DNA of 64,000 nt from Thalassotalea psychrophila (GTDB lineage: Bacteria; Pseudomonadota; Gammaproteobacteria; Enterobacterales; Alteromonadaceae). A model generated the notes under the pieces. That model was not told the DNA's origin and ran no database searches. It worked only from the letters and a program-made list of their open reading frames with translations. Position 1 is the first letter of the stretch. Each line of letters starts with the position of its first letter. The translations under genes and the position numbers were made by a program. Of this stretch, positions 1 to 64,000 are shown in pieces. The stretch is taken from assembly GCF_031583595.1 (NCBI RefSeq), contig NZ_CP134145.1, positions 4,650,001 to 4,714,000 on the forward strand. The letters are read 5' to 3'.

Positions 1-682
1 CCCCTAAACCATCTACGGCTGCCTGAAAGCAAAAATAAAAATGCGCAAACGTTTGATTTGAATTCTTTAACAGAGATAACTGTTTCGATTTAGTGATCCA
101 TTGCAGCCAAGCATCGGATCTGGTATCACTATGGATTAATTTAATTTCTTTAAAATCATCTTTTACCTGCTGCCAGTACTCAGGTGAAAACACAGGCCCC
201 ACCCATTCATCGACTAAATGTTGTTTTCTATAATTTTGCGTTAATGCAAAATCATCACGCCTGATCGCCAACGACAATTCATTATCAGCTAAAGTAACTG
301 GGCCACCTGAGGTAGACAGCCGGATGTCAGAGTTGGCGTGTGTTTGGTAAAAGTCAGACATGCGCGGCATCAACCAGCGCATGGTCAATGTTGGTTCACA
401 AGAAATGTTCAGATAATTATTTTTTACTTCAGAGAGTTTGTTAACACCTGTTGTTAGTAGTTGAAAAGATTGCAACGTGTAGGATTTAAGTATCCGACCT
501 TTATCCGTTAATGATACCTTTCGGCCTTGTCGGTGAAAGAGCTTTACCGATAAAAAATCTTCCAAGTTTTTGATCTGTTTGCTCACCGCACCGTGGGTTA
601 TGCATAACTTGTCTGCTGCTTCACTAAAATTTGCTGACTCTGCGGCAACATCAAAAACATGAAATGCTTTTAAATGATTCAT
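1..682 (-). CDS. LysR-family transcriptional regulator (3' end beyond window)
   Basis: Reading the minus strand from an ATG at 682 gives an open frame of 227 codons that runs off the left edge without a stop. The first about 60 residues form a LysR winged helix-turn-helix (LKAFHVFDVAAESANFSEAA, then THGAVSKQIKNLE and LFHRQGR). The start of a periplasmic-binding-like effector domain follows, with TMRWLMPRM. The style is close to the GcvA/AmpR branch of the family. It is transcribed away from the LysE-type exporter that starts at 786. That divergent regulator-exporter layout is typical of LysR control of an amino-acid exporter, so local regulation of the exporter is the likely job (inference). 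The effector is unknown and the last about 70 residues are not visible. Confidence 0.9.
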   Translation of the reverse strand, partial: MNHLKAFHVFDVAAESANFSEAADKLCITHGAVSKQIKNLEDFLSVKLFHRQGRKVSLTDKGRILKSYTLQSFQLLTTGVNKLSEVKNNYLNISCEPTLTMRWLMPRMSDFYQTHANSDIRLSTSGGPVTLADNELSLAIRRDDFALTQNYRKQHLVDEWVGPVFSPEYWQQVKDDFKEIKLIHSDTRSDAWLQWITKSKQLSLLKNSNQTFAHFYFCFQAAVDGLG

Positions 683-785
683 CTTGTAGTTTTACTCACA
701 CTTAAGGTGATGATTATTCGATTATAGAAACCACCAAGAAAATATACAATAGCGGCTCATAATTAACATCATCATTGGAACATCT

Positions 786-1400
786 ATGGAAATTTTAAGT
801 CTTGCCATTGTCGGGCTATTAATTGTTATCAGCCCTGGCGCTGATTTTGTCTTAGTTTTAAAAAATAGCATCAACTCTAACCGCAAAGCTGGGATCTTAA
901 CTGCAATTGGGATCAGCCTTGCTATTGGCGTGCACATAACTTATTCGATGCTAGGTTTAAGTTACTTAATTTCACAGAGTGAGCTAGTGTATAGTGCAGT
1001 AAAATATGCGGGGGCAGCTTACTTAATATATTTAGGTGTGACAGGGATTTTAACCGCGGATGAAAAGCTAGCAACGCTAGAGGTAGGTGCACCTACAGCA
1101 AAACCACTGCAATTTATCTCACAAGGTTTTTTATGCAATATGCTCAACCCAAAAACAATGTTATTTTTCATTAGTTTATTTAGTCAGCTTATTTCAAACA
1201 ATTCGAACGACAACCACTATGCACTAGGCTACGGAATTTATATCGCATTTCTTCATTTTGCCTGGTTTAGTATTGTTGCAATAATATTTACAGCAAAATC
1301 TCTACAAAATCACATTTTAAATATGAAAAAAAGGTTAAATCAAGCTTGTGGGTTAGGCTTAATTTCATTTGGAGTGGTTTTAGCAATTAACACATATTAG
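786..1400 (+). CDS. LysE/RhtB-family amino-acid exporter
   Basis: A 204-residue membrane protein with the family's N-terminal signature (LLIVISPGADFVLVLKNS) and the GISLAIGVHITYSMLGLSYL segment. About six hydrophobic segments are visible, and NMLNPKTMLFFISLFSQ is the conserved mid-protein motif. Length is typical for RhtB/LysE exporters (about 200 to 210 residues), which pump amino acids or derivatives such as homoserine, threonine, lysine or arginine out across the inner membrane. The substrate cannot be read from sequence. It is divergent from a LysR gene, with 103 bp between the two starts, so that regulator probably controls it. Confidence 0.88.
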   Translation: MEILSLAIVGLLIVISPGADFVLVLKNSINSNRKAGILTAIGISLAIGVHITYSMLGLSYLISQSELVYSAVKYAGAAYLIYLGVTGILTADEKLATLEVGAPTAKPLQFISQGFLCNMLNPKTMLFFISLFSQLISNNSNDNHYALGYGIYIAFLHFAWFSIVAIIFTAKSLQNHILNMKKRLNQACGLGLISFGVVLAINTY

Positions 1401-1448
1401 TTTAGCAACTAAGAATAATGATGGCAGTAAATTAATAGAATAACCTGC

Positions 1449-1484
1449 TCCATCCAATTTTTTCTAGTAAAAGAACTGGATGGA
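1449..1484. terminator. weak inverted repeat between convergent genes
   Basis: TCCATCCA (1449-1456) and TGGATGGA (1477-1484) form an 8-bp stem around a T-rich loop between the exporter (plus) and the flavoprotein (minus). There is no clean U-run directly after the stem on either strand, so the terminator role is only suggested by position. Confidence 0.35.
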
Positions 1485-1512
1485 TAAGGTTTAAATTAGT
1501 GATTAATAATAA

Positions 1513-2703
1513 TCAAACAACCTGCCCTGCTGCCCAACCACTAGACCAAGCCCATTGGAAGTTATAACCTCCTAACCAGCCAGTTACGTCAGCTACTTCG
1601 CCAATAAAATATAAACCCGGAGACTTTTTGCTCTCCATAGTTTTACTTGATAGCTCATCAGTATCAACACCACCTAAAGTGACTTCAGCTGTTCGATAGC
1701 CTTCAGTACCATTAGGCTTGATTTGCCAATTATGGAAATAATCAGCAATGTCTTTAAACTCTTGATGGTTTAATTGATTCATCGGTTTATCAGGCAGTTC
1801 TTCGGCGGCATATAAACGTTCAATCAACCGTTTAGGCAGCAAATGACTTAACGCTGTTTTTAAAGCTCGTTGTGGGCTTTCTTGACGAATATCTTGTAAG
1901 CGTTGTTCTAGGTCATAATCAGGAATTAAATTGATACTTACTGATTGACCCGCTTTCCAGAAAGAAGATATTTGTAAAATTGCCGGGCCAGATAATCCAC
2001 GGTGAGTAAATAAAATGTTTTCTCTAAAACTGGTGGTGTCTTCGCTGGTAACAATACTATCGACACTAATACCCGATAAACCATCGAAGCGCTGCTTGTC
2101 TTGATCTTGCAAGGTGAAAGGAACTAAAGCGGCACAAGTTGGTAATACGTTTAAACCAAATTGTTCGGCAATTTTATACCCAATTGGAGTAGCGCCAAGT
2201 TTTGGCATGGTTAAACCGCCGGCGGCAACAACTAACGATTGGCACTGAAAATCTTTGCCATTAGTTGTTACAATATAGCCTTCGTCAGTTTTATTTACTT
2301 TATAAACTTCTGATTGTAAGTGAATACCCACTCCGGCCCAGTCACACTCAGTTAGTAATATATCAACAATATCATGTGCCGATTCATCACAAAACAACTG
2401 CCCTAAAGTTTTATGATGATATTCCACACCATGACGCTCTACCATGTCGATAAAATCGTATTGAGTGTAACGACTAAGTGCAGATTTAACAAAGTGGGGA
2501 TTGCTACAAAGGTAGTTGCTTGGCTCGGCATGTTGATTAGTAAAATTACAACGACCGCCACCACTAATAATGATTTTACGGCCAGGCTTTTTACCCATAT
2601 CAACTACGGCAACACTGCGCCCACGGTAACCGGCATTAATAGCGCACATAAGGCCAGCCGCGCCGGCCCCTATGACTAAAACGTCTACTTTTTCCAGTGA
2701 CAC
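1513..2703 (-). CDS. HI0933/YhiN-family FAD-dependent oxidoreductase
   Basis: 396 residues. The N-terminus carries a dinucleotide-binding fold (VDVLVIGAGAAGLMCAINAGYRG) followed by the family hallmark GRKIIISGGGRCNFTNQHAEPSNY. The centre holds GGLTMPKLGATPIGYKIAEQFG, and the C-terminus has the second FAD contact region with GLYFIGEVADVTGWLGGYNFQWAWSSG. These match the HI0933-like flavoproteins (BaiN/RdsA group), whose precise reaction in most bacteria is unknown. The gene ends 110 bp from the convergent exporter. It starts 5 bp after the ferritin stop codon on the same strand, suggesting co-transcription with the ferritin and peroxiredoxin. Confidence 0.88.
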   Translation of the reverse strand: MSLEKVDVLVIGAGAAGLMCAINAGYRGRSVAVVDMGKKPGRKIIISGGGRCNFTNQHAEPSNYLCSNPHFVKSALSRYTQYDFIDMVERHGVEYHHKTLGQLFCDESAHDIVDILLTECDWAGVGIHLQSEVYKVNKTDEGYIVTTNGKDFQCQSLVVAAGGLTMPKLGATPIGYKIAEQFGLNVLPTCAALVPFTLQDQDKQRFDGLSGISVDSIVTSEDTTSFRENILFTHRGLSGPAILQISSFWKAGQSVSINLIPDYDLEQRLQDIRQESPQRALKTALSHLLPKRLIERLYAAEELPDKPMNQLNHQEFKDIADYFHNWQIKPNGTEGYRTAEVTLGGVDTDELSSKTMESKKSPGLYFIGEVADVTGWLGGYNFQWAWSSGWAAGQVV

Positions 2704-2708
2704 CTTTA

Positions 2709-3236
2709 TTACATACCTGGTTCAGGTACAGCTGAAGTTGAACCTTGTTTGGCCATTTCAGCAAGATCTTTATCAACAAAGAATAAGGCGTGACCATCGT
2801 TGCCAACCAATTCAATTTTGTCAATAATGCTTTTAAACAGGGTTTCTTCTTCATGTTGCTCAGAAACAAACCATTGTAAAAAGTTGAAGGTAGAATAGTC
2901 TTGATTGGTAAATGCAAAATGAGCTAAAGAGTTAATTTTTTCAGTAATTAAGCACTCATGTTCATATGTCGCCTGAAATACATCTACTAGCGATTTAAAT
3001 TCATGCGGCGGAGCTTCAATAGCACCTAAAATTGGCATAGAGCCAGTTTCACTCACATAAGTAAAAATACGGTTCATATGCTGCATTTCTTCAATAGCAT
3101 GCTTGTGCATAAATGCAGCCGCGCCTTCAAAGCCTTTATCTTCACACCAGGCACTCATTTGCAGGTATAAATTTGATGAATAAAACTCTAAATTAATTTG
3201 GCTGTTTAATTGGTCAACCATTTCTTTTTTCAACAT
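2709..3236 (-). CDS. ftnA: Non-heme ferritin (FtnA type)
   Basis: 175 residues with the four-helix ferritin fold. Iron-ligand glutamates and histidine appear in [22 protein letters not shown] and [14 protein letters not shown], with a further acidic helix at [20 protein letters not shown]. It stores iron in the cytoplasm as a 24-mer after ferroxidation. Length and motifs fit bacterial ferritin FtnA rather than heme-containing bacterioferritin. It lies 17 bp downstream of the peroxiredoxin and 5 bp upstream of the flavoprotein, a compact cluster that plausibly links iron storage to peroxide defence (inference from spacing). Confidence 0.92.
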
Positions 3237-3253
3237 AACAATCTCTTTATTTT

Positions 3254-3727
3254 CTAAAGTACGGCAAGTACGCTTTCAGCTTTACTTACTTCAAATTCTT
3301 TCGGTGCTTCGATATTTAAATGAGTAACTACGCCATTTTCGATAACCATAGCATACCGTTGTGAACGTATACCACCAAAACCGGCAGTGTCCATTTCTAA
3401 GCCTAATAGCTTGGTAAAACTACCATCACCATCAGCTAACATCATTATGTTTTCAGCATTTTGGGCATTTCCCCATGCTTCCATAACAAAAGCGTCATTT
3501 ACTGATAAACAAATAATTTGGTCAACGCCCTTGGCCTTGAACTCATCAAATTTTACTACGTAGCCAGGTAAATGCGATACCGAACACGTTGGTGTAAATG
3601 CACCTGGTACAGCAAACATCACTGTTTTTTTATTGGCAAATAATTCGTCAGTGCTATGGTTTTCCATACCACTCGCGGTTAATTGTTGTAATGTTCCTGC
3701 AGGAATAGTGTCGTTAACTTTGATCAT
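3254..3727 (-). CDS. Peroxiredoxin, Prx5 type
   Basis: 157 residues with the Prx5 active-site segment [16 protein letters not shown]. The peroxidatic cysteine is Cys48 and the conserved Thr/Pro surround it. [21 protein letters not shown] near the C-terminus contains the conserved Arg. Members reduce hydrogen peroxide and alkyl hydroperoxides using glutaredoxin/glutathione or thioredoxin. There is no signal peptide, so it is cytoplasmic. It is the first gene of the peroxiredoxin-ferritin-flavoprotein run, and 135 bp separate it from the divergent NYN gene, which leaves room for both promoters. Confidence 0.92.
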
Positions 3728-3862
3728 GAGTAACCTGTATATTTGGAAGATAGTTTAAATATTTTATCATCAAGATTATAAGACGAATATTGCCATTTGT
3801 CTGAATTTTTATAATTAATCGAGTAAACTAGATCCCAACCAATCTAAACATTTGAAAATTTA

Positions 3863-4351
3863 ATGCCTGAAGCCAATGGAAAAACAGTCGCCATTTTTGT
3901 CGATGTACAAAATATTTATTATACCTGCCGCCAAGGTTTTAACCGCAGCTTTGACTATAATACGTTTTGGGCATATGCTGGTGCTAATCATCAAATTATT
4001 AAAGCCAATGCGTACGCGATAGATTCAGGCAATGAAAAACAGCGCCAATTTCAAAATATATTAAGAGCGATTGGCTTTGAAGTGAAACTTAAACCATACA
4101 TTCAACGCAAAGATGGCAGTGCGAAAGGCGATTGGGATGTAGGAATAACGTTAGATGCGATTGAATATGGGCCTAAAGCCGACAAAGTCATTTTGTTGTC
4201 AGGTGATGGTGACTTTGATTTATTGGTAAATAAACTGCGTAGTAAATTTAAATGTGAAGTAGAAGTAGTTGGGGTTGAACAACTTACCGCAAATTCATTA
4301 CTAATAGCATGTGATAAATTCACCCCTATCAATGGCGACTTATTGCTGTAA
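3863..4351 (+). CDS. NYN-domain (LabA/DUF88-like) protein
   Basis: 162 residues forming a single NYN/PIN-like nuclease domain. It has an N-terminal acidic strand (VAIFVDVQNIYYTCRQ), a central KGDWDVGITLDAIEYGPKADKVILLSGDGDFDLLV and a late TANSLLIACDKF. The conserved Asp residues are those expected to bind metal in this fold. LabA/DUF88 proteins are predicted RNases or RNA-processing factors, and the role in this organism is unknown. It stands alone, divergent from the peroxiredoxin and convergent with ilvA. Confidence 0.82.
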   Translation: MPEANGKTVAIFVDVQNIYYTCRQGFNRSFDYNTFWAYAGANHQIIKANAYAIDSGNEKQRQFQNILRAIGFEVKLKPYIQRKDGSAKGDWDVGITLDAIEYGPKADKVILLSGDGDFDLLVNKLRSKFKCEVEVVGVEQLTANSLLIACDKFTPINGDLLL

Positions 4352-4377
4352 AGAAACAATACGCTAAGTTGTTAACA

Positions 4378-4408
4378 TAACCTTAACCAATTAGTTTGGT
4401 TAAGGTTA
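4378..4408. terminator. bidirectional intrinsic terminator
   Basis: TAACCTTAACCAA (4378-4390) and TTGGTTAAGGTTA (4396-4408) make a perfect 13-bp stem with a 5-nt loop. It sits between the stop codons of the convergent NYN gene and ilvA. U-runs are short, but position and perfect pairing support a shared terminator. Confidence 0.6.
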
Positions 4409-4417
4409 GTAGTAACA

Positions 4418-5989
4418 TTATTTACTCAAAAATGCTTGATAAGCAGGATTGTCGGTTTCTTCTTTATAGTTAAAACCTAAGTCTTTTAGATGACGAAAAA
4501 AGGCTAACTGGTTGTCATTATTAACTTCTATACCAGCCAACACTTGACCAAAAGCAGCACCGTGGTTGCGATAATGAAATAACGATATATTCCATAATTC
4601 ACCTAAAGTATCTAAGAATTTTTCCAATGCTCCTGGGTATTCAGGAAATTCAAAACTAAATAATCGTTCATTTTGGGGAGCAGTTGCTTGCCCGCCGATC
4701 ATGTAACGTACATGCAATTTAGCCAGCTCATTATCAGTAAAGTCGCTTACTTCATAACCTTGAGCTGATAGATCATCAATAAGCTGTTCAAGCTCTGCTT
4801 TACCTTCACTTAAACGTACACCAACAAAGATATGAGCTTGCGATTGATCAGCATAGCGATAGTTAAATTCTGTGATGGCTTTACCATTTAGAGCTTGGCA
4901 AAAATGACGAAAACTGCCTTTTTCTTCAGGAATCACTACCGAGAGTACTGCTTCTTTTTGCTCACCAAGTTCACAACGCTCAGAAACATAACGAAGCGAG
5001 TGAAAATTCATATTAGCGCCAGACAACACCGCCGCGAGTTTTTCATTACCTGCACTAGTTTGGCAATATTTAGTTAAACCCGCTAATGATAAAGCGCCAG
5101 CTGGTTCGGCAATTACACGAGTTTGCTCAAAGATATCTTTTATTGATGCACAAATTTCATCACTAGACACTGTAATAACGTCATCACAAAAGTGCTTAAT
5201 CAGTGAAAAAGTATGGGTGCCAATTCGTTTAACCGCTACGCCATCAGCAAATAAGCCAACATGATCTAAATCTACTGGCTTGCCAGCGGCCATCGCTGCA
5301 GCTAAACACGCTGAGTCTTCAGCTTCAACACCAATAACTTTAGTATTTGGAGATAGCTGCTTTAAATAAACAGCCATACCAGCAAGTAAACCACCACCGC
5401 CCACAGGGATAAAGACAACGTCAGCATTAGGCAGTTGTTGCATTAATTCTTTTGCAACAGTGCCCTGCCCAGCAATAACATCCGGATCATCAAACGGGTG
5501 GATAATGGTTTTATTTTCTTGCTCTGCATATTCCATTGAAGCTTGTTGGGCTTCGTTAAAACTTTTACCTACTAAGCGCACTTCGGCGCCAAAACGGCGG
5601 ACATTATCAACTTTAATATCTGGCGTGGTAATAGGCATAAAAATAGTGGCTTTTATACCCAACTTTTTAGCCGCTAGAGCCAAGCCTTGCGCATGATTAC
5701 CCGCAGAGGCAGCAACTACGCCAAACTGACTTTGTTCTTTAGACAGTTGCGAAAGCTTGTTATAAGCGCCACGTAATTTAAACGAGTGTACAGGTTGCTG
5801 ATCTTCACGCTTTAAATAAATGTCATTACCAAGCTTGGTTGATAATTTAGTACAAGCTGTAAGCGATGTTTCAACGGCGACATCATACACTGGAGCTACT
5901 AAAATTCGACGTAAATATTCTAAACCAATATCTCTCATCGCCTGTTTTCCTTTTTGTGTAAGCGCCACTGTTGCAGTATTAGTTGCCAT
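4418..5989 (-). CDS. ilvA: Threonine ammonia-lyase, biosynthetic
   Basis: 523 residues, close to the long biosynthetic IlvA of E. coli (514). It deaminates threonine to 2-oxobutanoate, the first committed step to isoleucine, using PLP. The PLP lysine is Lys71 in PVHSFKLRGAYN, and the phosphate-binding glycine loop is PVGGGGLLAGMAVYL near residue 200. The C-terminal about 190 residues hold two ACT-like regulatory repeats (SVVIPEEKGSFRHFCQALNG and FSFEFPEYPGALEKFLDTLG), which normally give isoleucine inhibition and valine activation. It is the last gene of ilvE-ilvD-ilvA, 11 bp after ilvD, under the attenuator at about 9.3 kb. Confidence 0.97.
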   Translation of the reverse strand: MATNTATVALTQKGKQAMRDIGLEYLRRILVAPVYDVAVETSLTACTKLSTKLGNDIYLKREDQQPVHSFKLRGAYNKLSQLSKEQSQFGVVAASAGNHAQGLALAAKKLGIKATIFMPITTPDIKVDNVRRFGAEVRLVGKSFNEAQQASMEYAEQENKTIIHPFDDPDVIAGQGTVAKELMQQLPNADVVFIPVGGGGLLAGMAVYLKQLSPNTKVIGVEAEDSACLAAAMAAGKPVDLDHVGLFADGVAVKRIGTHTFSLIKHFCDDVITVSSDEICASIKDIFEQTRVIAEPAGALSLAGLTKYCQTSAGNEKLAAVLSGANMNFHSLRYVSERCELGEQKEAVLSVVIPEEKGSFRHFCQALNGKAITEFNYRYADQSQAHIFVGVRLSEGKAELEQLIDDLSAQGYEVSDFTDNELAKLHVRYMIGGQATAPQNERLFSFEFPEYPGALEKFLDTLGELWNISLFHYRNHGAAFGQVLAGIEVNNDNQLAFFRHLKDLGFNYKEETDNPAYQAFLSK

Positions 5990-6000
5990 TTTCTACCTAT

Positions 6001-7860
6001 TTAATAACCTAATCCGTCAAGCATTTCTCTATTACGAACAGCACCTTTGTCAGCACTGGTTGCTAGCATTGCATAATTTTTTAATGCGTAACTAATTGGA
6101 CGATCTCGATTCACTGGTTTCCAAGCTTTAACGCCTTTAGCATCCATTGCGTTACGGCGAGATGCTAACTCTTCAGCAGAAATTTTAATTTCAATAGCAC
6201 GGTTAGGGATATCAATATGAATAATATCACCTTGCTCAACTAAACCAATAGTGCCGCCAGCAGCAGCTTCTGGAGAAACATGGCCAATTGACAAGCCTGA
6301 TGTACCACCAGAGAAACGACCATCAGTTAACAATGCACAGGCTTTACCAAGACCCATCGATTTTAAATAGGTGGTTGGATACAACATCTCTTGCATACCT
6401 GGACCCCCTTTAGGTCCTTCGTAACGTATAACAACTACTTCGCCAGCCACTACTTTGCCATCTAAAATACCCGCGACGGCAGCATCTTGGCTTTCAAAAA
6501 TATGTGCCGGACCAGTAAAGGTTAGGTTATCGTCTGATACGCCCGCAGTTTTAACAACACAACCGTCGACAGCAATATTACCGGAGAGTACAGCTAAACC
6601 ACCTTCTGTTGAAAAAGCATTTTCAAGATTACGAATACAACCATTTTCTCTGTCATCGTCTAAGGTATCCCAGCGACAATCTTGGCTAAATGCTTTAGTG
6701 GTACGAATACCAGCAGGTCCTGCGCGGTAGAATTTTTTAACGTCTTCATCGTCTGTGACCGTAATATCATACTTAGCAATTACATCAGCTAATGTAGTAC
6801 CTAATACATTTGGCACATCAGTAGTTAATAAATTAGCGCGCGCTAATTCACCTAAGATAGCGATTACACCTCCTGCACGATGGACATCTTCCATATGATA
6901 TTCAGGTGTTGATGGCGCAACTTTACATAACTGCGGCACAATGCGTGATAATTTATCCATGTCCTCCATGGTGTAATCTATTTCAGCTTCTTGTGCTGTG
7001 GCGAGTAAATGCAAAATGGTATTGGTTGAACCACCCATGGCAATATCTAGACACATAGCATTTGCAAAAGCAGCTTTATTGGCAATATTACGTGGTAATG
7101 CCGATTCATCATTATCTTGGTAATAACGTTTAGTTAACTCAACTATTTGCTTACCAGCATCTAAAAATAATTTTTCTCTATCAGCATGAGTTGCTAACAT
7201 AGAACCGTTACCTGGCAGGGCTAAACCTAATGCTTCAGCTAAACAGTTCATCGAGTTAGCAGTGAACATACCTGAACATGAACCACACGTTGGACAGGCA
7301 GAACGTTCAACTTGATCAGACTGTTCGTCAGATACTTTTGGATCAGCACCTTGTATCATGGCATCAACTAAATCAAGCTTGATGATTTGATCGGAAAGCT
7401 TGGTTTTACCAGCCTCCATCGGGCCACCTGAAACAAAAATCACCGGTATGTTTAAGCGCATTGCCGCCATTAACATACCAGGTGTAATTTTGTCACAGTT
7501 TGAAATACATACCATAGCATCGGCACAATGTGCATTAACCATGTATTCGACTGAGTCAGCAATTAAGTCACGCGAAGGTAAGCTATAAAGCATACCGCTG
7601 TGACCCATGGCAATACCGTCATCAACGGCGATAGTATTAAACTCTTTCGCTACACCGCCAGCTTCTTCAATTGCGCCTGCCACTAACTGGCCCATGTCCT
7701 TTAAATGTACATGGCCAGGAACAAATTGAGTGAATGAATTCACTACAGCAATAATTGGCTTACCAAAGTCGCCATCGGTCATACCGGTTGCACGCCATAA
7801 AGCACGGGCACCTGCCATATTACGGCCTTGGGTAGACGTTGCTGATTTCAATTTTGGCAT
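6001..7860 (-). CDS. ilvD: Dihydroxy-acid dehydratase
   Basis: 619 residues against about 616 in E. coli. It dehydrates 2,3-dihydroxy-isovalerate and -methylvalerate to the 2-oxo acids in valine, leucine and isoleucine synthesis. Fe-S cluster cysteines are visible as Cys122 in SNCDKITPG and Cys189/192/195 in CPTCGSCSG. Other family motifs are [43 protein letters not shown] and the C-terminal [14 protein letters not shown]. It lies 36 bp downstream of ilvE and 11 bp upstream of ilvA. Confidence 0.98.
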
Positions 7861-7896
7861 TGTATTTCCTTTGTGTTTTTCTATAAATTTAAATGA

Positions 7897-8823
7897 TTAT
7901 TTAACTGGATCTAACCAGTTATTAGCAATCTCGGTTGTTCCATCGAACATACCAAAGAATGCATCTTGAATTTTCTTAGTAATTTCACCACGTTTACCAC
8001 AGCCAACTTGCATACCATCTACAGTACTTACCGGTACAACTTCAGTTGCAGTGCCACACATAAAGAATTCATCAGCAAGATAAAGCGCTTCACGAGCAAT
8101 AAGCTCTTCTCTAACTTCATAGCCCATTTGTTTTGCTAAAGTAATTACGGTGTCACGAGTTAAGCCAGGTAAAATTGAACAAGAACCAGGAGGTGTATAA
8201 ATGATGCCTTTGCGAATTAAGAATAAGTTTTGACCTGCGCCTTCACTTACGTAATTGTTAACATCTAAAGCAATACCCTCAGTGTAACCATGGCGTGCAG
8301 CTTCGCGAGAAATTAATTGTGATGATAAGTAGTTACCACCAGCTTTAGCTGCCGTTGGTATAGTATTAGGTGCTATGCGGTTCCATGAAGACACACCAAC
8401 ATTTACGCCATTTTCCATAGCATCAGCGCCAAGGTAAGCTTCCCAGCTGAATGCCGCAACCATTAAGTCAGCTTTTGCATCATCGGCCGGACGTAAGCCC
8501 ATGCCGATATCACCTAAAAATGCTAGAGGGCGTAAGTAAGCTGAATCTAAACCATTTTCCGCTACAGAATCACGACACGCTTGCATCACTTCTTCACGCG
8601 TAAATGGAATATTCATACGGTAAATTTTGGCCGAATCGAATAAGCGATCAATATGCTCTTCTAAACGGAAGATACAAGTACCTTTATGGGTTTTATAAGC
8701 ACGGATACCTTCAAATACAGATGAACCATAATGTAATGCGTGGCTCATTACGTGTACCGTAGCATTTTGCCACGGCATTAATTCACCATTAAACCAAATT
8801 TGTTCAGCGTTAACTTTAGCCAT
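7897..8823 (-). CDS. ilvE: Branched-chain amino-acid aminotransferase
   Basis: 308 residues, fold-type IV PLP transaminase making the final step to Val, Leu and Ile. Motifs: IWFNGELMPWQNATVHVMSHALHYGSSVFEGIRAY at the start, the PLP lysine in TAAKAGGNYLSSQLISREA, YVSEGAGQNLFLIRKG, and CGTATEVVPVSTVDG near the end. A good Shine-Dalgarno (GGAAAGAG) precedes the ATG. It is the first structural gene of the local ilv operon. The usual preceding genes ilvG and ilvM are missing, and about 440 nt of untranslated leader separates it from the attenuator terminator. Confidence 0.98.
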   Translation of the reverse strand: MAKVNAEQIWFNGELMPWQNATVHVMSHALHYGSSVFEGIRAYKTHKGTCIFRLEEHIDRLFDSAKIYRMNIPFTREEVMQACRDSVAENGLDSAYLRPLAFLGDIGMGLRPADDAKADLMVAAFSWEAYLGADAMENGVNVGVSSWNRIAPNTIPTAAKAGGNYLSSQLISREAARHGYTEGIALDVNNYVSEGAGQNLFLIRKGIIYTPPGSCSILPGLTRDTVITLAKQMGYEVREELIAREALYLADEFFMCGTATEVVPVSTVDGMQVGCGKRGEITKKIQDAFFGMFDGTTEIANNWLDPVK

Positions 8824-9262
8824 TTCTCTTTCCTAATACTTAAATAATTGATTTTATTTGTAACAATAAAATCATAAATGTGTGTTGAGCCCGATCTTCA
8901 ACGTTTATTCAAACAATGTCGATACTTTGACTAAATTGACAATTCAAAAACTAACGAATTTGTCACAAAGTACTGACACTTGCCTCAATAAGGACCACAC
9001 AATTCAATGAATGCATTGAGTTTAGCATAGCCACAGGCGGTACATTAATCCTTTAGTGTTATAAATCTGTACTAAGATATAACGGCATTTATGCGCGAGC
9101 ATTTTTTGCAGCATATACCTGCTGCGCGGTTGGTTTACTGATTGTTCAATAAACACTAATTTTTCCATCGTCCCTGAACCATGGTGATTTGCATTCCATC
9201 ATCCCTGAAGTGAGTCAATTTCATGCCATCCATGGCTCGTGAGGATAAGTATATCCCTATAC
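8824..9262 (-). other. long untranslated leader between attenuator and ilvE
   Basis: This 439-nt stretch lies after the attenuator terminator and before the ilvE start. No ilvG or ilvM coding sequence or recognisable remnant is seen on either strand. The only visible structure is the GGA-rich imperfect repeat block at 9163-9240. In the mRNA sense a short frame of about 22 codons starts within that block, but it has no supporting ribosome-binding site. The rest is AT-rich and looks unstructured. Confidence 0.5.
9163..9240 (-). repeat. imperfect 30/31-bp tandem repeat, GGA-rich in ilv mRNA sense
   Basis: On the plus strand TTCCATCGTCCCTGAA (from 9163) recurs as TTCCATCATCCCTGAA (from 9194), and a degenerate third unit begins TGCCATCCATGG (from 9224). 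Periods are 31 and 30 bp. In the sense of the ilv transcript the block reads as alternating AGGGAY and ATGGAN motifs, five in about 75 nt. These resemble the ANGGA core bound by CsrA/RsmA proteins. It could also simply be an intergenic repeat family. Confidence 0.5.
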
Positions 9263-9296
9263 AAAAAACCCCCCGGTTTTCTCAAAGCGGGGGGTT
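9263..9296 (-). terminator. ilv attenuator: intrinsic terminator
   Basis: In the minus-strand sense AACCCCCCG (9296-9288) pairs with CGGGGGGTT (9275-9267), a 9-bp GC-rich stem with a 12-nt loop. It is followed directly by a run of six T in total (9268-9263). This is a strong rho-independent terminator placed 24 nt after the stop codon of the Ile/Leu/Val-rich leader peptide and upstream of ilvE. The arrangement is that of ilv attenuation, where ribosome stalling at scarce Ile, Leu or Val codons prevents the terminator from forming. Confidence 0.88.
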
Positions 9297-9319
9297 GATA
9301 TTTGGTTATTTAAACTAAC

Positions 9320-9394
9320 TCAACGCAACACCCGCAATGATTTATAAATCACTACGACAATATGGTTAATCAGAATTAGGTTAAATTTTTTCAT
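9320..9394 (-). CDS. ilvL: ilv operon leader peptide (attenuation), IlvL-like
   Basis: A 24-codon frame begins with ATG at 9394 and ends with TGA at 9320. It starts MKKFNLILINHIVVVIY and ends KSLRVLR. Twelve of 24 residues are Ile, Leu or Val, including I-V-V-V-I in a row. Composition, size and position just before a strong terminator match leader peptides of the ilvGMEDA attenuator, although the sequence differs from the E. coli one. The Shine-Dalgarno is weak (an A-rich stretch). Charged branched-chain tRNAs would let translation finish and the terminator fold. Shortage would stall the ribosome and let ilvEDA be read. The peptide itself probably has no other function. Confidence 0.85.
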   Translation of the reverse strand: MKKFNLILINHIVVVIYKSLRVLR

Positions 9395-9436
9395 TAATTT
9401 TTGCTTTTTTTAATACGCTATTTTGCAAGTCCCTAA

Positions 9437-9465
9437 GTTTTAACACAGCATTTACGTGGTCACAA
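9437..9465 (-). promoter_or_regulatory. candidate sigma-70 promoter for the ilv leader
   Basis: In the minus sense TTGTGA (9465-9460) and TAAAAC (9442-9437) are 17 bp apart. Transcription would begin near 9430, about 36 nt before the leader-peptide ATG. The -10 box is poor, and other AT-rich hexamers lie nearby, so this is only a candidate. Confidence 0.3.
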
Positions 9466-9617
9466 GCTTTTTATACACAAAACCTGTTTAAATACTTATT
9501 CTATTTTATTGAATATTATTTCAAATACGTATTAGAAATTATTTTTGCCCATAAATTTAAAATGAAGACTAAACTTAAATGACTAATGGATTAGTTAATA
9601 AGCTAAATGGAATTATT

Positions 9618-11150
9618 ATGGCTCTCGCATCTATCTATACTCGTGCCCGAATAGGGCTGGAATCTCCCCTTGTATCAATTGAAATTCATTTAAGTGCCGG
9701 CTTACCTGCCTTTCAAATTGTTGGTTTAGCGGAAACATCTGTAAAAGAATCAAAAAATAGAGTCCGTAGCGCGCTGATAAATTGTGGCTATGAATTCCCT
9801 TGTCAAAGAATCGTAGTAAATCTTGCACCTGCCGACTTACCCAAAGAGGGTGGACATTTCGATTTGCCTATTGCCGTAGGCATTCTGGCAGCCTCGAATC
9901 AAATTCCTAATGCAGAGTTACACAAATATGAATTTGCCGGAGAATTAGCGTTATCAGGCGAGCTTAGATCTATTATTGGTGAAATCCCAATCGCCATTGC
10001 AAGTAGAGATAGCCAGCGCACTTTAATACTTCCTATTGGTAATGCCCAACTCGCCAGCAGAGTTGAAAATGCAAAAATTATTGCTCTACAACACTTAGAA
10101 CAGCTGTTCCCTCATTTTGCTCGCCAACAACCACTGCCTTTAATTAACTATGAAAAACCAGATTTAAGTGCAGACGTATTACATGATTCCATCAAAGATA
10201 TTGCTGATGTGATGGGCCAACCATTAGCCAAAAGAGCATTAGAGCTAGCCGCCGCAGGAAGCCATAATTTACTTTTTATAGGCCCACCTGGCACGGGTAA
10301 AACCATGTTAGCAAGCCGGCTACCGGGTATTTTACCGCAAATGACAAGCACGGAATCACTTGAAACAGCGGCCATTCATTCTATTTGTAGCACTTCAATT
10401 GATAATCAGTATTGGCTAAAACGCCCTTTTCGTGCACCGCATCATACCGCGTCCTCTGCAGCGTTAGTTGGTGGCGGTGGTCAGCCAGTACCAGGTGAGA
10501 TCTCGCTTGCTCACAATGGCGTACTATTTTTAGACGAACTTCCTGAATATGATAGAAAAGTGTTGGATGTGTTACGAGAACCTATGGAGTCTGGTGAAGT
10601 GACCATTTCTAGAGCCATGCATAAAACCACTTACCCGGCTAAGTTTCAACTTGTGGCGGCAATGAATCCGAGCCCTACCGGGTTTTATTTAGATAAACGC
10701 AGCACACCTGAACAGATACTGCGTTACTTAAATAAGTTGTCAGGCCCTTTTCTTGATCGCATTGATATTCAATTAGAAGTAAGCCGACTACCGAAAGGCC
10801 TATGGAATAATAGCGAGCACAATAATGAAACAAGCGAGGCTATTCGGGCAAGAGTGCATAACTGTCGCGAGATACAATTGGCCAGACAAGGAAAAGCAAA
10901 TGCCCATTTAAGTAGCCCAGAGCTAAAGCAGCATTGTTATTTAAATGATGATGATTGTGAATTTTTAGAACTCGCCGTTGAAAAGCTTGGCCTTTCAACC
11001 CGGGCGCACCACAAGTTATTAAAAATAGCCCGCACTATTGCAGATTTAAAAACACAACCGCAAATTAAACGCGAACACTTAGTTGAAGCGTTATCATATC
11101 GAGCCATGGACCGATTGATTCAACATTTAACTGAGAGTATGTCCGGTTAG
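9618..11150 (+). CDS. comM: YifB/ComM-family Mg-chelatase-like AAA+ ATPase
   Basis: About 510 residues from the ATG at 9618. An in-frame ATG at 9579 exists, but family members begin at MALASIYTRARIG, so the inner start is preferred. The N-terminal Lon-like fold domain (VSIEIHLSAGLPAFQIVGLAE) is followed by the AAA+ core, with Walker A GPPGTGKT and Walker B VLFLDELPE. The C-terminal Mg-chelatase helical domain contains LSTRAHHKLLKIARTIADL. ComM is a branch-migration helicase that extends heteroduplex during natural transformation. It is divergent from the ilv leader, and its 3' end overlaps the tail of ilvY by 3 to 4 nt on the opposite strand. Confidence 0.95.
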   Translation: MALASIYTRARIGLESPLVSIEIHLSAGLPAFQIVGLAETSVKESKNRVRSALINCGYEFPCQRIVVNLAPADLPKEGGHFDLPIAVGILAASNQIPNAELHKYEFAGELALSGELRSIIGEIPIAIASRDSQRTLILPIGNAQLASRVENAKIIALQHLEQLFPHFARQQPLPLINYEKPDLSADVLHDSIKDIADVMGQPLAKRALELAAAGSHNLLFIGPPGTGKTMLASRLPGILPQMTSTESLETAAIHSICSTSIDNQYWLKRPFRAPHHTASSAALVGGGGQPVPGEISLAHNGVLFLDELPEYDRKVLDVLREPMESGEVTISRAMHKTTYPAKFQLVAAMNPSPTGFYLDKRSTPEQILRYLNKLSGPFLDRIDIQLEVSRLPKGLWNNSEHNNETSEAIRARVHNCREIQLARQGKANAHLSSPELKQHCYLNDDDCEFLELAVEKLGLSTRAHHKLLKIARTIADLKTQPQIKREHLVEALSYRAMDRLIQHLTESMSG

Positions 11151-12031
11151 CCTTCTAGTACTGTCGCCATAAATGCGTTGATCACGGATTCATTCATCCG
11201 CTTTTTCAAGCAACATATACCTAGCTCGAATGGTTTCATTGCTGATGGTACGGTAAGTCTTTGAATTCTGTCTTTCACTGGGCTGTTTTCTAACACGACT
11301 TCCGGAGCCACACCAACACCACAGCCCAAAGCAACCATAGACACTAATGCTTCATGACCAGATACGGTCGCATAAATATTGGGCTTACCCTCACCTTTTT
11401 GTCGATACCATTTTTCAAAGCGATCACGCGCCGCACCATGGTCTGGCAAAATAATTGGGATATCAGGCCAACTCACTTGTCTTTGTTCAAGCTGTTGCTT
11501 CACTTTACAGTCAATTACAGGAGCAATAATCGATATTGGAATTTGCGCTATGGAATGAAAGTAACAACTTTTTGCCAACGACTCAGGATGTGCAGCAATA
11601 GCAAAATCTACCTGGCGATCAATGACTTTACTCACTGCATCTTCAGCATTACCAGTTTCAAGCATGATCTCAATTTGCGGATATAAACGTCTAAAGCCAT
11701 CAAGTAATTGCGGTAAATGCGAATAAGCTGCTGTTACTGAACAATAAATGCTTAACTTACCGGTCAGTTGTGGTTGCTCGGCTAAAATGTCTCCCTGAAA
11801 CTCTTGCCACTGTTGCAGCTGCTGGTTGGCATATTTTTCAAATTTAACCCCAGCTTTTGTTAATACGGCAGTGCGATTGTCCCGTTGTAATAACTTACAA
11901 CCAACCTCCTCTTCTATGCGTTGGATCATGCGAGATAGCGTTGATGGACTGACATGATGAGCATGAGCCGTTTGGCCAAAATGTAGGCTGTTCGCTAAAT
12001 GCGTGAACACCTGTAAAGATTTTATATCCAT
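11147..12031 (-). CDS. ilvY: LysR-type activator IlvY
   Basis: 294 residues. The N-terminal winged HTH (MDIKSLQVFTHLANSLHFGQTA, then SPSTLSRMIQRIEEEVG) is followed by the co-inducer domain, with GKLSIYCSVTAAYSHLPQLLDGFRRLYPQIEI and VSMVALGCGVGVAPEVVLE. The sequence and the divergent placement next to ilvC identify it as IlvY. IlvY activates ilvC when acetolactate or acetohydroxybutyrate builds up, and represses itself. Its stop codon lies inside the last codons of convergent comM. Confidence 0.93.
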   Translation of the reverse strand: MDIKSLQVFTHLANSLHFGQTAHAHHVSPSTLSRMIQRIEEEVGCKLLQRDNRTAVLTKAGVKFEKYANQQLQQWQEFQGDILAEQPQLTGKLSIYCSVTAAYSHLPQLLDGFRRLYPQIEIMLETGNAEDAVSKVIDRQVDFAIAAHPESLAKSCYFHSIAQIPISIIAPVIDCKVKQQLEQRQVSWPDIPIILPDHGAARDRFEKWYRQKGEGKPNIYATVSGHEALVSMVALGCGVGVAPEVVLENSPVKDRIQRLTVPSAMKPFELGICCLKKRMNESVINAFMATVLEG

Positions 12032-12177
12032 ATCCTTGCTACACCTAAGTTTGAGTTACATTGTTTCACATTATGCAACATAGTAATGCATATATATCAC
12101 TTTAAGCAATCACTACATTGTCGTATATTAAATTATCGCTACGATAAATACGTAGCCCCAATATTTAGGAGCGCCTC
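12032..12177. promoter_or_regulatory. ilvY-ilvC divergent control region
   Basis: A 146-bp region between the two divergent starts must hold both promoters and the IlvY operators. A candidate dyad is TGCAACATAGTAATGCA (12074-12090), with another partial dyad (TTG-n9-CAA) overlapping it upstream. ilvC has a clear ribosome-binding site, GGAG 7 nt before its ATG. Operator assignment is by analogy with E. coli ilvYC and is not certain. Confidence 0.5.
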
Positions 12178-13662
12178 ATGGCCAATTATTTCAATACTTT
12201 AAGTTTACGCGAGCAATTATCGCAATTAGGCAAATGTCGTTTCATGCAACGTGACGAATTCAGCGATGGTTGTAATTTCATCAAAGGTTGGAATATCGTA
12301 ATTGTAGGTTGTGGTGCACAAGGTTTAAACCAAGGTTTAAACATGCGCGATTCTGGTTTAAACATTTCTTATGCATTACGTGACGCGGCGATTGCTGAAA
12401 AACGTCAATCTTGGCAGTGGGCCACTGAAAATGGTTTTACTGTTGGCAACTACGAAGAATTAATCCCGCAAGCCGATTTAGTATTAAACCTTACCCCAGA
12501 TAAACAGCATACTTCTGCAGTATCTGCGGTAATGCCATTAATGAAGCAAGGTTCAACTTTAGCTTATTCTCATGGTTTCAACATTGTTGAAGAAGGCATG
12601 CAAATTCGTAAAGACATTACTGTTGTTATGGTTGCACCTAAGTGTCCAGGTACTGAAGTACGTGAAGAATACAAACGTGGTTTTGGTGTACCAACGTTAA
12701 TTGCTGTTCATCCAGAAAATGATCCTCAAGGTAATGGTTTTGCCATCGCTAAAGCATATGCTTCTGCAACTGGTGGTGATCGTGCTGGTGTTCTTGAGTC
12801 ATCATTCATTGCTGAAGTTAAGTCTGACTTAATGGGCGAGCAAACTATTCTTTGTGGCATGTTGCAAACTGCAGCGGTATTAGGGCATCAACAACTTATT
12901 GCTCAAGGTATGGACGCAGCTTACGCACGTAAATTATTACAGTACGGTTTAGAAACTACTACTGAAGGCTTAAAACACGGCGGCATCACTAACATGATGG
13001 ACCGTTTATCAAACCCTGCAAAAATTAAAGCGTTTGATATGTCTGAAGAATTAAAAGTAATTTTACGCCCATTATTTAACAAGCACATGGACGACATCAT
13101 CGAAGGTGAATTCTCATCGACTATGATGGCTGATTGGCATAACGATGACGCTAACTTATTAAAGTGGCGTGCTGAAACAGCAGAGTCAACGTTTGAAAAA
13201 GCTGCTGATTGTGACACTGAAATTACTGAACAAGAATATTACGACAAAGGCATTTTCGTTGTTGCAATGATCAAAGCCGGTGTTGAGTTAGCATTCGAAG
13301 CTATGGTTGCTGCTGGCATTATCGAAGAGTCTGCTTACTATGAGTCGCTTCATGAAACGCCACTTATTGCTAACTGTATTGCTCGTAACAAGTTATATGA
13401 AATGAACGTAGTTATTTCTGATACCGCTGAGTACGGCAACTACTTATTCACTCATGCTGCAGTTCCATTACTTGCTGATTTTGCTAAAAACTTAACTGTT
13501 GAAGAGTTAGGTGAAGGCATTGCTTCTACGTCAAATGGCGTTGATAACGTACGTTTAATTGAAGTTAACGAAGCAATTCGTAACCATCCAGTTGAAGTTG
13601 TTGGTCACAAGCTTCGTGGTTACATGACTGATATGAAACGTATTGTTGAAGCAAATCAGTAA
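12178..13662 (+). CDS. ilvC: Ketol-acid reductoisomerase, class II
   Basis: 494 residues, the long class II form as in E. coli (491), with a duplicated C-terminal knotted domain. It isomerises and reduces acetolactate or acetohydroxybutyrate with NADPH and Mg2+. The Rossmann motif is [21 protein letters not shown]. Further motifs are [30 protein letters not shown] and the metal-binding [15 protein letters not shown]. It is controlled by divergent IlvY and ends before a hairpin terminator at about 13.7 kb. Confidence 0.98.
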
Positions 13663-13697
13663 GCAATCACACTGAAGCTATAAAGGTTTACTCCTTG

Positions 13698-13764
13698 GCC
13701 TGCAGTTTATAAATGCTCGTACCTTTAATGGTTACGGGTGTTTATACTCTGCAGGCAGTTTTTT
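13698..13764 (+). terminator. ilvC intrinsic terminator (long hairpin)
   Basis: GCCTGCAG (13698-13705) pairs with CTGCAGGC (13749-13756). Inner ATAAA/TTTAT and CGTACC/GGTTACG segments extend the stem, and TTTTTT begins at 13759. It lies 36 nt after the ilvC stop codon on the coding strand. Confidence 0.6.
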
Positions 13765-13918
13765 AATTCCTCTCTTATTAAATTTTCTAACAAAATATCT
13801 ACTTTTATCTTTAGCTTGAACTCATACCAAAAGCCCAATAAATAATTGCTTTGCTAGAGAATTCACCTAGAATGTGCGCCAAGTACTAATTAATGTCAAT
13901 TTCAGCAAAGATAGATAA

Positions 13919-14998
13919 ATGAACAATCCTATTAATAAAATTCTGGTTATCAATACCGGCGGCACTATTACTATGGCGGCAAAAGCCACCGGCGAATTGC
14001 AGGCTAGTAAAGGCGAAGTTCTGGTCGAGCTTATCAAAGACTTAACCAGTGATTTATGTTCAACCATTGAAGTGAAACCATTAACATTAGCTAATGGTGA
14101 TGTACTTGGCACCAGTGATTCAAGTGAAATAGGGCCTAGACATTGGGATGCGATGGCTAGCATGATCATAAATCTAAACGATGATTATGATGGTTTTGTT
14201 ATTTTGCATGGCACCGACACTATGTCATATACCGCTTCTGCTCTATCTTTTTGTTTAGCACAAAATACCAAGCCTGTAGTTGTAACTGGCGCGCAAGTGC
14301 CTTTAAGTAAGCCCGGCAGCGATGGCTTACAAAACTTGCGTCTAGCACTTTATGTTGCAGACCAATCAGGGAAGTCATTACCACAATTATCAGAAGTGAT
14401 GATTTGTTTTGCTGGACAATTATTGCGTGGCAATCGTTCGAGAAAATCTTCAACCCGTTCAGCCGTTGGGTTTTCTACCCCTAATGCACAAATATTAGGA
14501 GAGCTGTTTCCTGTACCAACTATATTTACTGAGCAACTTCGCCCTTTACCAAATAGCTATCCGCCATTAAATTCTAGTTCGTTAGGCTTTAGCGATAAAG
14601 TATTGAGCATGAATTTAAACCCTGGCTTTACCGGTGAGCTACTATTAAAAATTATCATAGGTAGTGACATTGAAGGCTTAGTTTTACGTGTATTTGGTAG
14701 TGGTACTGCACCCGATAGTTTCAATTTGGCCGACGTTGTTAAACAAGCGCAGCAACAAACCAATAATCGCTTTAAATGTGCGGTAATTGTGACCGATGTT
14801 TACAACGGTAGTTTAGACATTCATCGTTATGAAGCAGGTAAAAACTTACGCTCTAAGTCTATTATTGATGGTAGAGATATGACCCCAGAAGCGGCAAGCA
14901 CCAAGCTAATGTGGGCATTGGGCAGTGAAGATCGTAAACAGCAATTAGTTAAGTTATTAGGCTCTGCGGTTTGTAAAGAAATGACTGCTGCTAGATAA
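13919..14998 (+). CDS. ansA: L-asparaginase, type I (cytoplasmic)
   Basis: 359 residues. The N-terminal catalytic threonine motif is ILVINTGGTITMAAKATGE. The second site is GFVILHGTDTMSYTASALSFCL, followed by KPVVVTGAQVPLSKPGSDGLQNLR. No signal peptide is present, which favours the low-affinity cytoplasmic AnsA over the periplasmic AnsB. It hydrolyses asparagine to aspartate and ammonia. It is slightly longer than E. coli AnsA (338). It appears monocistronic and convergent with proA. Confidence 0.9.
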   Translation: MNNPINKILVINTGGTITMAAKATGELQASKGEVLVELIKDLTSDLCSTIEVKPLTLANGDVLGTSDSSEIGPRHWDAMASMIINLNDDYDGFVILHGTDTMSYTASALSFCLAQNTKPVVVTGAQVPLSKPGSDGLQNLRLALYVADQSGKSLPQLSEVMICFAGQLLRGNRSRKSSTRSAVGFSTPNAQILGELFPVPTIFTEQLRPLPNSYPPLNSSSLGFSDKVLSMNLNPGFTGELLLKIIIGSDIEGLVLRVFGSGTAPDSFNLADVVKQAQQQTNNRFKCAVIVTDVYNGSLDIHRYEAGKNLRSKSIIDGRDMTPEAASTKLMWALGSEDRKQQLVKLLGSAVCKEMTAAR

Positions 14999-15053
14999 GC
15001 GGCCGTTCTATGAAAAATCACCGATAAACGCGGTATATGTTAACTTACACCAC

Positions 15054-15090
15054 GTCATCCCGGAGGAGCTCAAGCGACATCCGGGACCTC
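15054..15090. repeat. REP-like palindromic element
   Basis: TCCCGGA (15058-15064) and TCCGGGA (15080-15086) form a stem within CGTCATCCCGGA and CATCCGGGACC. It sits between convergent ansA and proA. The layout resembles the other two small palindromic elements at about 20.35 and 27.9 kb, suggesting a dispersed REP family that may also end transcription. Confidence 0.5.
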
Positions 15091-15156
15091 ATCAGGAAGT
15101 AACGTGCACTTGTAAGATGCGCGGTGTTATGCCTGCAAAGGAGTTAGTCCTAAGCT

Positions 15157-16419
15157 CTATTTCCTGACCGCACCTTCACCAAAGACAATAAATTTTTCTG
15201 TAGTCAAAGCTTCTAGTCCCATTGGTCCATATGCGTGTAATTTACTGGTAGAAATACCAATCTCTGAGCCTAAACCAAGCTCACCACCATCAGAGAACCT
15301 TGATGAAGCATTCACCATCACTACCGACGAATTAATTCGACGCACAAATTCGTTTGCGCGAGAATAATCCTGAGTAACAATAACTTCGGTATGATCAGAG
15401 CTAAATTGTTGAATATGAGCAATAGCATCGTCATAATTTGCAACTTGTTTTATAGCAATTTCTTGCGCTAAATATTCGGCATCATAATCTTCATCCGTGG
15501 CTAAACTGCCACCGGTAAACTTACTGATACTCTTCTCACAAGCATGTACTTTAACACTGAACTCTGCCAATGCAGTTGCTGCAATAGGTAAAAACTCGTC
15601 GGCAATATCTTGATGTACTAGTAATGTTTCCAAAGAGTTACAAGCACTCGGCCTTTGGGTTTTACCATTAACTAAAATATTAACAGCCTTGTTGATATCT
15701 GCATACTTATCCACAAAAAGGTGGCAAACACCTTTAAAATGCTGAATAACTGGAATACGAGAGTTATCACTTACATAGCGAATCAGCCCTTCGCCACCGC
15801 GGGGAATAACCAAATCAATATCTTGATTCAAGGTTAGAAGTTTTTCGATAACACTTCGATCAGGGTCTGGTACTACACAAACCATATCAGGCTGTAGTGA
15901 AAACTCTTTTAATGTGTCATGTAAAATAGCGGCAATAGCTAAATTACTATGCAAAGCCTCGCTGCCCCCCCTTAAAATAACAGCATTACCTGACTTTAAA
16001 CAAAGTGCAGCTGCTTCAGCTGTAACATTAGGACGTGCTTCATAAATCATAGCAATTACCCCTAATGGGATACGCATTTTTCCAACTTCAATACCAGTAG
16101 GTCGGTTAGTCATTGCAGAGCGGCTGCCCACAGGGTCAGGCAGGTTTACAATATCAATGATAGCATCGCTAATGCCCTGAACACGCTCAGAAGTTAATAA
16201 CAAACGGTCAAGCATGGCTGTGGATAAACCTTTAGCTTCACCGGCACTAATATCTTTGGCATTCTCAGCAATTATCGTACTTTCATTGGCAATAAGGTTA
16301 CTTGCCATAGCCGTTAATAATTTATTTTTTATTTCACTATTTAATTGTGCTGCTTGCAATGAAGCTTGTCTTGCTTTTTTGGCAAGCTTGGCAATATCAA
16401 ATGTTGTATCACTACTCAT
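15157..16419 (-). CDS. proA: Gamma-glutamyl phosphate reductase
   Basis: 420 residues of the aldehyde-dehydrogenase fold. The catalytic cysteine is Cys260 in KTQRPSACNSLETLLVH. Other motifs are PLGVIAMIYEARPNVTAEAAALCLKSGNAVILRGGSEA and LGLGSEIGISTSKLHAYGPMG. It reduces gamma-glutamyl phosphate to glutamate semialdehyde with NADPH, the second step of proline synthesis. It follows proB on the same strand after 14 bp, so the two form a proBA operon. Confidence 0.97.
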   Translation of the reverse strand: MSSDTTFDIAKLAKKARQASLQAAQLNSEIKNKLLTAMASNLIANESTIIAENAKDISAGEAKGLSTAMLDRLLLTSERVQGISDAIIDIVNLPDPVGSRSAMTNRPTGIEVGKMRIPLGVIAMIYEARPNVTAEAAALCLKSGNAVILRGGSEALHSNLAIAAILHDTLKEFSLQPDMVCVVPDPDRSVIEKLLTLNQDIDLVIPRGGEGLIRYVSDNSRIPVIQHFKGVCHLFVDKYADINKAVNILVNGKTQRPSACNSLETLLVHQDIADEFLPIAATALAEFSVKVHACEKSISKFTGGSLATDEDYDAEYLAQEIAIKQVANYDDAIAHIQQFSSDHTEVIVTQDYSRANEFVRRINSSVVMVNASSRFSDGGELGLGSEIGISTSKLHAYGPMGLEALTTEKFIVFGEGAVRK

Positions 16420-16433
16420 AATTTTCTACTTAA

Positions 16434-17546
16434 TTAACTTTCTATACTTTCCATCAGCACCAAATCGTCGCGATGGATAATTTCTTTACTCTGACAATAA
16501 CCTAAAATTTGCTCAAAATCAGACGAGTTCTTACCTTTAAGTTTAGCCAAATCCTGACTACTGTACTGACTAATACCTTTTGCCAATACCCGCGTGCCGC
16601 AATGTGCAGTAATATTTACTGACTCGCCTTTAGCAAAATCACCCCAAATTTCGGTTATACCACTAGCAAGCAACGATGCGCCTTTGTTTAACAAGGCATT
16701 AATTGCGCCATCATCAATCACAATTGAACCATGGCTTTTTAAGGTATGCTTTAACCAATGTTTTTTTGCTTTTACCGCAGTGTGTTTAGCGATAAAACGA
16801 GTGCCCGGGTTTTCGCCACGTAATAATTTTTCAAAAATACCGGAATTACTGCCATTTAAAATATAGGTTTCAATGCCATGTTCTATGGCTTTTTCTGCGG
16901 CCTGAATTTTGGTTTTCATTCCGCCGGTGGCAATATGATTAGATGTACCGCCCGCCATGTCATATAGAGCATCATCAATGGTATCAATTTCACTAAACAG
17001 TTTTGCTTCGGGGTTAGATCGCGGGTCGCAGTCAAATACACCGTCAACATCACTTAAAATAAATAAACAGTCAGCGTCGCTCACCATAGCGACTAATGCG
17101 GCTAAATTATCATTATCGCCTACTTTCAACTCTTGAGTTGCAACGGTGTCATTTTCATTCACTACCGGCAGAATATTATTCTCTAGTAATATCCTTAAGG
17201 TGTTTTTAATGTTGATATAACGCTGTCTGTCTTTTAAGTCACCATGAGTGATCAGTAATTGCGAGCAAGCTGTATCAAAAAAGCGTTGCCAATTCGCCAT
17301 CATTTGCATTTGCCCGACTGAGGCCATAGCTTGTTTTGTTGCAATAGAAGGGTTGGGAGAGCCATGATGTATTAACTGACGTCCAGCCGCAACACTGCCA
17401 GAAGATACTAAAATAACTTCTTTGCCTCTGTGGTGGCATTCGGTAATAAAGCGGGCAATAGCCAGCAAATATTTACCACTACAACCTTTACCATCTGGAG
17501 CAACTAAAGCGCTGCCTACCTTGATCACAACTCGTTTAAAATTCAT
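16434..17546 (-). CDS. proB: Glutamate 5-kinase
   Basis: 370 residues. The amino-acid-kinase domain opens with VVIKVGSALVAPDGKG and includes EVILVSSGSVAAGRQL, PVVNENDTVATQELKVGDNDNLAALVA and GGMKTKIQAAEKAIEHG. The C-terminal about 100 residues form a PUA domain (GSIVIDDGAINALLNKGASLLASGI), usually tied to proline feedback. It phosphorylates glutamate to start proline synthesis. The ATG has only a very close GAGGA upstream, an unusually short spacing, but alignment of the N-terminus with the family supports this start. Confidence 0.97.
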   Translation of the reverse strand: MNFKRVVIKVGSALVAPDGKGCSGKYLLAIARFITECHHRGKEVILVSSGSVAAGRQLIHHGSPNPSIATKQAMASVGQMQMMANWQRFFDTACSQLLITHGDLKDRQRYINIKNTLRILLENNILPVVNENDTVATQELKVGDNDNLAALVAMVSDADCLFILSDVDGVFDCDPRSNPEAKLFSEIDTIDDALYDMAGGTSNHIATGGMKTKIQAAEKAIEHGIETYILNGSNSGIFEKLLRGENPGTRFIAKHTAVKAKKHWLKHTLKSHGSIVIDDGAINALLNKGASLLASGITEIWGDFAKGESVNITAHCGTRVLAKGISQYSSQDLAKLKGKNSSDFEQILGYCQSKEIIHRDDLVLMESIES

Positions 17547-17761
17547 TCCTCAACCCGTACTTTTATTAGCTCCCCCTAAGAAAACAGATCGCGACCTGAA
17601 GATCAAATAACTTTTTAAAAATGCATAGATTAATTAACCATAATTTAGAAAAAATCATCAAAAAATACAAAAAGATACACTTAATGCTATTTTTATTGCC
17701 TAGCGTCAAAATCAGCGTTAATCTGAATAATAATTAAATAGTTGAAAAATTAAGAGAAAAT

Positions 17762-19003
17762 ATGTCTGAACTCATTCAACAGTGGTTAACAATGACCGGC
17801 CTTAGTGAGCGGTTAATTTTGCCAGTGTCAGCAGCTATTGGTTTAGTGCTTTTATTAACGATTTGCTGGATAAGCTTTTATATAGCTAAACATTTCGTGC
17901 TTAAATTTGTCCATAAAATGGTTACTAGGACCAATAATCAATGGGATGATTTATTAATTTCACAAAAAGTTTTTGACCGAATTTCCTGGTTAATTCCAGC
18001 GGTTTTATTATTGGCGCTAATGCCATTTTTTATCAGTGAAAATCCTCAATTAGTAGACGCCTTAGCCATATTTGCGAAAGTCGCCATCGCATTACAGGTA
18101 GCACGCAGTTTAAGTGCTTTGTTAAACGTAGCTAACAGCTTATTTCAAGAATCAAGTAAAGAAAAATATCTGCCACTGAACGCCACTATTCAATTACTAA
18201 AGCTTGCTATTTACTTAGTCGCGACAATATTAGCCATTTCGATTCTTATAGATCGGTCACCAATATATTTACTCAGTGGTTTAGGCGCACTAACCGCGGT
18301 TTTATTATTAGTGTTTCAAGATACAATTAAAGGCTTAGTTGCCAGTATTCAAATTTCTGCCAATAAAATGGTCGCTCCTGGAGATTGGATTGAAATGCCA
18401 CAATATGGCGCCGATGGTGATGTATTAGAAATCGCTTTAAATACGGTAAAAGTGCAAAACTGGGATAATACGGTTACCACTATTCCAACTTATGCATTAA
18501 TAAGCGAATCGTTTAAAAACTGGCGCGGTATGTCTAGCTCTGGCGGTAGACGAATAAAACGAAGCATCAGTATCGATATTTCGAGTATCCATTTTTGCTC
18601 TGCTGAGTTATTAGCTAATTTACAACAATTTGAATTTTTAAATGAATATATTAATACCAAGCAAAATGATATTAACGAATTTCATCAACAGAAAGGTATT
18701 GCTGACATAACTAATCCAAATAGCCGACGTCTAACTAATATCGGCACATTTAGAGCGTATATAGCAGCATATTTACAAGAGCACCCGAACGTTCATAACG
18801 ATATGACTTGCATGGTAAGGCAATTAAAGCCTACCGAAGTAGGCGTTTCTTTAGAATTATACTTTTTTAGTAATGATATTAATTGGGTAAACTATGAAGC
18901 GATTCAAGCAGATATTTTTGATCACTTGTTTGCCATAGCACCATTGTTTGAATTAAGAGTATTCCAAACACCTACAGGACACGATTGGCAAGCCAGATCG
19001 TGA
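17762..19003 (+). CDS. ybdG: YbdG-type mechanosensitive channel (MscS superfamily)
   Basis: 413 residues. About five hydrophobic segments precede the MscS pore and beta domain. Highly YbdG-like stretches include SGLGALTAVLLLVFQDTIKGLVASIQ, PGDWIEMPQYGADGDVLEIALNTVKVQNWDNTVTTIP and ESFKNWRGMSSSGGRRIKRSISID. E. coli YbdG (MscM) is a small-conductance channel of the inner membrane that responds to hypo-osmotic stress, and a similar role is inferred. It stands alone, divergent from proBA with about 215 bp between starts, and convergent with tesB. Confidence 0.92.
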   Translation: MSELIQQWLTMTGLSERLILPVSAAIGLVLLLTICWISFYIAKHFVLKFVHKMVTRTNNQWDDLLISQKVFDRISWLIPAVLLLALMPFFISENPQLVDALAIFAKVAIALQVARSLSALLNVANSLFQESSKEKYLPLNATIQLLKLAIYLVATILAISILIDRSPIYLLSGLGALTAVLLLVFQDTIKGLVASIQISANKMVAPGDWIEMPQYGADGDVLEIALNTVKVQNWDNTVTTIPTYALISESFKNWRGMSSSGGRRIKRSISIDISSIHFCSAELLANLQQFEFLNEYINTKQNDINEFHQQKGIADITNPNSRRLTNIGTFRAYIAAYLQEHPNVHNDMTCMVRQLKPTEVGVSLELYFFSNDINWVNYEAIQADIFDHLFAIAPLFELRVFQTPTGHDWQARS

Positions 19004-19032
19004 TTCATCCAGATTAAAAAATATCAGCTAGT

Positions 19033-19059
19033 CAGTATTAATTTTCACTATTAATACTG
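19033..19059. terminator. bidirectional inverted repeat between ybdG and tesB
   Basis: CAGTATTAAT (19033-19042) and ATTAATACTG (19050-19059) make a perfect 10-bp stem with a 7-nt loop. It overlaps the last codons of tesB and lies 30 nt after ybdG. It is low in GC, so termination strength is uncertain. Confidence 0.45.
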
Positions 19060-19908
19060 TCTTATTACGCCTTCTTGCGCGGTAGATGCAACAAGCTGAC
19101 CTTGTTGATTGTATATCTTGCCGCGCACTAAACCTCGGCCACCACTTGCTGAAGGGCTATCAATGTCGTACAACAACCAATCGTCAAATTTAAAATCACG
19201 ATGAAACCACATAGAGTGATCTATGGTTGCAATTTGGAAATCTCTTGACCAAATGCTGCGCCCATGTGGGTGTACTGCCGTTGGTAAAAAGTTATAGTCA
19301 GAAGCATAGCCAAGTAAGTATTTATGAATACGTAAGTCATTGGGGATCTCACCCTTAGCTCTCATCCATACTTGATTTTTTGATGATGATTTTTTTGGCT
19401 TTAACCAGTCATATTCCTTCACTGGACGAAACTCAATTGGTCGCTCGGCAAAAATTGTATCGTGCATAGCCACAGGAATAGAATCTTTATGTTGCAGTTG
19501 TAATGCTTGAATAGTAGCAAGCCCTTCTGGGCCAACAACCGAAGGCATTTCATCTTGATGCTCAAAGCCAAGCTCTTCGATTTGAAATGAAGAGGTTAAA
19601 TTAAATATGGCCTTACCATTTTGCATCGCTTGCACTCGTCTAGTACTAAAGCTTCTACCATCACGGGTTATTTCTACAATATAGGTAACCGGCTTTTTAG
19701 CATCGCCGGGACGAAGAAAATAGGAATGAAAAGAATGTAATTGGCGCTCTTGCGCTAATGTTTGTTTAGCCGCAGACAACGCTTGTCCGATAACTTGTCC
19801 ACCAAATAACGCTTTAAAGCCTAGATCTTGGCTTTGGCCAATAAATAAATTGTCATCTAATTTCTCTAACTCTAACAGGCCTAACAGCTCATCTAATACT
19901 TTACTCAT
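19051..19908 (-). CDS. tesB: Acyl-CoA thioesterase II
   Basis: 285 residues, the typical TesB double-hotdog length. Motifs include LFGGQVIGQALSAAKQTL, HSFHSYFLRPGDAKKPVTYIVEITRDGRSFSTRRVQA and, in the second half, IATIDHSMWFHRDFKFDDWLLYDIDSPSASGGRGLVRG. The conserved Asp of the catalytic triad lies in IATIDHSMWFH. It hydrolyses medium to long acyl-CoAs in the cytoplasm. The gene appears monocistronic. Confidence 0.95.
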   Translation of the reverse strand: MSKVLDELLGLLELEKLDDNLFIGQSQDLGFKALFGGQVIGQALSAAKQTLAQERQLHSFHSYFLRPGDAKKPVTYIVEITRDGRSFSTRRVQAMQNGKAIFNLTSSFQIEELGFEHQDEMPSVVGPEGLATIQALQLQHKDSIPVAMHDTIFAERPIEFRPVKEYDWLKPKKSSSKNQVWMRAKGEIPNDLRIHKYLLGYASDYNFLPTAVHPHGRSIWSRDFQIATIDHSMWFHRDFKFDDWLLYDIDSPSASGGRGLVRGKIYNQQGQLVASTAQEGVIRQY

Positions 19909-20058
19909 TAAGTTTCCTAATTATTTTCGGGCTTGTTTAGTATGCCATTAAAACCCGTATAAACCCTTATAAATCAAGGAAAACTCGCTAATTATCATGA
20001 TTTTTTTGTAAAAAGGTTTACAGCAAGGTTAATTTGACTATAATCACAGTTAGGGCTA

Positions 20059-20187
20059 CTTAGCTCGTCCAAGGCAAACCTAGTGAAAACTGGGGACGCA
20101 AAGTTACCGGTCTAAAGATATTTTTGCAGTTTAAAAAGTATCAATGACAGCGGGACTGCCGACTAAGATATTGCGGGGGCTTATCTT
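20059..20187 (+). ncRNA. c-di-GMP-I (GEMM-I) riboswitch
   Basis: The aptamer covers 20059-20167. All class I hallmarks are present: AGGCAAACC; a 6-bp P2 hairpin capped by a GAAA tetraloop (CCTAGT-GAAA-ACTGGG); GGGACGCAAAG; CCGGTCTAA; and a 3' stem GACAGCGGGACTGCCGA. A P1 can form from CTTAG (20059-20063) and CTAAG (20163-20167). An alternative hairpin AAGATA/TATCTT (20165-20170 with 20182-20187) would compete with P1, as expected of an expression platform. Class I aptamers bind cyclic di-GMP. The only frame directly downstream on this strand is 42 codons (ATG at 20205) ending in low-complexity and REP sequence, so the switch looks orphaned. Confidence 0.92.
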
Positions 20188-20258
20188 TATTAGCAATCCT
20201 TGTTATGACTGTTTCTTTGCGTGCCTTGTCTTATCTTCTACCATTTTCCAATGACTTT

Positions 20259-20294
20259 CTGACTTCGTTTCTCGTTTCTCGTTTCTCGTTTCTA
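20259..20294. repeat. short tandem repeat (CGTTTCT, about 4 units)
   Basis: After GACTT the 7-mer CGTTTCT repeats four times between the orphan riboswitch and the DUF885 gene. It is a low-complexity tract prone to slippage. It falls within the only short frame downstream of the riboswitch and adds to the impression of decayed coding sequence. Confidence 0.55.
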
Positions 20295-20341
20295 AATATA
20301 ATGTCAGCGTCCATGCCAACATACAAAACTTAAGGCCCTAA

Positions 20342-20378
20342 GATCCTGAAATGAATTCAGGACGACACTAGAGTGTCG
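20342..20378. repeat. REP-like double palindrome overlapping a gene end
   Basis: TCCTGAA (20344-20350) and TTCAGGA (20356-20362) form one stem. CGACACT-AG-AGTGTCG (20363-20378) forms a second, immediately adjacent. The element covers the stop codon and last seven codons of the DUF885 gene. It resembles the elements at about 15.06 and 27.9 kb and may act as a terminator for that gene. Confidence 0.55.
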
Positions 20379-22129
20379 ATTTCAGCCTGCTTTTGGGCAA
20401 TATAATCTCGAATTATTGTTTCTAGTAAAGACAATGGTATTGCACCATTTTTCAATACTTCATCATGAAACTCACGTAAGTCGAAATGTTCTCCCAACGC
20501 TTGCTCTGCTTCCACTCGTAATGCTTTAATGGTGATTTCACCAAGCTTGTACGATAGCGCTTGTGCTGGCCACGAAATATAACGGTCTATTTCTGTTTGA
20601 ACATTATGTAATGACAATGCCGAATTACTTGCTAGATAGTCCATAGCTTGCTGTCTTGTCCAACCTTTCATATGCATGCCAGTATCAACCACTAAACGCA
20701 CAGCCCGCCACATCTCATAAGTTAAACGACCAAATCTTGAATACGGGTCTTGATAAAAACCAGCTTCAATTCCTAAGTATTCAGAATATAAACCCCATCC
20801 TTCACCAAAAGCTGAAATATAGGTCTCATTACGAAACTCAGGTACGTTCTCCATCTCTCGAGCAATTGAACCTTGTAAGTGATGTCCTGGAACAGCTTCA
20901 TGCAACGTAAGCGCTTCTAATACGTACAAAGGTCGGCGATCTAAGGCATAAGTGTTTACCCAGTAGTTACCTGGTTGATCGTCACGACTGGGGCCAGAAT
21001 AACGCCCAGTTGTATACTTAGGCGCTAGGCTTGCCGGAACCGGTATTACACCATATGGCGTACGGGGTAGAGTTTTAAATAAAGATGGCAACTTGGCATC
21101 CATCTTTTTCGCAATATAAGAGGCTTCTTTAAGTAACTGCTCAGGTGTGGTTGCATAAAATTGTGGGTCCGTTCTTAAAAATTCAACAAACTCAGCAAAG
21201 CTACCTTTAAATTCAACTTCCTTTATCACCTCTTCCATTTCAGCACGAATTCTTGCGACTTCTTTTAAACCAACATTATGAATTTCATCAGCATTCATCG
21301 TTAATGTAGTGTAGTGCTCAATTCTATTTTGATAGAAATCTGCGCCATTAGGAAAATCTTTGGCGGCAATAGTTTGACGTGCGTTAGGAATGTAAACATT
21401 AACCATAAAATCATAAAAACGCTGATACATTGGGTTAATATTTTCACTTATTATTTTTTGCGCTTGTTGTTTTAATTCGTCTTGTTGTTCAGTCGATATA
21501 TGATCCGGCATTGTTATAAAAGGACGATAGAACTCACTTTTTGTCACGTCTTCAACAATTAGTGAACTAATACTATATTCAAAACCTTCTAATACGACTT
21601 GTGGCTGGCTTATACCTGACTCCAAGCCTTTCTTCATCCAATATGTTTGCTGTTCAAAATACGTATCTAAGGCAATTAATCGCTGTAAATAAGTTTGATA
21701 ATCTTCACTTGATTTAAACGTTGAGCGGTTCACCATAAAAGTCATGTAGGCATGAAATCCACCCTCGGCAGTTATCGGCAAATAATGATCAAAGTTCTGA
21801 TAGGAATCGATTTCATTTTTTAATTTATAAGCCAAAATAGTATGGTTTATTTGGTTGTCAAAGCTTAGTGTAGATTTATCGATAGCTTGCAAGCGTTGAT
21901 ATATACCAGCCGTTATTTCATGATCTTTCGCCAGCGCTTCTGGTGATACATCATAATAAAGAATATTGTTTTCTTTTTTAAATGGGTTTAATGAGTCCTG
22001 ATACGTTTTTTGCTCATCAATAATTTGTAACAACTGGGCGTCGCTAGCTTGTACTTGTTCGTTGTCATCTGTTTGAACACATGAGAAAAGTAGGGCTATA
22101 GGAAAAAGGATAAAAATTAGTTTGTTCAT
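20357..22129 (-). CDS. DUF885-family lipoprotein, putative metallopeptidase
   Basis: 590 residues from the ATG at 22129, which gives a lipoprotein signal (MNKLIFILFPIALLFSC, lipobox cysteine 17). A longer frame to 22186 lacks a sensible signal and was not used. The DUF885 zinc-site motif HEAVPGHHLQ lies in the C-terminal half, followed by AFGEGWGLYSEYLG and DTGMHMKGWTRQQAMDYL. Family members are predicted M-type metallopeptidases anchored in the periplasm, with substrates unknown. It lies 37 bp after the DUF523 gene. The last codons fall inside a REP-like palindrome, so the C-terminus (DTLVSS) may be a recent replacement. Confidence 0.87.
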   Translation of the reverse strand: MNKLIFILFPIALLFSCVQTDDNEQVQASDAQLLQIIDEQKTYQDSLNPFKKENNILYYDVSPEALAKDHEITAGIYQRLQAIDKSTLSFDNQINHTILAYKLKNEIDSYQNFDHYLPITAEGGFHAYMTFMVNRSTFKSSEDYQTYLQRLIALDTYFEQQTYWMKKGLESGISQPQVVLEGFEYSISSLIVEDVTKSEFYRPFITMPDHISTEQQDELKQQAQKIISENINPMYQRFYDFMVNVYIPNARQTIAAKDFPNGADFYQNRIEHYTTLTMNADEIHNVGLKEVARIRAEMEEVIKEVEFKGSFAEFVEFLRTDPQFYATTPEQLLKEASYIAKKMDAKLPSLFKTLPRTPYGVIPVPASLAPKYTTGRYSGPSRDDQPGNYWVNTYALDRRPLYVLEALTLHEAVPGHHLQGSIAREMENVPEFRNETYISAFGEGWGLYSEYLGIEAGFYQDPYSRFGRLTYEMWRAVRLVVDTGMHMKGWTRQQAMDYLASNSALSLHNVQTEIDRYISWPAQALSYKLGEITIKALRVEAEQALGEHFDLREFHDEVLKNGAIPLSLLETIIRDYIAQKQAEIDTLVSS

Positions 22130-22166
22130 AGGGGATTCTCTTTTTGAGTATGACCGTATTAAACTC

Positions 22167-22625
22167 TTACGCTCTATTGTAGTCAATAATTAATTGTGCA
22201 AGTGTTAACTCGCTGTAAACAGCTATACCATGATCACTTAGTAACTGTGCAGTAACGCCTTTGCCATTAACTTTAGTGCCATTAAAGTCACCATTATAAA
22301 CTTGATTGCTTCCGCATGATGGACTGTATTCTTTGAGAAGGGCAAATTTTATCTGATGTTGTAAGCATAGACCTAAAGCGTGTTTGGCTCCTTGCTGAAA
22401 TTGCTCGCTAACATCGACACCAAACTCATCAATCACTTTATTGCCAACTTGTTCGGCTCTAGCTCTTGGCACAGACAAACCGCCGGACACTTCAGGGCAA
22501 ATAACAACTAAACAGCCCTGTTGTTGCCAAGTAGTAATTTGGGGATCAACAATAGATTTAGTCTTGCCGTCATACCTAACTTTATTACCTAAAAAGCAGC
22601 TGCTAATTAATATTTTACTAATCAT
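22167..22625 (-). CDS. DUF523-family protein
   Basis: 152 residues. The conserved DUF523 features are ISSCFLGNKVRYDGKTK at the start, CPEVSGGLSVPRARAEQVG in the middle, and KEYSPSCGSNQVYNGDFNGTKVNGKGVTAQLLSDHGI. Cysteines at the three blocks are invariant in the family and may bind metal or take part in sulfur chemistry. The biochemical role is not known. It overlaps the 3' end of the antiporter gene by 8 bp, so the two are translationally coupled. Confidence 0.85.
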   Translation of the reverse strand: MISKILISSCFLGNKVRYDGKTKSIVDPQITTWQQQGCLVVICPEVSGGLSVPRARAEQVGNKVIDEFGVDVSEQFQQGAKHALGLCLQHQIKFALLKEYSPSCGSNQVYNGDFNGTKVNGKGVTAQLLSDHGIAVYSELTLAQLIIDYNRA

Positions 22626-24369
22626 GATCTTGTTTAAATAATGTTTCGAGCTCGGCTCGCCCCTGATTACTCACCTTAATTAACTCTTTTATATCGAATT
22701 TATTTTGGCCTTGATACGATTTTTCTAGCATTTCTTCATCATGCGCTTTAAATACTTTCACCAAATGTTTCGCTTTTGCTTTATCAAATCCATACTCTTC
22801 AAGCACTATTTGCGCCGCAGTTAAACTGCTATCAAACATTTCTCTTACATTAGTATAAACACCAATATCTCGGTATTTAAGTACACTAAAGCGGCTTTTA
22901 GCACGAGCAATAATCTTTATATGCGGGAAGTGTTCTTTTACTGTTTTTGCGATATCGAAACCATGCTTATCAGAGTCAGCGGCAATAAACATAATGCGCA
23001 CATGTTCAATACCTGCAGCCTTTAATAATCTTAAATTAGTAGCATCACCAAAAAACACCTTGTTGCCAAATTGCTTTATAAATTCAATATGTTCTGCATT
23101 ATTGTCAAGCGCCGTAAAGTGAATATTGTTGGCGGTCAATATACGACCAGTAATTTGTCCAAAACGACCAAAGCCAGCAATAATGACCTCAGGCTCTAAA
23201 ATATCTGTTTCTGTATCATACTCGGGAGTCGCTGTTTTTCTCTGCTGAAGTTTTTCATAAAGGATCACTAAAGGCGATGTTAATGCCATTGAAATACCAA
23301 CAATTAACGTAGCTTGTCCGGCTATCTCATTAGGTAACAACGAGTCGGCAACAGCTAAATTAAATATTACAAAGGCAAATTCACCACCTTGTGACAACAT
23401 TAATGCTAGCCGCAAAGGATGTGTGCCCGCTTGATTGTTAAACCTTAAAAGGCCGTAGATAATGGCTGTTTTAATGGTAATTAACACTAAACTTGCACCA
23501 ATAATAACCACCGGCTGAGCAATCAGTAAATCGAGTTCCAAATTCATGCCAATGGCAATAAAGAACAAACCAAGTAATAAGCCTTTAAACGGTGCTATTT
23601 CAACTTCTAGTTGGTGCCTAAAGCTTGAGTTTGCCAGTAAAATTCCGGCAATAAATGCCCCTAAGCCCATAGACAAACCAACTAATTGCATTACCAAAGC
23701 CGTAGCAATAACAATTAATAATGCCGCTGCAGTCATCACTTCAGTATTTCCATAACGAGACATAATTCGCAGTAACGGGTTAACTAAATAGCGACCTGAA
23801 AATAATACGCCAACAATAACTAACACACTGATATACCAAGCAGGTTCATTGGGGTTACTTGAGCCAGCGAGTGCGGCTACTAATAACAAGATAGGGATCA
23901 CCGCTAAATCTTGCATCAGTAAAATTGAAAAGCCTTTTTGCCCTAATGGCGTTGTTAGTAAACGTTTTTCTTTCATTAATTGAATTGCAAAGGCGGTAGA
24001 TGACAAGCCAAAAGCTAAGCCTAAAACAAGGGCAATTTTCCAATCAAACGAAAGCAGTAATAATATTGCAGTGATTGCTAAGGCACAAAATAGCAACTGG
24101 CCACCACCTATAAATAAGATTTGATTGCGCATTCTGAGCAGTTTTTCTGGCTCCAACTCAAGACCAATAACAAACAATAAAAACACTACGCCTAATTCAG
24201 CAAAATGTAATATTTGCTCTGGGTCATTAATAAGCCCTAATACTGATGGGCCAATAATTAAACCAGCAGCGAGATAGCCTAAAATGGCACCGAGTTTAAA
24301 GCGGGTGAAAATGGGAACTGCTATAACGGCAGCGCTAAGAAAAATAACACCGGAGGTGAGAGCGCTCAT
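22618..24369 (-). CDS. Kef-type (CPA2) cation:proton antiporter with TrkA-N domain
   Basis: About 583 residues from the ATG at 24369 (a TTG one codon earlier is less likely; AGGA lies 6 nt before the ATG). Twelve or so membrane segments include GAILGYLAAGLIIGPSVLGLI and ELGVVFLLFVIGLELEPEKL. The RCK/TrkA-N Rossmann domain follows, with EVIIAGFGRFGQITGRILTANN and GNKVFFGDATNLRLLKAAGI. The arrangement matches KefB/KefC/YbaL potassium efflux systems. The KefB/KefC-specific glutathione response cannot be confirmed. The following DUF523 gene overlaps it. Confidence 0.9.
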   Translation of the reverse strand: MSALTSGVIFLSAAVIAVPIFTRFKLGAILGYLAAGLIIGPSVLGLINDPEQILHFAELGVVFLLFVIGLELEPEKLLRMRNQILFIGGGQLLFCALAITAILLLLSFDWKIALVLGLAFGLSSTAFAIQLMKEKRLLTTPLGQKGFSILLMQDLAVIPILLLVAALAGSSNPNEPAWYISVLVIVGVLFSGRYLVNPLLRIMSRYGNTEVMTAAALLIVIATALVMQLVGLSMGLGAFIAGILLANSSFRHQLEVEIAPFKGLLLGLFFIAIGMNLELDLLIAQPVVIIGASLVLITIKTAIIYGLLRFNNQAGTHPLRLALMLSQGGEFAFVIFNLAVADSLLPNEIAGQATLIVGISMALTSPLVILYEKLQQRKTATPEYDTETDILEPEVIIAGFGRFGQITGRILTANNIHFTALDNNAEHIEFIKQFGNKVFFGDATNLRLLKAAGIEHVRIMFIAADSDKHGFDIAKTVKEHFPHIKIIARAKSRFSVLKYRDIGVYTNVREMFDSSLTAAQIVLEEYGFDKAKAKHLVKVFKAHDEEMLEKSYQGQNKFDIKELIKVSNQGRAELETLFKQDHD

Positions 24370-24496
24370 CAAAAATCCTATTTATGAATGAATCAATTGG
24401 CTTGGATATATAATATCTTATTTTAAGGAAATGTTTTCCGCTTATCCTTGGTCTATCAGAATAACATAAATTTTTTTATAAATTAGAGAGTGAACT

Positions 24497-25123
24497 GTGA
24501 AAAGAATATTAACCTTGCTAGCCCTATTATCGCTAAGCCTCAACGTAGTGGCAAAACCAATCGCTGAAACCCAAGACTTAGTTTCGCCTTTACTGCCAGG
24601 ACAATCAATTCCAAGCACGATGACAAGTACTATAAAAAATGAAAACGTTGATTTGGCTGAATTAATCCGTGGTAAGCCAACGGTACTATTTTTTTATCGT
24701 GGCGGTTGGTGCCCATTTTGCAATGTACAAATGGGACAACTTCAAGAAATAGAAGGTGATCTTAAAAATCTCGGATTTCAGTTAATTGGCATATCGACAG
24801 ACTCACCAACGGACTTGCAAAAAAGTATTAATAAGAAAGAGCTTAGCTACCAACTTTTATCAGACTACAACAGCAATGTTAGCCAGGCATTCGGTTTGGC
24901 TTTTTATGCTTCACAAAAAGTAACCGATCGCTATTTAGCAAAAATGAACTTACAGAATCCATTACAAAAAAATGCTGCTGGAGATGAACGTTTAGTATTA
25001 CCAGCACCTGCAGTGTATGTAGTAGATGCAAAAGGATTAGTACAATTTCAATACGTTAATCCAAATTATAAAACTCGTCTAGCGCCAGAATTATTATTAC
25101 ATGCAGCAAAATTGGCGATGTAA
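24497..25123 (+). CDS. Exported AhpC/TSA-family peroxiredoxin-like protein
   Basis: 208 residues with a Sec signal peptide (MKRILTLLALLSLSLNVVAK). A thioredoxin-fold domain contains FFYRGGWCPFCNVQMGQLQEIEGDLKNLGFQLIGISTDSP, with Cys72 and Cys75. The CPFC arrangement resembles the AhpC/TSA-like (PF00578) redoxins of marine bacteria. It is expected to be periplasmic and may reduce peroxides or exchange disulfides; its reductant is unknown. It appears monocistronic, divergent from the antiporter, with a strong shared terminator before convergent deoA. Confidence 0.85.
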   Translation: MKRILTLLALLSLSLNVVAKPIAETQDLVSPLLPGQSIPSTMTSTIKNENVDLAELIRGKPTVLFFYRGGWCPFCNVQMGQLQEIEGDLKNLGFQLIGISTDSPTDLQKSINKKELSYQLLSDYNSNVSQAFGLAFYASQKVTDRYLAKMNLQNPLQKNAAGDERLVLPAPAVYVVDAKGLVQFQYVNPNYKTRLAPELLLHAAKLAM

Positions 25124-25134
25124 ACAAAACACTC

Positions 25135-25156
25135 GAAGGCTGATTATTCAGCCTTC
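25135..25156. terminator. bidirectional terminator
   Basis: GAAGGCTGA (25135-25143) and TCAGCCTTC (25148-25156) form a perfect 9-bp stem with loop TTAT. It spans the stop codon of deoA. It is followed by CTATTTT on the plus strand and by G-T-rich sequence on the minus strand. Confidence 0.65.
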
Positions 25157-26475
25157 CTATTTTCAGTAATGGTCTGATAAATCACTGGATTAAAGTTGTT
25201 AACTACCTCGCTGATCTGTACTGAATTCAGATAACTGTTTTTAGCAATAGCTAAACTGTCAGCAGAATTGGCATGTACTCTGGCAATCACATCCCCGGCA
25301 GTTACTTTACTACCAATATGAATAATTTGATCAAATCCGACGCTATGGTCTACATCTTGCCCATTTGATAATCGACCACCGCCTAAAGTAACCACAGCCA
25401 TGCCTATATCCCGTGTTTGCATAGCGTTTATTACACCAATTGTTGGCGCTTTAATATCTTCAATAACGTTAGCAACAGGCATATATTTATCTGGTGTAGA
25501 GAACAAGTCGCTTGGCCCGCCCATATGAGTGATCATTTTAGCGAAAACTTCTGCAGCCTTGCCATTTGATAAGACGTTATTTACTAGCTGTTTAGCATCA
25601 TTTGTATTTTTTGCTAACTCCGCATCAATCAGCATTGCGCAAGCTAAAGCATTTACTACTTCATGCAGCCTAGGATCTCGATATTCGCCACTTAAATAGT
25701 CTAGCGTTTCTTTAATCTCAAGGGCATTGCCGGCGGTATTTCCTAACACTTGATTCATGTCGGTTATAATTGCCTGGGTTTTAACCCCTGCACCATTAGC
25801 AACATTAACAATGCTTTGTGCCAGTTCTTTTGATGCCTGTATATCTTGCATCATAGCGCCATTACCGACTTTAACATCCATTACCAAAGCATTAAGGCCC
25901 GCCGATAATTTTTTAGATAAAATTGACGCGGTAATAAGCGGTACTGACTCAACCGTTGCGGTAATATCCCGAATTGAATATAAGCGTTTATCTGCTGGAG
26001 CAATGTTACTGGTTTGCCCTATTATGGCCATGCCTACATCTTTTACGATATGTTTGAATTGCTCTGTAGTAGGCTGAACATTGAAACCAGCAATACTTTC
26101 TAATTTATCTACTGTTCCACCAGTATGACCCAGTCCTCGCCCTGAGATCATTGGCACATAAGCGCCATTAGCAGCAACAATAGCCGCCAACATAAAACTA
26201 ACTTTATCGCCGACACCACCAGTAGAGTGCTTATCTACAATAGGTCCATCAAGCTCAGGCCATTGTAATACATCTCCAGAGTTCATCATTTGTCTTGTTA
26301 AGGCGACCGTTTCATCAACATTCATCCCTTGTTGCACAATGGCCATCGCCATAGCACCTACTTGCGCGTCATTAAAACTGCGATCAACTAATCCCGTGAC
26401 AAAGCCTTGAATTTCAGCATTCGATAAGACTTTACCATCACGTTTTTGACGAATAATTTCTTGTGGAAGAAACAT
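25144..26475 (-). CDS. deoA: Thymidine phosphorylase
   Basis: 443 residues. The family hallmark SGRGLGHTGGTVDKLESIAGFN is present, together with VDKHSTGGVGDKVSFMLAAIVA for phosphate binding and VPLITASILSKKLSAGLNALVMDVKVGNGAMM. It cleaves thymidine and deoxyuridine with phosphate to base and deoxyribose-1-phosphate. It starts 8 bp after cdd, and the pair forms a pyrimidine nucleoside salvage unit without deoC, deoB or deoD nearby. Confidence 0.97.
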   Translation of the reverse strand: MFLPQEIIRQKRDGKVLSNAEIQGFVTGLVDRSFNDAQVGAMAMAIVQQGMNVDETVALTRQMMNSGDVLQWPELDGPIVDKHSTGGVGDKVSFMLAAIVAANGAYVPMISGRGLGHTGGTVDKLESIAGFNVQPTTEQFKHIVKDVGMAIIGQTSNIAPADKRLYSIRDITATVESVPLITASILSKKLSAGLNALVMDVKVGNGAMMQDIQASKELAQSIVNVANGAGVKTQAIITDMNQVLGNTAGNALEIKETLDYLSGEYRDPRLHEVVNALACAMLIDAELAKNTNDAKQLVNNVLSNGKAAEVFAKMITHMGGPSDLFSTPDKYMPVANVIEDIKAPTIGVINAMQTRDIGMAVVTLGGGRLSNGQDVDHSVGFDQIIHIGSKVTAGDVIARVHANSADSLAIAKNSYLNSVQISEVVNNFNPVIYQTITENRKAE

Positions 26476-26483
26476 AATATTGC

Positions 26484-26900
26484 CTATTCTAAATCTTTCG
26501 GGGTAAAAGCATCTGGAAGTAACTGTTTAACGGTCCAGCTTATTTGTTGGTCAAGGTGATTTACCGCAGTGACTATTGCTGATTGATCCAAAAATTCGGC
26601 AATCACTTGTCGACAGGCACCACAAGGTGGTGTGAGCTTTTCTTGCTCGGTATAAATAACTAACGTTTGAAATTGTTGCTCACCATTAATTACTGCTTGA
26701 GCAATACAATTTCGTTCTGCACAAACAGTTAATCCATAAGAGGCATTTTCAACATTACAACCACTGACTATATTGCCATTTTTTGTTAGTGCCGCCGCAC
26801 CTACAAAGAAGTTGCTATACGGTGCGTAGGCATTGTTATATGCGTTTTTTGCCGCCAGTTCAAGGGCACTAATATTTAAATTTTGTTCTACCTTCGCCAA
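26484..26900 (-). CDS. cdd: Cytidine deaminase
   Basis: About 138 residues from a TTG at 26900 preceded by GAGGA with 5-nt spacing. An in-frame ATG at 26960 would add 20 residues (158 in total) but has no ribosome-binding site, and short Cdd proteins begin near this point. The zinc-site motifs are TVCAERNCIAQAV and TPPCGACRQVIAEFL, with substrate contact NVENASYGLT. It deaminates cytidine and deoxycytidine to uridine and deoxyuridine, feeding deoA directly downstream. Confidence 0.93.
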   Translation of the reverse strand: MAKVEQNLNISALELAAKNAYNNAYAPYSNFFVGAAALTKNGNIVSGCNVENASYGLTVCAERNCIAQAVINGEQQFQTLVIYTEQEKLTPPCGACRQVIAEFLDQSAIVTAVNHLDQQISWTVKQLLPDAFTPKDLE

Positions 26901-27087
26901 AAGAAATCCTCGTTCAACTAATTTATTATCAATAAGTTTAGCAAAAGATAAGCTACACACATTAGATGTTTACACTAACTATCAAACTAAAACATTGTTA
27001 CTCTACTCTCATCCGAAAATGGCAACTATACTTAAACTAAGTTTATTAAAAATAACAAAAAATTGATCAAATGATTTTGGGAAAGAA

Positions 27088-27885
27088 ATGAAAAAAACGC
27101 TCATCATATTATCCTTTATCTTCATAGCTGTTACTGCGCTATTTTTGATGCCCGAACGTCCTCCAATAAAAGCAGACAAAGTATTTGTAAAACAAGTACC
27201 TACTACCAAAAATCAAAAAACTAATGCTACCTCCAAGAACATAGAGAACAGTAAAGATAACAACTCTAATGACACTATTGAAACTGCGGTTAAAGATAAA
27301 ACAATTCTCAACGAAGCGCCTGATGGAAAACCAAATGTTGATGGGGTTTTGCCAGTTCAGAAAATTAATTATCGTCATCAAAAACAATATTTTAAAAATC
27401 AAAGAAATATCTTTGCATTAAATAATCGAAGCGACGAAGAAAAAGCAATTGATGCATTACAATTCAATCCTTACTGGGGACTAGAAGCAGATTACGCTAA
27501 TTTAAAAGGTGCCCACAAAGGTCAAGATGCAGTTCTTGATGAAGCGAGCGAAGTACGCTTCAGAGATAGCGCCGAATCATCCGCTATTATGATAAATATC
27601 ATTGGCTCAGTCCCACTCACAGAAAAGTCCTCATTTTTTGCCAAAGTTGGGCTGAACAACTGGGAAATTGAAGAAAGCCAAGCGAACGCCCTTAGTGCCA
27701 ATCAACGTCCTGTTTATGGTCAACCCGGAATGAACTCAGACTTAGATGGTGGTACTGATATGTTCTATGGCATTGGTTTTAAGTATGATTACGACAGCTT
27801 TATTTTAAAATCTGAAATGCAAGTATTTGAAATAAATGGTGAAGAGCATGAAGTCTTCACCATAGGTGGTGATTTTAAGTTTTAA
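27088..27885 (+). CDS. Putative outer-membrane beta-barrel protein with long linker
   Basis: 265 residues. A hydrophobic N-terminus (MKKTLIILSFIFIAVTALFLMP) is followed by about 100 polar, Asn/Lys-rich residues likely to be unstructured. A C-terminal about 130 residues begins FNPYWGLEADYANLKG. It alternates polar and aromatic residues (SAIMINIIGSVPL, FFAKVGLNNWEIEE, DMFYGIGFKYDYD) and ends in Phe, as outer-membrane barrels do. It resembles the small OmpA-like or OmpX-like barrel fold, but no family can be named. The N-terminal segment lacks a clear cleavage site and could be an anchor. Function unknown; monocistronic. Confidence 0.6.
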   Translation: MKKTLIILSFIFIAVTALFLMPERPPIKADKVFVKQVPTTKNQKTNATSKNIENSKDNNSNDTIETAVKDKTILNEAPDGKPNVDGVLPVQKINYRHQKQYFKNQRNIFALNNRSDEEKAIDALQFNPYWGLEADYANLKGAHKGQDAVLDEASEVRFRDSAESSAIMINIIGSVPLTEKSSFFAKVGLNNWEIEESQANALSANQRPVYGQPGMNSDLDGGTDMFYGIGFKYDYDSFILKSEMQVFEINGEEHEVFTIGGDFKF

Positions 27886-27892
27886 TCACCTA

Positions 27893-27971
27893 CAAGAAGA
27901 TCCCGTATCAAGTACGGGAAGACGATAGTGGAGTACGGGACGACTAGGTCGTCTGCTATGGCCACTTCTTG
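27893..27971. repeat. REP-like nested inverted repeats
   Basis: An outer pair CAAGAAG/CTTCTTG (27893-27899, 27965-27971) encloses TCCCGTA/TACGGGA (27901-27907, 27913-27919) and a second TACGGGA followed by ACGAC/GTCGT. It fills the gap between convergent genes. It looks like the elements at about 15.06 and 20.35 kb and may serve as a terminator. Confidence 0.5.
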
Positions 27972-27978
27972 GCGATCT

Positions 27979-28872
27979 TTACAATAGGTTGGCCGGAGAA
28001 TATTGATCGGTTAAAACTTTATATTCTTCATCAGGTAGTTGCTCAATTTCTAAAAAGGCCAACATATTGGTTAGTTTAATATTATAGTCTGCTAATCTTG
28101 GCTCTAATTTAATCAAACGCTCTGACAACTCTACATTAGTCGGTTTTATTTTAGGGAGCATGATCACTCTGTTACCCTTGTTATAACCTTTTTGCAAAGA
28201 GTAAAAATCACCAAATACTGCATGATAAGTAGCCGTTTCATGATGATAAAGTTTACTACTAGAAAATGTGTTCGCAACCAATACTCCATTATCGGTAAGC
28301 AAACTTTGAGTTTCTTCTAAAAACTCTTTGGTTAACAAATGCTCTGGAATATATTCGCCATTAAAGGCATCGAGAATAATCAAATCGTATTGTTGATTTT
28401 TACGTTTTGCCCGTTTAATAAAAATACGGCCATCTTGGGTATGACTTCTCACCTTATCAGATGTTTTAAAATCAAAATATTGCTTCGCTACTCTGATGAC
28501 CGCAGGGTCAATTTCAACATTATCAATTTCAACGTCGGGAAATAATTCTAATAAGCTATTTGACAATGTGCCGCCGCCTAATCCGATAATAAGTACTTTC
28601 TTAGGCGATGGATTAAATAACAAAGAAGACATGACATACTTGGTGTAATCAAACACCAATGCTTTTGGTTTGGTTTTATCGATGCAAGATTGACTCGTTT
28701 TCAGACGCTTAACAGAAAATTTTAAACAACGAATATCGCCTTTATCTTCAACAATAATGTTGCGATATAAAGAGCGCTCTTCTTTTATTATTTCCGCCTG
28801 TACAGAAAACGGAATGAATAAAATAAAGGCGAGTAAGCCTAAAAATTTATGATTGCAGTTGAACATGTGCAT
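27979..28872 (-). CDS. Spermidine-synthase-like SAM-fold protein with signal segment
   Basis: 297 residues. A hydrophobic N-terminus (FLGLLAFILFIPFSVQAE) looks like a signal peptide. The catalytic-like domain of the polyamine aminopropyltransferase fold follows: KVLIIGLGGGTLSNSLLELFPDVEIDNVEIDPAVIRVAKQYF, DGRIFIKRAKRKNQQYDLIILDAFNGEYIPEHLLTKEFLEE and GVLVANTF. The glycine-rich and acidic residues that bind the nucleoside cofactor are retained. It overlaps the preceding membrane gene by 26 bp. In many proteobacteria the two halves are one fused protein. The substrate is unknown, and a Sec-exported enzyme of this fold would be odd because the cofactor is cytoplasmic. Confidence 0.8.
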   Translation of the reverse strand: MHMFNCNHKFLGLLAFILFIPFSVQAEIIKEERSLYRNIIVEDKGDIRCLKFSVKRLKTSQSCIDKTKPKALVFDYTKYVMSSLLFNPSPKKVLIIGLGGGTLSNSLLELFPDVEIDNVEIDPAVIRVAKQYFDFKTSDKVRSHTQDGRIFIKRAKRKNQQYDLIILDAFNGEYIPEHLLTKEFLEETQSLLTDNGVLVANTFSSSKLYHHETATYHAVFGDFYSLQKGYNKGNRVIMLPKIKPTNVELSERLIKLEPRLADYNIKLTNMLAFLEIEQLPDEEYKVLTDQYSPANLL

Positions 28873-29479
28873 TTTTAAATTCCATTTTGTAAAAACATAT
28901 CGCTAATATTCCAAGCGTTATAAGCAGTAAACAAAAACTAAAGATTATTGTATTTACTTCAAACCAAAGTACCAAATAAAATGATGTCGCTAACGTACCA
29001 ATTGCCGAGCCCAAGGTAGACACAAAATAAAGCATGCCTGCAACATGGCCACTTTCAATATGACTGGTCACTAATAAACGTACAGAGTAAGGTGATATCA
29101 TCCCAAGAATAATTGTGGGTATGAAAAACAGCAACATAGAGGCTACTAGTGAGCCATATCGGCTGTCTTCAATGTTATCAAAAACAAACTCCAGCATAGG
29201 AGTAGCAAAATACGCTATCGGCAATAATGCAATGCCGGCAAACATAAATATACTGCCATAACGCTTTAAGGAAGGTTTAGTTAATGATAATCGCCCGCCA
29301 AGTAAGTAGCCAAAAGATAACGACAACATAAACACAGTAATAATACTGCCCCATACATGTACGCTTGAACCAAAATAGGGAGCTAATATGCGACCACCAA
29401 GTAACTCAATGCCCATGATTGAAAAGCCGCTACTAAAGGCGAGTAAATAAATAAAATAGTTATGGAAGGTTCTGTTCAT
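28847..29479 (-). CDS. Membrane half of a fused-type spermidine synthase
   Basis: 210 residues with six or so membrane helices. It begins YLLAFSSGFSIMGIELLGGRILAPYFGSSVHVWGSIITVFMLSLSFGYLLGGRLS and contains GMISPYSVRLLV and GMLYFVSTLGSAIGTLATSFYLV. These are the marks of the membrane domain fused to spermidine synthase in many bacteria. Here the catalytic part is a separate, overlapping downstream frame. Expected in the inner membrane; function unproven. An 18-bp palindrome lies upstream at 29565-29582. Confidence 0.82.
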   Translation of the reverse strand: MNRTFHNYFIYLLAFSSGFSIMGIELLGGRILAPYFGSSVHVWGSIITVFMLSLSFGYLLGGRLSLTKPSLKRYGSIFMFAGIALLPIAYFATPMLEFVFDNIEDSRYGSLVASMLLFFIPTIILGMISPYSVRLLVTSHIESGHVAGMLYFVSTLGSAIGTLATSFYLVLWFEVNTIIFSFCLLLITLGILAICFYKMEFKNAHVQLQS

Positions 29480-29564
29480 GTTACTGCAAATTAGACAAGT
29501 TATCTGTCTAATTTAACAGTACGAAATAGGGCAAGCAACAATAAATTAACTTATTATAAAGATT

Positions 29565-29582
29565 TTATTCGTGAACGAATAA
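29565..29582. promoter_or_regulatory. 18-bp palindrome upstream of the membrane spermidine-synthase gene
   Basis: TTATTCGTGAACGAATAA reads as TTATTCG-TGAA-CGAATAA, a 7-bp dyad, about 85 bp before the start at 29479. It touches the repeat at 29581. It could be an operator or just the arm of a palindromic repeat; nothing decides between them. Confidence 0.3.
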
Positions 29583-29613
29583 TACCAATTCCATTAATTA
29601 TGGACTTGGTATT
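29581..29613. repeat. nested inverted repeat after the LacI gene
   Basis: AATACCAA (29581-29588) pairs with TTGGTATT (29606-29613), and CCAT pairs with ATGG inside. It lies 18 bp beyond the lacI-type gene's stop codon. It probably ends that transcript or belongs to an intergenic repeat family. Confidence 0.5.
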
Positions 29614-29630
29614 ATTGTTCTTATAGGAGA

Positions 29631-30647
29631 TTAAGTATCGGTTGAACCACGTTCAATTAACTGGCTTGGAATTAAGGTAGTGTTTGGCTGTTCACCACCC
29701 ACGAGTTTTAGCAAGTTATCAACCAAGAGCTGTCCAGCAAGTATGGTGTCTTGTTTGGCAGTAGTCAAAGGTGGGTTTATAAAGTTGGCCATAGGAATAT
29801 CATCAAAACCTACCACAGAAACATCATCAGGAATTTTTAAACCATGCTCTTTAAGTGCACGAATTGCGCCAATAGCAATAAGATCACAAGCGCCAAATAA
29901 AGAATCAAACTTTACTCCTTGGGCTAATAAATCTTTGGTTGCCAAATAGCCGGCTTCTTCGGTGTACAGAGCATCAACTTGTAAATTTTCATCCACAGAA
30001 ACACCTGCTTTTTTGAGAGCTTTAACATGTCCTTTATAACGATCATTAAACTCTGGAGCCCGACGTGATGCGGTACCTATGAAAGCACATCTACTGCGAC
30101 CTTTATGTAATAAATGCTGAGTTAATTGCATACCGCCATGAATGTTATCACAGCCTAAGGTCGCTACTTGCATATCTTTTACTTCTGCGCCCCAACGAAC
30201 AAAATGTGTTTTTTGTTCAAGCAGTTGTACTAGTTTCTTCTTATATTCTACGTAATCACCATAGCCTAATAAAATAATACCGTCAGCTTTGTTAGTATCT
30301 TCAAACTCGGCATGCCAGTCATTGTCCATTTGCTGAAAAGAGACGAGCAAATCATAACCTTTATTGGCACAAGCACGGGTGATGCTGCCAAGCATGGAAA
30401 GGAAAAACGGGTTAATTTGTGAATCATCAGAGGTAGAATCTTCAAACAATAACAGTGCAATGGTGTTACTTTGTTGAGAACGTAAATTACGGGCGTTTTT
30501 ATCGACTTTATAATTTAGCTCTTTAGCGATGGCCTGAACTTTAAGGCGAGTTTCTTCATTAACCAGTGGACTGTTTCTCAACGCGCGAGAAACAGTAGAC
30601 TGAGAAACACCGGCACGATAGGCAATATCAAAGGAGGTTGCTTTCAC
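29631..30647 (-). CDS. LacI-family regulator, probable starch/maltodextrin repressor
   Basis: 338 residues. The N-terminal HTH is TSFDIAYRAGVSQSTVSRALRNSPLVNEETRLKVQAIAKELNY, with the hinge helix at NARNLRSQQS. The periplasmic-binding-like sugar domain includes GIILLGYGDYVEYKK, GCDNIHGGMQLTQHLLHKGRSRCAFIG and VVGFDDIPMANFINPPLTTAKQD. It sits directly downstream of the GH97/pullulanase/MFS operon, so maltodextrin or a glucose oligomer is the likely effector (inference). Candidate target sites TGMATACGTATKCA lie before the pullulanase operon, in the receptor region and before the esterase. The gene has its own 177-bp upstream gap containing a 68-bp inverted-repeat element. Confidence 0.9.
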   Translation of the reverse strand: MKATSFDIAYRAGVSQSTVSRALRNSPLVNEETRLKVQAIAKELNYKVDKNARNLRSQQSNTIALLLFEDSTSDDSQINPFFLSMLGSITRACANKGYDLLVSFQQMDNDWHAEFEDTNKADGIILLGYGDYVEYKKKLVQLLEQKTHFVRWGAEVKDMQVATLGCDNIHGGMQLTQHLLHKGRSRCAFIGTASRRAPEFNDRYKGHVKALKKAGVSVDENLQVDALYTEEAGYLATKDLLAQGVKFDSLFGACDLIAIGAIRALKEHGLKIPDDVSVVGFDDIPMANFINPPLTTAKQDTILAGQLLVDNLLKLVGGEQPNTTLIPSQLIERGSTDT

Positions 30648-30706
30648 TACTTAGTTCTATATTTGTTTATACTAAAAAAATAGTAACGTAAGCGATATAG
30701 AATGTA

Positions 30707-30774
30707 TATACCCGTTATCATTCAATATGCAGGTTCAAAATACGTTTTGAGTGCTTTGAATGGTAACGGGTATA
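30707..30774. repeat. 68-bp terminal-inverted-repeat hairpin element
   Basis: TATACCCGTTATCATTCAA (30707-30725) pairs with TTTGAATGGTAACGGGTATA (30755-30774) with a single T/C difference. An inner stem TCAAAA-TACG-TTTTGA is nested between. It forms a complete cruciform-capable unit between the MFS gene and the LacI gene on the same strand. The shape is that of a REP or very short MITE. It could reduce read-through into the regulator gene. Confidence 0.6.
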
Positions 30775-30824
30775 ACGATGTTATGCAGAAACAATTGCTC
30801 CTGCATGACCTATTATTGTCGAAA

Positions 30825-32318
30825 CTAATCTTTAACTCGTAATACACTTACTGCCGCTATAATCATAAAGACACCGCCAAGCACTAGCGCATAAACGCTC
30901 TGATTGGCAAACAGCTCACGAACCAACAGGCCTAACACGCTGGCTGCCAATATTTGTGGAATAACTATGAAGAAGTTAAAAATTCCCATATATACACCCA
31001 TTTTATTAGCCGGTAGTGAACTTGACAATAATGAATACGGTACAGATAAAATCGATGCCCATGCAATACCAACACCAATCATAGACACTAACAGTAAATC
31101 AGGATTCTCAATAAACGCCATAGAAATTAGCCCGGCTGCGCCGCAAAATAAACAAATGAAGTGCGCCCATTGACGTGAATACTTGGCTGCCAAAACAGGA
31201 ATAATAAACGCGGCTAATGCTGCAAAACCATTATACGCGGCAAATAATACACCAACCCAGTCGGCACCGGTATTATAGGCCGTTGAGGTTGGGTCGTTAG
31301 AGCCAAAGTGAACACTAGTCACCGCAGACGTGGTATAAATCCACATGGCGAATAAACCAAACCACGAGAAAAATTGGGTTATCGCCAGCCTCTTCATGGT
31401 TTCAGGCATGTGATATAAATCATCAATCACCTCATAAAAGCCATTACTGGTTTTTCCGGATGATTGCATTTTAGCCACTATAAATTGCACCAAAGCAAAC
31501 ACAATAAAACCTATCGATAAAATGAACAACTGCTTGTCCAGAGTAAAGTGGACGATGGCAAAGGTCGAAATTACGCCGATAGTTAAATAGATCAATCCCT
31601 TTTGTTGGTAATTTAGATCAGTTCTATCATCAACGGCTGCACTACTTTCACCCACAGTTAATTCTGCAGCTTCAAATTCGGCTAGTTGCTTTGGGCTATA
31701 TTCTTTTGATGAATATACTGTCCATAACACCGATGCGAGTAGCACCAGGCCACCAAAATAAAATGAATACTTAACTGATTCAGCAATTTCACCTGCAGGA
31801 GCAACATTATTTACACCAAACCAGTTAGCCAACATATACGGCATTGCTGAAGCCACAATTGCGCCAATACCTATAAAGAAGCTTTGCATGGCAAAACCAG
31901 TAGTACGTTGCTCATGTGGTAAATTATCACCAACGAAAGCGCGAAACGGTTCCATGGTAATATTTATTGATGCATCTAAAATCCACAATGTACCGGCGGC
32001 AATCCAAAGTGCTGAAGAGTTCGGCATAACAAACAAAGCAAGTGTTGTTAAAATGGCTCCAGCAAAAAAGAATGGACGACGGCGGCCAAATTTGTTCCAG
32101 GTATTATCACTTAAATAGCCGACTATCGGCTGTACAATTAATCCTGTAATAGGTCCAGCGATCCAAAGAATAGGGATATCGTCAATTTCAGCACCAAGGG
32201 TTTGAAAAATTCGACTAACATTGGCATTTTGTAGGGCGAAACCAAACTGGATGCCTAAAAAGCCAAAACACATGTTCCATATTTGCCAGAACGATAATTG
32301 TGGTTTTTGATTGCTCAT
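30825..32318 (-). CDS. MFS transporter, SLC45/MalT-type sugar permease
   Basis: 497 residues with about 12 membrane segments. It starts SFWQIWNMCFGFLGIQFGFALQNANVSRIFQTLGAE and carries the signatures GPITGLIVQPIVGYLSDNTWNKFGRRRPFFFAGA and GYLSDNTW. These mark the glycoside-cation symporter (SLC45-like) branch of MFS, which imports maltose, maltodextrin or sucrose. It starts 14 bp after GH97 and ends the operon before the regulator. It probably takes up the glucose or maltose made by the periplasmic glycosidases. A related transporter lies at 52.6 kb. Confidence 0.88.
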   Translation of the reverse strand: MSNQKPQLSFWQIWNMCFGFLGIQFGFALQNANVSRIFQTLGAEIDDIPILWIAGPITGLIVQPIVGYLSDNTWNKFGRRRPFFFAGAILTTLALFVMPNSSALWIAAGTLWILDASINITMEPFRAFVGDNLPHEQRTTGFAMQSFFIGIGAIVASAMPYMLANWFGVNNVAPAGEIAESVKYSFYFGGLVLLASVLWTVYSSKEYSPKQLAEFEAAELTVGESSAAVDDRTDLNYQQKGLIYLTIGVISTFAIVHFTLDKQLFILSIGFIVFALVQFIVAKMQSSGKTSNGFYEVIDDLYHMPETMKRLAITQFFSWFGLFAMWIYTTSAVTSVHFGSNDPTSTAYNTGADWVGVLFAAYNGFAALAAFIIPVLAAKYSRQWAHFICLFCGAAGLISMAFIENPDLLLVSMIGVGIAWASILSVPYSLLSSSLPANKMGVYMGIFNFFIVIPQILAASVLGLLVRELFANQSVYALVLGGVFMIIAAVSVLRVKD

Positions 32319-32332
32319 AATTCTACTTTTTA

Positions 32333-34375
32333 TTATTTTATTGCTTTAAAGCGAATGGCAACACCGCCACTGGTTGCTAACGGTAACGTTAGTGTATCTA
32401 CTTGAGTTACATTTTTTTGTTCAATGATCATTTCGTACGGGTTTTCAATCCAATTAGCATTTTCACCATCACGATAAATTTCGGCAACATAGCGTTTATT
32501 TGCAGACAAAAAGTCTAATTTAATCTCGATCGTGCGGCTATCTTCATCGGTTAGCGCACCTACATACCAATCTTCACTATGCTTGTCTTGACGAGCGAAT
32601 GCAACATAATCACCTACTTCACCAGCAACCGCAATTGACTTAGCCCAATCAGTTGGTACATCTAAAATGAATTGAAATGCAGGCAAGTTAGCTTCATAGT
32701 TGCGCGGTAAATCTGCCGCCATTTGAATAGGGCTATACAACACAACATATAAGGCTAATTGCTTAGCCAGGGTAGTTTGTGGTCTGTTCGTGTCCGCACC
32801 TAAACCATTAAAGCCCATGTTGAATATACCAGGAGTGAAATCCATTGGCCCGGCCAACATTCTTGTATAAGGCAGCATTGCTGCATGCTCTGGAGGGTTA
32901 GGAGGTGTTCCCCAAGCGTTAAATTCTTGGCCACGAGCTCCTTCACGGGCAATCCAGTTTGGGTAAGTACGACGCAAACCTGTGTCTTTTATAGGTTCAT
33001 GGGTGTTAATGCTGATATTTCGTTTTGCCGCTTCGGTAATATTGTACAAGTATTCATTTACCATGAATTGGCCATCATGCCATTCATGACGGGCGATGCC
33101 ATTTTCATCGATACGTTTGATGTTACCACCATCAGCAACATAACCGGTTTTCACTTGCGTTACGCCGTGCTTTTCATATAAATCAAAAGCCGCGCCCATT
33201 TGCTTACGATAGTTGGTTACATTACCTGATGTTTCATGGTGGCCAATTAATTCTACGCCAACATTTTTGCCATGTGTGCTTATCGCATTAATGTCAAAAT
33301 CATCATAAGTTTCGGTGAAATTAAAGACATCACCATTAAAGAACCAGTCGCCATCCCAGCCAACATTCCATCCTTCAACGAGCACTCCTTTAAAACCATA
33401 TTTAGCGGCAAAGTCCATATAACGTTTTACTTCAGAGGTTGTTGCGCCATGAGTTTCACCGCTCCCCCAAGTTGTTTCTTTTACATGCATGCCCCACCAA
33501 ATGCCCACATATTTGCCCGGCTCTACCCAGCTAACATCACCAAGTTTGTTCGGTTCGTTTAAATTTAGAATCAAGTTTGAATTCAATAGACCAACCGCAT
33601 CTTTACTCACTTGAATAGTGCGCCACGGGGTTGTAAAACCGGCTGTAGTTTTAACTAAAATACCGTCCGACCAAGGTGCTAAATCAGCTTTTAATACCCC
33701 TGGGCGGCGTTGATTTACCGACATACCCGCATAATCAATAAGCGCGGCTTCATGAATGCTCATATGTACACCTGAGCCTAAGGTGAAGGTGAATGGCGTA
33801 TGGGCAATGTTAACCTCTTCAAACTCTGTAGTGTTATACACATACTCATAACGATTGAATTCGCGCGATGGGATCCAATACGCTGTTGAATTCTTAAAAT
33901 CTTTAATGGCAAATTCGGTTAATTCATTGGTGATATTTACCTTATCTAAACCATTTTGTTTTGGCACTTCATAGCGAAAACCTAAGCCATCATTGAATAC
34001 CCTAACCTTTACCGTAAACGTGTTAACGGTTGCTCGCTCGGCAAGTAAGGCTACGGCCAATTCATTATGATGATCGGTAATGTTTTGTTGCTCTCCCCAA
34101 GGCTGCTGCCATGTAGAGTTTACCGAGGTAGTTTTAACGGTATCAATGGCAAAACCACCGTCTAAATATGGGCCATCTTTAAACACCAACCCAAGTTTTG
34201 ACGGCTCAACAACCTCTTCGCCATTAAATGTCACTTTATACTTAATAACGTCATTTGTATCAGAAAGCGTAAACACCAGATTACCATCGGGCGATTTAAC
34301 ACTCACTTCTTTAGCTAGCAATGATGGGCTGGAAAATATTGCGATTATGGTAACGATCTTAAATAACGTTTTCAT
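32333..34375 (-). CDS. GH97 alpha-glucosidase (SusB-like)
   Basis: 680 residues with a signal peptide (MKTLFKIVTIIAIFSSPSLLA). The N-terminal GH97 beta-sandwich follows (VKSPDGNLVFTLSDTND, VFNDGLGFRYEVP), then the TIM barrel with YGFKGVLVEGWNVGWDGDW and VTQVKTGYVADGGN. The segment NISINTHEPIKDTGLRRTYPNWIAREGARGQEFNAWG carries glutamates that serve as base and metal ligands in inverting SusB-type enzymes. A C-terminal beta domain ends the protein. It should release glucose from alpha-glucans in the periplasm. It lies 23 bp after the upstream GH13 gene and 14 bp before the MFS gene. Confidence 0.93.
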   Translation of the reverse strand: MKTLFKIVTIIAIFSSPSLLAKEVSVKSPDGNLVFTLSDTNDVIKYKVTFNGEEVVEPSKLGLVFKDGPYLDGGFAIDTVKTTSVNSTWQQPWGEQQNITDHHNELAVALLAERATVNTFTVKVRVFNDGLGFRYEVPKQNGLDKVNITNELTEFAIKDFKNSTAYWIPSREFNRYEYVYNTTEFEEVNIAHTPFTFTLGSGVHMSIHEAALIDYAGMSVNQRRPGVLKADLAPWSDGILVKTTAGFTTPWRTIQVSKDAVGLLNSNLILNLNEPNKLGDVSWVEPGKYVGIWWGMHVKETTWGSGETHGATTSEVKRYMDFAAKYGFKGVLVEGWNVGWDGDWFFNGDVFNFTETYDDFDINAISTHGKNVGVELIGHHETSGNVTNYRKQMGAAFDLYEKHGVTQVKTGYVADGGNIKRIDENGIARHEWHDGQFMVNEYLYNITEAAKRNISINTHEPIKDTGLRRTYPNWIAREGARGQEFNAWGTPPNPPEHAAMLPYTRMLAGPMDFTPGIFNMGFNGLGADTNRPQTTLAKQLALYVVLYSPIQMAADLPRNYEANLPAFQFILDVPTDWAKSIAVAGEVGDYVAFARQDKHSEDWYVGALTDEDSRTIEIKLDFLSANKRYVAEIYRDGENANWIENPYEMIIEQKNVTQVDTLTLPLATSGGVAIRFKAIK

Positions 34376-34398
34376 TGGAAATCCTATTAGTTTGATGC

Positions 34399-37188
34399 TT
34401 ATTTCACAAATACTGCAGTGCTAAATTTATTAACCGTGAAGCCATTTTCATCAGCTAAACTTTCTCGTATTAATTGGTCAGAACTTGTCGCTTGTACTTG
34501 GTGCAAGGTGAATGTTTCGGCTCCTTCAAATGCAAAGGTTTGCTGCTTGGCCGAACTGTTAAAAACAACTACAATTTGCTGATGTTCTTTATCGATATCA
34601 TCCTTATCTGTCAGACTCATAACAATTAAGCCAAGCTCTTGCTCACTGCCGGTATTAAGAAATTTAAGTTGTGAATTAATTGCTTCAGCAGTGGTTAAAC
34701 GAAATAAATTTATTGAGCTTCTAATTTTTAATAATTCAATAAAGCGCGACCGACTAAATTCAATATGCTTTGCTTTAACCAGATCACGACCGGCATTCTT
34801 ATTGATGACTTTGCTGATCACTTGCCAGTTTTGCTGATCTTTCTCGTGTGGCGGTAAACCAACATTATAGTTATTGCTTTGCATTGCAAAATCGACCTTG
34901 TTAAACCAATGCCCGTAATCGTAACTGTCACGCAAATAAGATTTAGAACGTAATAGTTCTGACCCCATATGTAAGAATGGAATACCCTGGGCGAGCAATG
35001 GATATGACAAGCTTAAGGTGTGCAAACGTACCCGATCATCAATACTTAAGCTAAAGTCATTACGGTATTGGTTATTATCCCAAAGGGTTTGGTTATCATG
35101 TTTTGACACATAATTGATGGTATCGGCAGGATCTAAGGCATAACCGGATGGTTGGTCGCCATAAGGTATATCTTTACCAGTAACCTGTTCGTTTTGCGCA
35201 TTGGTTAATGGGAAATTAGCTAAGTTACCGGCTAAACCAACCCTAAGTTGATCAGCAAGTAAAAGGTAATGTTGCTGGCTATCAGCTTGACTGCGAAGTT
35301 CATTAGGTAAGGTATATAAACCATTCCCTATGCCTTGTAGTTTTCTTATTTCATCACCAGATTCTGTCATACCACCGCCACGTACCGCGTCACGAAGTCT
35401 GTCAGTAAAAGTACCTATTTCGGTACCACCTAATTCTAATTGACTCGCTTGCACAAAACGTTGGTTATTGGCTACTTCACCAAAATTCCAACCTTCTCCA
35501 TAAAAATAGGTATCTGGATCAACCGCGATCACCGCTTCTCGTGCTTGCAACATTACCGACTTTGGTTGATGCGCCATTAAATCAAAGCGAAAACCGTCAA
35601 TTTTGTAATCTCTAGCCCAAACCACTAACGAGTCGGTCATCAATTTAGCCATCATTTTTCGTTCAGTTGCAGTATTGTCACAACAAGTTGACTGCTCAAC
35701 TAACCCAGTTACAGGATTTAGTCGCTGATAATAACCCGGCACAATTTTATCAAGTACCGATGTGCCTTTTAAACCGGCTTGGTGAGTATGGTTATACACC
35801 ACATCCATGATCACCCGAAAACCTAAGTTATGGATGTTTTGTACCATGTCACGAAACTCAACTATACGCGCATTACCTTCTGGGTTTAACGCATAACTAC
35901 CTTCCGGCACAGTGTAATGAAACGGATCATAACCCCAGTTGTAGTCATCAATTTCGCGCAATTCACTGACCATTTTTTCAGCCTCAGAGCTTGCCGGGTC
36001 ATAACTGTTTAAAATATCTAGTAAGGTTTGTTGATTATTGAGTTCTGCGTTTTGACAAAGACTGTGTTTGGCATAAATTGAACATAGTTTTTCTACTTTG
36101 TCGGTCAAAGTTATGCGTTGTTCTTTTACTTCATTAACAGTGCCAATATCAAAGGCAGGCAATAAATGAATGTTATTTAATCCAGCCTGTTTCAGTAATT
36201 TTAAATGATTAATGCCGTCGCTATTTTGCTCAGCAAAGGCTTTATACTTACCTTTAGCTTGATGGTCTGCAACACTATTATCGGTGCCACTAAAATCGCC
36301 AATATGCAGTTCATAAAAAATATTGTCTTCAACGTTTGCAACTGTTGGGTTTGCTTGCTCATCCCAGCCCAAAGGTTTGGTTAACGGATTATTTAAATCA
36401 GTTACTTGAGAATATTCACTGTTCGCAGATAAGCTTAAAGAATAAGGGTCTGTTGTTATTAGCGTTTCAACTTGCTGGCTTTCAGGATGAAATACTTCAA
36501 TCTTATATTGATAATACATGCCCATTAATGGCTGCTTAACTAATTCTTGCCATGCACCCGTTGTTAAGTTTTGGCTTAATTCAATCTCTTGTAACTCATG
36601 CTCCGATTTATCTTGATTAAACAATAAAACACTGACACTTTTAGCCGTTGGTGCCCATAGTTTAAATTGAGTACCTTGCGCAGACAATGTCGAGCCCAAA
36701 TCGGTTATTTCATCGGCGTCATCACTTGCAGAAGTATAAAGATCATCAATTACATTACCAATTTGCATATTCGTGGCACTGATTATTTCGTGATCAACGC
36801 TGACACCGACCAGCAATAGTTGCGCTTTTAATAACTGCTTTATTACATTATCATCGATATTTTTAGGTAAACTGTACGCCTTGCCCTTGCCCGCTAAATG
36901 CGGAAATGTATCCGCTAAATTAACACTCAAAGTAGCCGCAGTTAAAACAATAGGTTCAAGATCTTTATTGGCACTTAACAATAAATACAAATTATTATCG
37001 AGGTGATTAACAACATAAATGGTGTTGCGTTCCAACCAATGGCTCGACGAATTTTCGGTTATTGCAGAAGCATTTTCGAATGAAATATCACTAAACTTGG
37101 TATGAGACAGATTATTTGTTTGCTGTAATCCATCACAAGCAAATAAGCTAAGAGAAATAATTATTAAAGTCGATATTTTTTTTATCAC
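34399..37188 (-). CDS. Pullulanase-type GH13 lipoprotein (without CBM41)
   Basis: 929 residues. Lipoprotein signal MIKKISTLIIISLSLFACDG (lipobox Cys18). A CBM48-like domain (GTQFKLWAPTAKSVSVLLFN, about residues 170-240) precedes a GH13_14-type catalytic domain. Conserved regions: DVVYNHT (462-468), DGFRFDLM with nucleophile Asp536, FYGEGW with acid Glu565, and YVSKHD ending at 698. A C-terminal beta domain follows. It hydrolyses alpha-1,6 links in pullulan or branched dextrins. Unlike its 1397-residue neighbour it lacks the N-terminal starch-binding domain, suggesting a role on smaller products. Gap to the upstream gene is 62 bp (with a hairpin) and to GH97 23 bp. Confidence 0.92.
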   Translation of the reverse strand: MIKKISTLIIISLSLFACDGLQQTNNLSHTKFSDISFENASAITENSSSHWLERNTIYVVNHLDNNLYLLLSANKDLEPIVLTAATLSVNLADTFPHLAGKGKAYSLPKNIDDNVIKQLLKAQLLLVGVSVDHEIISATNMQIGNVIDDLYTSASDDADEITDLGSTLSAQGTQFKLWAPTAKSVSVLLFNQDKSEHELQEIELSQNLTTGAWQELVKQPLMGMYYQYKIEVFHPESQQVETLITTDPYSLSLSANSEYSQVTDLNNPLTKPLGWDEQANPTVANVEDNIFYELHIGDFSGTDNSVADHQAKGKYKAFAEQNSDGINHLKLLKQAGLNNIHLLPAFDIGTVNEVKEQRITLTDKVEKLCSIYAKHSLCQNAELNNQQTLLDILNSYDPASSEAEKMVSELREIDDYNWGYDPFHYTVPEGSYALNPEGNARIVEFRDMVQNIHNLGFRVIMDVVYNHTHQAGLKGTSVLDKIVPGYYQRLNPVTGLVEQSTCCDNTATERKMMAKLMTDSLVVWARDYKIDGFRFDLMAHQPKSVMLQAREAVIAVDPDTYFYGEGWNFGEVANNQRFVQASQLELGGTEIGTFTDRLRDAVRGGGMTESGDEIRKLQGIGNGLYTLPNELRSQADSQQHYLLLADQLRVGLAGNLANFPLTNAQNEQVTGKDIPYGDQPSGYALDPADTINYVSKHDNQTLWDNNQYRNDFSLSIDDRVRLHTLSLSYPLLAQGIPFLHMGSELLRSKSYLRDSYDYGHWFNKVDFAMQSNNYNVGLPPHEKDQQNWQVISKVINKNAGRDLVKAKHIEFSRSRFIELLKIRSSINLFRLTTAEAINSQLKFLNTGSEQELGLIVMSLTDKDDIDKEHQQIVVVFNSSAKQQTFAFEGAETFTLHQVQATSSDQLIRESLADENGFTVNKFSTAVFVK

Positions 37189-37214
37189 AAAGTTACACCT
37201 ATTAAATACGAGAA

Positions 37215-37241
37215 AGGGTCTATCGATTGCAGATAGACCCT
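37215..37241 (-). terminator. intercistronic hairpin between the two pullulanase genes
   Basis: AGGGTCTATC (37215-37224) and GATAGACCCT (37232-37241) form a perfect 10-bp stem with a 7-nt loop, 9 nt after the large pullulanase's stop codon. On the coding strand it is followed by TTTCTCG rather than a clean U-run. Partial termination or mRNA-end protection is more likely than a full stop. Confidence 0.55.
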
Positions 37242-37250
37242 GGTAATAAA

Positions 37251-40200
37251 TTACTCACATTGTTGGATAATTAAACTACCCACATTATAGTCTTTGCTTG
37301 GGTTAGCAGAGTCTAAAGTGAGTAAGAAACTATATTGTCCTTGCGGCAGTATTGTTTGATTATTACTTGTCCCCGTTCCCTCGTAAGCAATTGGATAAGT
37401 TATGCCAACGTCTAAATTATCAGTATTAATATCATTGCCAGCTGCTTGAGGTACCCACAGTTGAGTTGTCCAGCTGCCATCATCTGATGCTAACTTAAAT
37501 TCAAAATCACCATCAAAATCTGCCACAGCCTGATAAACATTGTTGCCTTTATAATGAAGCCTAAATTGCTCTTCGGCATTCCAACCTGAATGGCTACCAC
37601 GAACATAAAGCTCGCCACTACCGGCAATATCAAATGGAATAGCATCAGCTGAGTCAGGTAATAATGCACAATTTATCGTTTCTACTTTACTAATAATAGA
37701 TAGTTCTGGCGTAATTTTTGCGGCATTTAAGCTGAATTGATAATTGCTCGCAGTAGCTAAGTTAATAACAATATTACCATCCACATCGGCACTGGCGGCT
37801 ACTGAATCAGCAGTAAAATCAACCTCATTAAAGCCTAAGTCAACAATACTCTCAGTTAAATCTGTTATCGCAAACGTATGAGTTCCAACGGCTAAATCAA
37901 CGCTTAAACTATATATTCCATTGCCTTGATAGGTAAACGTATCACCGCTGGTGAAACTTGGCGAACCCCAATTATTCATACTGCCACTAAGGTAAATTTC
38001 AGTATCACCGTAAGGAGCAATATCAGGAGCATTTAGCGTTGCATCTGCTGCCAAACCTTGCCCTTGAGCACCGCTTTGTGGTTTTACAAATACCGCCGTA
38101 GTGTATGCGGGCACTGTAAATGTACCTTCGCCAACGCCTTGGGTGTAGGTCGATGTTTTAACCACGCTATCATTTGATATTTGTTGGATAGCATTTAATT
38201 CAAAGTCATTTGCACTGACAATTGTATGAGATTGCTCAACAGCAGAGCCATTAATAACCACCACAATAGCATCATTTTCAGTATCTAAATCCGTTAAGCC
38301 TAAACCATCATCCAGGCTCATAACAATCAAACCCTGAGTTTGACTAGAGCCGGTATTGTGAAAGCCAACTCGATCAATAATATCTGCCGTTGTCGTAAGT
38401 CGAAACAAAGGACTTGCTGAACGAATTGCGACAAAATCTTTAAACACATCACTGGCAAGTTGAATGTCTGTCGCCGTAATACTGATATTAGCATTGCCGT
38501 TGAGGGCCGACATCAAACTCCACTTAGCTTCATTATCTTCAGCTAACGGCAAGCCTACATTCCAGTTGTTAGTGGTTTTAGTGAAGTCGACATAGTTAAA
38601 CCAATCACCAGCATCATAAGTATTTCTGTCCATTGATTTTGAGCGAAGTAAATCTCCACCTAATTGGAAAAATGGAATACCTTGGCTTAATAATGGAATT
38701 GTGGCGGCAATATTTTGCACCCTTACACGATCAGCTCGGGCCATACCGGTTGGTAAACCATATTGTAATTGATCCCATAGGGTTTCATTATCATGCTTTG
38801 ACACATAATTAATAATATCAGCAGGGTCTTTGCCGTAGGCAGATTGCGAGAAGTTTTTACCTGACTTGACGTTACCGCTTTGATCTTCAAGCAAGTAGTT
38901 GGCCTGAGTACCTGCTAAACCTAAACGAATAATGTCTTGGTCATTTAAACTGCCCGAGGATTGAAATAAAGATGCGCTGCGAATTATATCTCTTGGGCGA
39001 TCATTAAACGTACCTACTTGCATACCGGCAATATTATTTTGATCTGCCTGAACATAGCCTTTATCTGCTCGAGTCCAACCTTCACCATAAAAATAATTAT
39101 CCGGGTCAATTGCTTGTACTGCAGCGCGAGCAGAAGTAATAGATTCAACAGAATTATTACTCATTATGTCAAAGCGGAAACCATCAAATTTATATGCTGA
39201 GGTCCACTGCATTAGAGAGTCAACCATCAACTTTTGCATCATTTCGTGTTCTGGCGCGGTATCTTGACAACAGGTTGCATTTTCAACATTACCGGTAATT
39301 AAATCACGGCGATGATAATAACCAGGAACTACTTTATCTAGTACTGAGTTTTCCCACAAACCTGATGTACTGGTATGATTATAAACAACATCAAGAACAA
39401 CCCTTAAGCCGATATCATGAAGTGCTTTATTCATTGAACGCATTTCAATGATGCGCGCAACGCCGTCAGAATTTGAAGCATAGCTGCCATCTGGAGTATT
39501 GAAATGCTCTGGATCATAACCCCAGTTAAAACTATCTAAGCCGCGTAGTGATTGTGCTAATGCTTGTGCATCAGTGCTGCTTGGATCATAACTTTCATAG
39601 ACCGATAATAAGGTTGCATCATTCGATTCCACACCACAGACAGGAGCGTTACTTGCCACGGCACATAACTCTGCCACAGTGTTGTTGATATTAACTCTAT
39701 CACTACTATCTTCACCAATGCTGGCAATATCATTTACCGGTAAAAACTGAAAATGGGTTAAGCCACTATTCGCTAACGCTTGTAAATGTTTAACCGGTGC
39801 AGAGTCCGTTTCAGTAAAGGCTAAATATTTACCGCGGTTTTCAACAGAAGTACTTTCATCGCGAATACTGAAATCACGAATATGACCTTCATAAACCATA
39901 GTATCTTCAAAATTGTCAATTTCAGGGACCGCATGTCCATCCCAATCTAAAGGCTTTAAATCGTCATCATTTAAATTAACAAACTGCGAGTAGTTGCCGT
40001 TAGTCGATAAAGAAACAGAATAAGGGTCGGTGCTAGTAACTGTTTCAAAGCGCTGGTTCTGCGCATGAAAAACATTAATCTCGTACTGATAAAATTGTCG
40101 ATCAACACTTAAAGGTAAGTCGGTAGACCAAACGCCGCTGTCGTTACTTACGCTCATCTCATAGCTGGTTTGTAATACTTTATTGTCGTTAAATACTTTA

Positions 40201-41444
40201 ACAGTAACTTGTTTAGCCGTTGGTGACCAAAGGTTAGCAACAATAGCCGAATCGCTATAAATTAGACCTAAAGTGGCTTCGTTAGCATCATTGCTAGCTT
40301 GGGTGTATAAGGCATCAATCACTTTTGGCGTTTGCACATATGTAGCCGAGACTACGCTATCGCCAGCATAAGCTATTGCTAATAATTTGCCGGTTAGCAT
40401 TTGCTTTGCTTTTGCAATATCAACACTATCTGCAGTAAACGCCGCAAGGTCTTTGTAACGGGGAATGTCTAGACTGGTTGCAGGATGTGTACCTGATGTT
40501 TGTGGATAAAATTCAATATAATTATCACCTGAAATACCAGTTTCACCATCAAAACCTAATTCGTCAACATCAGAACTATACACTCTGACTTTAGTGATTG
40601 ACGCTGACGATTCAGCCAAAAACAATGTATCAGCTGTAGCCCAATGCGCCGCAGTATTTTCAATTCTTACGCCTTCAGGAATTGCTGTTGGTACATAAAA
40701 CAGATCTGGAAATCCTGATAATGTCCATATCATATTGCCCTTAACTAGATTCGCTCTTAAATCCGCACCGCCGATATCTTTTTCATCACCTTTATGGACG
40801 ATAAAATTGGCACAATCAGCATCAGTGTTAGTGCTTATCACCCAGTAAGCGCCATAATTCGGGTCTATCCCTGTCGATTGCACACCAGTTGCCCACTCGC
40901 TACCAGCATCAGCAGCATAATCACTATAAGCATTACAATTTTCATTATTCCAAAGGTGCAATATCCAATCAGCGTAGTCATCATCACTGCGATTATAAAA
41001 GACCACCATCTGTCCATCGGTTGCACTAACAACTGGCTCAGGTAGACTTGGATCAACAAGTTGCAATTCTATTTTAACGCTACGCTCAACACTTCCTGCA
41101 GCATCAGCAACATTCAGTACCGCAATATAAGTTCCGCTTGCTGAATAAGCATGTGAAAACGTATTGTTACTAGCACAATTAGCTAACTCTTGAGTGTCAG
41201 TATTATCACCAAGGCTTATAGAACACGTTAGTGAGTCGTTATCCGGATCAGATATATCCCAAGAGAATTCAACACTACCGTCTTCATTATTAATACTGGT
41301 TGAAAAGCCGGCAATTACCGGTAAATTATTAGTTGTTTTATTGCCAGAAGTAGAGTCGCCACCACCGCCTCCTCCTCCACAACCAATCAGGGTTGTAGAA
41401 ACAACAGTCGTAACTAGCAGGGTTTTCATCCAATGAACGATCAT
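37251..41444 (-). CDS. Multidomain pullulanase lipoprotein (PKD-like, CBM41, GH13_14, starch-binding repeats)
   Basis: 1397 residues. Lipoprotein signal with a poly-Gly stretch after Cys22. Order: PKD/Ig-like domain (about 42-130); CBM41/PUD starch-binding domain (about 140-245, GQMVVFYNRSDDDYADWILHLWN); CBM48-like domain (about 390-470); and a GH13_14 catalytic domain with DVVYNHT (685-691), nucleophile Asp759 in GFRFDI, acid Glu788 in FYGEGW and VSKHD (881-885). Two C-terminal modules (about 1165-1260 and 1295-1397) share the L-x-G-x-M-N-x-W motif with the neighbouring binding lipoprotein. Likely a surface-anchored debranching enzyme. It is first in the four-gene operon, with two probable LacI operators 70 to 127 bp before its start. 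Confidence 0.94.
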   Translation of the reverse strand: MIVHWMKTLLVTTVVSTTLIGCGGGGGGGDSTSGNKTTNNLPVIAGFSTSINNEDGSVEFSWDISDPDNDSLTCSISLGDNTDTQELANCASNNTFSHAYSASGTYIAVLNVADAAGSVERSVKIELQLVDPSLPEPVVSATDGQMVVFYNRSDDDYADWILHLWNNENCNAYSDYAADAGSEWATGVQSTGIDPNYGAYWVISTNTDADCANFIVHKGDEKDIGGADLRANLVKGNMIWTLSGFPDLFYVPTAIPEGVRIENTAAHWATADTLFLAESSASITKVRVYSSDVDELGFDGETGISGDNYIEFYPQTSGTHPATSLDIPRYKDLAAFTADSVDIAKAKQMLTGKLLAIAYAGDSVVSATYVQTPKVIDALYTQASNDANEATLGLIYSDSAIVANLWSPTAKQVTVKVFNDNKVLQTSYEMSVSNDSGVWSTDLPLSVDRQFYQYEINVFHAQNQRFETVTSTDPYSVSLSTNGNYSQFVNLNDDDLKPLDWDGHAVPEIDNFEDTMVYEGHIRDFSIRDESTSVENRGKYLAFTETDSAPVKHLQALANSGLTHFQFLPVNDIASIGEDSSDRVNINNTVAELCAVASNAPVCGVESNDATLLSVYESYDPSSTDAQALAQSLRGLDSFNWGYDPEHFNTPDGSYASNSDGVARIIEMRSMNKALHDIGLRVVLDVVYNHTSTSGLWENSVLDKVVPGYYHRRDLITGNVENATCCQDTAPEHEMMQKLMVDSLMQWTSAYKFDGFRFDIMSNNSVESITSARAAVQAIDPDNYFYGEGWTRADKGYVQADQNNIAGMQVGTFNDRPRDIIRSASLFQSSGSLNDQDIIRLGLAGTQANYLLEDQSGNVKSGKNFSQSAYGKDPADIINYVSKHDNETLWDQLQYGLPTGMARADRVRVQNIAATIPLLSQGIPFFQLGGDLLRSKSMDRNTYDAGDWFNYVDFTKTTNNWNVGLPLAEDNEAKWSLMSALNGNANISITATDIQLASDVFKDFVAIRSASPLFRLTTTADIIDRVGFHNTGSSQTQGLIVMSLDDGLGLTDLDTENDAIVVVINGSAVEQSHTIVSANDFELNAIQQISNDSVVKTSTYTQGVGEGTFTVPAYTTAVFVKPQSGAQGQGLAADATLNAPDIAPYGDTEIYLSGSMNNWGSPSFTSGDTFTYQGNGIYSLSVDLAVGTHTFAITDLTESIVDLGFNEVDFTADSVAASADVDGNIVINLATASNYQFSLNAAKITPELSIISKVETINCALLPDSADAIPFDIAGSGELYVRGSHSGWNAEEQFRLHYKGNNVYQAVADFDGDFEFKLASDDGSWTTQLWVPQAAGNDINTDNLDVGITYPIAYEGTGTSNNQTILPQGQYSFLLTLDSANPSKDYNVGSLIIQQCE

Positions 41445-41513
41445 GGCTTTATCTCTTATTAATTATATGTCTATAAAACATGCTAATTGCTCGCTGCTTT
41501 TATAGATAGGGAT

Positions 41514-41571
41514 TGCATACGTATTCAGTTAATAAATCAGCCTTGGCGAGCACAAATTGCATACGTATTCA
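41514..41571. promoter_or_regulatory. paired LacI-type operators before the pullulanase operon
   Basis: TGCATACGTATTCA occurs twice exactly (41514-41527 and 41558-41571), each within ATTGCATACGTATTCAGYTAAT. Starts are 44 bp apart, about four helical turns, which would allow joint binding. The core ATACGTAT matches the perfect palindrome at 44455 and the site at 56091, and has the central CG typical of LacI-family operators. The likely binder is the regulator at 29.6-30.6 kb. Confidence 0.75.
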
Positions 41572-41622
41572 GCTAATTAAGCAACTATTGTTATAGTATT
41601 CGTTCAGCCCGATTATAAGTAT

Positions 41623-41865
41623 CTATTCATAATGCAACGCTTTGATAAGTTTTGCTCGCGCAACTTTTATTGCATTACCACTAACAGTAAGCCAAGCAAT
41701 AGCAGCTAGGAATACCAATAAACATATTGGAACATTAATCCAGGTGTTGATACGAAAGGAAACTCTTCTAACCATATAGACGTTAATGGCTAAACTCGAA
41801 GCTAAAGACAACATCAATGCCATGCGTTGCTCTTCAACGAATTGTCCTGCAACTAGATCGTCCAT
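41623..41865 (-). pseudogene. C-terminal remnant of an FtsX/MacB-type ABC permease
   Basis: About 80 codons from an ATG at 41865, ending LTVSGNAIKVARAKLIKALHYE. This matches the typical end of FtsX-like permeases (T-V-S-x-x-A-x-K-x-A-R-A-x-P-x-x-x-L-R-Y-E pattern). Two hydrophobic stretches (MALMLSLASSLAINVYMV and INVPICLLVFLAAIAWL) fit its last membrane helices. The rest of the permease and its ATPase are absent. Its 5' end runs into the 53-bp tandem repeats. It is called a remnant, not a functional gene, although a small membrane protein cannot be ruled out. Confidence 0.55.
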
Positions 41866-42033
41866 TAACAAAACAGAATTAATGCCGTCCCTGGCAATTC
41901 TGCATATAGTTCGTCCATTAACAAAACAGAATTAATGCCGTCCCTGGCAATTCTGCATATAGTTCGTCCATTAACAAAACAGAATTAATGCCGTCCCTGG
42001 CAATTCTGCATATAGTTCGTCCATAAACAAAAA
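41859..42033. repeat. 53-bp tandem repeat, three identical copies plus a partial fourth
   Basis: Units start at 41859, 41912 and 41965 and are identical across 53 bp. A fourth begins at 42018 and breaks down after about 10 to 15 nt. In the minus sense each unit holds a hairpin (CAGAATT-GCC-AGGGAC-GGC-ATT-AATTCTG) followed by TTTTGTT, then ATGGAC. Each therefore has a terminator-like shape and exposes AGGGA in a loop plus ATGGA in a linker. The 53-bp unit is not a multiple of three and contains stops, so it is not coding. It lies directly after the terminator of the starch-binding lipoprotein gene. Confidence 0.92.
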
Positions 42034-42052
42034 GGGACCAAATAGGTCCCTT
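42025..42052 (-). terminator. intrinsic terminator of the starch-binding lipoprotein gene
   Basis: In the minus sense AAGGGACC and GGTCCCTT (42052-42045, 42039-42032) form an 8-bp stem with a 5-nt loop, followed by TTTGTTT. It lies 24 nt after the stop codon at 42076. Confidence 0.8.
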
Positions 42053-42075
42053 GTATATTATTTGTGAACTAAATT

Positions 42076-44250
42076 TTATTTCACACTAACCGTTAGCTCT
42101 GGCATGTCAGGCGTAATCGCGTTTACCGTGAATACCAGTGTAGCAGTAGTATCAACAGTAATAGACAAATTACCTTGGTCGCCAGTGTCTTCAGCTAAAC
42201 CAGCAGTAAGAACATCACCTAAAGTATTAACTACATCTCCAGATGTTACTGGACCTATAGTTGAATCACCTGACCAATCAGCATCAGCTATTTTAAATGA
42301 ATAAGTACCAGCAACAATCTCTGTTTCTAAAGTATAAACACCTAAGTCGTAAGTAAATGCATAAGCTTCATCAGTTCCCCAACCGTTCATGTCGCCCTTA
42401 AGGTACATAGTACGAGCTTGATAAGGAGTAAATTCACTTACAGTAAGTACCGGAGACACTTTGTTTGATGCATCTAAGTCAAACATCAAGAACCCATCGG
42501 CAGCAACGTCCATTTTAAGGTTAGCGTTTTCTCCAGTTGTTGATTTAACAGCAAGAGTTAACGCTTCACCTATAATCACATCAGCTGATTCAGCATCAAC
42601 GCCGGCAATGTCAGAAGTTGCTGTCCAATCAGCATCAGCAATTTTGAACTCATGCTCACCAGCAGCAATAACTGCGTATAATGTATAGTGGTTATCTGCA
42701 TAGCTAAAGGTATAACCGTCACTAACGCCGCCCCATTCACTCATGCTGCCTTTAAGTAATAAATCTACATTTCCGTAAGGGATTGCATTTTCAACTGTTA
42801 CAACAGGTGCTGCTGGGTCGGTAGCATCTAAAGTGAATTTGTAGTTAGCTGCAGTAGCAATTTCTAAAGTAATGTTTTGGGCAATACCTTCACCAAACAC
42901 TAATGTTTTAGCTTCAGCAACTACAAGTGCTTCTTCGCCAACCGCGGCGCCAAAGTTAGTAGCTTCAGTCCAATTACTATCGGCAATTTTAAATTCATAA
43001 GGCGCATCAACTTCAGTAACATCTAAAGCCATTACAAAAGAGTAAATGCTATCGCCTTCATAAGTCATTGGTGTGGTATTAGACCAGTCATTCATTGACC
43101 CTTTTACATACATTACGCCATCGTATGTAACTTCAATTACAGTCAGTGTAGGGTTTTCAGGATCATTTGCGTCGAATGTGAATTGGTAGTTAGCATCGGC
43201 AGTAACGGTAATTTTTAAGTTTTCACCTTCGCCTTCACCAACCATTAATGTTTTCGCTTCACCAAGCGCCACATCACCTTCAGTTTCCATGGCGGCAAAT
43301 GAGGTTGGCTCTGACCAATTTAAATCAGCAACTTTAAACTCGTAAGCATCAACAGATGCTGGAATTGCCGCTACAAGAGTGAACACACCATCGTTATAAT
43401 CGAATTGATAATCTGAACCTTCTTCGGCAGACCAGTCATTAAAGCCGCCACGTAAATGCAGTGTTGTTTCTGCAGGAACAAACGTTTCTAAAACTGTAGG
43501 GTCAGCAATACAAGCATCGCCAGCTTCGTTTAAAACTTCTGGTGCTGTACAAGTTAATGATGCGCCACCAGGTACGACTAAAGAAGGAAAAGTACGAGGA
43601 TGAGGAATTATAAAATCAGCAAAGGCATCATCGGCAACTAAATCTAGTACATATAAATTACCGGTAGGGTTTTGTTCAGGAGTAGAAATATCATAGATAA
43701 TATCCTGAGTTTGTAGTGAATCATTATCGTAAGGAATAAAGTTCACACAGTTTGGCGCATCAATAATATTTAAAATCCAGTAAGCACCAAAATTTTCATC
43801 AACGCCATCTGGGGTAGTTGGAACGCCCCACGCAGTACCTTCATCGGCACCAAAATCTGCCCATGAGCTACAATCAGCATTATTCCAATGATGTATGCCC
43901 CAAGCACTTAAATCAATGCTAGCATCATCAATCTGATAATAAACCACCAATTCACCAGGACCGGCAATATAACTAGGTGCTGGCATGGTGATTCCGTTAG
44001 AGCCATCTATCCAGGCATTTGTATCCATAATACAAATGCCAGCAGCATCAGGATCTGGAACTTCAGGGTAATTACACTGCTGCGGAATAAACTCACAAGC
44101 AGTACCATCTTCAGTTAAGGTTTCTGGTGCTTTACACCAAACAGGGCTTTCAGTTGCAACATTGCCATCATCATCACTACCACACCCAGTGAGTGCAGTT
44201 ATTGATAACGCCAACATTACACAAGTTAATTGTTTTATGTAACTTGACAT
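42076..44250 (-). CDS. SusE/F-like starch-binding surface lipoprotein (CBM41-like plus four repeats)
   Basis: About 724 residues from the ATG at 44250, which has GGAG upstream; a TTG 15 bp earlier is less likely. Lipoprotein signal with lipobox L-T-G-C. A Cys-rich linker precedes a CBM41-like module (GELVVYYQIDDASIDLSAWGIHHWNN), similar to the pullulanase N-terminal domain. Four tandem modules of about 113 residues follow, at about 266-378, 384-494, 500-612 and 618-729 counted from the TTG. Each has L-K-G-x-M-N-x-W near its start and Y-x-F-K-I-A-D-x-x-W in the middle, with the tryptophans well placed for glucan stacking. No catalytic domain. It probably holds starch at the cell surface, as SusE and SusF do in Bacteroides. 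It is divergent from the TonB receptor. Confidence 0.87.
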   Translation of the reverse strand: MSSYIKQLTCVMLALSITALTGCGSDDDGNVATESPVWCKAPETLTEDGTACEFIPQQCNYPEVPDPDAAGICIMDTNAWIDGSNGITMPAPSYIAGPGELVVYYQIDDASIDLSAWGIHHWNNADCSSWADFGADEGTAWGVPTTPDGVDENFGAYWILNIIDAPNCVNFIPYDNDSLQTQDIIYDISTPEQNPTGNLYVLDLVADDAFADFIIPHPRTFPSLVVPGGASLTCTAPEVLNEAGDACIADPTVLETFVPAETTLHLRGGFNDWSAEEGSDYQFDYNDGVFTLVAAIPASVDAYEFKVADLNWSEPTSFAAMETEGDVALGEAKTLMVGEGEGENLKITVTADANYQFTFDANDPENPTLTVIEVTYDGVMYVKGSMNDWSNTTPMTYEGDSIYSFVMALDVTEVDAPYEFKIADSNWTEATNFGAAVGEEALVVAEAKTLVFGEGIAQNITLEIATAANYKFTLDATDPAAPVVTVENAIPYGNVDLLLKGSMSEWGGVSDGYTFSYADNHYTLYAVIAAGEHEFKIADADWTATSDIAGVDAESADVIIGEALTLAVKSTTGENANLKMDVAADGFLMFDLDASNKVSPVLTVSEFTPYQARTMYLKGDMNGWGTDEAYAFTYDLGVYTLETEIVAGTYSFKIADADWSGDSTIGPVTSGDVVNTLGDVLTAGLAEDTGDQGNLSITVDTTATLVFTVNAITPDMPELTVSVK

Positions 44251-44454
44251 ATAGAGTATCTCCAAATTTTTTAATTAGTTTCTGCTTTATATTTATATTT
44301 ATACTATTCACTAGAAACGGTTGTTTTTTATACTGTCACGTACTCAAAAAACTTAACATCCATATGTTGAATTGCACGAACCACTTTTTAGGTAGCCTGT
44401 ACAATTCATTAACAATACTATTCTTCTCTCCTCTTAAAATCTAACTCTTAAGGC

Positions 44455-44470
44455 ATGAATACGTATTCAT
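44455..44470. promoter_or_regulatory. LacI-type operator, perfect 16-bp palindrome
   Basis: ATGAATACGTATTCAT is fully self-complementary. It shares ATACGTATTCA with the duplicated sites before the pullulanase operon. It lies about 200 bp from the lipoprotein start and about 280 bp from the receptor start. Confidence 0.75.
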
Positions 44471-44683
44471 TAGAAGTCAATATGTTTGTAGATTTTGCCA
44501 AAGCCCAGACAAAACAGCGTCTGCAGGGTTTTTTCACATGATATTAACCTGCCTAGCCCAATGTAACCCAATCGTTATCAGTTGTAATCAACGGTAAAAT
44601 CAGGAATAGTATTAATGTCACTGTATATCTTAAAAAGCATAACTTTATGGAAAATGGAAGTTTCCTAAAACTCTTCATCAGCA

Positions 44684-44699
44684 TGTGAGATTTATCTCA
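44684..44699. promoter_or_regulatory. candidate CRP (cAMP receptor protein) site
   Basis: TGTGAGATTTATCTCA fits the TGTGA-n6-TCACA consensus except for one base on the right arm (TCTCA). It lies 50 bp before the TonB receptor start codon. Catabolite control of a starch receptor would be expected, but one site on its own is weak evidence. Confidence 0.4.
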
Positions 44700-44748
44700 A
44701 TGCTTTGGAGCTTTAGCTAATACAAAAAATTATTAGGAATAAGATACA

Positions 44749-47721
44749 ATGAACAAATTCAAACCCAGCATTTTAACACTCAGCCTTTTAGCTGCAGGGT
44801 TAACATTTGCTAGCGTGCCTAGTTTTGCTCAAGAAGAAAGCGAAGCGCCAACCGCAGAACAATCAACAGCCGTAGAAATCGATGAAGAACAAGTTGAAGT
44901 AATTGAAGTTACTGGTTTCCGTGGCAGTGTAATCAAATCATTAAATACCAAACGTTATGCCGATACAGTAGTTGACGCAATATCTGCCGATGACATTGGT
45001 GGTTTACCTGACGTATCTATTGCTGACTCATTAACTCGACTACCTGGTGTTACCTCTATTCGAGTTGACGGACAATCAAGCGAACTAAATATTCGTGGTC
45101 TTTCTGGCGGTTTTGTTTTCTCTACCTTAAATGGTCGTGAGCAAGTTTCTTCAGCTGGTGGCCGTAATGTACAGTTTGACCAATTCCCTTCAGAACTGAT
45201 ACATCAGGCGCAAGTATACAAATCTCAAAAAGCATCACTTATTGAAGGTGGTGTGGCCGGTACTATCGAATTACAAACTGCAAACGCACTACAAAATGAA
45301 GAAGATACTAAAGTTCGTTTCTCAGCTCATGGTAACTGGAACGAAGCTGCGGCAGATAATGAAGACTCGGATACTTTCGGTCGACGTTTAACCGCGTCTT
45401 ATCAAGGTAAATTTTTAGAAGATACTGTCGGTGTTTCAGTTGGTTTAGCACAAATGTTTCAACCAACGGTTTCAAGCCGATTTGTTAACTATCAATTTGA
45501 TAACGTTGATTTATCAAATTCTTATGATGGTGGCCCAGAAAGCATTTTAGTTTCGAGTGGTTTCGAACTTAATGAGCGCGGCGGTGAAGATGAACGTAAC
45601 GCCATTGTATTAGCTCTAAACTATGAGCCAAGAGATGATTTACGTTTCCAGGCTGATGTATTTTACTCAGATTTTGAATCTGACAAATGGGATCGTGGTA
45701 TTCGAGTATCAGGATTGAATAATATTCAAAACCCAAATTCTGGCTTAGCACTAACCAATCCAGTTGTTGGTAATGGTGCATTATTAGGTGGCACATTCTC
45801 ACGTGATCCTAATAACGACATTGATGCTCCACCATTTAAAACTTCAGCACGTGATATGAATGTGCAAACTCAAGCTGATGATAACTCTACTGAGAGTAGT
45901 GTTTTTTCTTGGGGCTTAAAGGGTGAATGGGACATTAACGATCAATTAATGATGACTGTCGATTTTGCTCATTCTGAAGCGGAAGAAACTTATCGAGATC
46001 AAGTGTTACGCATGGCCTATTTTGAAGATTCTAGCGCGGCAACTCCGGTTATTGATGACAACATTGTTATGACCTACGAGTTAGATGGCCTAGATATCCC
46101 TGATGTGAGCTTTAATCAAGATTTTACCGATTTAAACCACATGATGGTGACGAGTTCTGAATCGTACCCACATATCGAAGAAAACTCTTCTGATGCTGTT
46201 CGAGTTGATTTTGTATACGAGCTTGATAACGAATACATTCGCTCAATTGAAGCAGGTGTACGGGTATCAAATCGAGAATATGAATTAGATCGTGGTCGTT
46301 TCTTATATGGTACAAACGACTTTAATATGCGTAATGGCCAATACATTGTCTACGGTCCTAACGATGCTGATGGCAACCCTACAGAAACAACGCGCTACCA
46401 ACCATTTCAAATTCCAGAAGAGATGGCAACATCAACATCAATTGGTGGTGACCTATCAGGCATGCCTGGTTTCTTGTCGGTAAATAATGCCGATATCTTA
46501 AATGCCTGGATCCCTGATGTAGATCGTACCCCACTTAAACGATGGGACCATTCTTGGACCATGTCGCAAAGTAATATGGTTGAAGAAGATGTTACTGCAA
46601 TTTACGTGCAAGCGAACATAGATGCTGAAATATTCAATTTGCCAGTTACCGGTAACTTTGGTATTCGTGCGATTGAAACTGAGCAAAAAAGTACAGGTTT
46701 AATTAATGTTGGTGCCGGTAACGGTGATGTACTTTATGATGACCGTGGTGTTGCTAGTGACGAATGGGTAAAAGGTACTGTTGGTACAGAGTACACTGAC
46801 TACTTACCATCATTTAACTTGAACTTTGCCATTACTGATGATGATCAACTTCGCTTTGCGTATGCAAAAGTATTAGCACGTCCTGATATGGGCGATATGG
46901 CCAACAGTGGTAACTTTGCTTTTAATCAAGAAGTAGATGGTAACTTTATTGCTTTAGATAGTAATACCAGCCCGTTTATTCGTCCATTTTATGCCGATCA
47001 AATTGATGTGTCTTATGAACATTACTTTGTAGAAACTGACGGTGCCTTTGTTTTTGCTGTTTGGAATAAAGATATTGAAAACTACCCTGGTACAATCGTT
47101 GATGAAAACTTTGATTATGCAGCGGCTGGTATTGAAGTACCACCGGTTCCTGCAGACAAGCAGTTTGATGAAACTACTGGTGAAGAATTAGTTTGGGAAA
47201 ATGGTGATTATACTCATATCGAAAATAATGCTGAAGGTGGCTATATTCGCGGTATCGAAATTGGTTATACACAAACATTTAAATTTTTACCTGGCGCATT
47301 TTCTGGCCTAGGTGCTAACTTGAATTTCTCATACACAGAGAGTGAAATTGAACGTCCATCAAACGTACCTGGTGAAGATTCTGCACCGGGTCCAATTGAA
47401 GGTCTTTCACCACGTGTATACAGTGCAACCATCTTCTATGATTATGATGACAAGTTCTCTGCACGAGTTAGTGCAAGACATCGTGCCGAGTACTTAGGCC
47501 GTCAAATTGCCATTGGTGACAGTCAGTCAGCGTATTTTGAGAAAGAAACTATAGTTTCAGCTCAAACATCATATAACTGGACAGAAAACCTGCAAACAGT
47601 GTTATCGGTAGACAACCTTACAGATGAACCAAATGTTTCATATTTTGGTGACACATCACGTACAGGTACTATCCAATACTTCGGTAGAACTATTTACTTT
47701 GGTGTTAACTACACTATGTAA
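44749..47721 (+). CDS. TonB-dependent receptor, probable maltodextrin/starch oligosaccharide importer
   Basis: 990 residues with a signal peptide ending SFAQ. A TonB-box-like stretch (EVIEVTGFRGSVIKSL) precedes the plug domain, with DIGGLPDVSIADSLTRLPGV, LNIRGLSGGFVFSTLNGRE and SQKASLIEGGVAGTIELQT. The remaining about 800 residues form the 22-strand barrel and end in the aromatic-rich TIYFGVNYTM. This is the Caulobacter/Alteromonadales carbohydrate TonB-receptor style (MalA-like), not the SusC type with an N-terminal extension. Its place beside the starch-binding lipoprotein and the operator suggests maltodextrin import. An efficient terminator follows its stop codon. Confidence 0.92.
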   Translation: MNKFKPSILTLSLLAAGLTFASVPSFAQEESEAPTAEQSTAVEIDEEQVEVIEVTGFRGSVIKSLNTKRYADTVVDAISADDIGGLPDVSIADSLTRLPGVTSIRVDGQSSELNIRGLSGGFVFSTLNGREQVSSAGGRNVQFDQFPSELIHQAQVYKSQKASLIEGGVAGTIELQTANALQNEEDTKVRFSAHGNWNEAAADNEDSDTFGRRLTASYQGKFLEDTVGVSVGLAQMFQPTVSSRFVNYQFDNVDLSNSYDGGPESILVSSGFELNERGGEDERNAIVLALNYEPRDDLRFQADVFYSDFESDKWDRGIRVSGLNNIQNPNSGLALTNPVVGNGALLGGTFSRDPNNDIDAPPFKTSARDMNVQTQADDNSTESSVFSWGLKGEWDINDQLMMTVDFAHSEAEETYRDQVLRMAYFEDSSAATPVIDDNIVMTYELDGLDIPDVSFNQDFTDLNHMMVTSSESYPHIEENSSDAVRVDFVYELDNEYIRSIEAGVRVSNREYELDRGRFLYGTNDFNMRNGQYIVYGPNDADGNPTETTRYQPFQIPEEMATSTSIGGDLSGMPGFLSVNNADILNAWIPDVDRTPLKRWDHSWTMSQSNMVEEDVTAIYVQANIDAEIFNLPVTGNFGIRAIETEQKSTGLINVGAGNGDVLYDDRGVASDEWVKGTVGTEYTDYLPSFNLNFAITDDDQLRFAYAKVLARPDMGDMANSGNFAFNQEVDGNFIALDSNTSPFIRPFYADQIDVSYEHYFVETDGAFVFAVWNKDIENYPGTIVDENFDYAAAGIEVPPVPADKQFDETTGEELVWENGDYTHIENNAEGGYIRGIEIGYTQTFKFLPGAFSGLGANLNFSYTESEIERPSNVPGEDSAPGPIEGLSPRVYSATIFYDYDDKFSARVSARHRAEYLGRQIAIGDSQSAYFEKETIVSAQTSYNWTENLQTVLSVDNLTDEPNVSYFGDTSRTGTIQYFGRTIYFGVNYTM

Positions 47722-47736
47722 TAGACCTTAAAAAAT

Positions 47737-47769
47737 AGGAGCAACGTTTATGTTGCTCCTTTTTTATTT
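47737..47769 (+). terminator. intrinsic terminator after the TonB receptor
   Basis: AGGAGCAAC (47737-47745) and GTTGCTCCT (47752-47760) form a perfect 9-bp stem with a 6-nt loop, followed by TTTTTATTTTT. The receptor is therefore mostly transcribed apart from the genes downstream. Confidence 0.92.
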
Positions 47770-47922
47770 TTAAGAAATATCTCTTTAACTATAACGTTTT
47801 AACGAAAGACATATTTCTTAGATATAAATATTTTGCTCGAGCGATTAATAACAGTACCATGTGCTTAAACCCGATAAATATTTAAGTAATATCATACATT
47901 TAAGTTTAAAGTGGTATAAAGT

Positions 47923-49602
47923 ATGAAAACAAACAATCAACTTAACAGCCTAGTTATTTTAGCTTTTACTAGTATCATTACAGCTTGTGGTGGAGGCGGG
48001 GGAAGTACAACAGAAAAACCAACTGTTATAGCACCAACAAGTAATATTATTGGTGAGCCAGTTTCAATTAGTTATGCAAGCGCACAAACTTCCAGCACTG
48101 ATCAGTGCCATTCATCTGCAGTAGAAAACAGCACAGTTAAATTCACTGAAATATCTCAACAAGCAGGCCTGAACTTTAGCCATTCTATGCCCAATGGCGA
48201 TGGTATTCTAGGCATGTCAGGTGGTGTAGCCGCAGGAGATTTTAATAGTGATGGCTGGACAGACTTATATGCAATTGGTGGTGCAGGCCAGCCAAATTTA
48301 TTATTAATTAATCAACAAGATGGTTCATTTAAAGATGATGCTAACTTTGCCAATGTAGACCTATTAAACCGAGGCAGTGGTCCATCGTTTGCAGATATTG
48401 ACGGTGATGGCTTATTGGATTTATTTGTTGGTAGCGTTGGCGGTGCAAAACCCCGATTATTTATCAATACCGGTAATGAAAAGTTTGCCGATATTACTGA
48501 ACAATCAGGGCTAAATTTACCTACCAACAATTTCTCTGCAACATGGGGTGATTATGATAAAGATAATGATTTAGATTTATTTGTGACTCATTATGATGAT
48601 GACACGTTCGAGCATTACCCTTATTTTTGGCGCAATAATGGTGACCTAACTTTTACCGATGTCAGCTTAGCGGCAGGAATAGACAAACTAAGCATTCGCG
48701 ACAGAACATTTACCCCAAGCTTTGCCGATATAAATAACGACAGCTGGCAAGATTTATTGTTAGTCACTGATAACAATTTAACCAAAGTTTTCATCAATAA
48801 TCAGGATGGTACGTTTAAAGACTTTACCAACACAGATGTCATTACTGATAACGCCGGCATGGGCTCAGCGATAGGTGATTATGATAACGACGGTGATTTG
48901 GATTGGTTTGTATCAGCAATATCTTTTAAAGATGGAGTGAAACATTTTGGCTGGTTAACTCCTGGTAACCGCTTTTATCAAAACCAAGGTGATGGCACTT
49001 TTATTGATAAAACCGATGAAACTGGTGTACGTCATGGCTATTGGGGTTGGGCGAGTTGTTTTAGTGACTTTAACAATGATGGTCATTTAGATATTTTTCA
49101 TGTAAATGGCATGGAAGGCGATGATATAGATCCTATGTTTAAGGACGACCCTTCTCGGTTATTTATGGCCAATGGCGACGGTACATTTACAGAATCAGCA
49201 CTAGCCGCTGGCATAGATGATAAAGCCATGGGTCGTGGTCTGGTGTGTTTCGATTATGATAAAGATGGCGATCAAGATTTATATATTGCCAATCACAATC
49301 AACCGCCAAAATTATTTTGTAATCAAGGTACAAACAACAATTTTATTAATATTCGTTTAGTTGAAAAAACTACGAATACGCAAGCTATTGGTGCACGTAT
49401 CTATGTTAAAACAACCACTAGCCAGCAGATGCGAGAATTACGCACCGGCAACAACTTTGTTTCTCAAAACCCAGTTGAAGCACATTTCGGCCTACATAAA
49501 ACCACAAATATCGAATATATTCGTATTGTTTGGCCAGATAGTAAAGAAACCAAAATCAATGATGTTGATAGTAACCAATTTCTTATTATCGAAAGAATTT
49601 AG
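47923..49602 (+). CDS. CRTAC1-like FG-GAP/ASPIC-UnbV lipoprotein
   Basis: 559 residues. Lipoprotein signal (IITAC followed by GGGGGS). The body has seven or so FG-GAP/VCBS-type blades with calcium-binding D-x-D/N-x-D-G-x-x-D loops: DFNSDGWTDLY, DIDGDGLLDLFVG, DYDKDNDLDLFVT, DYDNDGDLDWFV, DFNNDGHLDIFHV and DYDKDGDQDLYI. The C-terminal about 70 residues (AIGARIYVKTTTSQQMRELRTGNNFVSQ, then FGLHKTTNIEYIRIVWPDS) are an ASPIC/UnbV domain. It is predicted to be a beta-propeller at the cell surface or periplasmic face. The role is unknown. It lies 12 bp before the haloperoxidase-like gene. Confidence 0.87.
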   Translation: MKTNNQLNSLVILAFTSIITACGGGGGSTTEKPTVIAPTSNIIGEPVSISYASAQTSSTDQCHSSAVENSTVKFTEISQQAGLNFSHSMPNGDGILGMSGGVAAGDFNSDGWTDLYAIGGAGQPNLLLINQQDGSFKDDANFANVDLLNRGSGPSFADIDGDGLLDLFVGSVGGAKPRLFINTGNEKFADITEQSGLNLPTNNFSATWGDYDKDNDLDLFVTHYDDDTFEHYPYFWRNNGDLTFTDVSLAAGIDKLSIRDRTFTPSFADINNDSWQDLLLVTDNNLTKVFINNQDGTFKDFTNTDVITDNAGMGSAIGDYDNDGDLDWFVSAISFKDGVKHFGWLTPGNRFYQNQGDGTFIDKTDETGVRHGYWGWASCFSDFNNDGHLDIFHVNGMEGDDIDPMFKDDPSRLFMANGDGTFTESALAAGIDDKAMGRGLVCFDYDKDGDQDLYIANHNQPPKLFCNQGTNNNFINIRLVEKTTNTQAIGARIYVKTTTSQQMRELRTGNNFVSQNPVEAHFGLHKTTNIEYIRIVWPDSKETKINDVDSNQFLIIERI

Positions 49603-49614
49603 AGACCTCCTAAG

Positions 49615-51561
49615 ATGAACAACAACCTAATTAAACTATCTAGTTCTGCGTTATTAATATTGGCGATAGCTGCCTGTAATGACTCTAGTGATAATACAAC
49701 CATAGAAGAACAAAACATAACAGAAAGAGCAGGCCATTCCGTAGCCAGGCAATGGAATGAAGTGATATTACATGGCATTCGAAATGATTATGCCAGACCA
49801 ACTGTACATGCCCGAAATTTATTCCATACATCATCAGCTATGTTTGATGCATGGGCTACTTTTGATGAAAGTGCAACACCTTTCTTGTATAACAATAGCG
49901 TTGCCGGCTTCAGTTGTTCAGCACAAACTATTAACACTGATAATAATTACTTAGAAAACCAAGAGGAAGCAATTAGCTATGCTGCCTACCGTTTAGTTGA
50001 ACATCGCTTTAGAAATTCCCCAGGGGTTCATTCTATAATGGAAAAGGCGGATGGATTAATGTCAAACCTTGGTTATGATATTAATGACACAACAGAAAAT
50101 TCCGTTGCTGCATTAGGCAATCATATTGCTGATTGTTATATTCAATTTGGTTTTCAAGACGGTGCAAATGAGCAACTGGGTTATGCCAACACCGCCTATC
50201 AACCCGTTAATGCACCTTTAGAGCTAGGTCTGAATCGCCCTGGAAATCCAAACATAACAGATTTAGACCATTGGCAACCTTTATCTATAGAAGGATATAT
50301 AGATCAAGCCGGCAATCCTGTTGATAGTATTCCTGAGTTTTTAGGTCCTGAGTGGGGTCAAGTGATACCTTTTGCCCTATCAGAAAACGATAAAACAACT
50401 TATCCCCGTGATGATTTCGATTATCAGGTTTATTTCGACCCAGGTATGCCTCCAACTATCGAAGGTGATTTAAGTGAAGAATATAAGTGGGGATTCAGTC
50501 TAGTTGCCGTTTGGTCGGCGCATTTGGGCAAAAATAATGATGAAGTGTGGGACATATCACCTAACAGCTTAGGTAACATATCTTCATATCCTGAATTGTT
50601 TAAAGACTACCCTCAGTTTTACAATCAGCTTAACGGTGGCGACAGCAGTTCTGGCTATAAAACTAACCCGGTAACTAATCAACCATACGAAGAGCAATTA
50701 GTACCACGTAGTGACTATGCCAGAGTATTAGCTGAGTTTTGGGCTGATGGACCCGAATCTGAAACACCACCAGGACATTGGTTTGTCATTTTAAATACGG
50801 TAAGTGATCACTCCTTACTGGAAAAACGCTGGCAAGGTGAAGGTGACTTACTTGGCAACCTGGAATGGGATATAAAAACCTATTTTGCCATGGGCGGTAC
50901 CATGCATGACTCAGCAATAACAGCATGGGGCATTAAAGGGCATTACGATTATATTCGCCCGGTATCGGCAATTAGAGCAATGGCTGATTTAGGCCAAAGT
51001 ACTAATGAAAATCTACCGTCATTTCATATAAACGGCTTGCCTTTAATTGATAATTACATTGAACTGGTTAGCGCGAATGACCCGCTTGTAGGGGAAGATA
51101 ATGAGCACTTGGGGAAAATTAAAGTGCTATCTTGGAAAGGACCAGAATATATTGATAATCCTGACTCTGATTTAGCAGATGTTGATTGGATCTTAGCTGA
51201 AAATTGGTGGCCATATCAGCGCCCTTCTTTTGTTACCCCGCCATTTGCCGGTTATGTTTCAGGTCACTCAACTTATTCGAGAGCTGCCGCTGATTTAATG
51301 ACAGCGATGACAGGTGATTCATATTTCCCGGGAGGAATGAGTGAGTTTTCAATTAAAGCAGATGAGTTTTTAGTTTTCGAGCAAGGTCCAAGTATCGACA
51401 TGACTTTACAATGGGCAACTTACAAAGATGCATCTGATCAATGTAGTCTCTCCCGTATATGGGGAGGCATCCACCCTCCTGCCGATGATTTACCAGGAAG
51501 GGTAATAGGAGCTAAAATAGGTAAGCAAAGTTTTGAATTTGCACAAAGTTTCTTTAACTAA
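49615..51561 (+). CDS. Vanadium-dependent haloperoxidase-type PAP2 lipoprotein
   Basis: 648 residues, lipoprotein signal with lipobox I-A-A-C. The C-terminal half carries the three parts of the vanadate/phosphate site: HYDYIRPVSAI (about residue 442), GYVSGHSTYSRAAADLM (about 546) and RIWGGIHPPADDLPGRVIGAKIG (about 615). Members oxidise halides with peroxide or act as acid phosphatases, and sequence alone does not tell which applies here. Two further genes follow on the same strand, and it is probably co-transcribed with the preceding lipoprotein. Its place in a starch locus has no obvious explanation. Confidence 0.88.
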   Translation: MNNNLIKLSSSALLILAIAACNDSSDNTTIEEQNITERAGHSVARQWNEVILHGIRNDYARPTVHARNLFHTSSAMFDAWATFDESATPFLYNNSVAGFSCSAQTINTDNNYLENQEEAISYAAYRLVEHRFRNSPGVHSIMEKADGLMSNLGYDINDTTENSVAALGNHIADCYIQFGFQDGANEQLGYANTAYQPVNAPLELGLNRPGNPNITDLDHWQPLSIEGYIDQAGNPVDSIPEFLGPEWGQVIPFALSENDKTTYPRDDFDYQVYFDPGMPPTIEGDLSEEYKWGFSLVAVWSAHLGKNNDEVWDISPNSLGNISSYPELFKDYPQFYNQLNGGDSSSGYKTNPVTNQPYEEQLVPRSDYARVLAEFWADGPESETPPGHWFVILNTVSDHSLLEKRWQGEGDLLGNLEWDIKTYFAMGGTMHDSAITAWGIKGHYDYIRPVSAIRAMADLGQSTNENLPSFHINGLPLIDNYIELVSANDPLVGEDNEHLGKIKVLSWKGPEYIDNPDSDLADVDWILAENWWPYQRPSFVTPPFAGYVSGHSTYSRAAADLMTAMTGDSYFPGGMSEFSIKADEFLVFEQGPSIDMTLQWATYKDASDQCSLSRIWGGIHPPADDLPGRVIGAKIGKQSFEFAQSFFN

Positions 51562-51584
51562 TATTACTGTGAATAAGTGAATTT

Positions 51585-52502
51585 ATGAAAACAATACAAA
51601 TAGGTAACTTGAGCAAAGTCTCATCAAGACTCATTTATGGTTGTATGCGTATTAACGGCGACAACTCTAGCGACGCCATAGCACAAGGCAAACTTGCGAT
51701 CCGCAGCGCCATTGATGCCGGTTATAATCACTTTGATCACGCTGATATTTATGGCGGCGGCGAATGTGAACGAATTTTTGGGCAAGTGTTAAAAGAAAGC
51801 CCAGAGCTACGCGAACAACTAATTATCACCTCTAAAGCTGGCATTCGTTTTGCCAATACTCCCAATGATGGAGATGTTGGCCGTTATGATTTTTCAAGGG
51901 ATTATTTAATTAAGCAAGTAGAAGGCTCGTTAGAGCGCCTTAACGTTGAAGCCTTAGACTTATTCTTGTTACATCGTCCAGATTACTTATTTGACCCACA
52001 AGAAGTCGCAGAAACGTTTGAGCTTCTTAAGCGTCAAGGCAAAGTGAAACACTTTGGTGTCAGTAATTTTAGCCCTTCACAAGTGAGTTTGTTACAAGCT
52101 GCGACAACAGAAAAGTTAATGGTAAACCAAGTTGAAATTAATATTCATAACATCAGTTCGTTTACCGACGGTACGCTGGATCAATGCATGCAACACAACA
52201 TTACGCCTATGGCTTGGTGTCCAATCGCTACAGTTGTTTATGAAGCTTGGGGCAATACCTTTAGCAGTGAGGATGTGGCTCGAATTCATCAAGAGTTTGA
52301 TCGCCAAGCACAAATTTATGGTTGTGAAAAATGGATTGTCGCCTTTGCTTGGTTATTAAAGCATCCAGCTAAGATTTGCCCTATTGTTGGCACAACCAAC
52401 CCACAGCGCATTGTTGCGACTAAACAAGCCCTTGAACTGAATTACTCGCGCGAAGATTGGTATCGCTTATTACAAGCACGAAACGGACAACCTGTTCCGT
52501 AA
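51585..52502 (+). CDS. Aldo/keto reductase (YdhF-like)
   Basis: 305 residues, a TIM barrel. The catalytic set is visible: Asp51 and Tyr56 in HFDHADIYGGGECERIFG, Lys84 in IITSKAG and His130 in LFLLHRPDYLFDP. The NADPH-binding part is PICPIVGTTNPQRI near the C-terminus. It is a predicted cytosolic oxidoreductase of carbonyl or sugar substrates; the substrate is unknown. It begins 23 bp after the haloperoxidase-like gene and about 90 bp before the MFS gene, suggesting one transcript. Confidence 0.92.
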   Translation: MKTIQIGNLSKVSSRLIYGCMRINGDNSSDAIAQGKLAIRSAIDAGYNHFDHADIYGGGECERIFGQVLKESPELREQLIITSKAGIRFANTPNDGDVGRYDFSRDYLIKQVEGSLERLNVEALDLFLLHRPDYLFDPQEVAETFELLKRQGKVKHFGVSNFSPSQVSLLQAATTEKLMVNQVEINIHNISSFTDGTLDQCMQHNITPMAWCPIATVVYEAWGNTFSSEDVARIHQEFDRQAQIYGCEKWIVAFAWLLKHPAKICPIVGTTNPQRIVATKQALELNYSREDWYRLLQARNGQPVP

Positions 52503-52595
52503 CGACAATCAACGAATTTCGACTGTTAATACTTAAAACCATAATAAAATTAACAGCGCCATAAGAACAACTCACAATCAATATTGGGGAAAACA

Positions 52596-54017
52596 ATGCT
52601 AGCAATACAACAAAATCTGAGTAAACGCTTTTATGCGCTGCTTAGCTTACCTTCTACCGCTATGGGGTTTGCCTTGTCAGTGCAAATTTCGGCGTTAAGT
52701 TGGATATTAACTACCCAATATGGGCTGGATATTCACGAAGTAGGTTTGGTTTGGGCCGCGGGTCCAATTGCTGGCATTTTAGGTCAAGTAATTATAGGTA
52801 TTATTTCTGACAATGTATGGTTTTGGAATGGCCGCCGTCGACCATTCATTTTAATCGGCGGTGTTTTAGCTGGATTAATGCTATTAGCACTACCAAACAT
52901 TGATATTGTATCAAAAAGCCTTGGCATTGAAGCAATTCTAGCTGTTGCGATCGCCATAGCGTTAACTCTAGATTTATCGATTAATATTGGCTTTAATCCA
53001 ACGCGCTCAATTATTGCGGATGTAACACCAGAGGGTGAAAAAAGAACTCGTGGTTACACCTGGATGCAAACCATTTCCGGTACGTTTGGCGTTTTAGCGT
53101 ACGCGATCGGTGCAATTTGGGGAAACTTCGTTCTTATTTATTTTGGCGCTGCATTAGTACTGGTCTTATCTATTTTCCCGCCGTTTTTTATTACTGAACC
53201 GAAAGAACTGAACGTTAGTGAGCACGCTGCTAAAACTGAATCGCTGTCGTTTAAAGATATTATGATCAACATAAAACCGTTATGGGGTTTTATCATCTAT
53301 GACATTTATGCAATGGGCCGTCAGTTATCAGGCATAACTGTTAATAACTATTATGCCGAAATTATCTGCGCATTACTTACTATTGTTTGGGTAGTTCAAA
53401 CCATGCGAGCTACTGAGGATGATAAACCTGAGCAAGAAGCTGGTTTAGTTGGATTTCGAAAAATATTAGCCGCACACTCATTTAGCTGGATTGGCATTCA
53501 AACTATGTTCGTGTTTATTTTTGCATTTTTACAAGACAAAATGAGTGGTATTGGTGATGATGAGTTAGGTAAAATTATCTCAATAAGCTTTCTTGTTTTG
53601 AGTGCTGTGTCGGCATTATTACCAACATTATTACTTGAACCTCTGGCAACAAAATTTGGACGGGTAAAAGTGCACACTTACTGTATCGCGTCTATGGCTA
53701 CAGGATACTTTTTGGTGGCATTTTTGGGGCATTCAGAATATACCTTGTACTTTTTAATGGCAATATTAGGCATTGGTTGGTCGGCGGTGATCAGTTTAGT
53801 TTTTGCCATCATGTCGGAGAAAATTGACCAAAATAAAATGGGCATGTACATGGGCTTATTTAACTTGTCGGTTGTTATTCCGCAGTTGTTGGTTAGCTTG
53901 GGTGTCGGTTTATTCATTTCACAAACGAATGACAAGAGCGCCATATTCATTTTATGTGGCATCGCCTTAACGATTTCAGCATTATGTTGGAGCCAAGTTA
54001 AAGAACATAAAAAGTAA
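52596..54017 (+). CDS. MFS transporter, SLC45-like sugar permease (second copy)
   Basis: About 473 residues from the ATG at 52596, which has GGGGA 6 nt upstream; the in-frame TTG at 52584 is rejected. About 12 membrane helices. The sugar-permease signatures WAAGPIAGILGQVIIGIISDN and WNGRRRPFILIGGVLAGL match the transporter at 30.8-32.3 kb, but the two differ widely in the middle, so they are diverged paralogues or different substrates. It is the last gene of the plus-strand group and meets a strong bidirectional hairpin. Confidence 0.87.
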   Translation: MLAIQQNLSKRFYALLSLPSTAMGFALSVQISALSWILTTQYGLDIHEVGLVWAAGPIAGILGQVIIGIISDNVWFWNGRRRPFILIGGVLAGLMLLALPNIDIVSKSLGIEAILAVAIAIALTLDLSINIGFNPTRSIIADVTPEGEKRTRGYTWMQTISGTFGVLAYAIGAIWGNFVLIYFGAALVLVLSIFPPFFITEPKELNVSEHAAKTESLSFKDIMINIKPLWGFIIYDIYAMGRQLSGITVNNYYAEIICALLTIVWVVQTMRATEDDKPEQEAGLVGFRKILAAHSFSWIGIQTMFVFIFAFLQDKMSGIGDDELGKIISISFLVLSAVSALLPTLLLEPLATKFGRVKVHTYCIASMATGYFLVAFLGHSEYTLYFLMAILGIGWSAVISLVFAIMSEKIDQNKMGMYMGLFNLSVVIPQLLVSLGVGLFISQTNDKSAIFILCGIALTISALCWSQVKEHKK

Positions 54018-54022
54018 ATCCT

Positions 54023-54066
54023 AGGGCCATAGGCAGTTTATTGTATTGAACTTTGACTATGGCCCT
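54023..54066. terminator. bidirectional terminator between MFS and XRE genes
   Basis: AGGGCCATAG (54023-54032) pairs perfectly with CTATGGCCCT (54057-54066) over a 24-nt loop, followed by CAAATTTT on the plus strand. It lies between convergent stop codons. Confidence 0.6.
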
Positions 54067-54072
54067 CAAATT

Positions 54073-54267
54073 TTATCCTTCATCCTGAAATATTTGTTCA
54101 ATAGATAACTCAAACAACCGTGCGGTTTTAAATGCTAACGGTAAACTTGGATCAAACTTACCTTTTTCTATCGCATTAACCGTTTGTCTGGAAACTTCTA
54201 GAGCATTTGCAAGATCTGCCTGCGTCCAATCTCGCTCAGCGCGCAGTACTTTTAAGCGGTTTTTCAT
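54073..54267 (-). CDS. Small XRE-family HTH regulator
   Basis: 64 residues, almost entirely one Cro/C1-type helix-turn-helix: RLKVLRAERDWTQADLANALEVSRQTVNAIEKGKFDPSLPLAFKTARLF. The short YozG/Xre-like type often partners with a membrane protein. It overlaps the membrane gene's stop by 4 bp, so the pair is translationally coupled. Its target is probably its own promoter (inference). Confidence 0.88.
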   Translation of the reverse strand: MKNRLKVLRAERDWTQADLANALEVSRQTVNAIEKGKFDPSLPLAFKTARLFELSIEQIFQDEG

Positions 54268-54686
54268 CGATATTTTGCTCCGCCTTTAATAATCCCTATG
54301 CCGTAGGTTATACACATAACAATGACTAAATGTGAAATTTCAGGCTCGAAACCTATTAATTTGATATCCTCCAACAGCTCATAGCCTAAGCCTAAAACTA
54401 AACCAACACCTAATGAAAGAGCCATGGCTTCAGACTGAATTTTTTGCTGCATTTCATCTAAACCCTGTAGATACCTTTTGTTAGCGAAAATCATACCAAA
54501 ACCAACACACACATTTACCAATACACCTATAACAGTCAGTAGAGTATCGAAGTCCCATATAAACCTAGGGGCAAATGCAGCGATTGCCGAGGTTATTACC
54601 CATGCTAATGTCCACATTCCCAACTTGAATGTATTTTTCTTGGTTCGTGCTTGCCACTCATTCGGTTCTGTTACTTGCTTATTCAT
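54264..54686 (-). CDS. Four-helix membrane protein of unknown function
   Basis: 140 residues with four hydrophobic segments: LGMWTLAWVITSAIAAFA, LLTVIGVLVNVCVGFGMIFA, LSLGVGLVLGLGYEL and HLVIVMCITYGIGII. A charged loop, ANKRYLQGLDEMQQKIQSEAMAL, connects the second and third. It is coupled to the small XRE gene and has no recognisable family beyond the XRE-associated membrane proteins. Inner-membrane location is inferred. Confidence 0.75.
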   Translation of the reverse strand: MNKQVTEPNEWQARTKKNTFKLGMWTLAWVITSAIAAFAPRFIWDFDTLLTVIGVLVNVCVGFGMIFANKRYLQGLDEMQQKIQSEAMALSLGVGLVLGLGYELLEDIKLIGFEPEISHLVIVMCITYGIGIIKGGAKYR

Positions 54687-54823
54687 AAGTCTACCTTGTT
54701 TGTCATAATGTAAAACGTACTTTACTTTCAGGTAGATTAAACCTCAACCAACCAGATGTCAAGCTCACTTTACATAAAGACAGGTAAACCTAACTAAAAG
54801 GCTTTGTAATAGGGTAAGTATTT

Positions 54824-56020
54824 TTATGACTTATTCAGCCATAATAAAATATCTTCTGTTCGGCTTCTCCAGCTAGGCTCATCATGGGTACCGCCTTGTA
54901 TAATTTGATACCTTAATTCCGGTTTGTTAAAACCAGCCAACAAAAGTTCTTCGTAGACTTCTTGTGTTTCTTTAAGAATATTGTCACCAAATAGTCCAAA
55001 TTCATTATCACCTATGTCTATATGGAACTTCATCGGGTATTTTTTTGGTGTTTGTTTAATGTAATCAATAAAATGAGAACCAACTAATCGTTTTAAAAAT
55101 GCAGACGAAAGACAGGCAGCTTTAGATATTACTTCCTGATGACGTAAAGCGGTATAGCAAGAAATTAACCCTCCCATAGAGCTGCCCATTAAGCTGGTAT
55201 ATTCCCGCTCTGGTTTGCTGCGATATTGCTTATCAATACTCGGCTTAAGTTCATTAACCAACCAATCTGCAAACTCTGCACCTTTGGCCTCTGCCAAATG
55301 CTTACCATCTATACCATGCGCTACTTTATCGTCATCATTAAATGGTAAGTATTCCATTCGTCTGTTATCTCCAGCATGGTCTACTGCAACTACAATTGAT
55401 GTTAAAGCTGATCCGTTCTCTGCAAACTTTTCCATCAGTTCGTCCATTTGCCATTCGCCAGCGTTTGCCGTTTTATCATCAAAAACATTTTGTCCATCGG
55501 TCATGTAAATAACAGGAAAACGCTCGTTAGAATCCTTGTAGTGAGGCGGTAAGTATATTCTTACCTTTCTTTGTCCTTTAAATGTAGGTAATTCAATATC
55601 CTCAACTACTACTGTACCAACAACCGTACTTGGGGCTTCTTTAGTCGACAAGTCGGTCCAGTCGGCGACTTCAATATTAATAACTTGTGTATGACCACTA
55701 ACAGTATAATTTCTGTTATCTCGGTTAGCGCCAGTATCCGAAATTTCAACGGTGTCCCAACTTCCCCGGGTTACTTTAAAGTTAAGTATTTTTCCTTTTT
55801 CAAAAGTTGGGAAATTGTATTCAAATATACCGTCTCCCTTTGCTGTCATTTCAAAGCCGTCTGCAGTCGGATCCCAGCTGTTGAAATCGCCGCCTAATGT
55901 GAGCTTAGAATGTTGTGGCGTGTTTTCTGGTACTTTTACAATGAGGGTAATTTCAGAATTATTCGGGCTGCAAGCGCAAAGGCTGATAATTGAAATTAAC
56001 AAGATAATATAACGGAACAT
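54824..56020 (-). CDS. Lipoprotein esterase with N-terminal starch-binding-like domain
   Basis: 398 residues. Lipoprotein signal MFRYIILLISIISLCAC. Residues about 25-120 (LTLGGDFNSWDPTADGFEMTAKGDGIFEYNF, then FKVTRGSWDTVEI) form a CBM20/CBM48-like fold with the conserved N-x-W. The rest is a putative-esterase alpha/beta hydrolase, with nucleophile Ser in GSSMGGLISCYTALRH (about residue 280) and His in GGTHDEPSWRSR (about 378). It could remove acyl groups from a glucan or be a glucan-bound esterase; the natural substrate is unknown. It lies downstream of the amylase, with its own 258-bp leader holding a LacI-type operator. Confidence 0.82.
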   Translation of the reverse strand: MFRYIILLISIISLCACSPNNSEITLIVKVPENTPQHSKLTLGGDFNSWDPTADGFEMTAKGDGIFEYNFPTFEKGKILNFKVTRGSWDTVEISDTGANRDNRNYTVSGHTQVINIEVADWTDLSTKEAPSTVVGTVVVEDIELPTFKGQRKVRIYLPPHYKDSNERFPVIYMTDGQNVFDDKTANAGEWQMDELMEKFAENGSALTSIVVAVDHAGDNRRMEYLPFNDDDKVAHGIDGKHLAEAKGAEFADWLVNELKPSIDKQYRSKPEREYTSLMGSSMGGLISCYTALRHQEVISKAACLSSAFLKRLVGSHFIDYIKQTPKKYPMKFHIDIGDNEFGLFGDNILKETQEVYEELLLAGFNKPELRYQIIQGGTHDEPSWRSRTEDILLWLNKS

Positions 56021-56090
56021 AACAGTTTCTCAGTAAACGTTTTTCATAACATTAACATATTAAATTATGAAATCTCTTTGCGTACCTATC

Positions 56091-56104
56091 CATACGTATG
56101 CAAG
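56091..56104. promoter_or_regulatory. candidate LacI-type operator before the esterase
   Basis: CCATACGTATGCAA has the same ATACGTAT core as the sites at 41.5 and 44.46 kb. It is about 75 bp upstream of the esterase start and would let the starch regulator control this gene. The left flank differs from the others, so confidence is moderate. Confidence 0.55.
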
Positions 56105-56234
56105 GGCGTTTTATTTTAGAGGTAAGGGAACAGATAAGTGCCGTATGCTATAAATCATCTTCTGCAGCTAAGCGCGAGACTGCGTTTATATAGCGTATAA
56201 AGCCAAGAATAAATGTAGACTAATATTCAGGAAG

Positions 56235-56271
56235 TCAGGGTAACTGAACTGGTTCTGCTACCCTGATTTTT
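56235..56271. terminator. hairpin at the end of the amylase operon
   Basis: TCAGGGTA (56235-56242) and TACCCTGA (56259-56266) form an 8-bp stem, with GAAC/GTTC nested inside. The U-run (TTTTT) follows on the plus strand, opposite to the genes. The hairpin closes the glgB-to-amylase transcript only 8 nt beyond the stop codon. It may also stop antisense transcription entering from the left. Confidence 0.6.
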
Positions 56272-56278
56272 CTTCAAC

Positions 56279-58048
56279 CTATTTATATGCTTTATAAATG
56301 GCGTAGCTCAAAGGAGCTAAATTAATGGTTACGACCCCGTCTTGTTCGTCTTTATCTTTCGCTAATACAACTGGTTCAAAACCTTTGTATGAAAGTGTCA
56401 TGGTTTGGCTTTGATCTGTCGTTGCCGTATTTGCAACAATTAAGTATTGGCCATTTTCATCAGTGCGAGTAAAGGCATAAAGTCCAGGGGTTTGCTGCGA
56501 GTATACTTGCTCTTGCTTACCATGACGAAGGGCTTCATGCGCTTGGTATAAATTCCCCAAACTTACCAAATCTTGATAAAGCACATGGCTTTGGTCAAAG
56601 TTGGCATCAGCCGTTGTCGCATCTGTACCAAGTAAGTCATCATCATTATAAATATCGACCTTTGAAGGCATCATATCTTGGCGTGAATTTTTATCATTAC
56701 CGTCACCGACAAAGCCTTGTTCGTCGCCATAATAAACCACTGGAATACCTCGAGAAAAATACATTAACGCATTAGACAATTTCACTCGTGCCAGTTTTTC
56801 AGCTTCGCTCATATCAGGATTTTCTCTATCAAGAATGTGAGCAAAGCGGCCCATATCATGATTACCAGTAAAGGTAACCAGCATGCTAGCATCACTGTCT
56901 TCATCTTGATAATAATGATCACCGTTAAAAAGGGCTTCTAATTGATCAGTGCCTTCATGTTCAACCAACGCCTTAGCGATAGCGCCTTGCAGGGCAAAAT
57001 CTAAAATTGATTGCATCTTGCCAGTAGTGGTAAATGTGCTTAGAAATTCTGGGGTAAAATCGTAGACTTCACCAAACATAAAGAACTGTGGAATACCCAA
57101 TGATTTAGCATGTTCAACAATGGCAGGAGAAAACTCTGTCCAAAACTCCATATTCACATGTTTAACCGTATCAATCCTAAAGCCGTCAGGTTTAAATTCA
57201 GACACCACGCCTTTGAACACCTCAATTAAACCAGAGATCACTTCTGGGTTTGCAGTATCAATATCATCAAGGCCAGCAAAATCACCGTAAATAGCGCTTT
57301 CACCTTCCCAAGTACTGTCGCCTTGGTTGTTGTAATACTTAGGGTCATTTAACCACTGCGGCGTTTTAATGTTTTCACTGCCCTCGGGGATAAATACCGA
57401 ATATTCATCACCGTTCGCTACTTGCTCTAAGGTTTTGTAATCACATAACCCAGGCTTTGCACCAAGCCATTGTTTACCGTCTTCACCATGACACTCTTTA
57501 AACTTAATAACATCGGCACTGTGATTGGCAATAATGTCAAAAAACACCTTCATATTAAGTGCATGTGCTGCATCAATTAAATCTTTCAAGTCTTGATTAG
57601 AGCCTAAATGTGGGTCGATTTCGGTAAAATCTAGAACCCAGTAGCCATGATAACCAGAGCTGTCGCCCTGCACTGCTTGGTTACGCATTATTGGCGTCAT
57701 CCAAATTGCAGTAATACCCATGTTTTGTAAATACGGCAGCTTTTCTTTTAAGCCGATAATATCACCGCCATGATAATGACCGTTGCTTGTTGGATCAAAG
57801 CCACCTTGCGACTCTAAAATAGTGGCCGAGCCATTATCATTACTGCTATCACCATTATTAAAACGGTCAGGCATAACAAAATAAAAAATTTCATCACGGA
57901 TGTCGCGTTCTAAATAATGTGGTAGTTCGGCACTGATTTTTGCTGTTTTTATCTGAGTTTCAACTTGCGTCGTTTGCTTATTTGCAGAATCACAAGCACT
58001 TAACGTTAAGGCACAAAACCCTAAAAATGTGGTTTTTATTATATTCAT
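56279..58048 (-). CDS. GH13 alpha-amylase lipoprotein
   Basis: 589 residues, lipobox S-A-C at residue 19. (beta/alpha)8 barrel with DEIFYFVMPDRFNNGDSSND, DIIANHS, nucleophile Asp293 in DGFRIDTVKHV, acid Glu327 in FMFGEVYDF, and Asp398 in FTGNHDMGRF. The C-terminal beta domain ends in LAPLSYAIYKAYK. This resembles periplasmic or surface-anchored amylases that yield maltodextrins. It lies 21 bp after malQ and is the last gene before a hairpin; the esterase is separated by 258 bp. Confidence 0.93.
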   Translation of the reverse strand: MNIIKTTFLGFCALTLSACDSANKQTTQVETQIKTAKISAELPHYLERDIRDEIFYFVMPDRFNNGDSSNDNGSATILESQGGFDPTSNGHYHGGDIIGLKEKLPYLQNMGITAIWMTPIMRNQAVQGDSSGYHGYWVLDFTEIDPHLGSNQDLKDLIDAAHALNMKVFFDIIANHSADVIKFKECHGEDGKQWLGAKPGLCDYKTLEQVANGDEYSVFIPEGSENIKTPQWLNDPKYYNNQGDSTWEGESAIYGDFAGLDDIDTANPEVISGLIEVFKGVVSEFKPDGFRIDTVKHVNMEFWTEFSPAIVEHAKSLGIPQFFMFGEVYDFTPEFLSTFTTTGKMQSILDFALQGAIAKALVEHEGTDQLEALFNGDHYYQDEDSDASMLVTFTGNHDMGRFAHILDRENPDMSEAEKLARVKLSNALMYFSRGIPVVYYGDEQGFVGDGNDKNSRQDMMPSKVDIYNDDDLLGTDATTADANFDQSHVLYQDLVSLGNLYQAHEALRHGKQEQVYSQQTPGLYAFTRTDENGQYLIVANTATTDQSQTMTLSYKGFEPVVLAKDKDEQDGVVTINLAPLSYAIYKAYK

Positions 58049-58069
58049 AATCTTTCCTATGCCTTAAGG

Positions 58070-60250
58070 TTACCCTTTTGGTCGTTCCTGATTCATTACA
58101 TCAACTAAATTGTTCATATCTTGGTGTTGCCAAAACTCTTCAATGGTAAATGGCAAACGGCGACGCCAATTTGGGTGCTCATCTATTGTACCAGGTATAT
58201 TTACCTGCTCTGTTAAGCCTAAAGCATCTTCAAGTGGTACCAATAAAATACGACTTGGCGCTTTAGCCAAAAATGCTTGTACAGCGCGTGCGAGTTCAGA
58301 GTTCATCACCGCAGGCTGTGTTTGCGGGAAATTCTCTTTGCTAAGCACACCTTCATATTCAAGCGCACCAAGCAATTGTTCACGGTCAGTCACCCGAGAA
58401 TTGCGCTCATCAATACCCATTTGTTCATTCGGGTATAAATTTAATTCTTGGCGCCATTTCAAATCATTCCCCGTCCACCAACCGGCAATGGTTGATAAGT
58501 CATGAGTAGAAACCGTTACCATTGATTGTTCTGAGTAAATTTCAGGACGGAAAAATAAGCCATTATCCCAACGTTCAAAAAATAACACTTTATAAGACAG
58601 TAAGCCTGCCGATGACATAATGTCACCAAAGCCATCAGGCACGTTACCTAAATCTTCACCAATAACCACACAGTTATTACGACGCGACTCTAACGCAATG
58701 ATGCGGAATATATCTTCCAGTGGGAAGGTAATATAAATACCTTGGTCAGCTGCCATACCGGGCGCAACCCAATATTGACGCATTAATCCTAATACATGAT
58801 CAATACGAAGAGCCCCGGCATGACGCATATTGCTGCGTAACGCTTTAACTAACGGCATATAGCCTTTTTCTTGCAGTGCTACCGGATTAATCGGCGTTAA
58901 GCCCCAGTCTTGTCCTAGGGTATTCATCGCGTCAGGTGGAGCGCCAACCGCAGCGCCAGACACATAACTGTGTTTATCGGCCCATACTTCTGCGCCACTG
59001 CCATCACAACCAACCGCTAAATCTAAATATAACCCTACTGGCATATCATCAGACTTCGCTTGTGCAGCTGCGTCGCCCAATTGGCTATCAGCAATAAATT
59101 GTAAAAATTGAAAATAGCCAATACGCTCAATATTGTCTTTTTTAAATTGCTCAACCTCAACACTGTGTGGGTCTTGAAACTCTATTGGCCAAGCTTTCCA
59201 GCCATAGGCATGCTCATCAATGGCGCGAAAGTGCTCATAAAGAGCATCAAATGTCGCTAATTCGAATAAGTCATCGCCCATTTCAGTAACGAAGGTTAAA
59301 TACTGCTTAGCAAATTTTGTATTTTTCGGTAAATGGTTAGCAACAAAGTCTTTGTATAATAATTCCATTGCTTGCAGCTTAAGATACGCTGCATGTGGGT
59401 AATCAATAAATTCTTGCTGGTTAGCTTGTGCAACTTGATCTTTAAAATCTTTCGATTTAACTAGGGTTTGCATTGGCTTACAGGTTGTAAAATTATCAAC
59501 GCTGGTAACATCGATATAAAGTGTATTTAAAAAACAACGACTCGTTGGTGAATATGGGCTGATATGAGCAGGGTTGTTTGGGTATAACGGGTGTAAAGGA
59601 TTCAAACCTATCGCTGTTACACCGCGCTGTGCTGACTGCTTTACCAGGTTTTTAAGATCGCCAAAATCGCCCATGCCCCAACTGTTGTCTGACTTAACCG
59701 AATACAACTGAGCAGCTAACCCCCACATACGATAATCTGCGGCATCATTTGGGTTATAGCACTTTTGCGGAGCAACAATCAGGTGACCGGTTGCGGTGTT
59801 TTCCCCTAAGCTAACCGATAAAGAGTGATAACCTTCTGGTAGATTAGGTAACACCACGGCAAGCTTTTTATATACCGTACCATTAACATCTTGCTCGGCA
59901 ATAACACTCAGTTCAGCAACATCTACAACACCAGTTAATATGCTGCTATCTTCTTTTGATACAAGCCATTGTAGGTTACTGTTCAAATCAGCACTGGCAA
60001 CGCTGATCCAGACGCTATGAACAGCCTGCTCTGATTTAACCATTTGCATTGCCGGTAAAAGCGAGATCCATGAGGCTTCACTTAACTGCTTCACACTCGC
60101 CAATATTGCCTCGTCGCAGTCAACGTTGTAATTCATTGCGGTGAGTAATGCTTTAAGCGCATCTTGGTTGGCAGCAACCGAGTTACCGTAACTATCAATA
60201 TAACTGGAGTGAAAACCTACCTGTTCGGCAAGTTGTTGAATAGCTGTCAT
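58070..60250 (-). CDS. malQ: 4-alpha-glucanotransferase (amylomaltase)
   Basis: 726 residues. Motifs of GH77: GVTAIGLNPLHPLYPNNPAHISPYSPTSRCFLNTLYIDV, GALRIDHVLGLMRQYWVAPG (nucleophile Asp), CVVIGEDLGNVPDGF (acid Glu) and TVSTHDLSTIAGWW. The long N-terminal region precedes the barrel, as in E. coli MalQ. It transfers glucan segments between maltodextrins in the cytoplasm. Its ATG overlaps the glgX stop codon (TAATG), a tight translational coupling. Confidence 0.96.
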   Translation of the reverse strand: MTAIQQLAEQVGFHSSYIDSYGNSVAANQDALKALLTAMNYNVDCDEAILASVKQLSEASWISLLPAMQMVKSEQAVHSVWISVASADLNSNLQWLVSKEDSSILTGVVDVAELSVIAEQDVNGTVYKKLAVVLPNLPEGYHSLSVSLGENTATGHLIVAPQKCYNPNDAADYRMWGLAAQLYSVKSDNSWGMGDFGDLKNLVKQSAQRGVTAIGLNPLHPLYPNNPAHISPYSPTSRCFLNTLYIDVTSVDNFTTCKPMQTLVKSKDFKDQVAQANQQEFIDYPHAAYLKLQAMELLYKDFVANHLPKNTKFAKQYLTFVTEMGDDLFELATFDALYEHFRAIDEHAYGWKAWPIEFQDPHSVEVEQFKKDNIERIGYFQFLQFIADSQLGDAAAQAKSDDMPVGLYLDLAVGCDGSGAEVWADKHSYVSGAAVGAPPDAMNTLGQDWGLTPINPVALQEKGYMPLVKALRSNMRHAGALRIDHVLGLMRQYWVAPGMAADQGIYITFPLEDIFRIIALESRRNNCVVIGEDLGNVPDGFGDIMSSAGLLSYKVLFFERWDNGLFFRPEIYSEQSMVTVSTHDLSTIAGWWTGNDLKWRQELNLYPNEQMGIDERNSRVTDREQLLGALEYEGVLSKENFPQTQPAVMNSELARAVQAFLAKAPSRILLVPLEDALGLTEQVNIPGTIDEHPNWRRRLPFTIEEFWQHQDMNNLVDVMNQERPKG

Positions 60251-62379
60251 TATTGTATTCCCTGTGTATCATTTTGGCTGTATGTCAGTACCGAGCAACT
60301 AAACGCAGCAACAGATAACAAGGTGCTATCTATTAGTGTGTTAGTAATGTCGGCTTTGCTATCAGCGGTATTTATTATTTGCGACCAATTACCGGGCAAA
60401 TTGGGTAATTGAAAATTACATGCCACGTCGTGGGCATTAAAAATTATTAACAAAGCATCGTCATTAGCAACGTTTGCTGTTTTGTTATTGTTGGTATCAG
60501 CCAACATCATGGCAAAACTCTTAAGCGCCTTGTTGTGCCAGTTGCTTTCGTCCATAGCCTCGCCATGGCAATTAAACCAACTGATATCCGGCAAACCTGT
60601 TTTGGCTGAAACTTGTTGCCCGTGTTGATAATTTAAGCGGTTAAGTAATGGGTGTTGCTTACGCAGCTTGATGAGTTGTTGCACAAAGTGAACTTGCTGT
60701 TCGTCTTGTTTGTCCCAGTTCAGCCAGGTAATTTCATTGTCTTGGCAATAGGCATTATTATTGCCATATTGACTATTATTGCGCTCATCGCCAGCAAGCA
60801 GCATTGGCGTACCTTGCGATAAAAACAGCGTCGCTAAAATATTACGTTTTTGTTGCTTGCGTATCTTATTAATGTTGGCATTAGTCGTTTCACCTTCAAC
60901 GCCGTAATTACGGCTAAAGTTACTCTTGTGACCATCTCTGTTTTGCTCGCCATTGGCTTGATTATGACGTTGTTCAAACGTCACTAAATCATGGAGGGTA
61001 TAACCGTCGTGAGTGGTTACCACATTCACGCTGGCATATGGACGTCGGCCGTGATGTTCGAAAATATCACCACTACCATGTAATCGTCGGGCAAATTCGG
61101 CGATCATGTTGTCTTCGCCACGCCAAAAACGACGCACGGCGTCACGATATCGGTCATTCCATTCATACCAATTTCCAGGAAATTGACCAAGCTGATAACC
61201 ACCATGGCCAATATCCCATGGTTCAGCAATCAGCTTTACATGAGCTAAAACAGGATCTTGACGAAGCGCGGCAAAGAAACTTGAATGGCCATAAAAATTA
61301 TCATTACCCTGTAAATCCTGACGACCTAATATGGGGGCTAAATCAAAACGGAAGCCGTCGATACCCATCACTTCAACCCAATAACGCAAACTGTCCATTA
61401 CCAGTTGCAACACACGCGGATGAGCTAAATTTAATGTATTTCCACAACCTGAATGATTTATATAAAAACGCTTATCTTCTGCTTCTAAGCGATAATAGCT
61501 GGCGTTATCTATGCCTTTAAAACTGTACGTTGGCCCCATGTGATTGCCTTCGGCGGTATGGTTATAAACCACGTCTAATATCACTTGCATTCCGGCTTGG
61601 TGAAAGGCGTCAACCATCTGTTGAAACTCGGTTAAATCTTGCTGCTGACAATATCTGGGTTCAGGCGCAAAAAAGGCGATAGAGTTATAGCCCCAGTAAT
61701 TTTTTAAGTCTTTTTCTAAGGCAAATGATTCATCAAAAAAGCCATGGATAGGCAAAAGCTCAACGCTGGTAACACCTAAATCTTTAAAATAATTAATTAC
61801 CGATGGCTGAGCTAATCCTTTGAAAGTGCCACGCATTTCAACCGGTACAGTTGGGTTCAATTTAGTAAAGCCCTTTACATGAGCTTCGTAGATTATGGTT
61901 TCATTGTCGTTAACCGTTACTGCATTGTTTAAACCATCAAACGGCTCAACAACAACACATTTTGGCATGCAGGCGGCGTTGTCATTATTATCGATCATTA
62001 AGTCTTGCGCACACGAATTGATATCAAAACCATAGTGGCGTTCTGACCAAGTAAAGCTTTTATTTAATTGCTTCGCATAAGGGTCGAGCAATAATTTAGC
62101 CGGGTTAAATCGATGGCCATTATGCGGTTCATAGGGACCATGCACTCGATAACCGTATAAGGTTCCCGGCTGTATTTGTGGTAAATAACCATGCCAAACT
62201 TCATCGGTATATTCGGTTAACTCAACTCGGCTTAATTCGGTTTCAGTAACATTGTCGAACAAACAAAGTTCAACCTTAGTCGCGTTGGCAGAAAACAGGG
62301 CAAAATTAGTACCGCTACCATCAAAGGTTGCACCTAAAGGATAATGTTTACCGGGATTTACCAACTTAGCTAAGGTCAT
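60250..62379 (-). CDS. glgX: Glycogen debranching enzyme
   Basis: About 709 residues from the ATG at 62379; a TTG just before is possible but less likely. The N-terminal CBM48-like domain (KHYPLGATFDGSGTNFALFSANATKVELCLFD) is followed by the GH13_11 barrel: GYRVHGPYEPHNGHRFNPAKLLLDPYAKQL, DVVYNHTAEG, GFRFDLAPILGR, LIAEPWDIGHGGYQLGQFP and NVVTTHDGYTLHDLV. It cuts alpha-1,6 branches of glycogen or limit dextrins in the cytoplasm. It begins 3 to 7 nt after the glgB stop and overlaps malQ by one base. Confidence 0.95.
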   Translation of the reverse strand: MTLAKLVNPGKHYPLGATFDGSGTNFALFSANATKVELCLFDNVTETELSRVELTEYTDEVWHGYLPQIQPGTLYGYRVHGPYEPHNGHRFNPAKLLLDPYAKQLNKSFTWSERHYGFDINSCAQDLMIDNNDNAACMPKCVVVEPFDGLNNAVTVNDNETIIYEAHVKGFTKLNPTVPVEMRGTFKGLAQPSVINYFKDLGVTSVELLPIHGFFDESFALEKDLKNYWGYNSIAFFAPEPRYCQQQDLTEFQQMVDAFHQAGMQVILDVVYNHTAEGNHMGPTYSFKGIDNASYYRLEAEDKRFYINHSGCGNTLNLAHPRVLQLVMDSLRYWVEVMGIDGFRFDLAPILGRQDLQGNDNFYGHSSFFAALRQDPVLAHVKLIAEPWDIGHGGYQLGQFPGNWYEWNDRYRDAVRRFWRGEDNMIAEFARRLHGSGDIFEHHGRRPYASVNVVTTHDGYTLHDLVTFEQRHNQANGEQNRDGHKSNFSRNYGVEGETTNANINKIRKQQKRNILATLFLSQGTPMLLAGDERNNSQYGNNNAYCQDNEITWLNWDKQDEQQVHFVQQLIKLRKQHPLLNRLNYQHGQQVSAKTGLPDISWFNCHGEAMDESNWHNKALKSFAMMLADTNNNKTANVANDDALLIIFNAHDVACNFQLPNLPGNWSQIINTADSKADITNTLIDSTLLSVAAFSCSVLTYSQNDTQGIQ

Positions 62380-62385
62380 CAATAA

Positions 62386-64000
62386 TTAACCTTGTAACTC
62401 AAACATAACAGTCGCAAGTGGCGGCACAGTGATTTCAATTGAATCTGTACGTCCTTGCCAAGGTCTGTTTGTTGATTGTGCGCCTAACGGGTTACCAACA
62501 TTACTACCACCATAAATGGCTGCGTCTGAGTTGAATATTTCTCTATGATAACCGTCTTTTGGCGTACCAACACGAAATGCATGCTGTACTGTTGGGGTAA
62601 AGTTACACACCACTAAAACTGGATTTGTACCATCTTGGCCATAACGCACATAGCTATAAATAGATTGCTCAGCATTATCATGATCAATCCAATCAAAGCC
62701 GTCTTTTTCACAATCCAGTTGATGCAAGGCTGGCATGGATTTATAAAGGTGATTTAAATCTTTAATTAATTTTTGCACGCCTTTATGGTTGTCGTTTTCC
62801 AGCAAATGCCAATCTAAGCCTTGATCGAAGTTCCACTCAGCTCGTTGACCAAATTCGCAGCCCATAAATAATAATTTTTTACCGGGATGAGACCACATAA
62901 AACTGTAATAAGCGCGTAAGTTAGCAAATTGTTGCCATTCATCACCGGGCATGCGCGTTAAAATAGAACCCTTACCATGCACCACTTCATCGTGACTTAG
63001 CGGTAGTACAAAGTTTTCATCAAAGGCATACACCAAGCCAAAGCTCAATTCATTATGATGATGTTGGCGATATATAGGTTCACGTTTCATGTACTCAAGC
63101 GAGTCATTCATCCAGCCCATGTTCCACTTATAACCAAAGCCTAATCCGCCCTCACTTGTTGGGCGTGAAACACCCGGCCAAGAGGTTGATTCTTCGGCTA
63201 CGGAGAATGCACCTGGATAGTCTGCGTACAACTCTTCATTAAACTCTTTTAAAAATGCCTCGGCTTCTAAATTCTCATTACCGCCATGTTCATTTGGGAT
63301 CCACTCGCCATCGGCTCGGCTGTAATCCAAATACAGCATTGAAGCAACTGCATCTACTCGAATGCCATCAACATGATAAGTATCAAGCCAATGCATGGCA
63401 CTAGATCGTAAAAAATTTGCTACTTCAGTACGGCCATAATTATAAATTAACGTGTTCCAATCAGGATGAAAGCCCTTACGTAAATCTTCATGTTCATACA
63501 AACAAGTGCCATCAAATTTTGCCAGGCCATGTTCATCGATGGGGAAATGACCAGGTACCCAGTCAATCAATAAACCAAGGCCGGCGTTATGGCAGGCCTG
63601 TACAAAATATTTAAAATCTTGCGCACTGCCAAAGCGTGCGGTAGGGGCAAACAATCCAACCGGTTGATAACCCCAGGAGCCATCATAAGGAAATTCGCTT
63701 ACCGGCATGAGCTGAATATGAGTGAAGCCCATATCTAATGTGTAAGGAATTAAACGTTCGGCGATATCTCGATAGTTTAAAAACTCATTATTTTGGTCAC
63801 GTTGCCAAGAGCCTAAATGCAATTCGTAAATTGAAATCGGGCTGCTTCTATCATTGCGTAGCTGACGCGAATTCATCCACTGTTGATCATTCCAATTGAA
63901 TTCTACTTCTGCAGAAATTACTGATGAAGTTTCAGGACGCATTTGAGCTTGCACGCCGTACGGGTCTGCTTTTAATGGTAGTAAATTACCGTTATTGTCT
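62386..64000 (-). CDS. glgB: 1,4-alpha-glucan branching enzyme (5' end beyond window)
   Basis: The frame is open through the window's right edge. Upstream of the first GTG at 63954 it continues [14 protein letters not shown], a standard GlgB segment, so the true start lies outside. Visible parts of the GH13_9 barrel: [37 protein letters not shown], nucleophile Asp in [18 protein letters not shown], acid Glu in [15 protein letters not shown], and [14 protein letters not shown]. The C-terminal beta domain ends in [14 protein letters not shown]. The missing part is the N-terminal CBM48 and leader, perhaps 200 residues. It is the first visible gene of the glgB-glgX-malQ-amylase run. Confidence 0.97.

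Follow-up and report, generated by a model that had tools for sequence, protein, structure and literature searches.

The function of most known riboswitches is read from the gene that follows them, and a conserved switch RNA without a fixed neighbour raises the question of what role a riboswitch has if the RNA is its own output. This question is posed by a locus of Thalassotalea psychrophila located in a stretch of 64,000 nucleotides (contig NZ_CP134145.1, positions 4,650,001 to 4,714,000; hereafter the window, with positions counted from its first letter). A previous sequence-only reading of this locus had recognized a complete c-di-GMP-I riboswitch with no intact gene behind it, and had proposed that the RNA outlived its target gene, drives a very small peptide, or acts as an antisense RNA into a DUF885 gene. 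The analyses described here confirm the observation, for which the comparison with relatives that it proposed was a good test, and partly support that interpretation. They indicate that the locus is probably a free-standing gene, about 195 nt in length and found in the Colwellia/Thalassotalea group, for a c-di-GMP-gated RNA that would itself be the output.

The aptamer was identified by cmscan: positions 20063-20163 of the plus strand matched the RF01051 (c-di-GMP-I) model end to end (1-87 of 87) and scored 75.5 bits, where the gathering score is 35 (E 5.2e-13). At the gathering threshold this was the sole Rfam match in the window, the 4.8-Mb genome contained a single RF01051 match, and a laxer scan of 20059's surroundings (19900-20400, E up to 1) revealed no family beyond the clan of RF01051. 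Using the Rfam consensus alignment and a 55-row alignment, the core stretches GGCAAA and GACGCAAAG, helix P2 with its GAAA loop and helix P3 were all found; GACGCAAAG (20095-20103, plus strand), which is the partner of the 3' strand described below, was invariant in the 55 rows. By covariance model the window RNA is a genuine, complete c-di-GMP-I aptamer, as had been claimed, and ligand binding is predicted. It retains a G at position 20, which we take to be the residue favouring c-di-GMP over cGAMP. As read from the sequence, the P1 strands CUUAG (20059-20063) and CUAAG (20163-20167) can pair, and the AAG of CUAAG doubles as the foot of a hairpin at 20165-20187, in agreement with the earlier suggestion that P1 can compete with a second hairpin.

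Only frames of 36 and 42 codons follow the aptamer on its strand, so that the absence of an intact gene was corroborated; the 42-codon frame (20205-20333, plus strand) that had been described as the sole one exists, but it is not alone. This 42-aa frame is not a gene: among 15 same-genus copies its ATG is present in one, a TTG start occurs in three more, giving 23, 24, and 44 codons, and a stop occupies the very start codon in four. The 36-aa frame ends after nine codons in nine of the 15. A small peptide was rejected as the product, since both plus-strand frames fail in relatives and conservation drops after 20232; a related copy with the short frame conserved as a real gene was looked for in the 15 same-genus copies and was not seen. 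The CGTTTCT tandem tract noticed previously is present from 20266, outside the RNA unit, and its length differs between relatives. Arrays of at least three exact CGTTTCT units gave 29 pattern hits in this genome, grouped into 13 places: the five before 2.0 Mb all lie on the minus strand, and the eight beyond 2.77 Mb are all plus-strand arrays, as if their orientation followed the replication arms. The palindrome that had been called a REP element also exists (CCTGAAATGAATTCAGGACGAC, 20345-20366, just past the DUF885 stop), although the REP label is doubtful and unproven, with a single copy under the patterns tried (one in the window for a looser pattern, one in the genome for an exact longer pattern).

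Comparison with relatives suggests that the conserved unit exceeds the aptamer and corresponds to an RNA of about 195 nt (about 20050-20245). A set of 78 distinct copies was gathered using a pattern that demanded GGGGGCTT and TTTGC, and the occurrence of these two motifs in the 78 copies is consequently no evidence. Alignment A1 comprised 55 of the 78 copies (less than 93% alike) and alignment A2 50 of those 55. The layout common to relatives begins with a promoter, a 5' hairpin, the aptamer and the GGGGG-loop hairpin; after a spacer that varies come CTTTGCG and a pyrimidine tail. The predicted promoter (20017-20044, plus strand) has TTTACA as -35 (20017-20022), a 16-bp spacer and TATAAT as -10 (20039-20044); such a pair was found in 75 of the 78 copies, with a 16-bp spacer in 69 of them, and in 0.5% of the letter-shuffled upstream stretches used as control. 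It is followed by hairpin P0 (GGGCU/AGCUC; 20053-20066, plus strand), which overlaps the 5' strand of P1; a P0 stem of at least 4 bp was present in all 78 copies with diverse stem sequences, a count made without a shuffle control. The post-aptamer hairpin AAGAUA...GGGGG...UAUCUU (20165-20187, plus strand) is supported by covariation: 98.2% of its cells were paired and two-sided changes occurred in three of its seven pairs, a figure reached by none of 500 shuffles. Its GGGGG loop was invariant.

The sequence-only reading had stopped at 20187, but the conserved RNA continues to a 3' anti-aptamer strand, CUUUGCGUGCCUUG (20215-20228, plus strand), whose sequence complements the aptamer core. Its part CUUUGCGU (20215-20222) would be able to pair with positions 20096-20103, and GCCUUG (20223-20228) with CAAGGC (20070-20075). 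A pyrimidine-rich and then U-rich tail (20224-20245, plus strand) is predicted as the likely 3' end of the RNA. Across the copies, pyrimidine content was 91-95% at 10-19 nt past the start of CTTTGC and approximately background by about +30. The mean agreement of the 15 genus members with the window, calculated per 20 nt, was consistent with these boundaries: 0.84-0.99 over 20053-20112, 0.56-0.72 over 20113-20152 (the P3 loop side), 0.88-0.91 over 20153-20192, 0.55 over 20193-20212 (the spacer), 0.94 over 20213-20232, and only 0.17-0.48 past 20232. A simple scan of the 250 nt downstream, applied to 77 of the 78 loci (the remaining one was too near an end), detected a canonical terminator in five, with 0.6 expected in shuffles; by eye, at least three of these five sit inside DUF885.

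The distribution of this extended RNA was determined with R2, a covariance model derived from 50 copies that covers the 3' part and excludes the aptamer. In the window, R2 matched 20161-20232, thus starting at the end of the aptamer match. It matched at least 100 of 395 family genomes (a lower bound, because the family and order searches were run with stricter filters that drop weak matches), with one match apiece, in 18 of 52 sampled genera and in 15 of 15 genomes of the genus. One genome without an R2 match (G060) yielded a full-length copy to the full model R1 (88.4 bits), and two others (G084 and G121) gave weak matches to R1 and none to R2. Among 394 genomes sampled from the order, ten were matched, all of them within this family. 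Some genomes of carrier genera have lost the RNA. RF01051 itself was found in all 15 searched genus genomes, the one of the window included; in two of them a second RF01051 match lies elsewhere (L033 in G010 and L034 in G012). An exact pattern scan of GTDB species genomes, which misses copies with a long P3 loop such as those of several same-genus members, retrieved 58 stretches: 50 titled Colwellia, Cognaticolwellia, Thalassotalea, Thalassomonas, Litorilituus or Colwelliaceae, six Alteromonadaceae, one Gammaproteobacteria and one Endozoicomonas. The named strains GAB14E and ND2E of Colwellia psychrerythraea were among the carriers, and some same-genus copies were identical to those of contigs titled Thalassotalea (L016 to L118 of strain ND16A, L013 to L144, and L021 to L109). 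The contig titled Endozoicomonas sp. G2_1 (L117) contains the same RNA copy as a genome of this family (G015), with Colwellia-type neighbours, and its record is probably mislabelled.

The 3' strand distinguishes this RNA from ordinary c-di-GMP-I loci. An aptamer-only comparison was carried out with 71 loci, partly the best-scoring rows of longer lists, of which 59 were parsed and 12 unparsed ones left out. CTTTGC was present in 39 of 39 extended loci (those with GGGGGCTT) and in none of 20 ordinary ones, and the core was predicted to pair with the 3' strand in 39 of 39 versus one of 20. In ensembles of the full RNA, the pairing of CUUUGC with GACGCAAAG had a mean probability of 0.996 and exceeded 0.5 in all 78 copies, and the outer strands CAAGGC/GCCUUG had a mean of just 0.47. 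Helix P3 became less probable as the transcript was lengthened: its mean probability was 0.90 in a transcript ending at the aptamer (above 0.5 in 75 of 78 copies), 0.76 after adding the GGGGG hairpin (64 of 78), and 0.012 at full length (0 of 78); in the copy of the window (L001) it was already 0.20 once the GGGGG hairpin had been added. The predicted fold would therefore be a two-state one, with P3 formed while the RNA is short and dismantled at full length. In fold energies that omit the ligand and tertiary contacts, the closed form was more stable than a crudely constrained aptamer form by a mean of 11.7 kcal/mol (3.5-16.2), and switching would for this reason probably have to be co-transcriptional.

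The outer strands CAAGGC/GCCUUG and their variants paired at -8.79 kcal/mol within sequences versus -8.03 between sequences, and none of 5000 permutations was as good, an advantage that may reflect relatedness. An extension of the pairing into UUACCG showed no such advantage (-13.04 within versus -13.11 kcal/mol between; 3779 of 5000 permutations as good) and was rejected. The anti-aptamer helix displayed no independent covariation: six of its eight core pairs never vary, the other two depart via broken pairs only, and its five outer pairs showed no two-sided change. In the count for the anti-aptamer fold the two-sided changes were all in P2, the number of two-sided pairs was reached by 43 of 500 shuffles and the number of pair types by 486 of 500. 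Covariation thus fails to prove the anti-aptamer pairs, because these are invariant, one-sided or broken. RNAalifold chose GGCAAA, the first aptamer strand, as the preferred partner of the 3' strand; this CUUUGC-GGCAAA pairing was discarded, with a mean probability of about 1e-6 in single-sequence ensembles.

In the window, the RNA is flanked upstream by a divergent tesB-like acyl-CoA thioesterase gene (19051-19908, minus strand; PF02551, PF20789, and PF13622) and downstream by a convergent DUF885 gene (20357-22186, minus strand; PF05960, 557.9 bits), so that the next gene is antisense, as previously stated. Neighbours were surveyed at the 78 loci using 11 query proteins, the downstream side being present in 74 and the upstream side in 77. 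The nearest downstream gene was an antisense one in 56 of the 74 loci (DUF885 in 54, DUF523 in one, and an RNase_T-domain protein in one) and a sense GGDEF gene in 18; a frame-based look at 56 loci agreed (DUF885 in 44, GGDEF in 10, and one each of the others). Upstream, a TPR protein was encoded in 62 loci and tesB in 15. Within the genus, the thioesterase gene is divergent upstream in all 15 genomes, and antisense DUF885 lies downstream in 14, its place being taken in G010 (L017) by a DUF523/2-thiouracil desulfurase gene. A conserved sense gene directly downstream, such as a cis riboswitch would have, was not observed (the sense GGDEF gene is limited to 18 of 74 loci), and neither was one same antisense gene at orthologous loci, as would be characteristic of an antisense riboswitch (DUF885 in 54, another gene in 20). 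A gene for an RNase_T-domain exonuclease, which resembles oligoribonuclease, follows DUF885 in 12 loci (L106, L115, L125, L130, L133, L138, L139, L141, L142, L146, L149, and L154) and GGDEF in L132, and adjoins the RNA in L145; oligoribonuclease would degrade pGpG, a breakdown product of c-di-GMP.

The converse situation was also found. Four genomes (G154, G244, G300, and G310) have kept the TPR and DUF885 genes, and the RNA between them is deleted or decayed: none to two of six core motifs are left in them (0/6 in G300; 2/6 in G310, both 4-mers), in comparison with six in the intact control G021. In G154 (L200) no aptamer core motif was found between TPR and DUF885, and a drifting 3'-domain-like piece with CTTTGCG remains. 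Another genome, G387, gave neither an RNA match nor a TPR match. The RNA and its neighbours are therefore doubly dissociated, neighbours varying with the RNA kept and neighbours being kept with the RNA decayed, which makes a main role for one adjacent gene unlikely and indicates, at the level of sequence comparison, that the unit is independent of particular neighbours.

These data bear on the proposal that the RNA outlived its target gene and is now a drifting relic. There is no gene behind the aptamer, and the GGDEF and TPR proteins encoded beside the RNA in other genera were not found in the genome of the window: the TPR query, which matches other genera, had no match there, and the GGDEF query gave 17 matches, all to the C-terminal GGDEF-domain part with 30% identity at best, and no full-length relative. 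A GGDEF gene is in fact sense-oriented near the RNA in many relatives. However, DUF885 stands between the RNA and GGDEF in 11 of the 78 loci, and many loci are too short to be judged, so that a simple lost-target story is weak, though conceivable. Those 11 loci suggest that the genes once stood in the order TPR-RNA-DUF885-GGDEF-DUF523 and that losses followed on both sides. The parts of the RNA outside the aptamer are conserved in 15 of 15 genus members and in 18 of 52 genera with differing neighbours, whereas the true relics in G300 and G310 look quite different, so that a relic appears extremely improbable.

The RNA might alternatively be a terminator switch acting in cis, in which the product of read-through matters, either as antisense RNA into DUF885 or as sense transcription of GGDEF. 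Its closed stem followed by a pyrimidine tail has a terminator-like layout, the scarcity of canonical downstream terminators (five of 77 loci) agrees with it, DUF885 antisense (54 of 74) and GGDEF sense (18 of 74) are the usual neighbours, the tail lies at most 25 nt from the DUF885 frame or overlaps it in a number of loci, and c-di-GMP riboswitches were the family most enriched in antisense position in a published survey (PMC9943018). Antisense action into DUF885, as suggested in the sequence-only reading, is indeed possible where DUF885 adjoins, but the RNA is also kept in the 20 of 74 loci with another gene. Moreover, the genome of the window retains it and has no full-length relative of the GGDEF protein, genomes with a decayed RNA still contain DUF885 and TPR, and in the genus there is no conservation past 20232; we consider this alternative unlikely. 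A reservoir or sponge for c-di-GMP, as proposed for merRNA, would merely bind and store the messenger. For such a function speak the lack of a conserved reading frame, the free-standing nature of the unit, whose promoter was matched in 75 of 78 copies, and the merRNA precedent itself; nevertheless, a pure sponge needs neither a conserved GGGGG-loop hairpin nor a conserved 3' strand predicted to destroy the binding site, and the conservation of this strand makes a pure sponge rather unlikely. Taken together, the double dissociation and the conserved anti-aptamer strand favour a c-di-GMP-gated RNA that is itself the output.

Among known systems, merRNA of Bdellovibrio bacteriovorus is the closest precedent: it is a massively expressed RNA of 445 nt, reported from the Bdellovibrio lineage only (PMC3627812), proposed as a reservoir and regarded by its authors as not being a classical cis switch. 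Both RNAs are free-standing and contain a c-di-GMP riboswitch, and neither has a conserved ORF downstream. Unlike merRNA, the RNA of the window is about 195 nt long, has a conserved 3' anti-aptamer strand and a GGGGG hairpin, and occurs in 18 of 52 sampled family genera. No Bdellovibrio record was among the 58 stretches from the exact pattern scan of GTDB genomes. With cis c-di-GMP-I (GEMM-I, RF01051) riboswitches it shares the aptamer, with a full-length model match; it differs from them in that an antisense gene, not a sense one, is next in 56 of 74 loci, and in a 3' part that folds back on the aptamer core, which it does not in 19 of the 20 ordinary RF01051 loci compared. Riboswitch RNAs that act in trans are known from Listeria (SreA and Rli55), with other ligands and other folds, and like them the RNA described here would act away from its own gene. 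For c-di-GMP, the most enriched family, the antisense riboswitch survey counts 152 antisense and 2,554 sense cases; the one Colwellia case that it names, A3Q33_07785 of strain PAMC 21821, is possibly this locus (PMC9943018). Like the antisense-acting riboswitches presented there, the RNA mostly faces an antisense gene; unlike them, it persists without a DUF885 neighbour in 20 of 74 loci, and in 42 of the 44 DUF885 loci measured its 3' strand stops short of the DUF885 frame. No description of a free-standing c-di-GMP RNA in the Colwellia/Thalassotalea group was found in the open-licence literature, among the matches listed.

A mechanism for a c-di-GMP-gated RNA gene can be proposed on this basis. 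The RNA would be transcribed from its own predicted sigma70-type promoter, and the aptamer would fold first during synthesis. When c-di-GMP is absent, the 3' strand, which is transcribed about 110 nt later than the core, would pair with core strand GACGCAAAG around helix P2 and, more weakly, with CAAGGC; this pairing would dismantle the aptamer and close the RNA into a long stem before the pyrimidine/U-rich tract. Stem and tract would probably end transcription in this ligand-free state, a terminator role predicted from the fold. When c-di-GMP is bound, the aptamer would be held and the 3' strand and tail would stay open. We infer control by c-di-GMP and action on something besides the neighbouring gene, probably in trans.

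Matched once in every one of the 100 positive genomes, this RNA provides a compact test case for riboswitches that are their own output. A further suggestion is that, before other c-di-GMP riboswitches labelled as orphan or antisense are taken for relics, one should look in them for a conserved 3' anti-aptamer strand. More tentatively, and as a possibility to which we give well under even weight, it might be the first widely conserved small RNA triggered by c-di-GMP: the ligand would keep the aptamer folded, free the pyrimidine-rich 3' strand to pair with the ribosome-binding sites of several mRNAs, and leave the invariant GGGGG loop exposed. If this were true, the RNA would be an RNA counterpart of PilZ-type effectors in the motile-to-sessile decision of a whole marine bacterial group.
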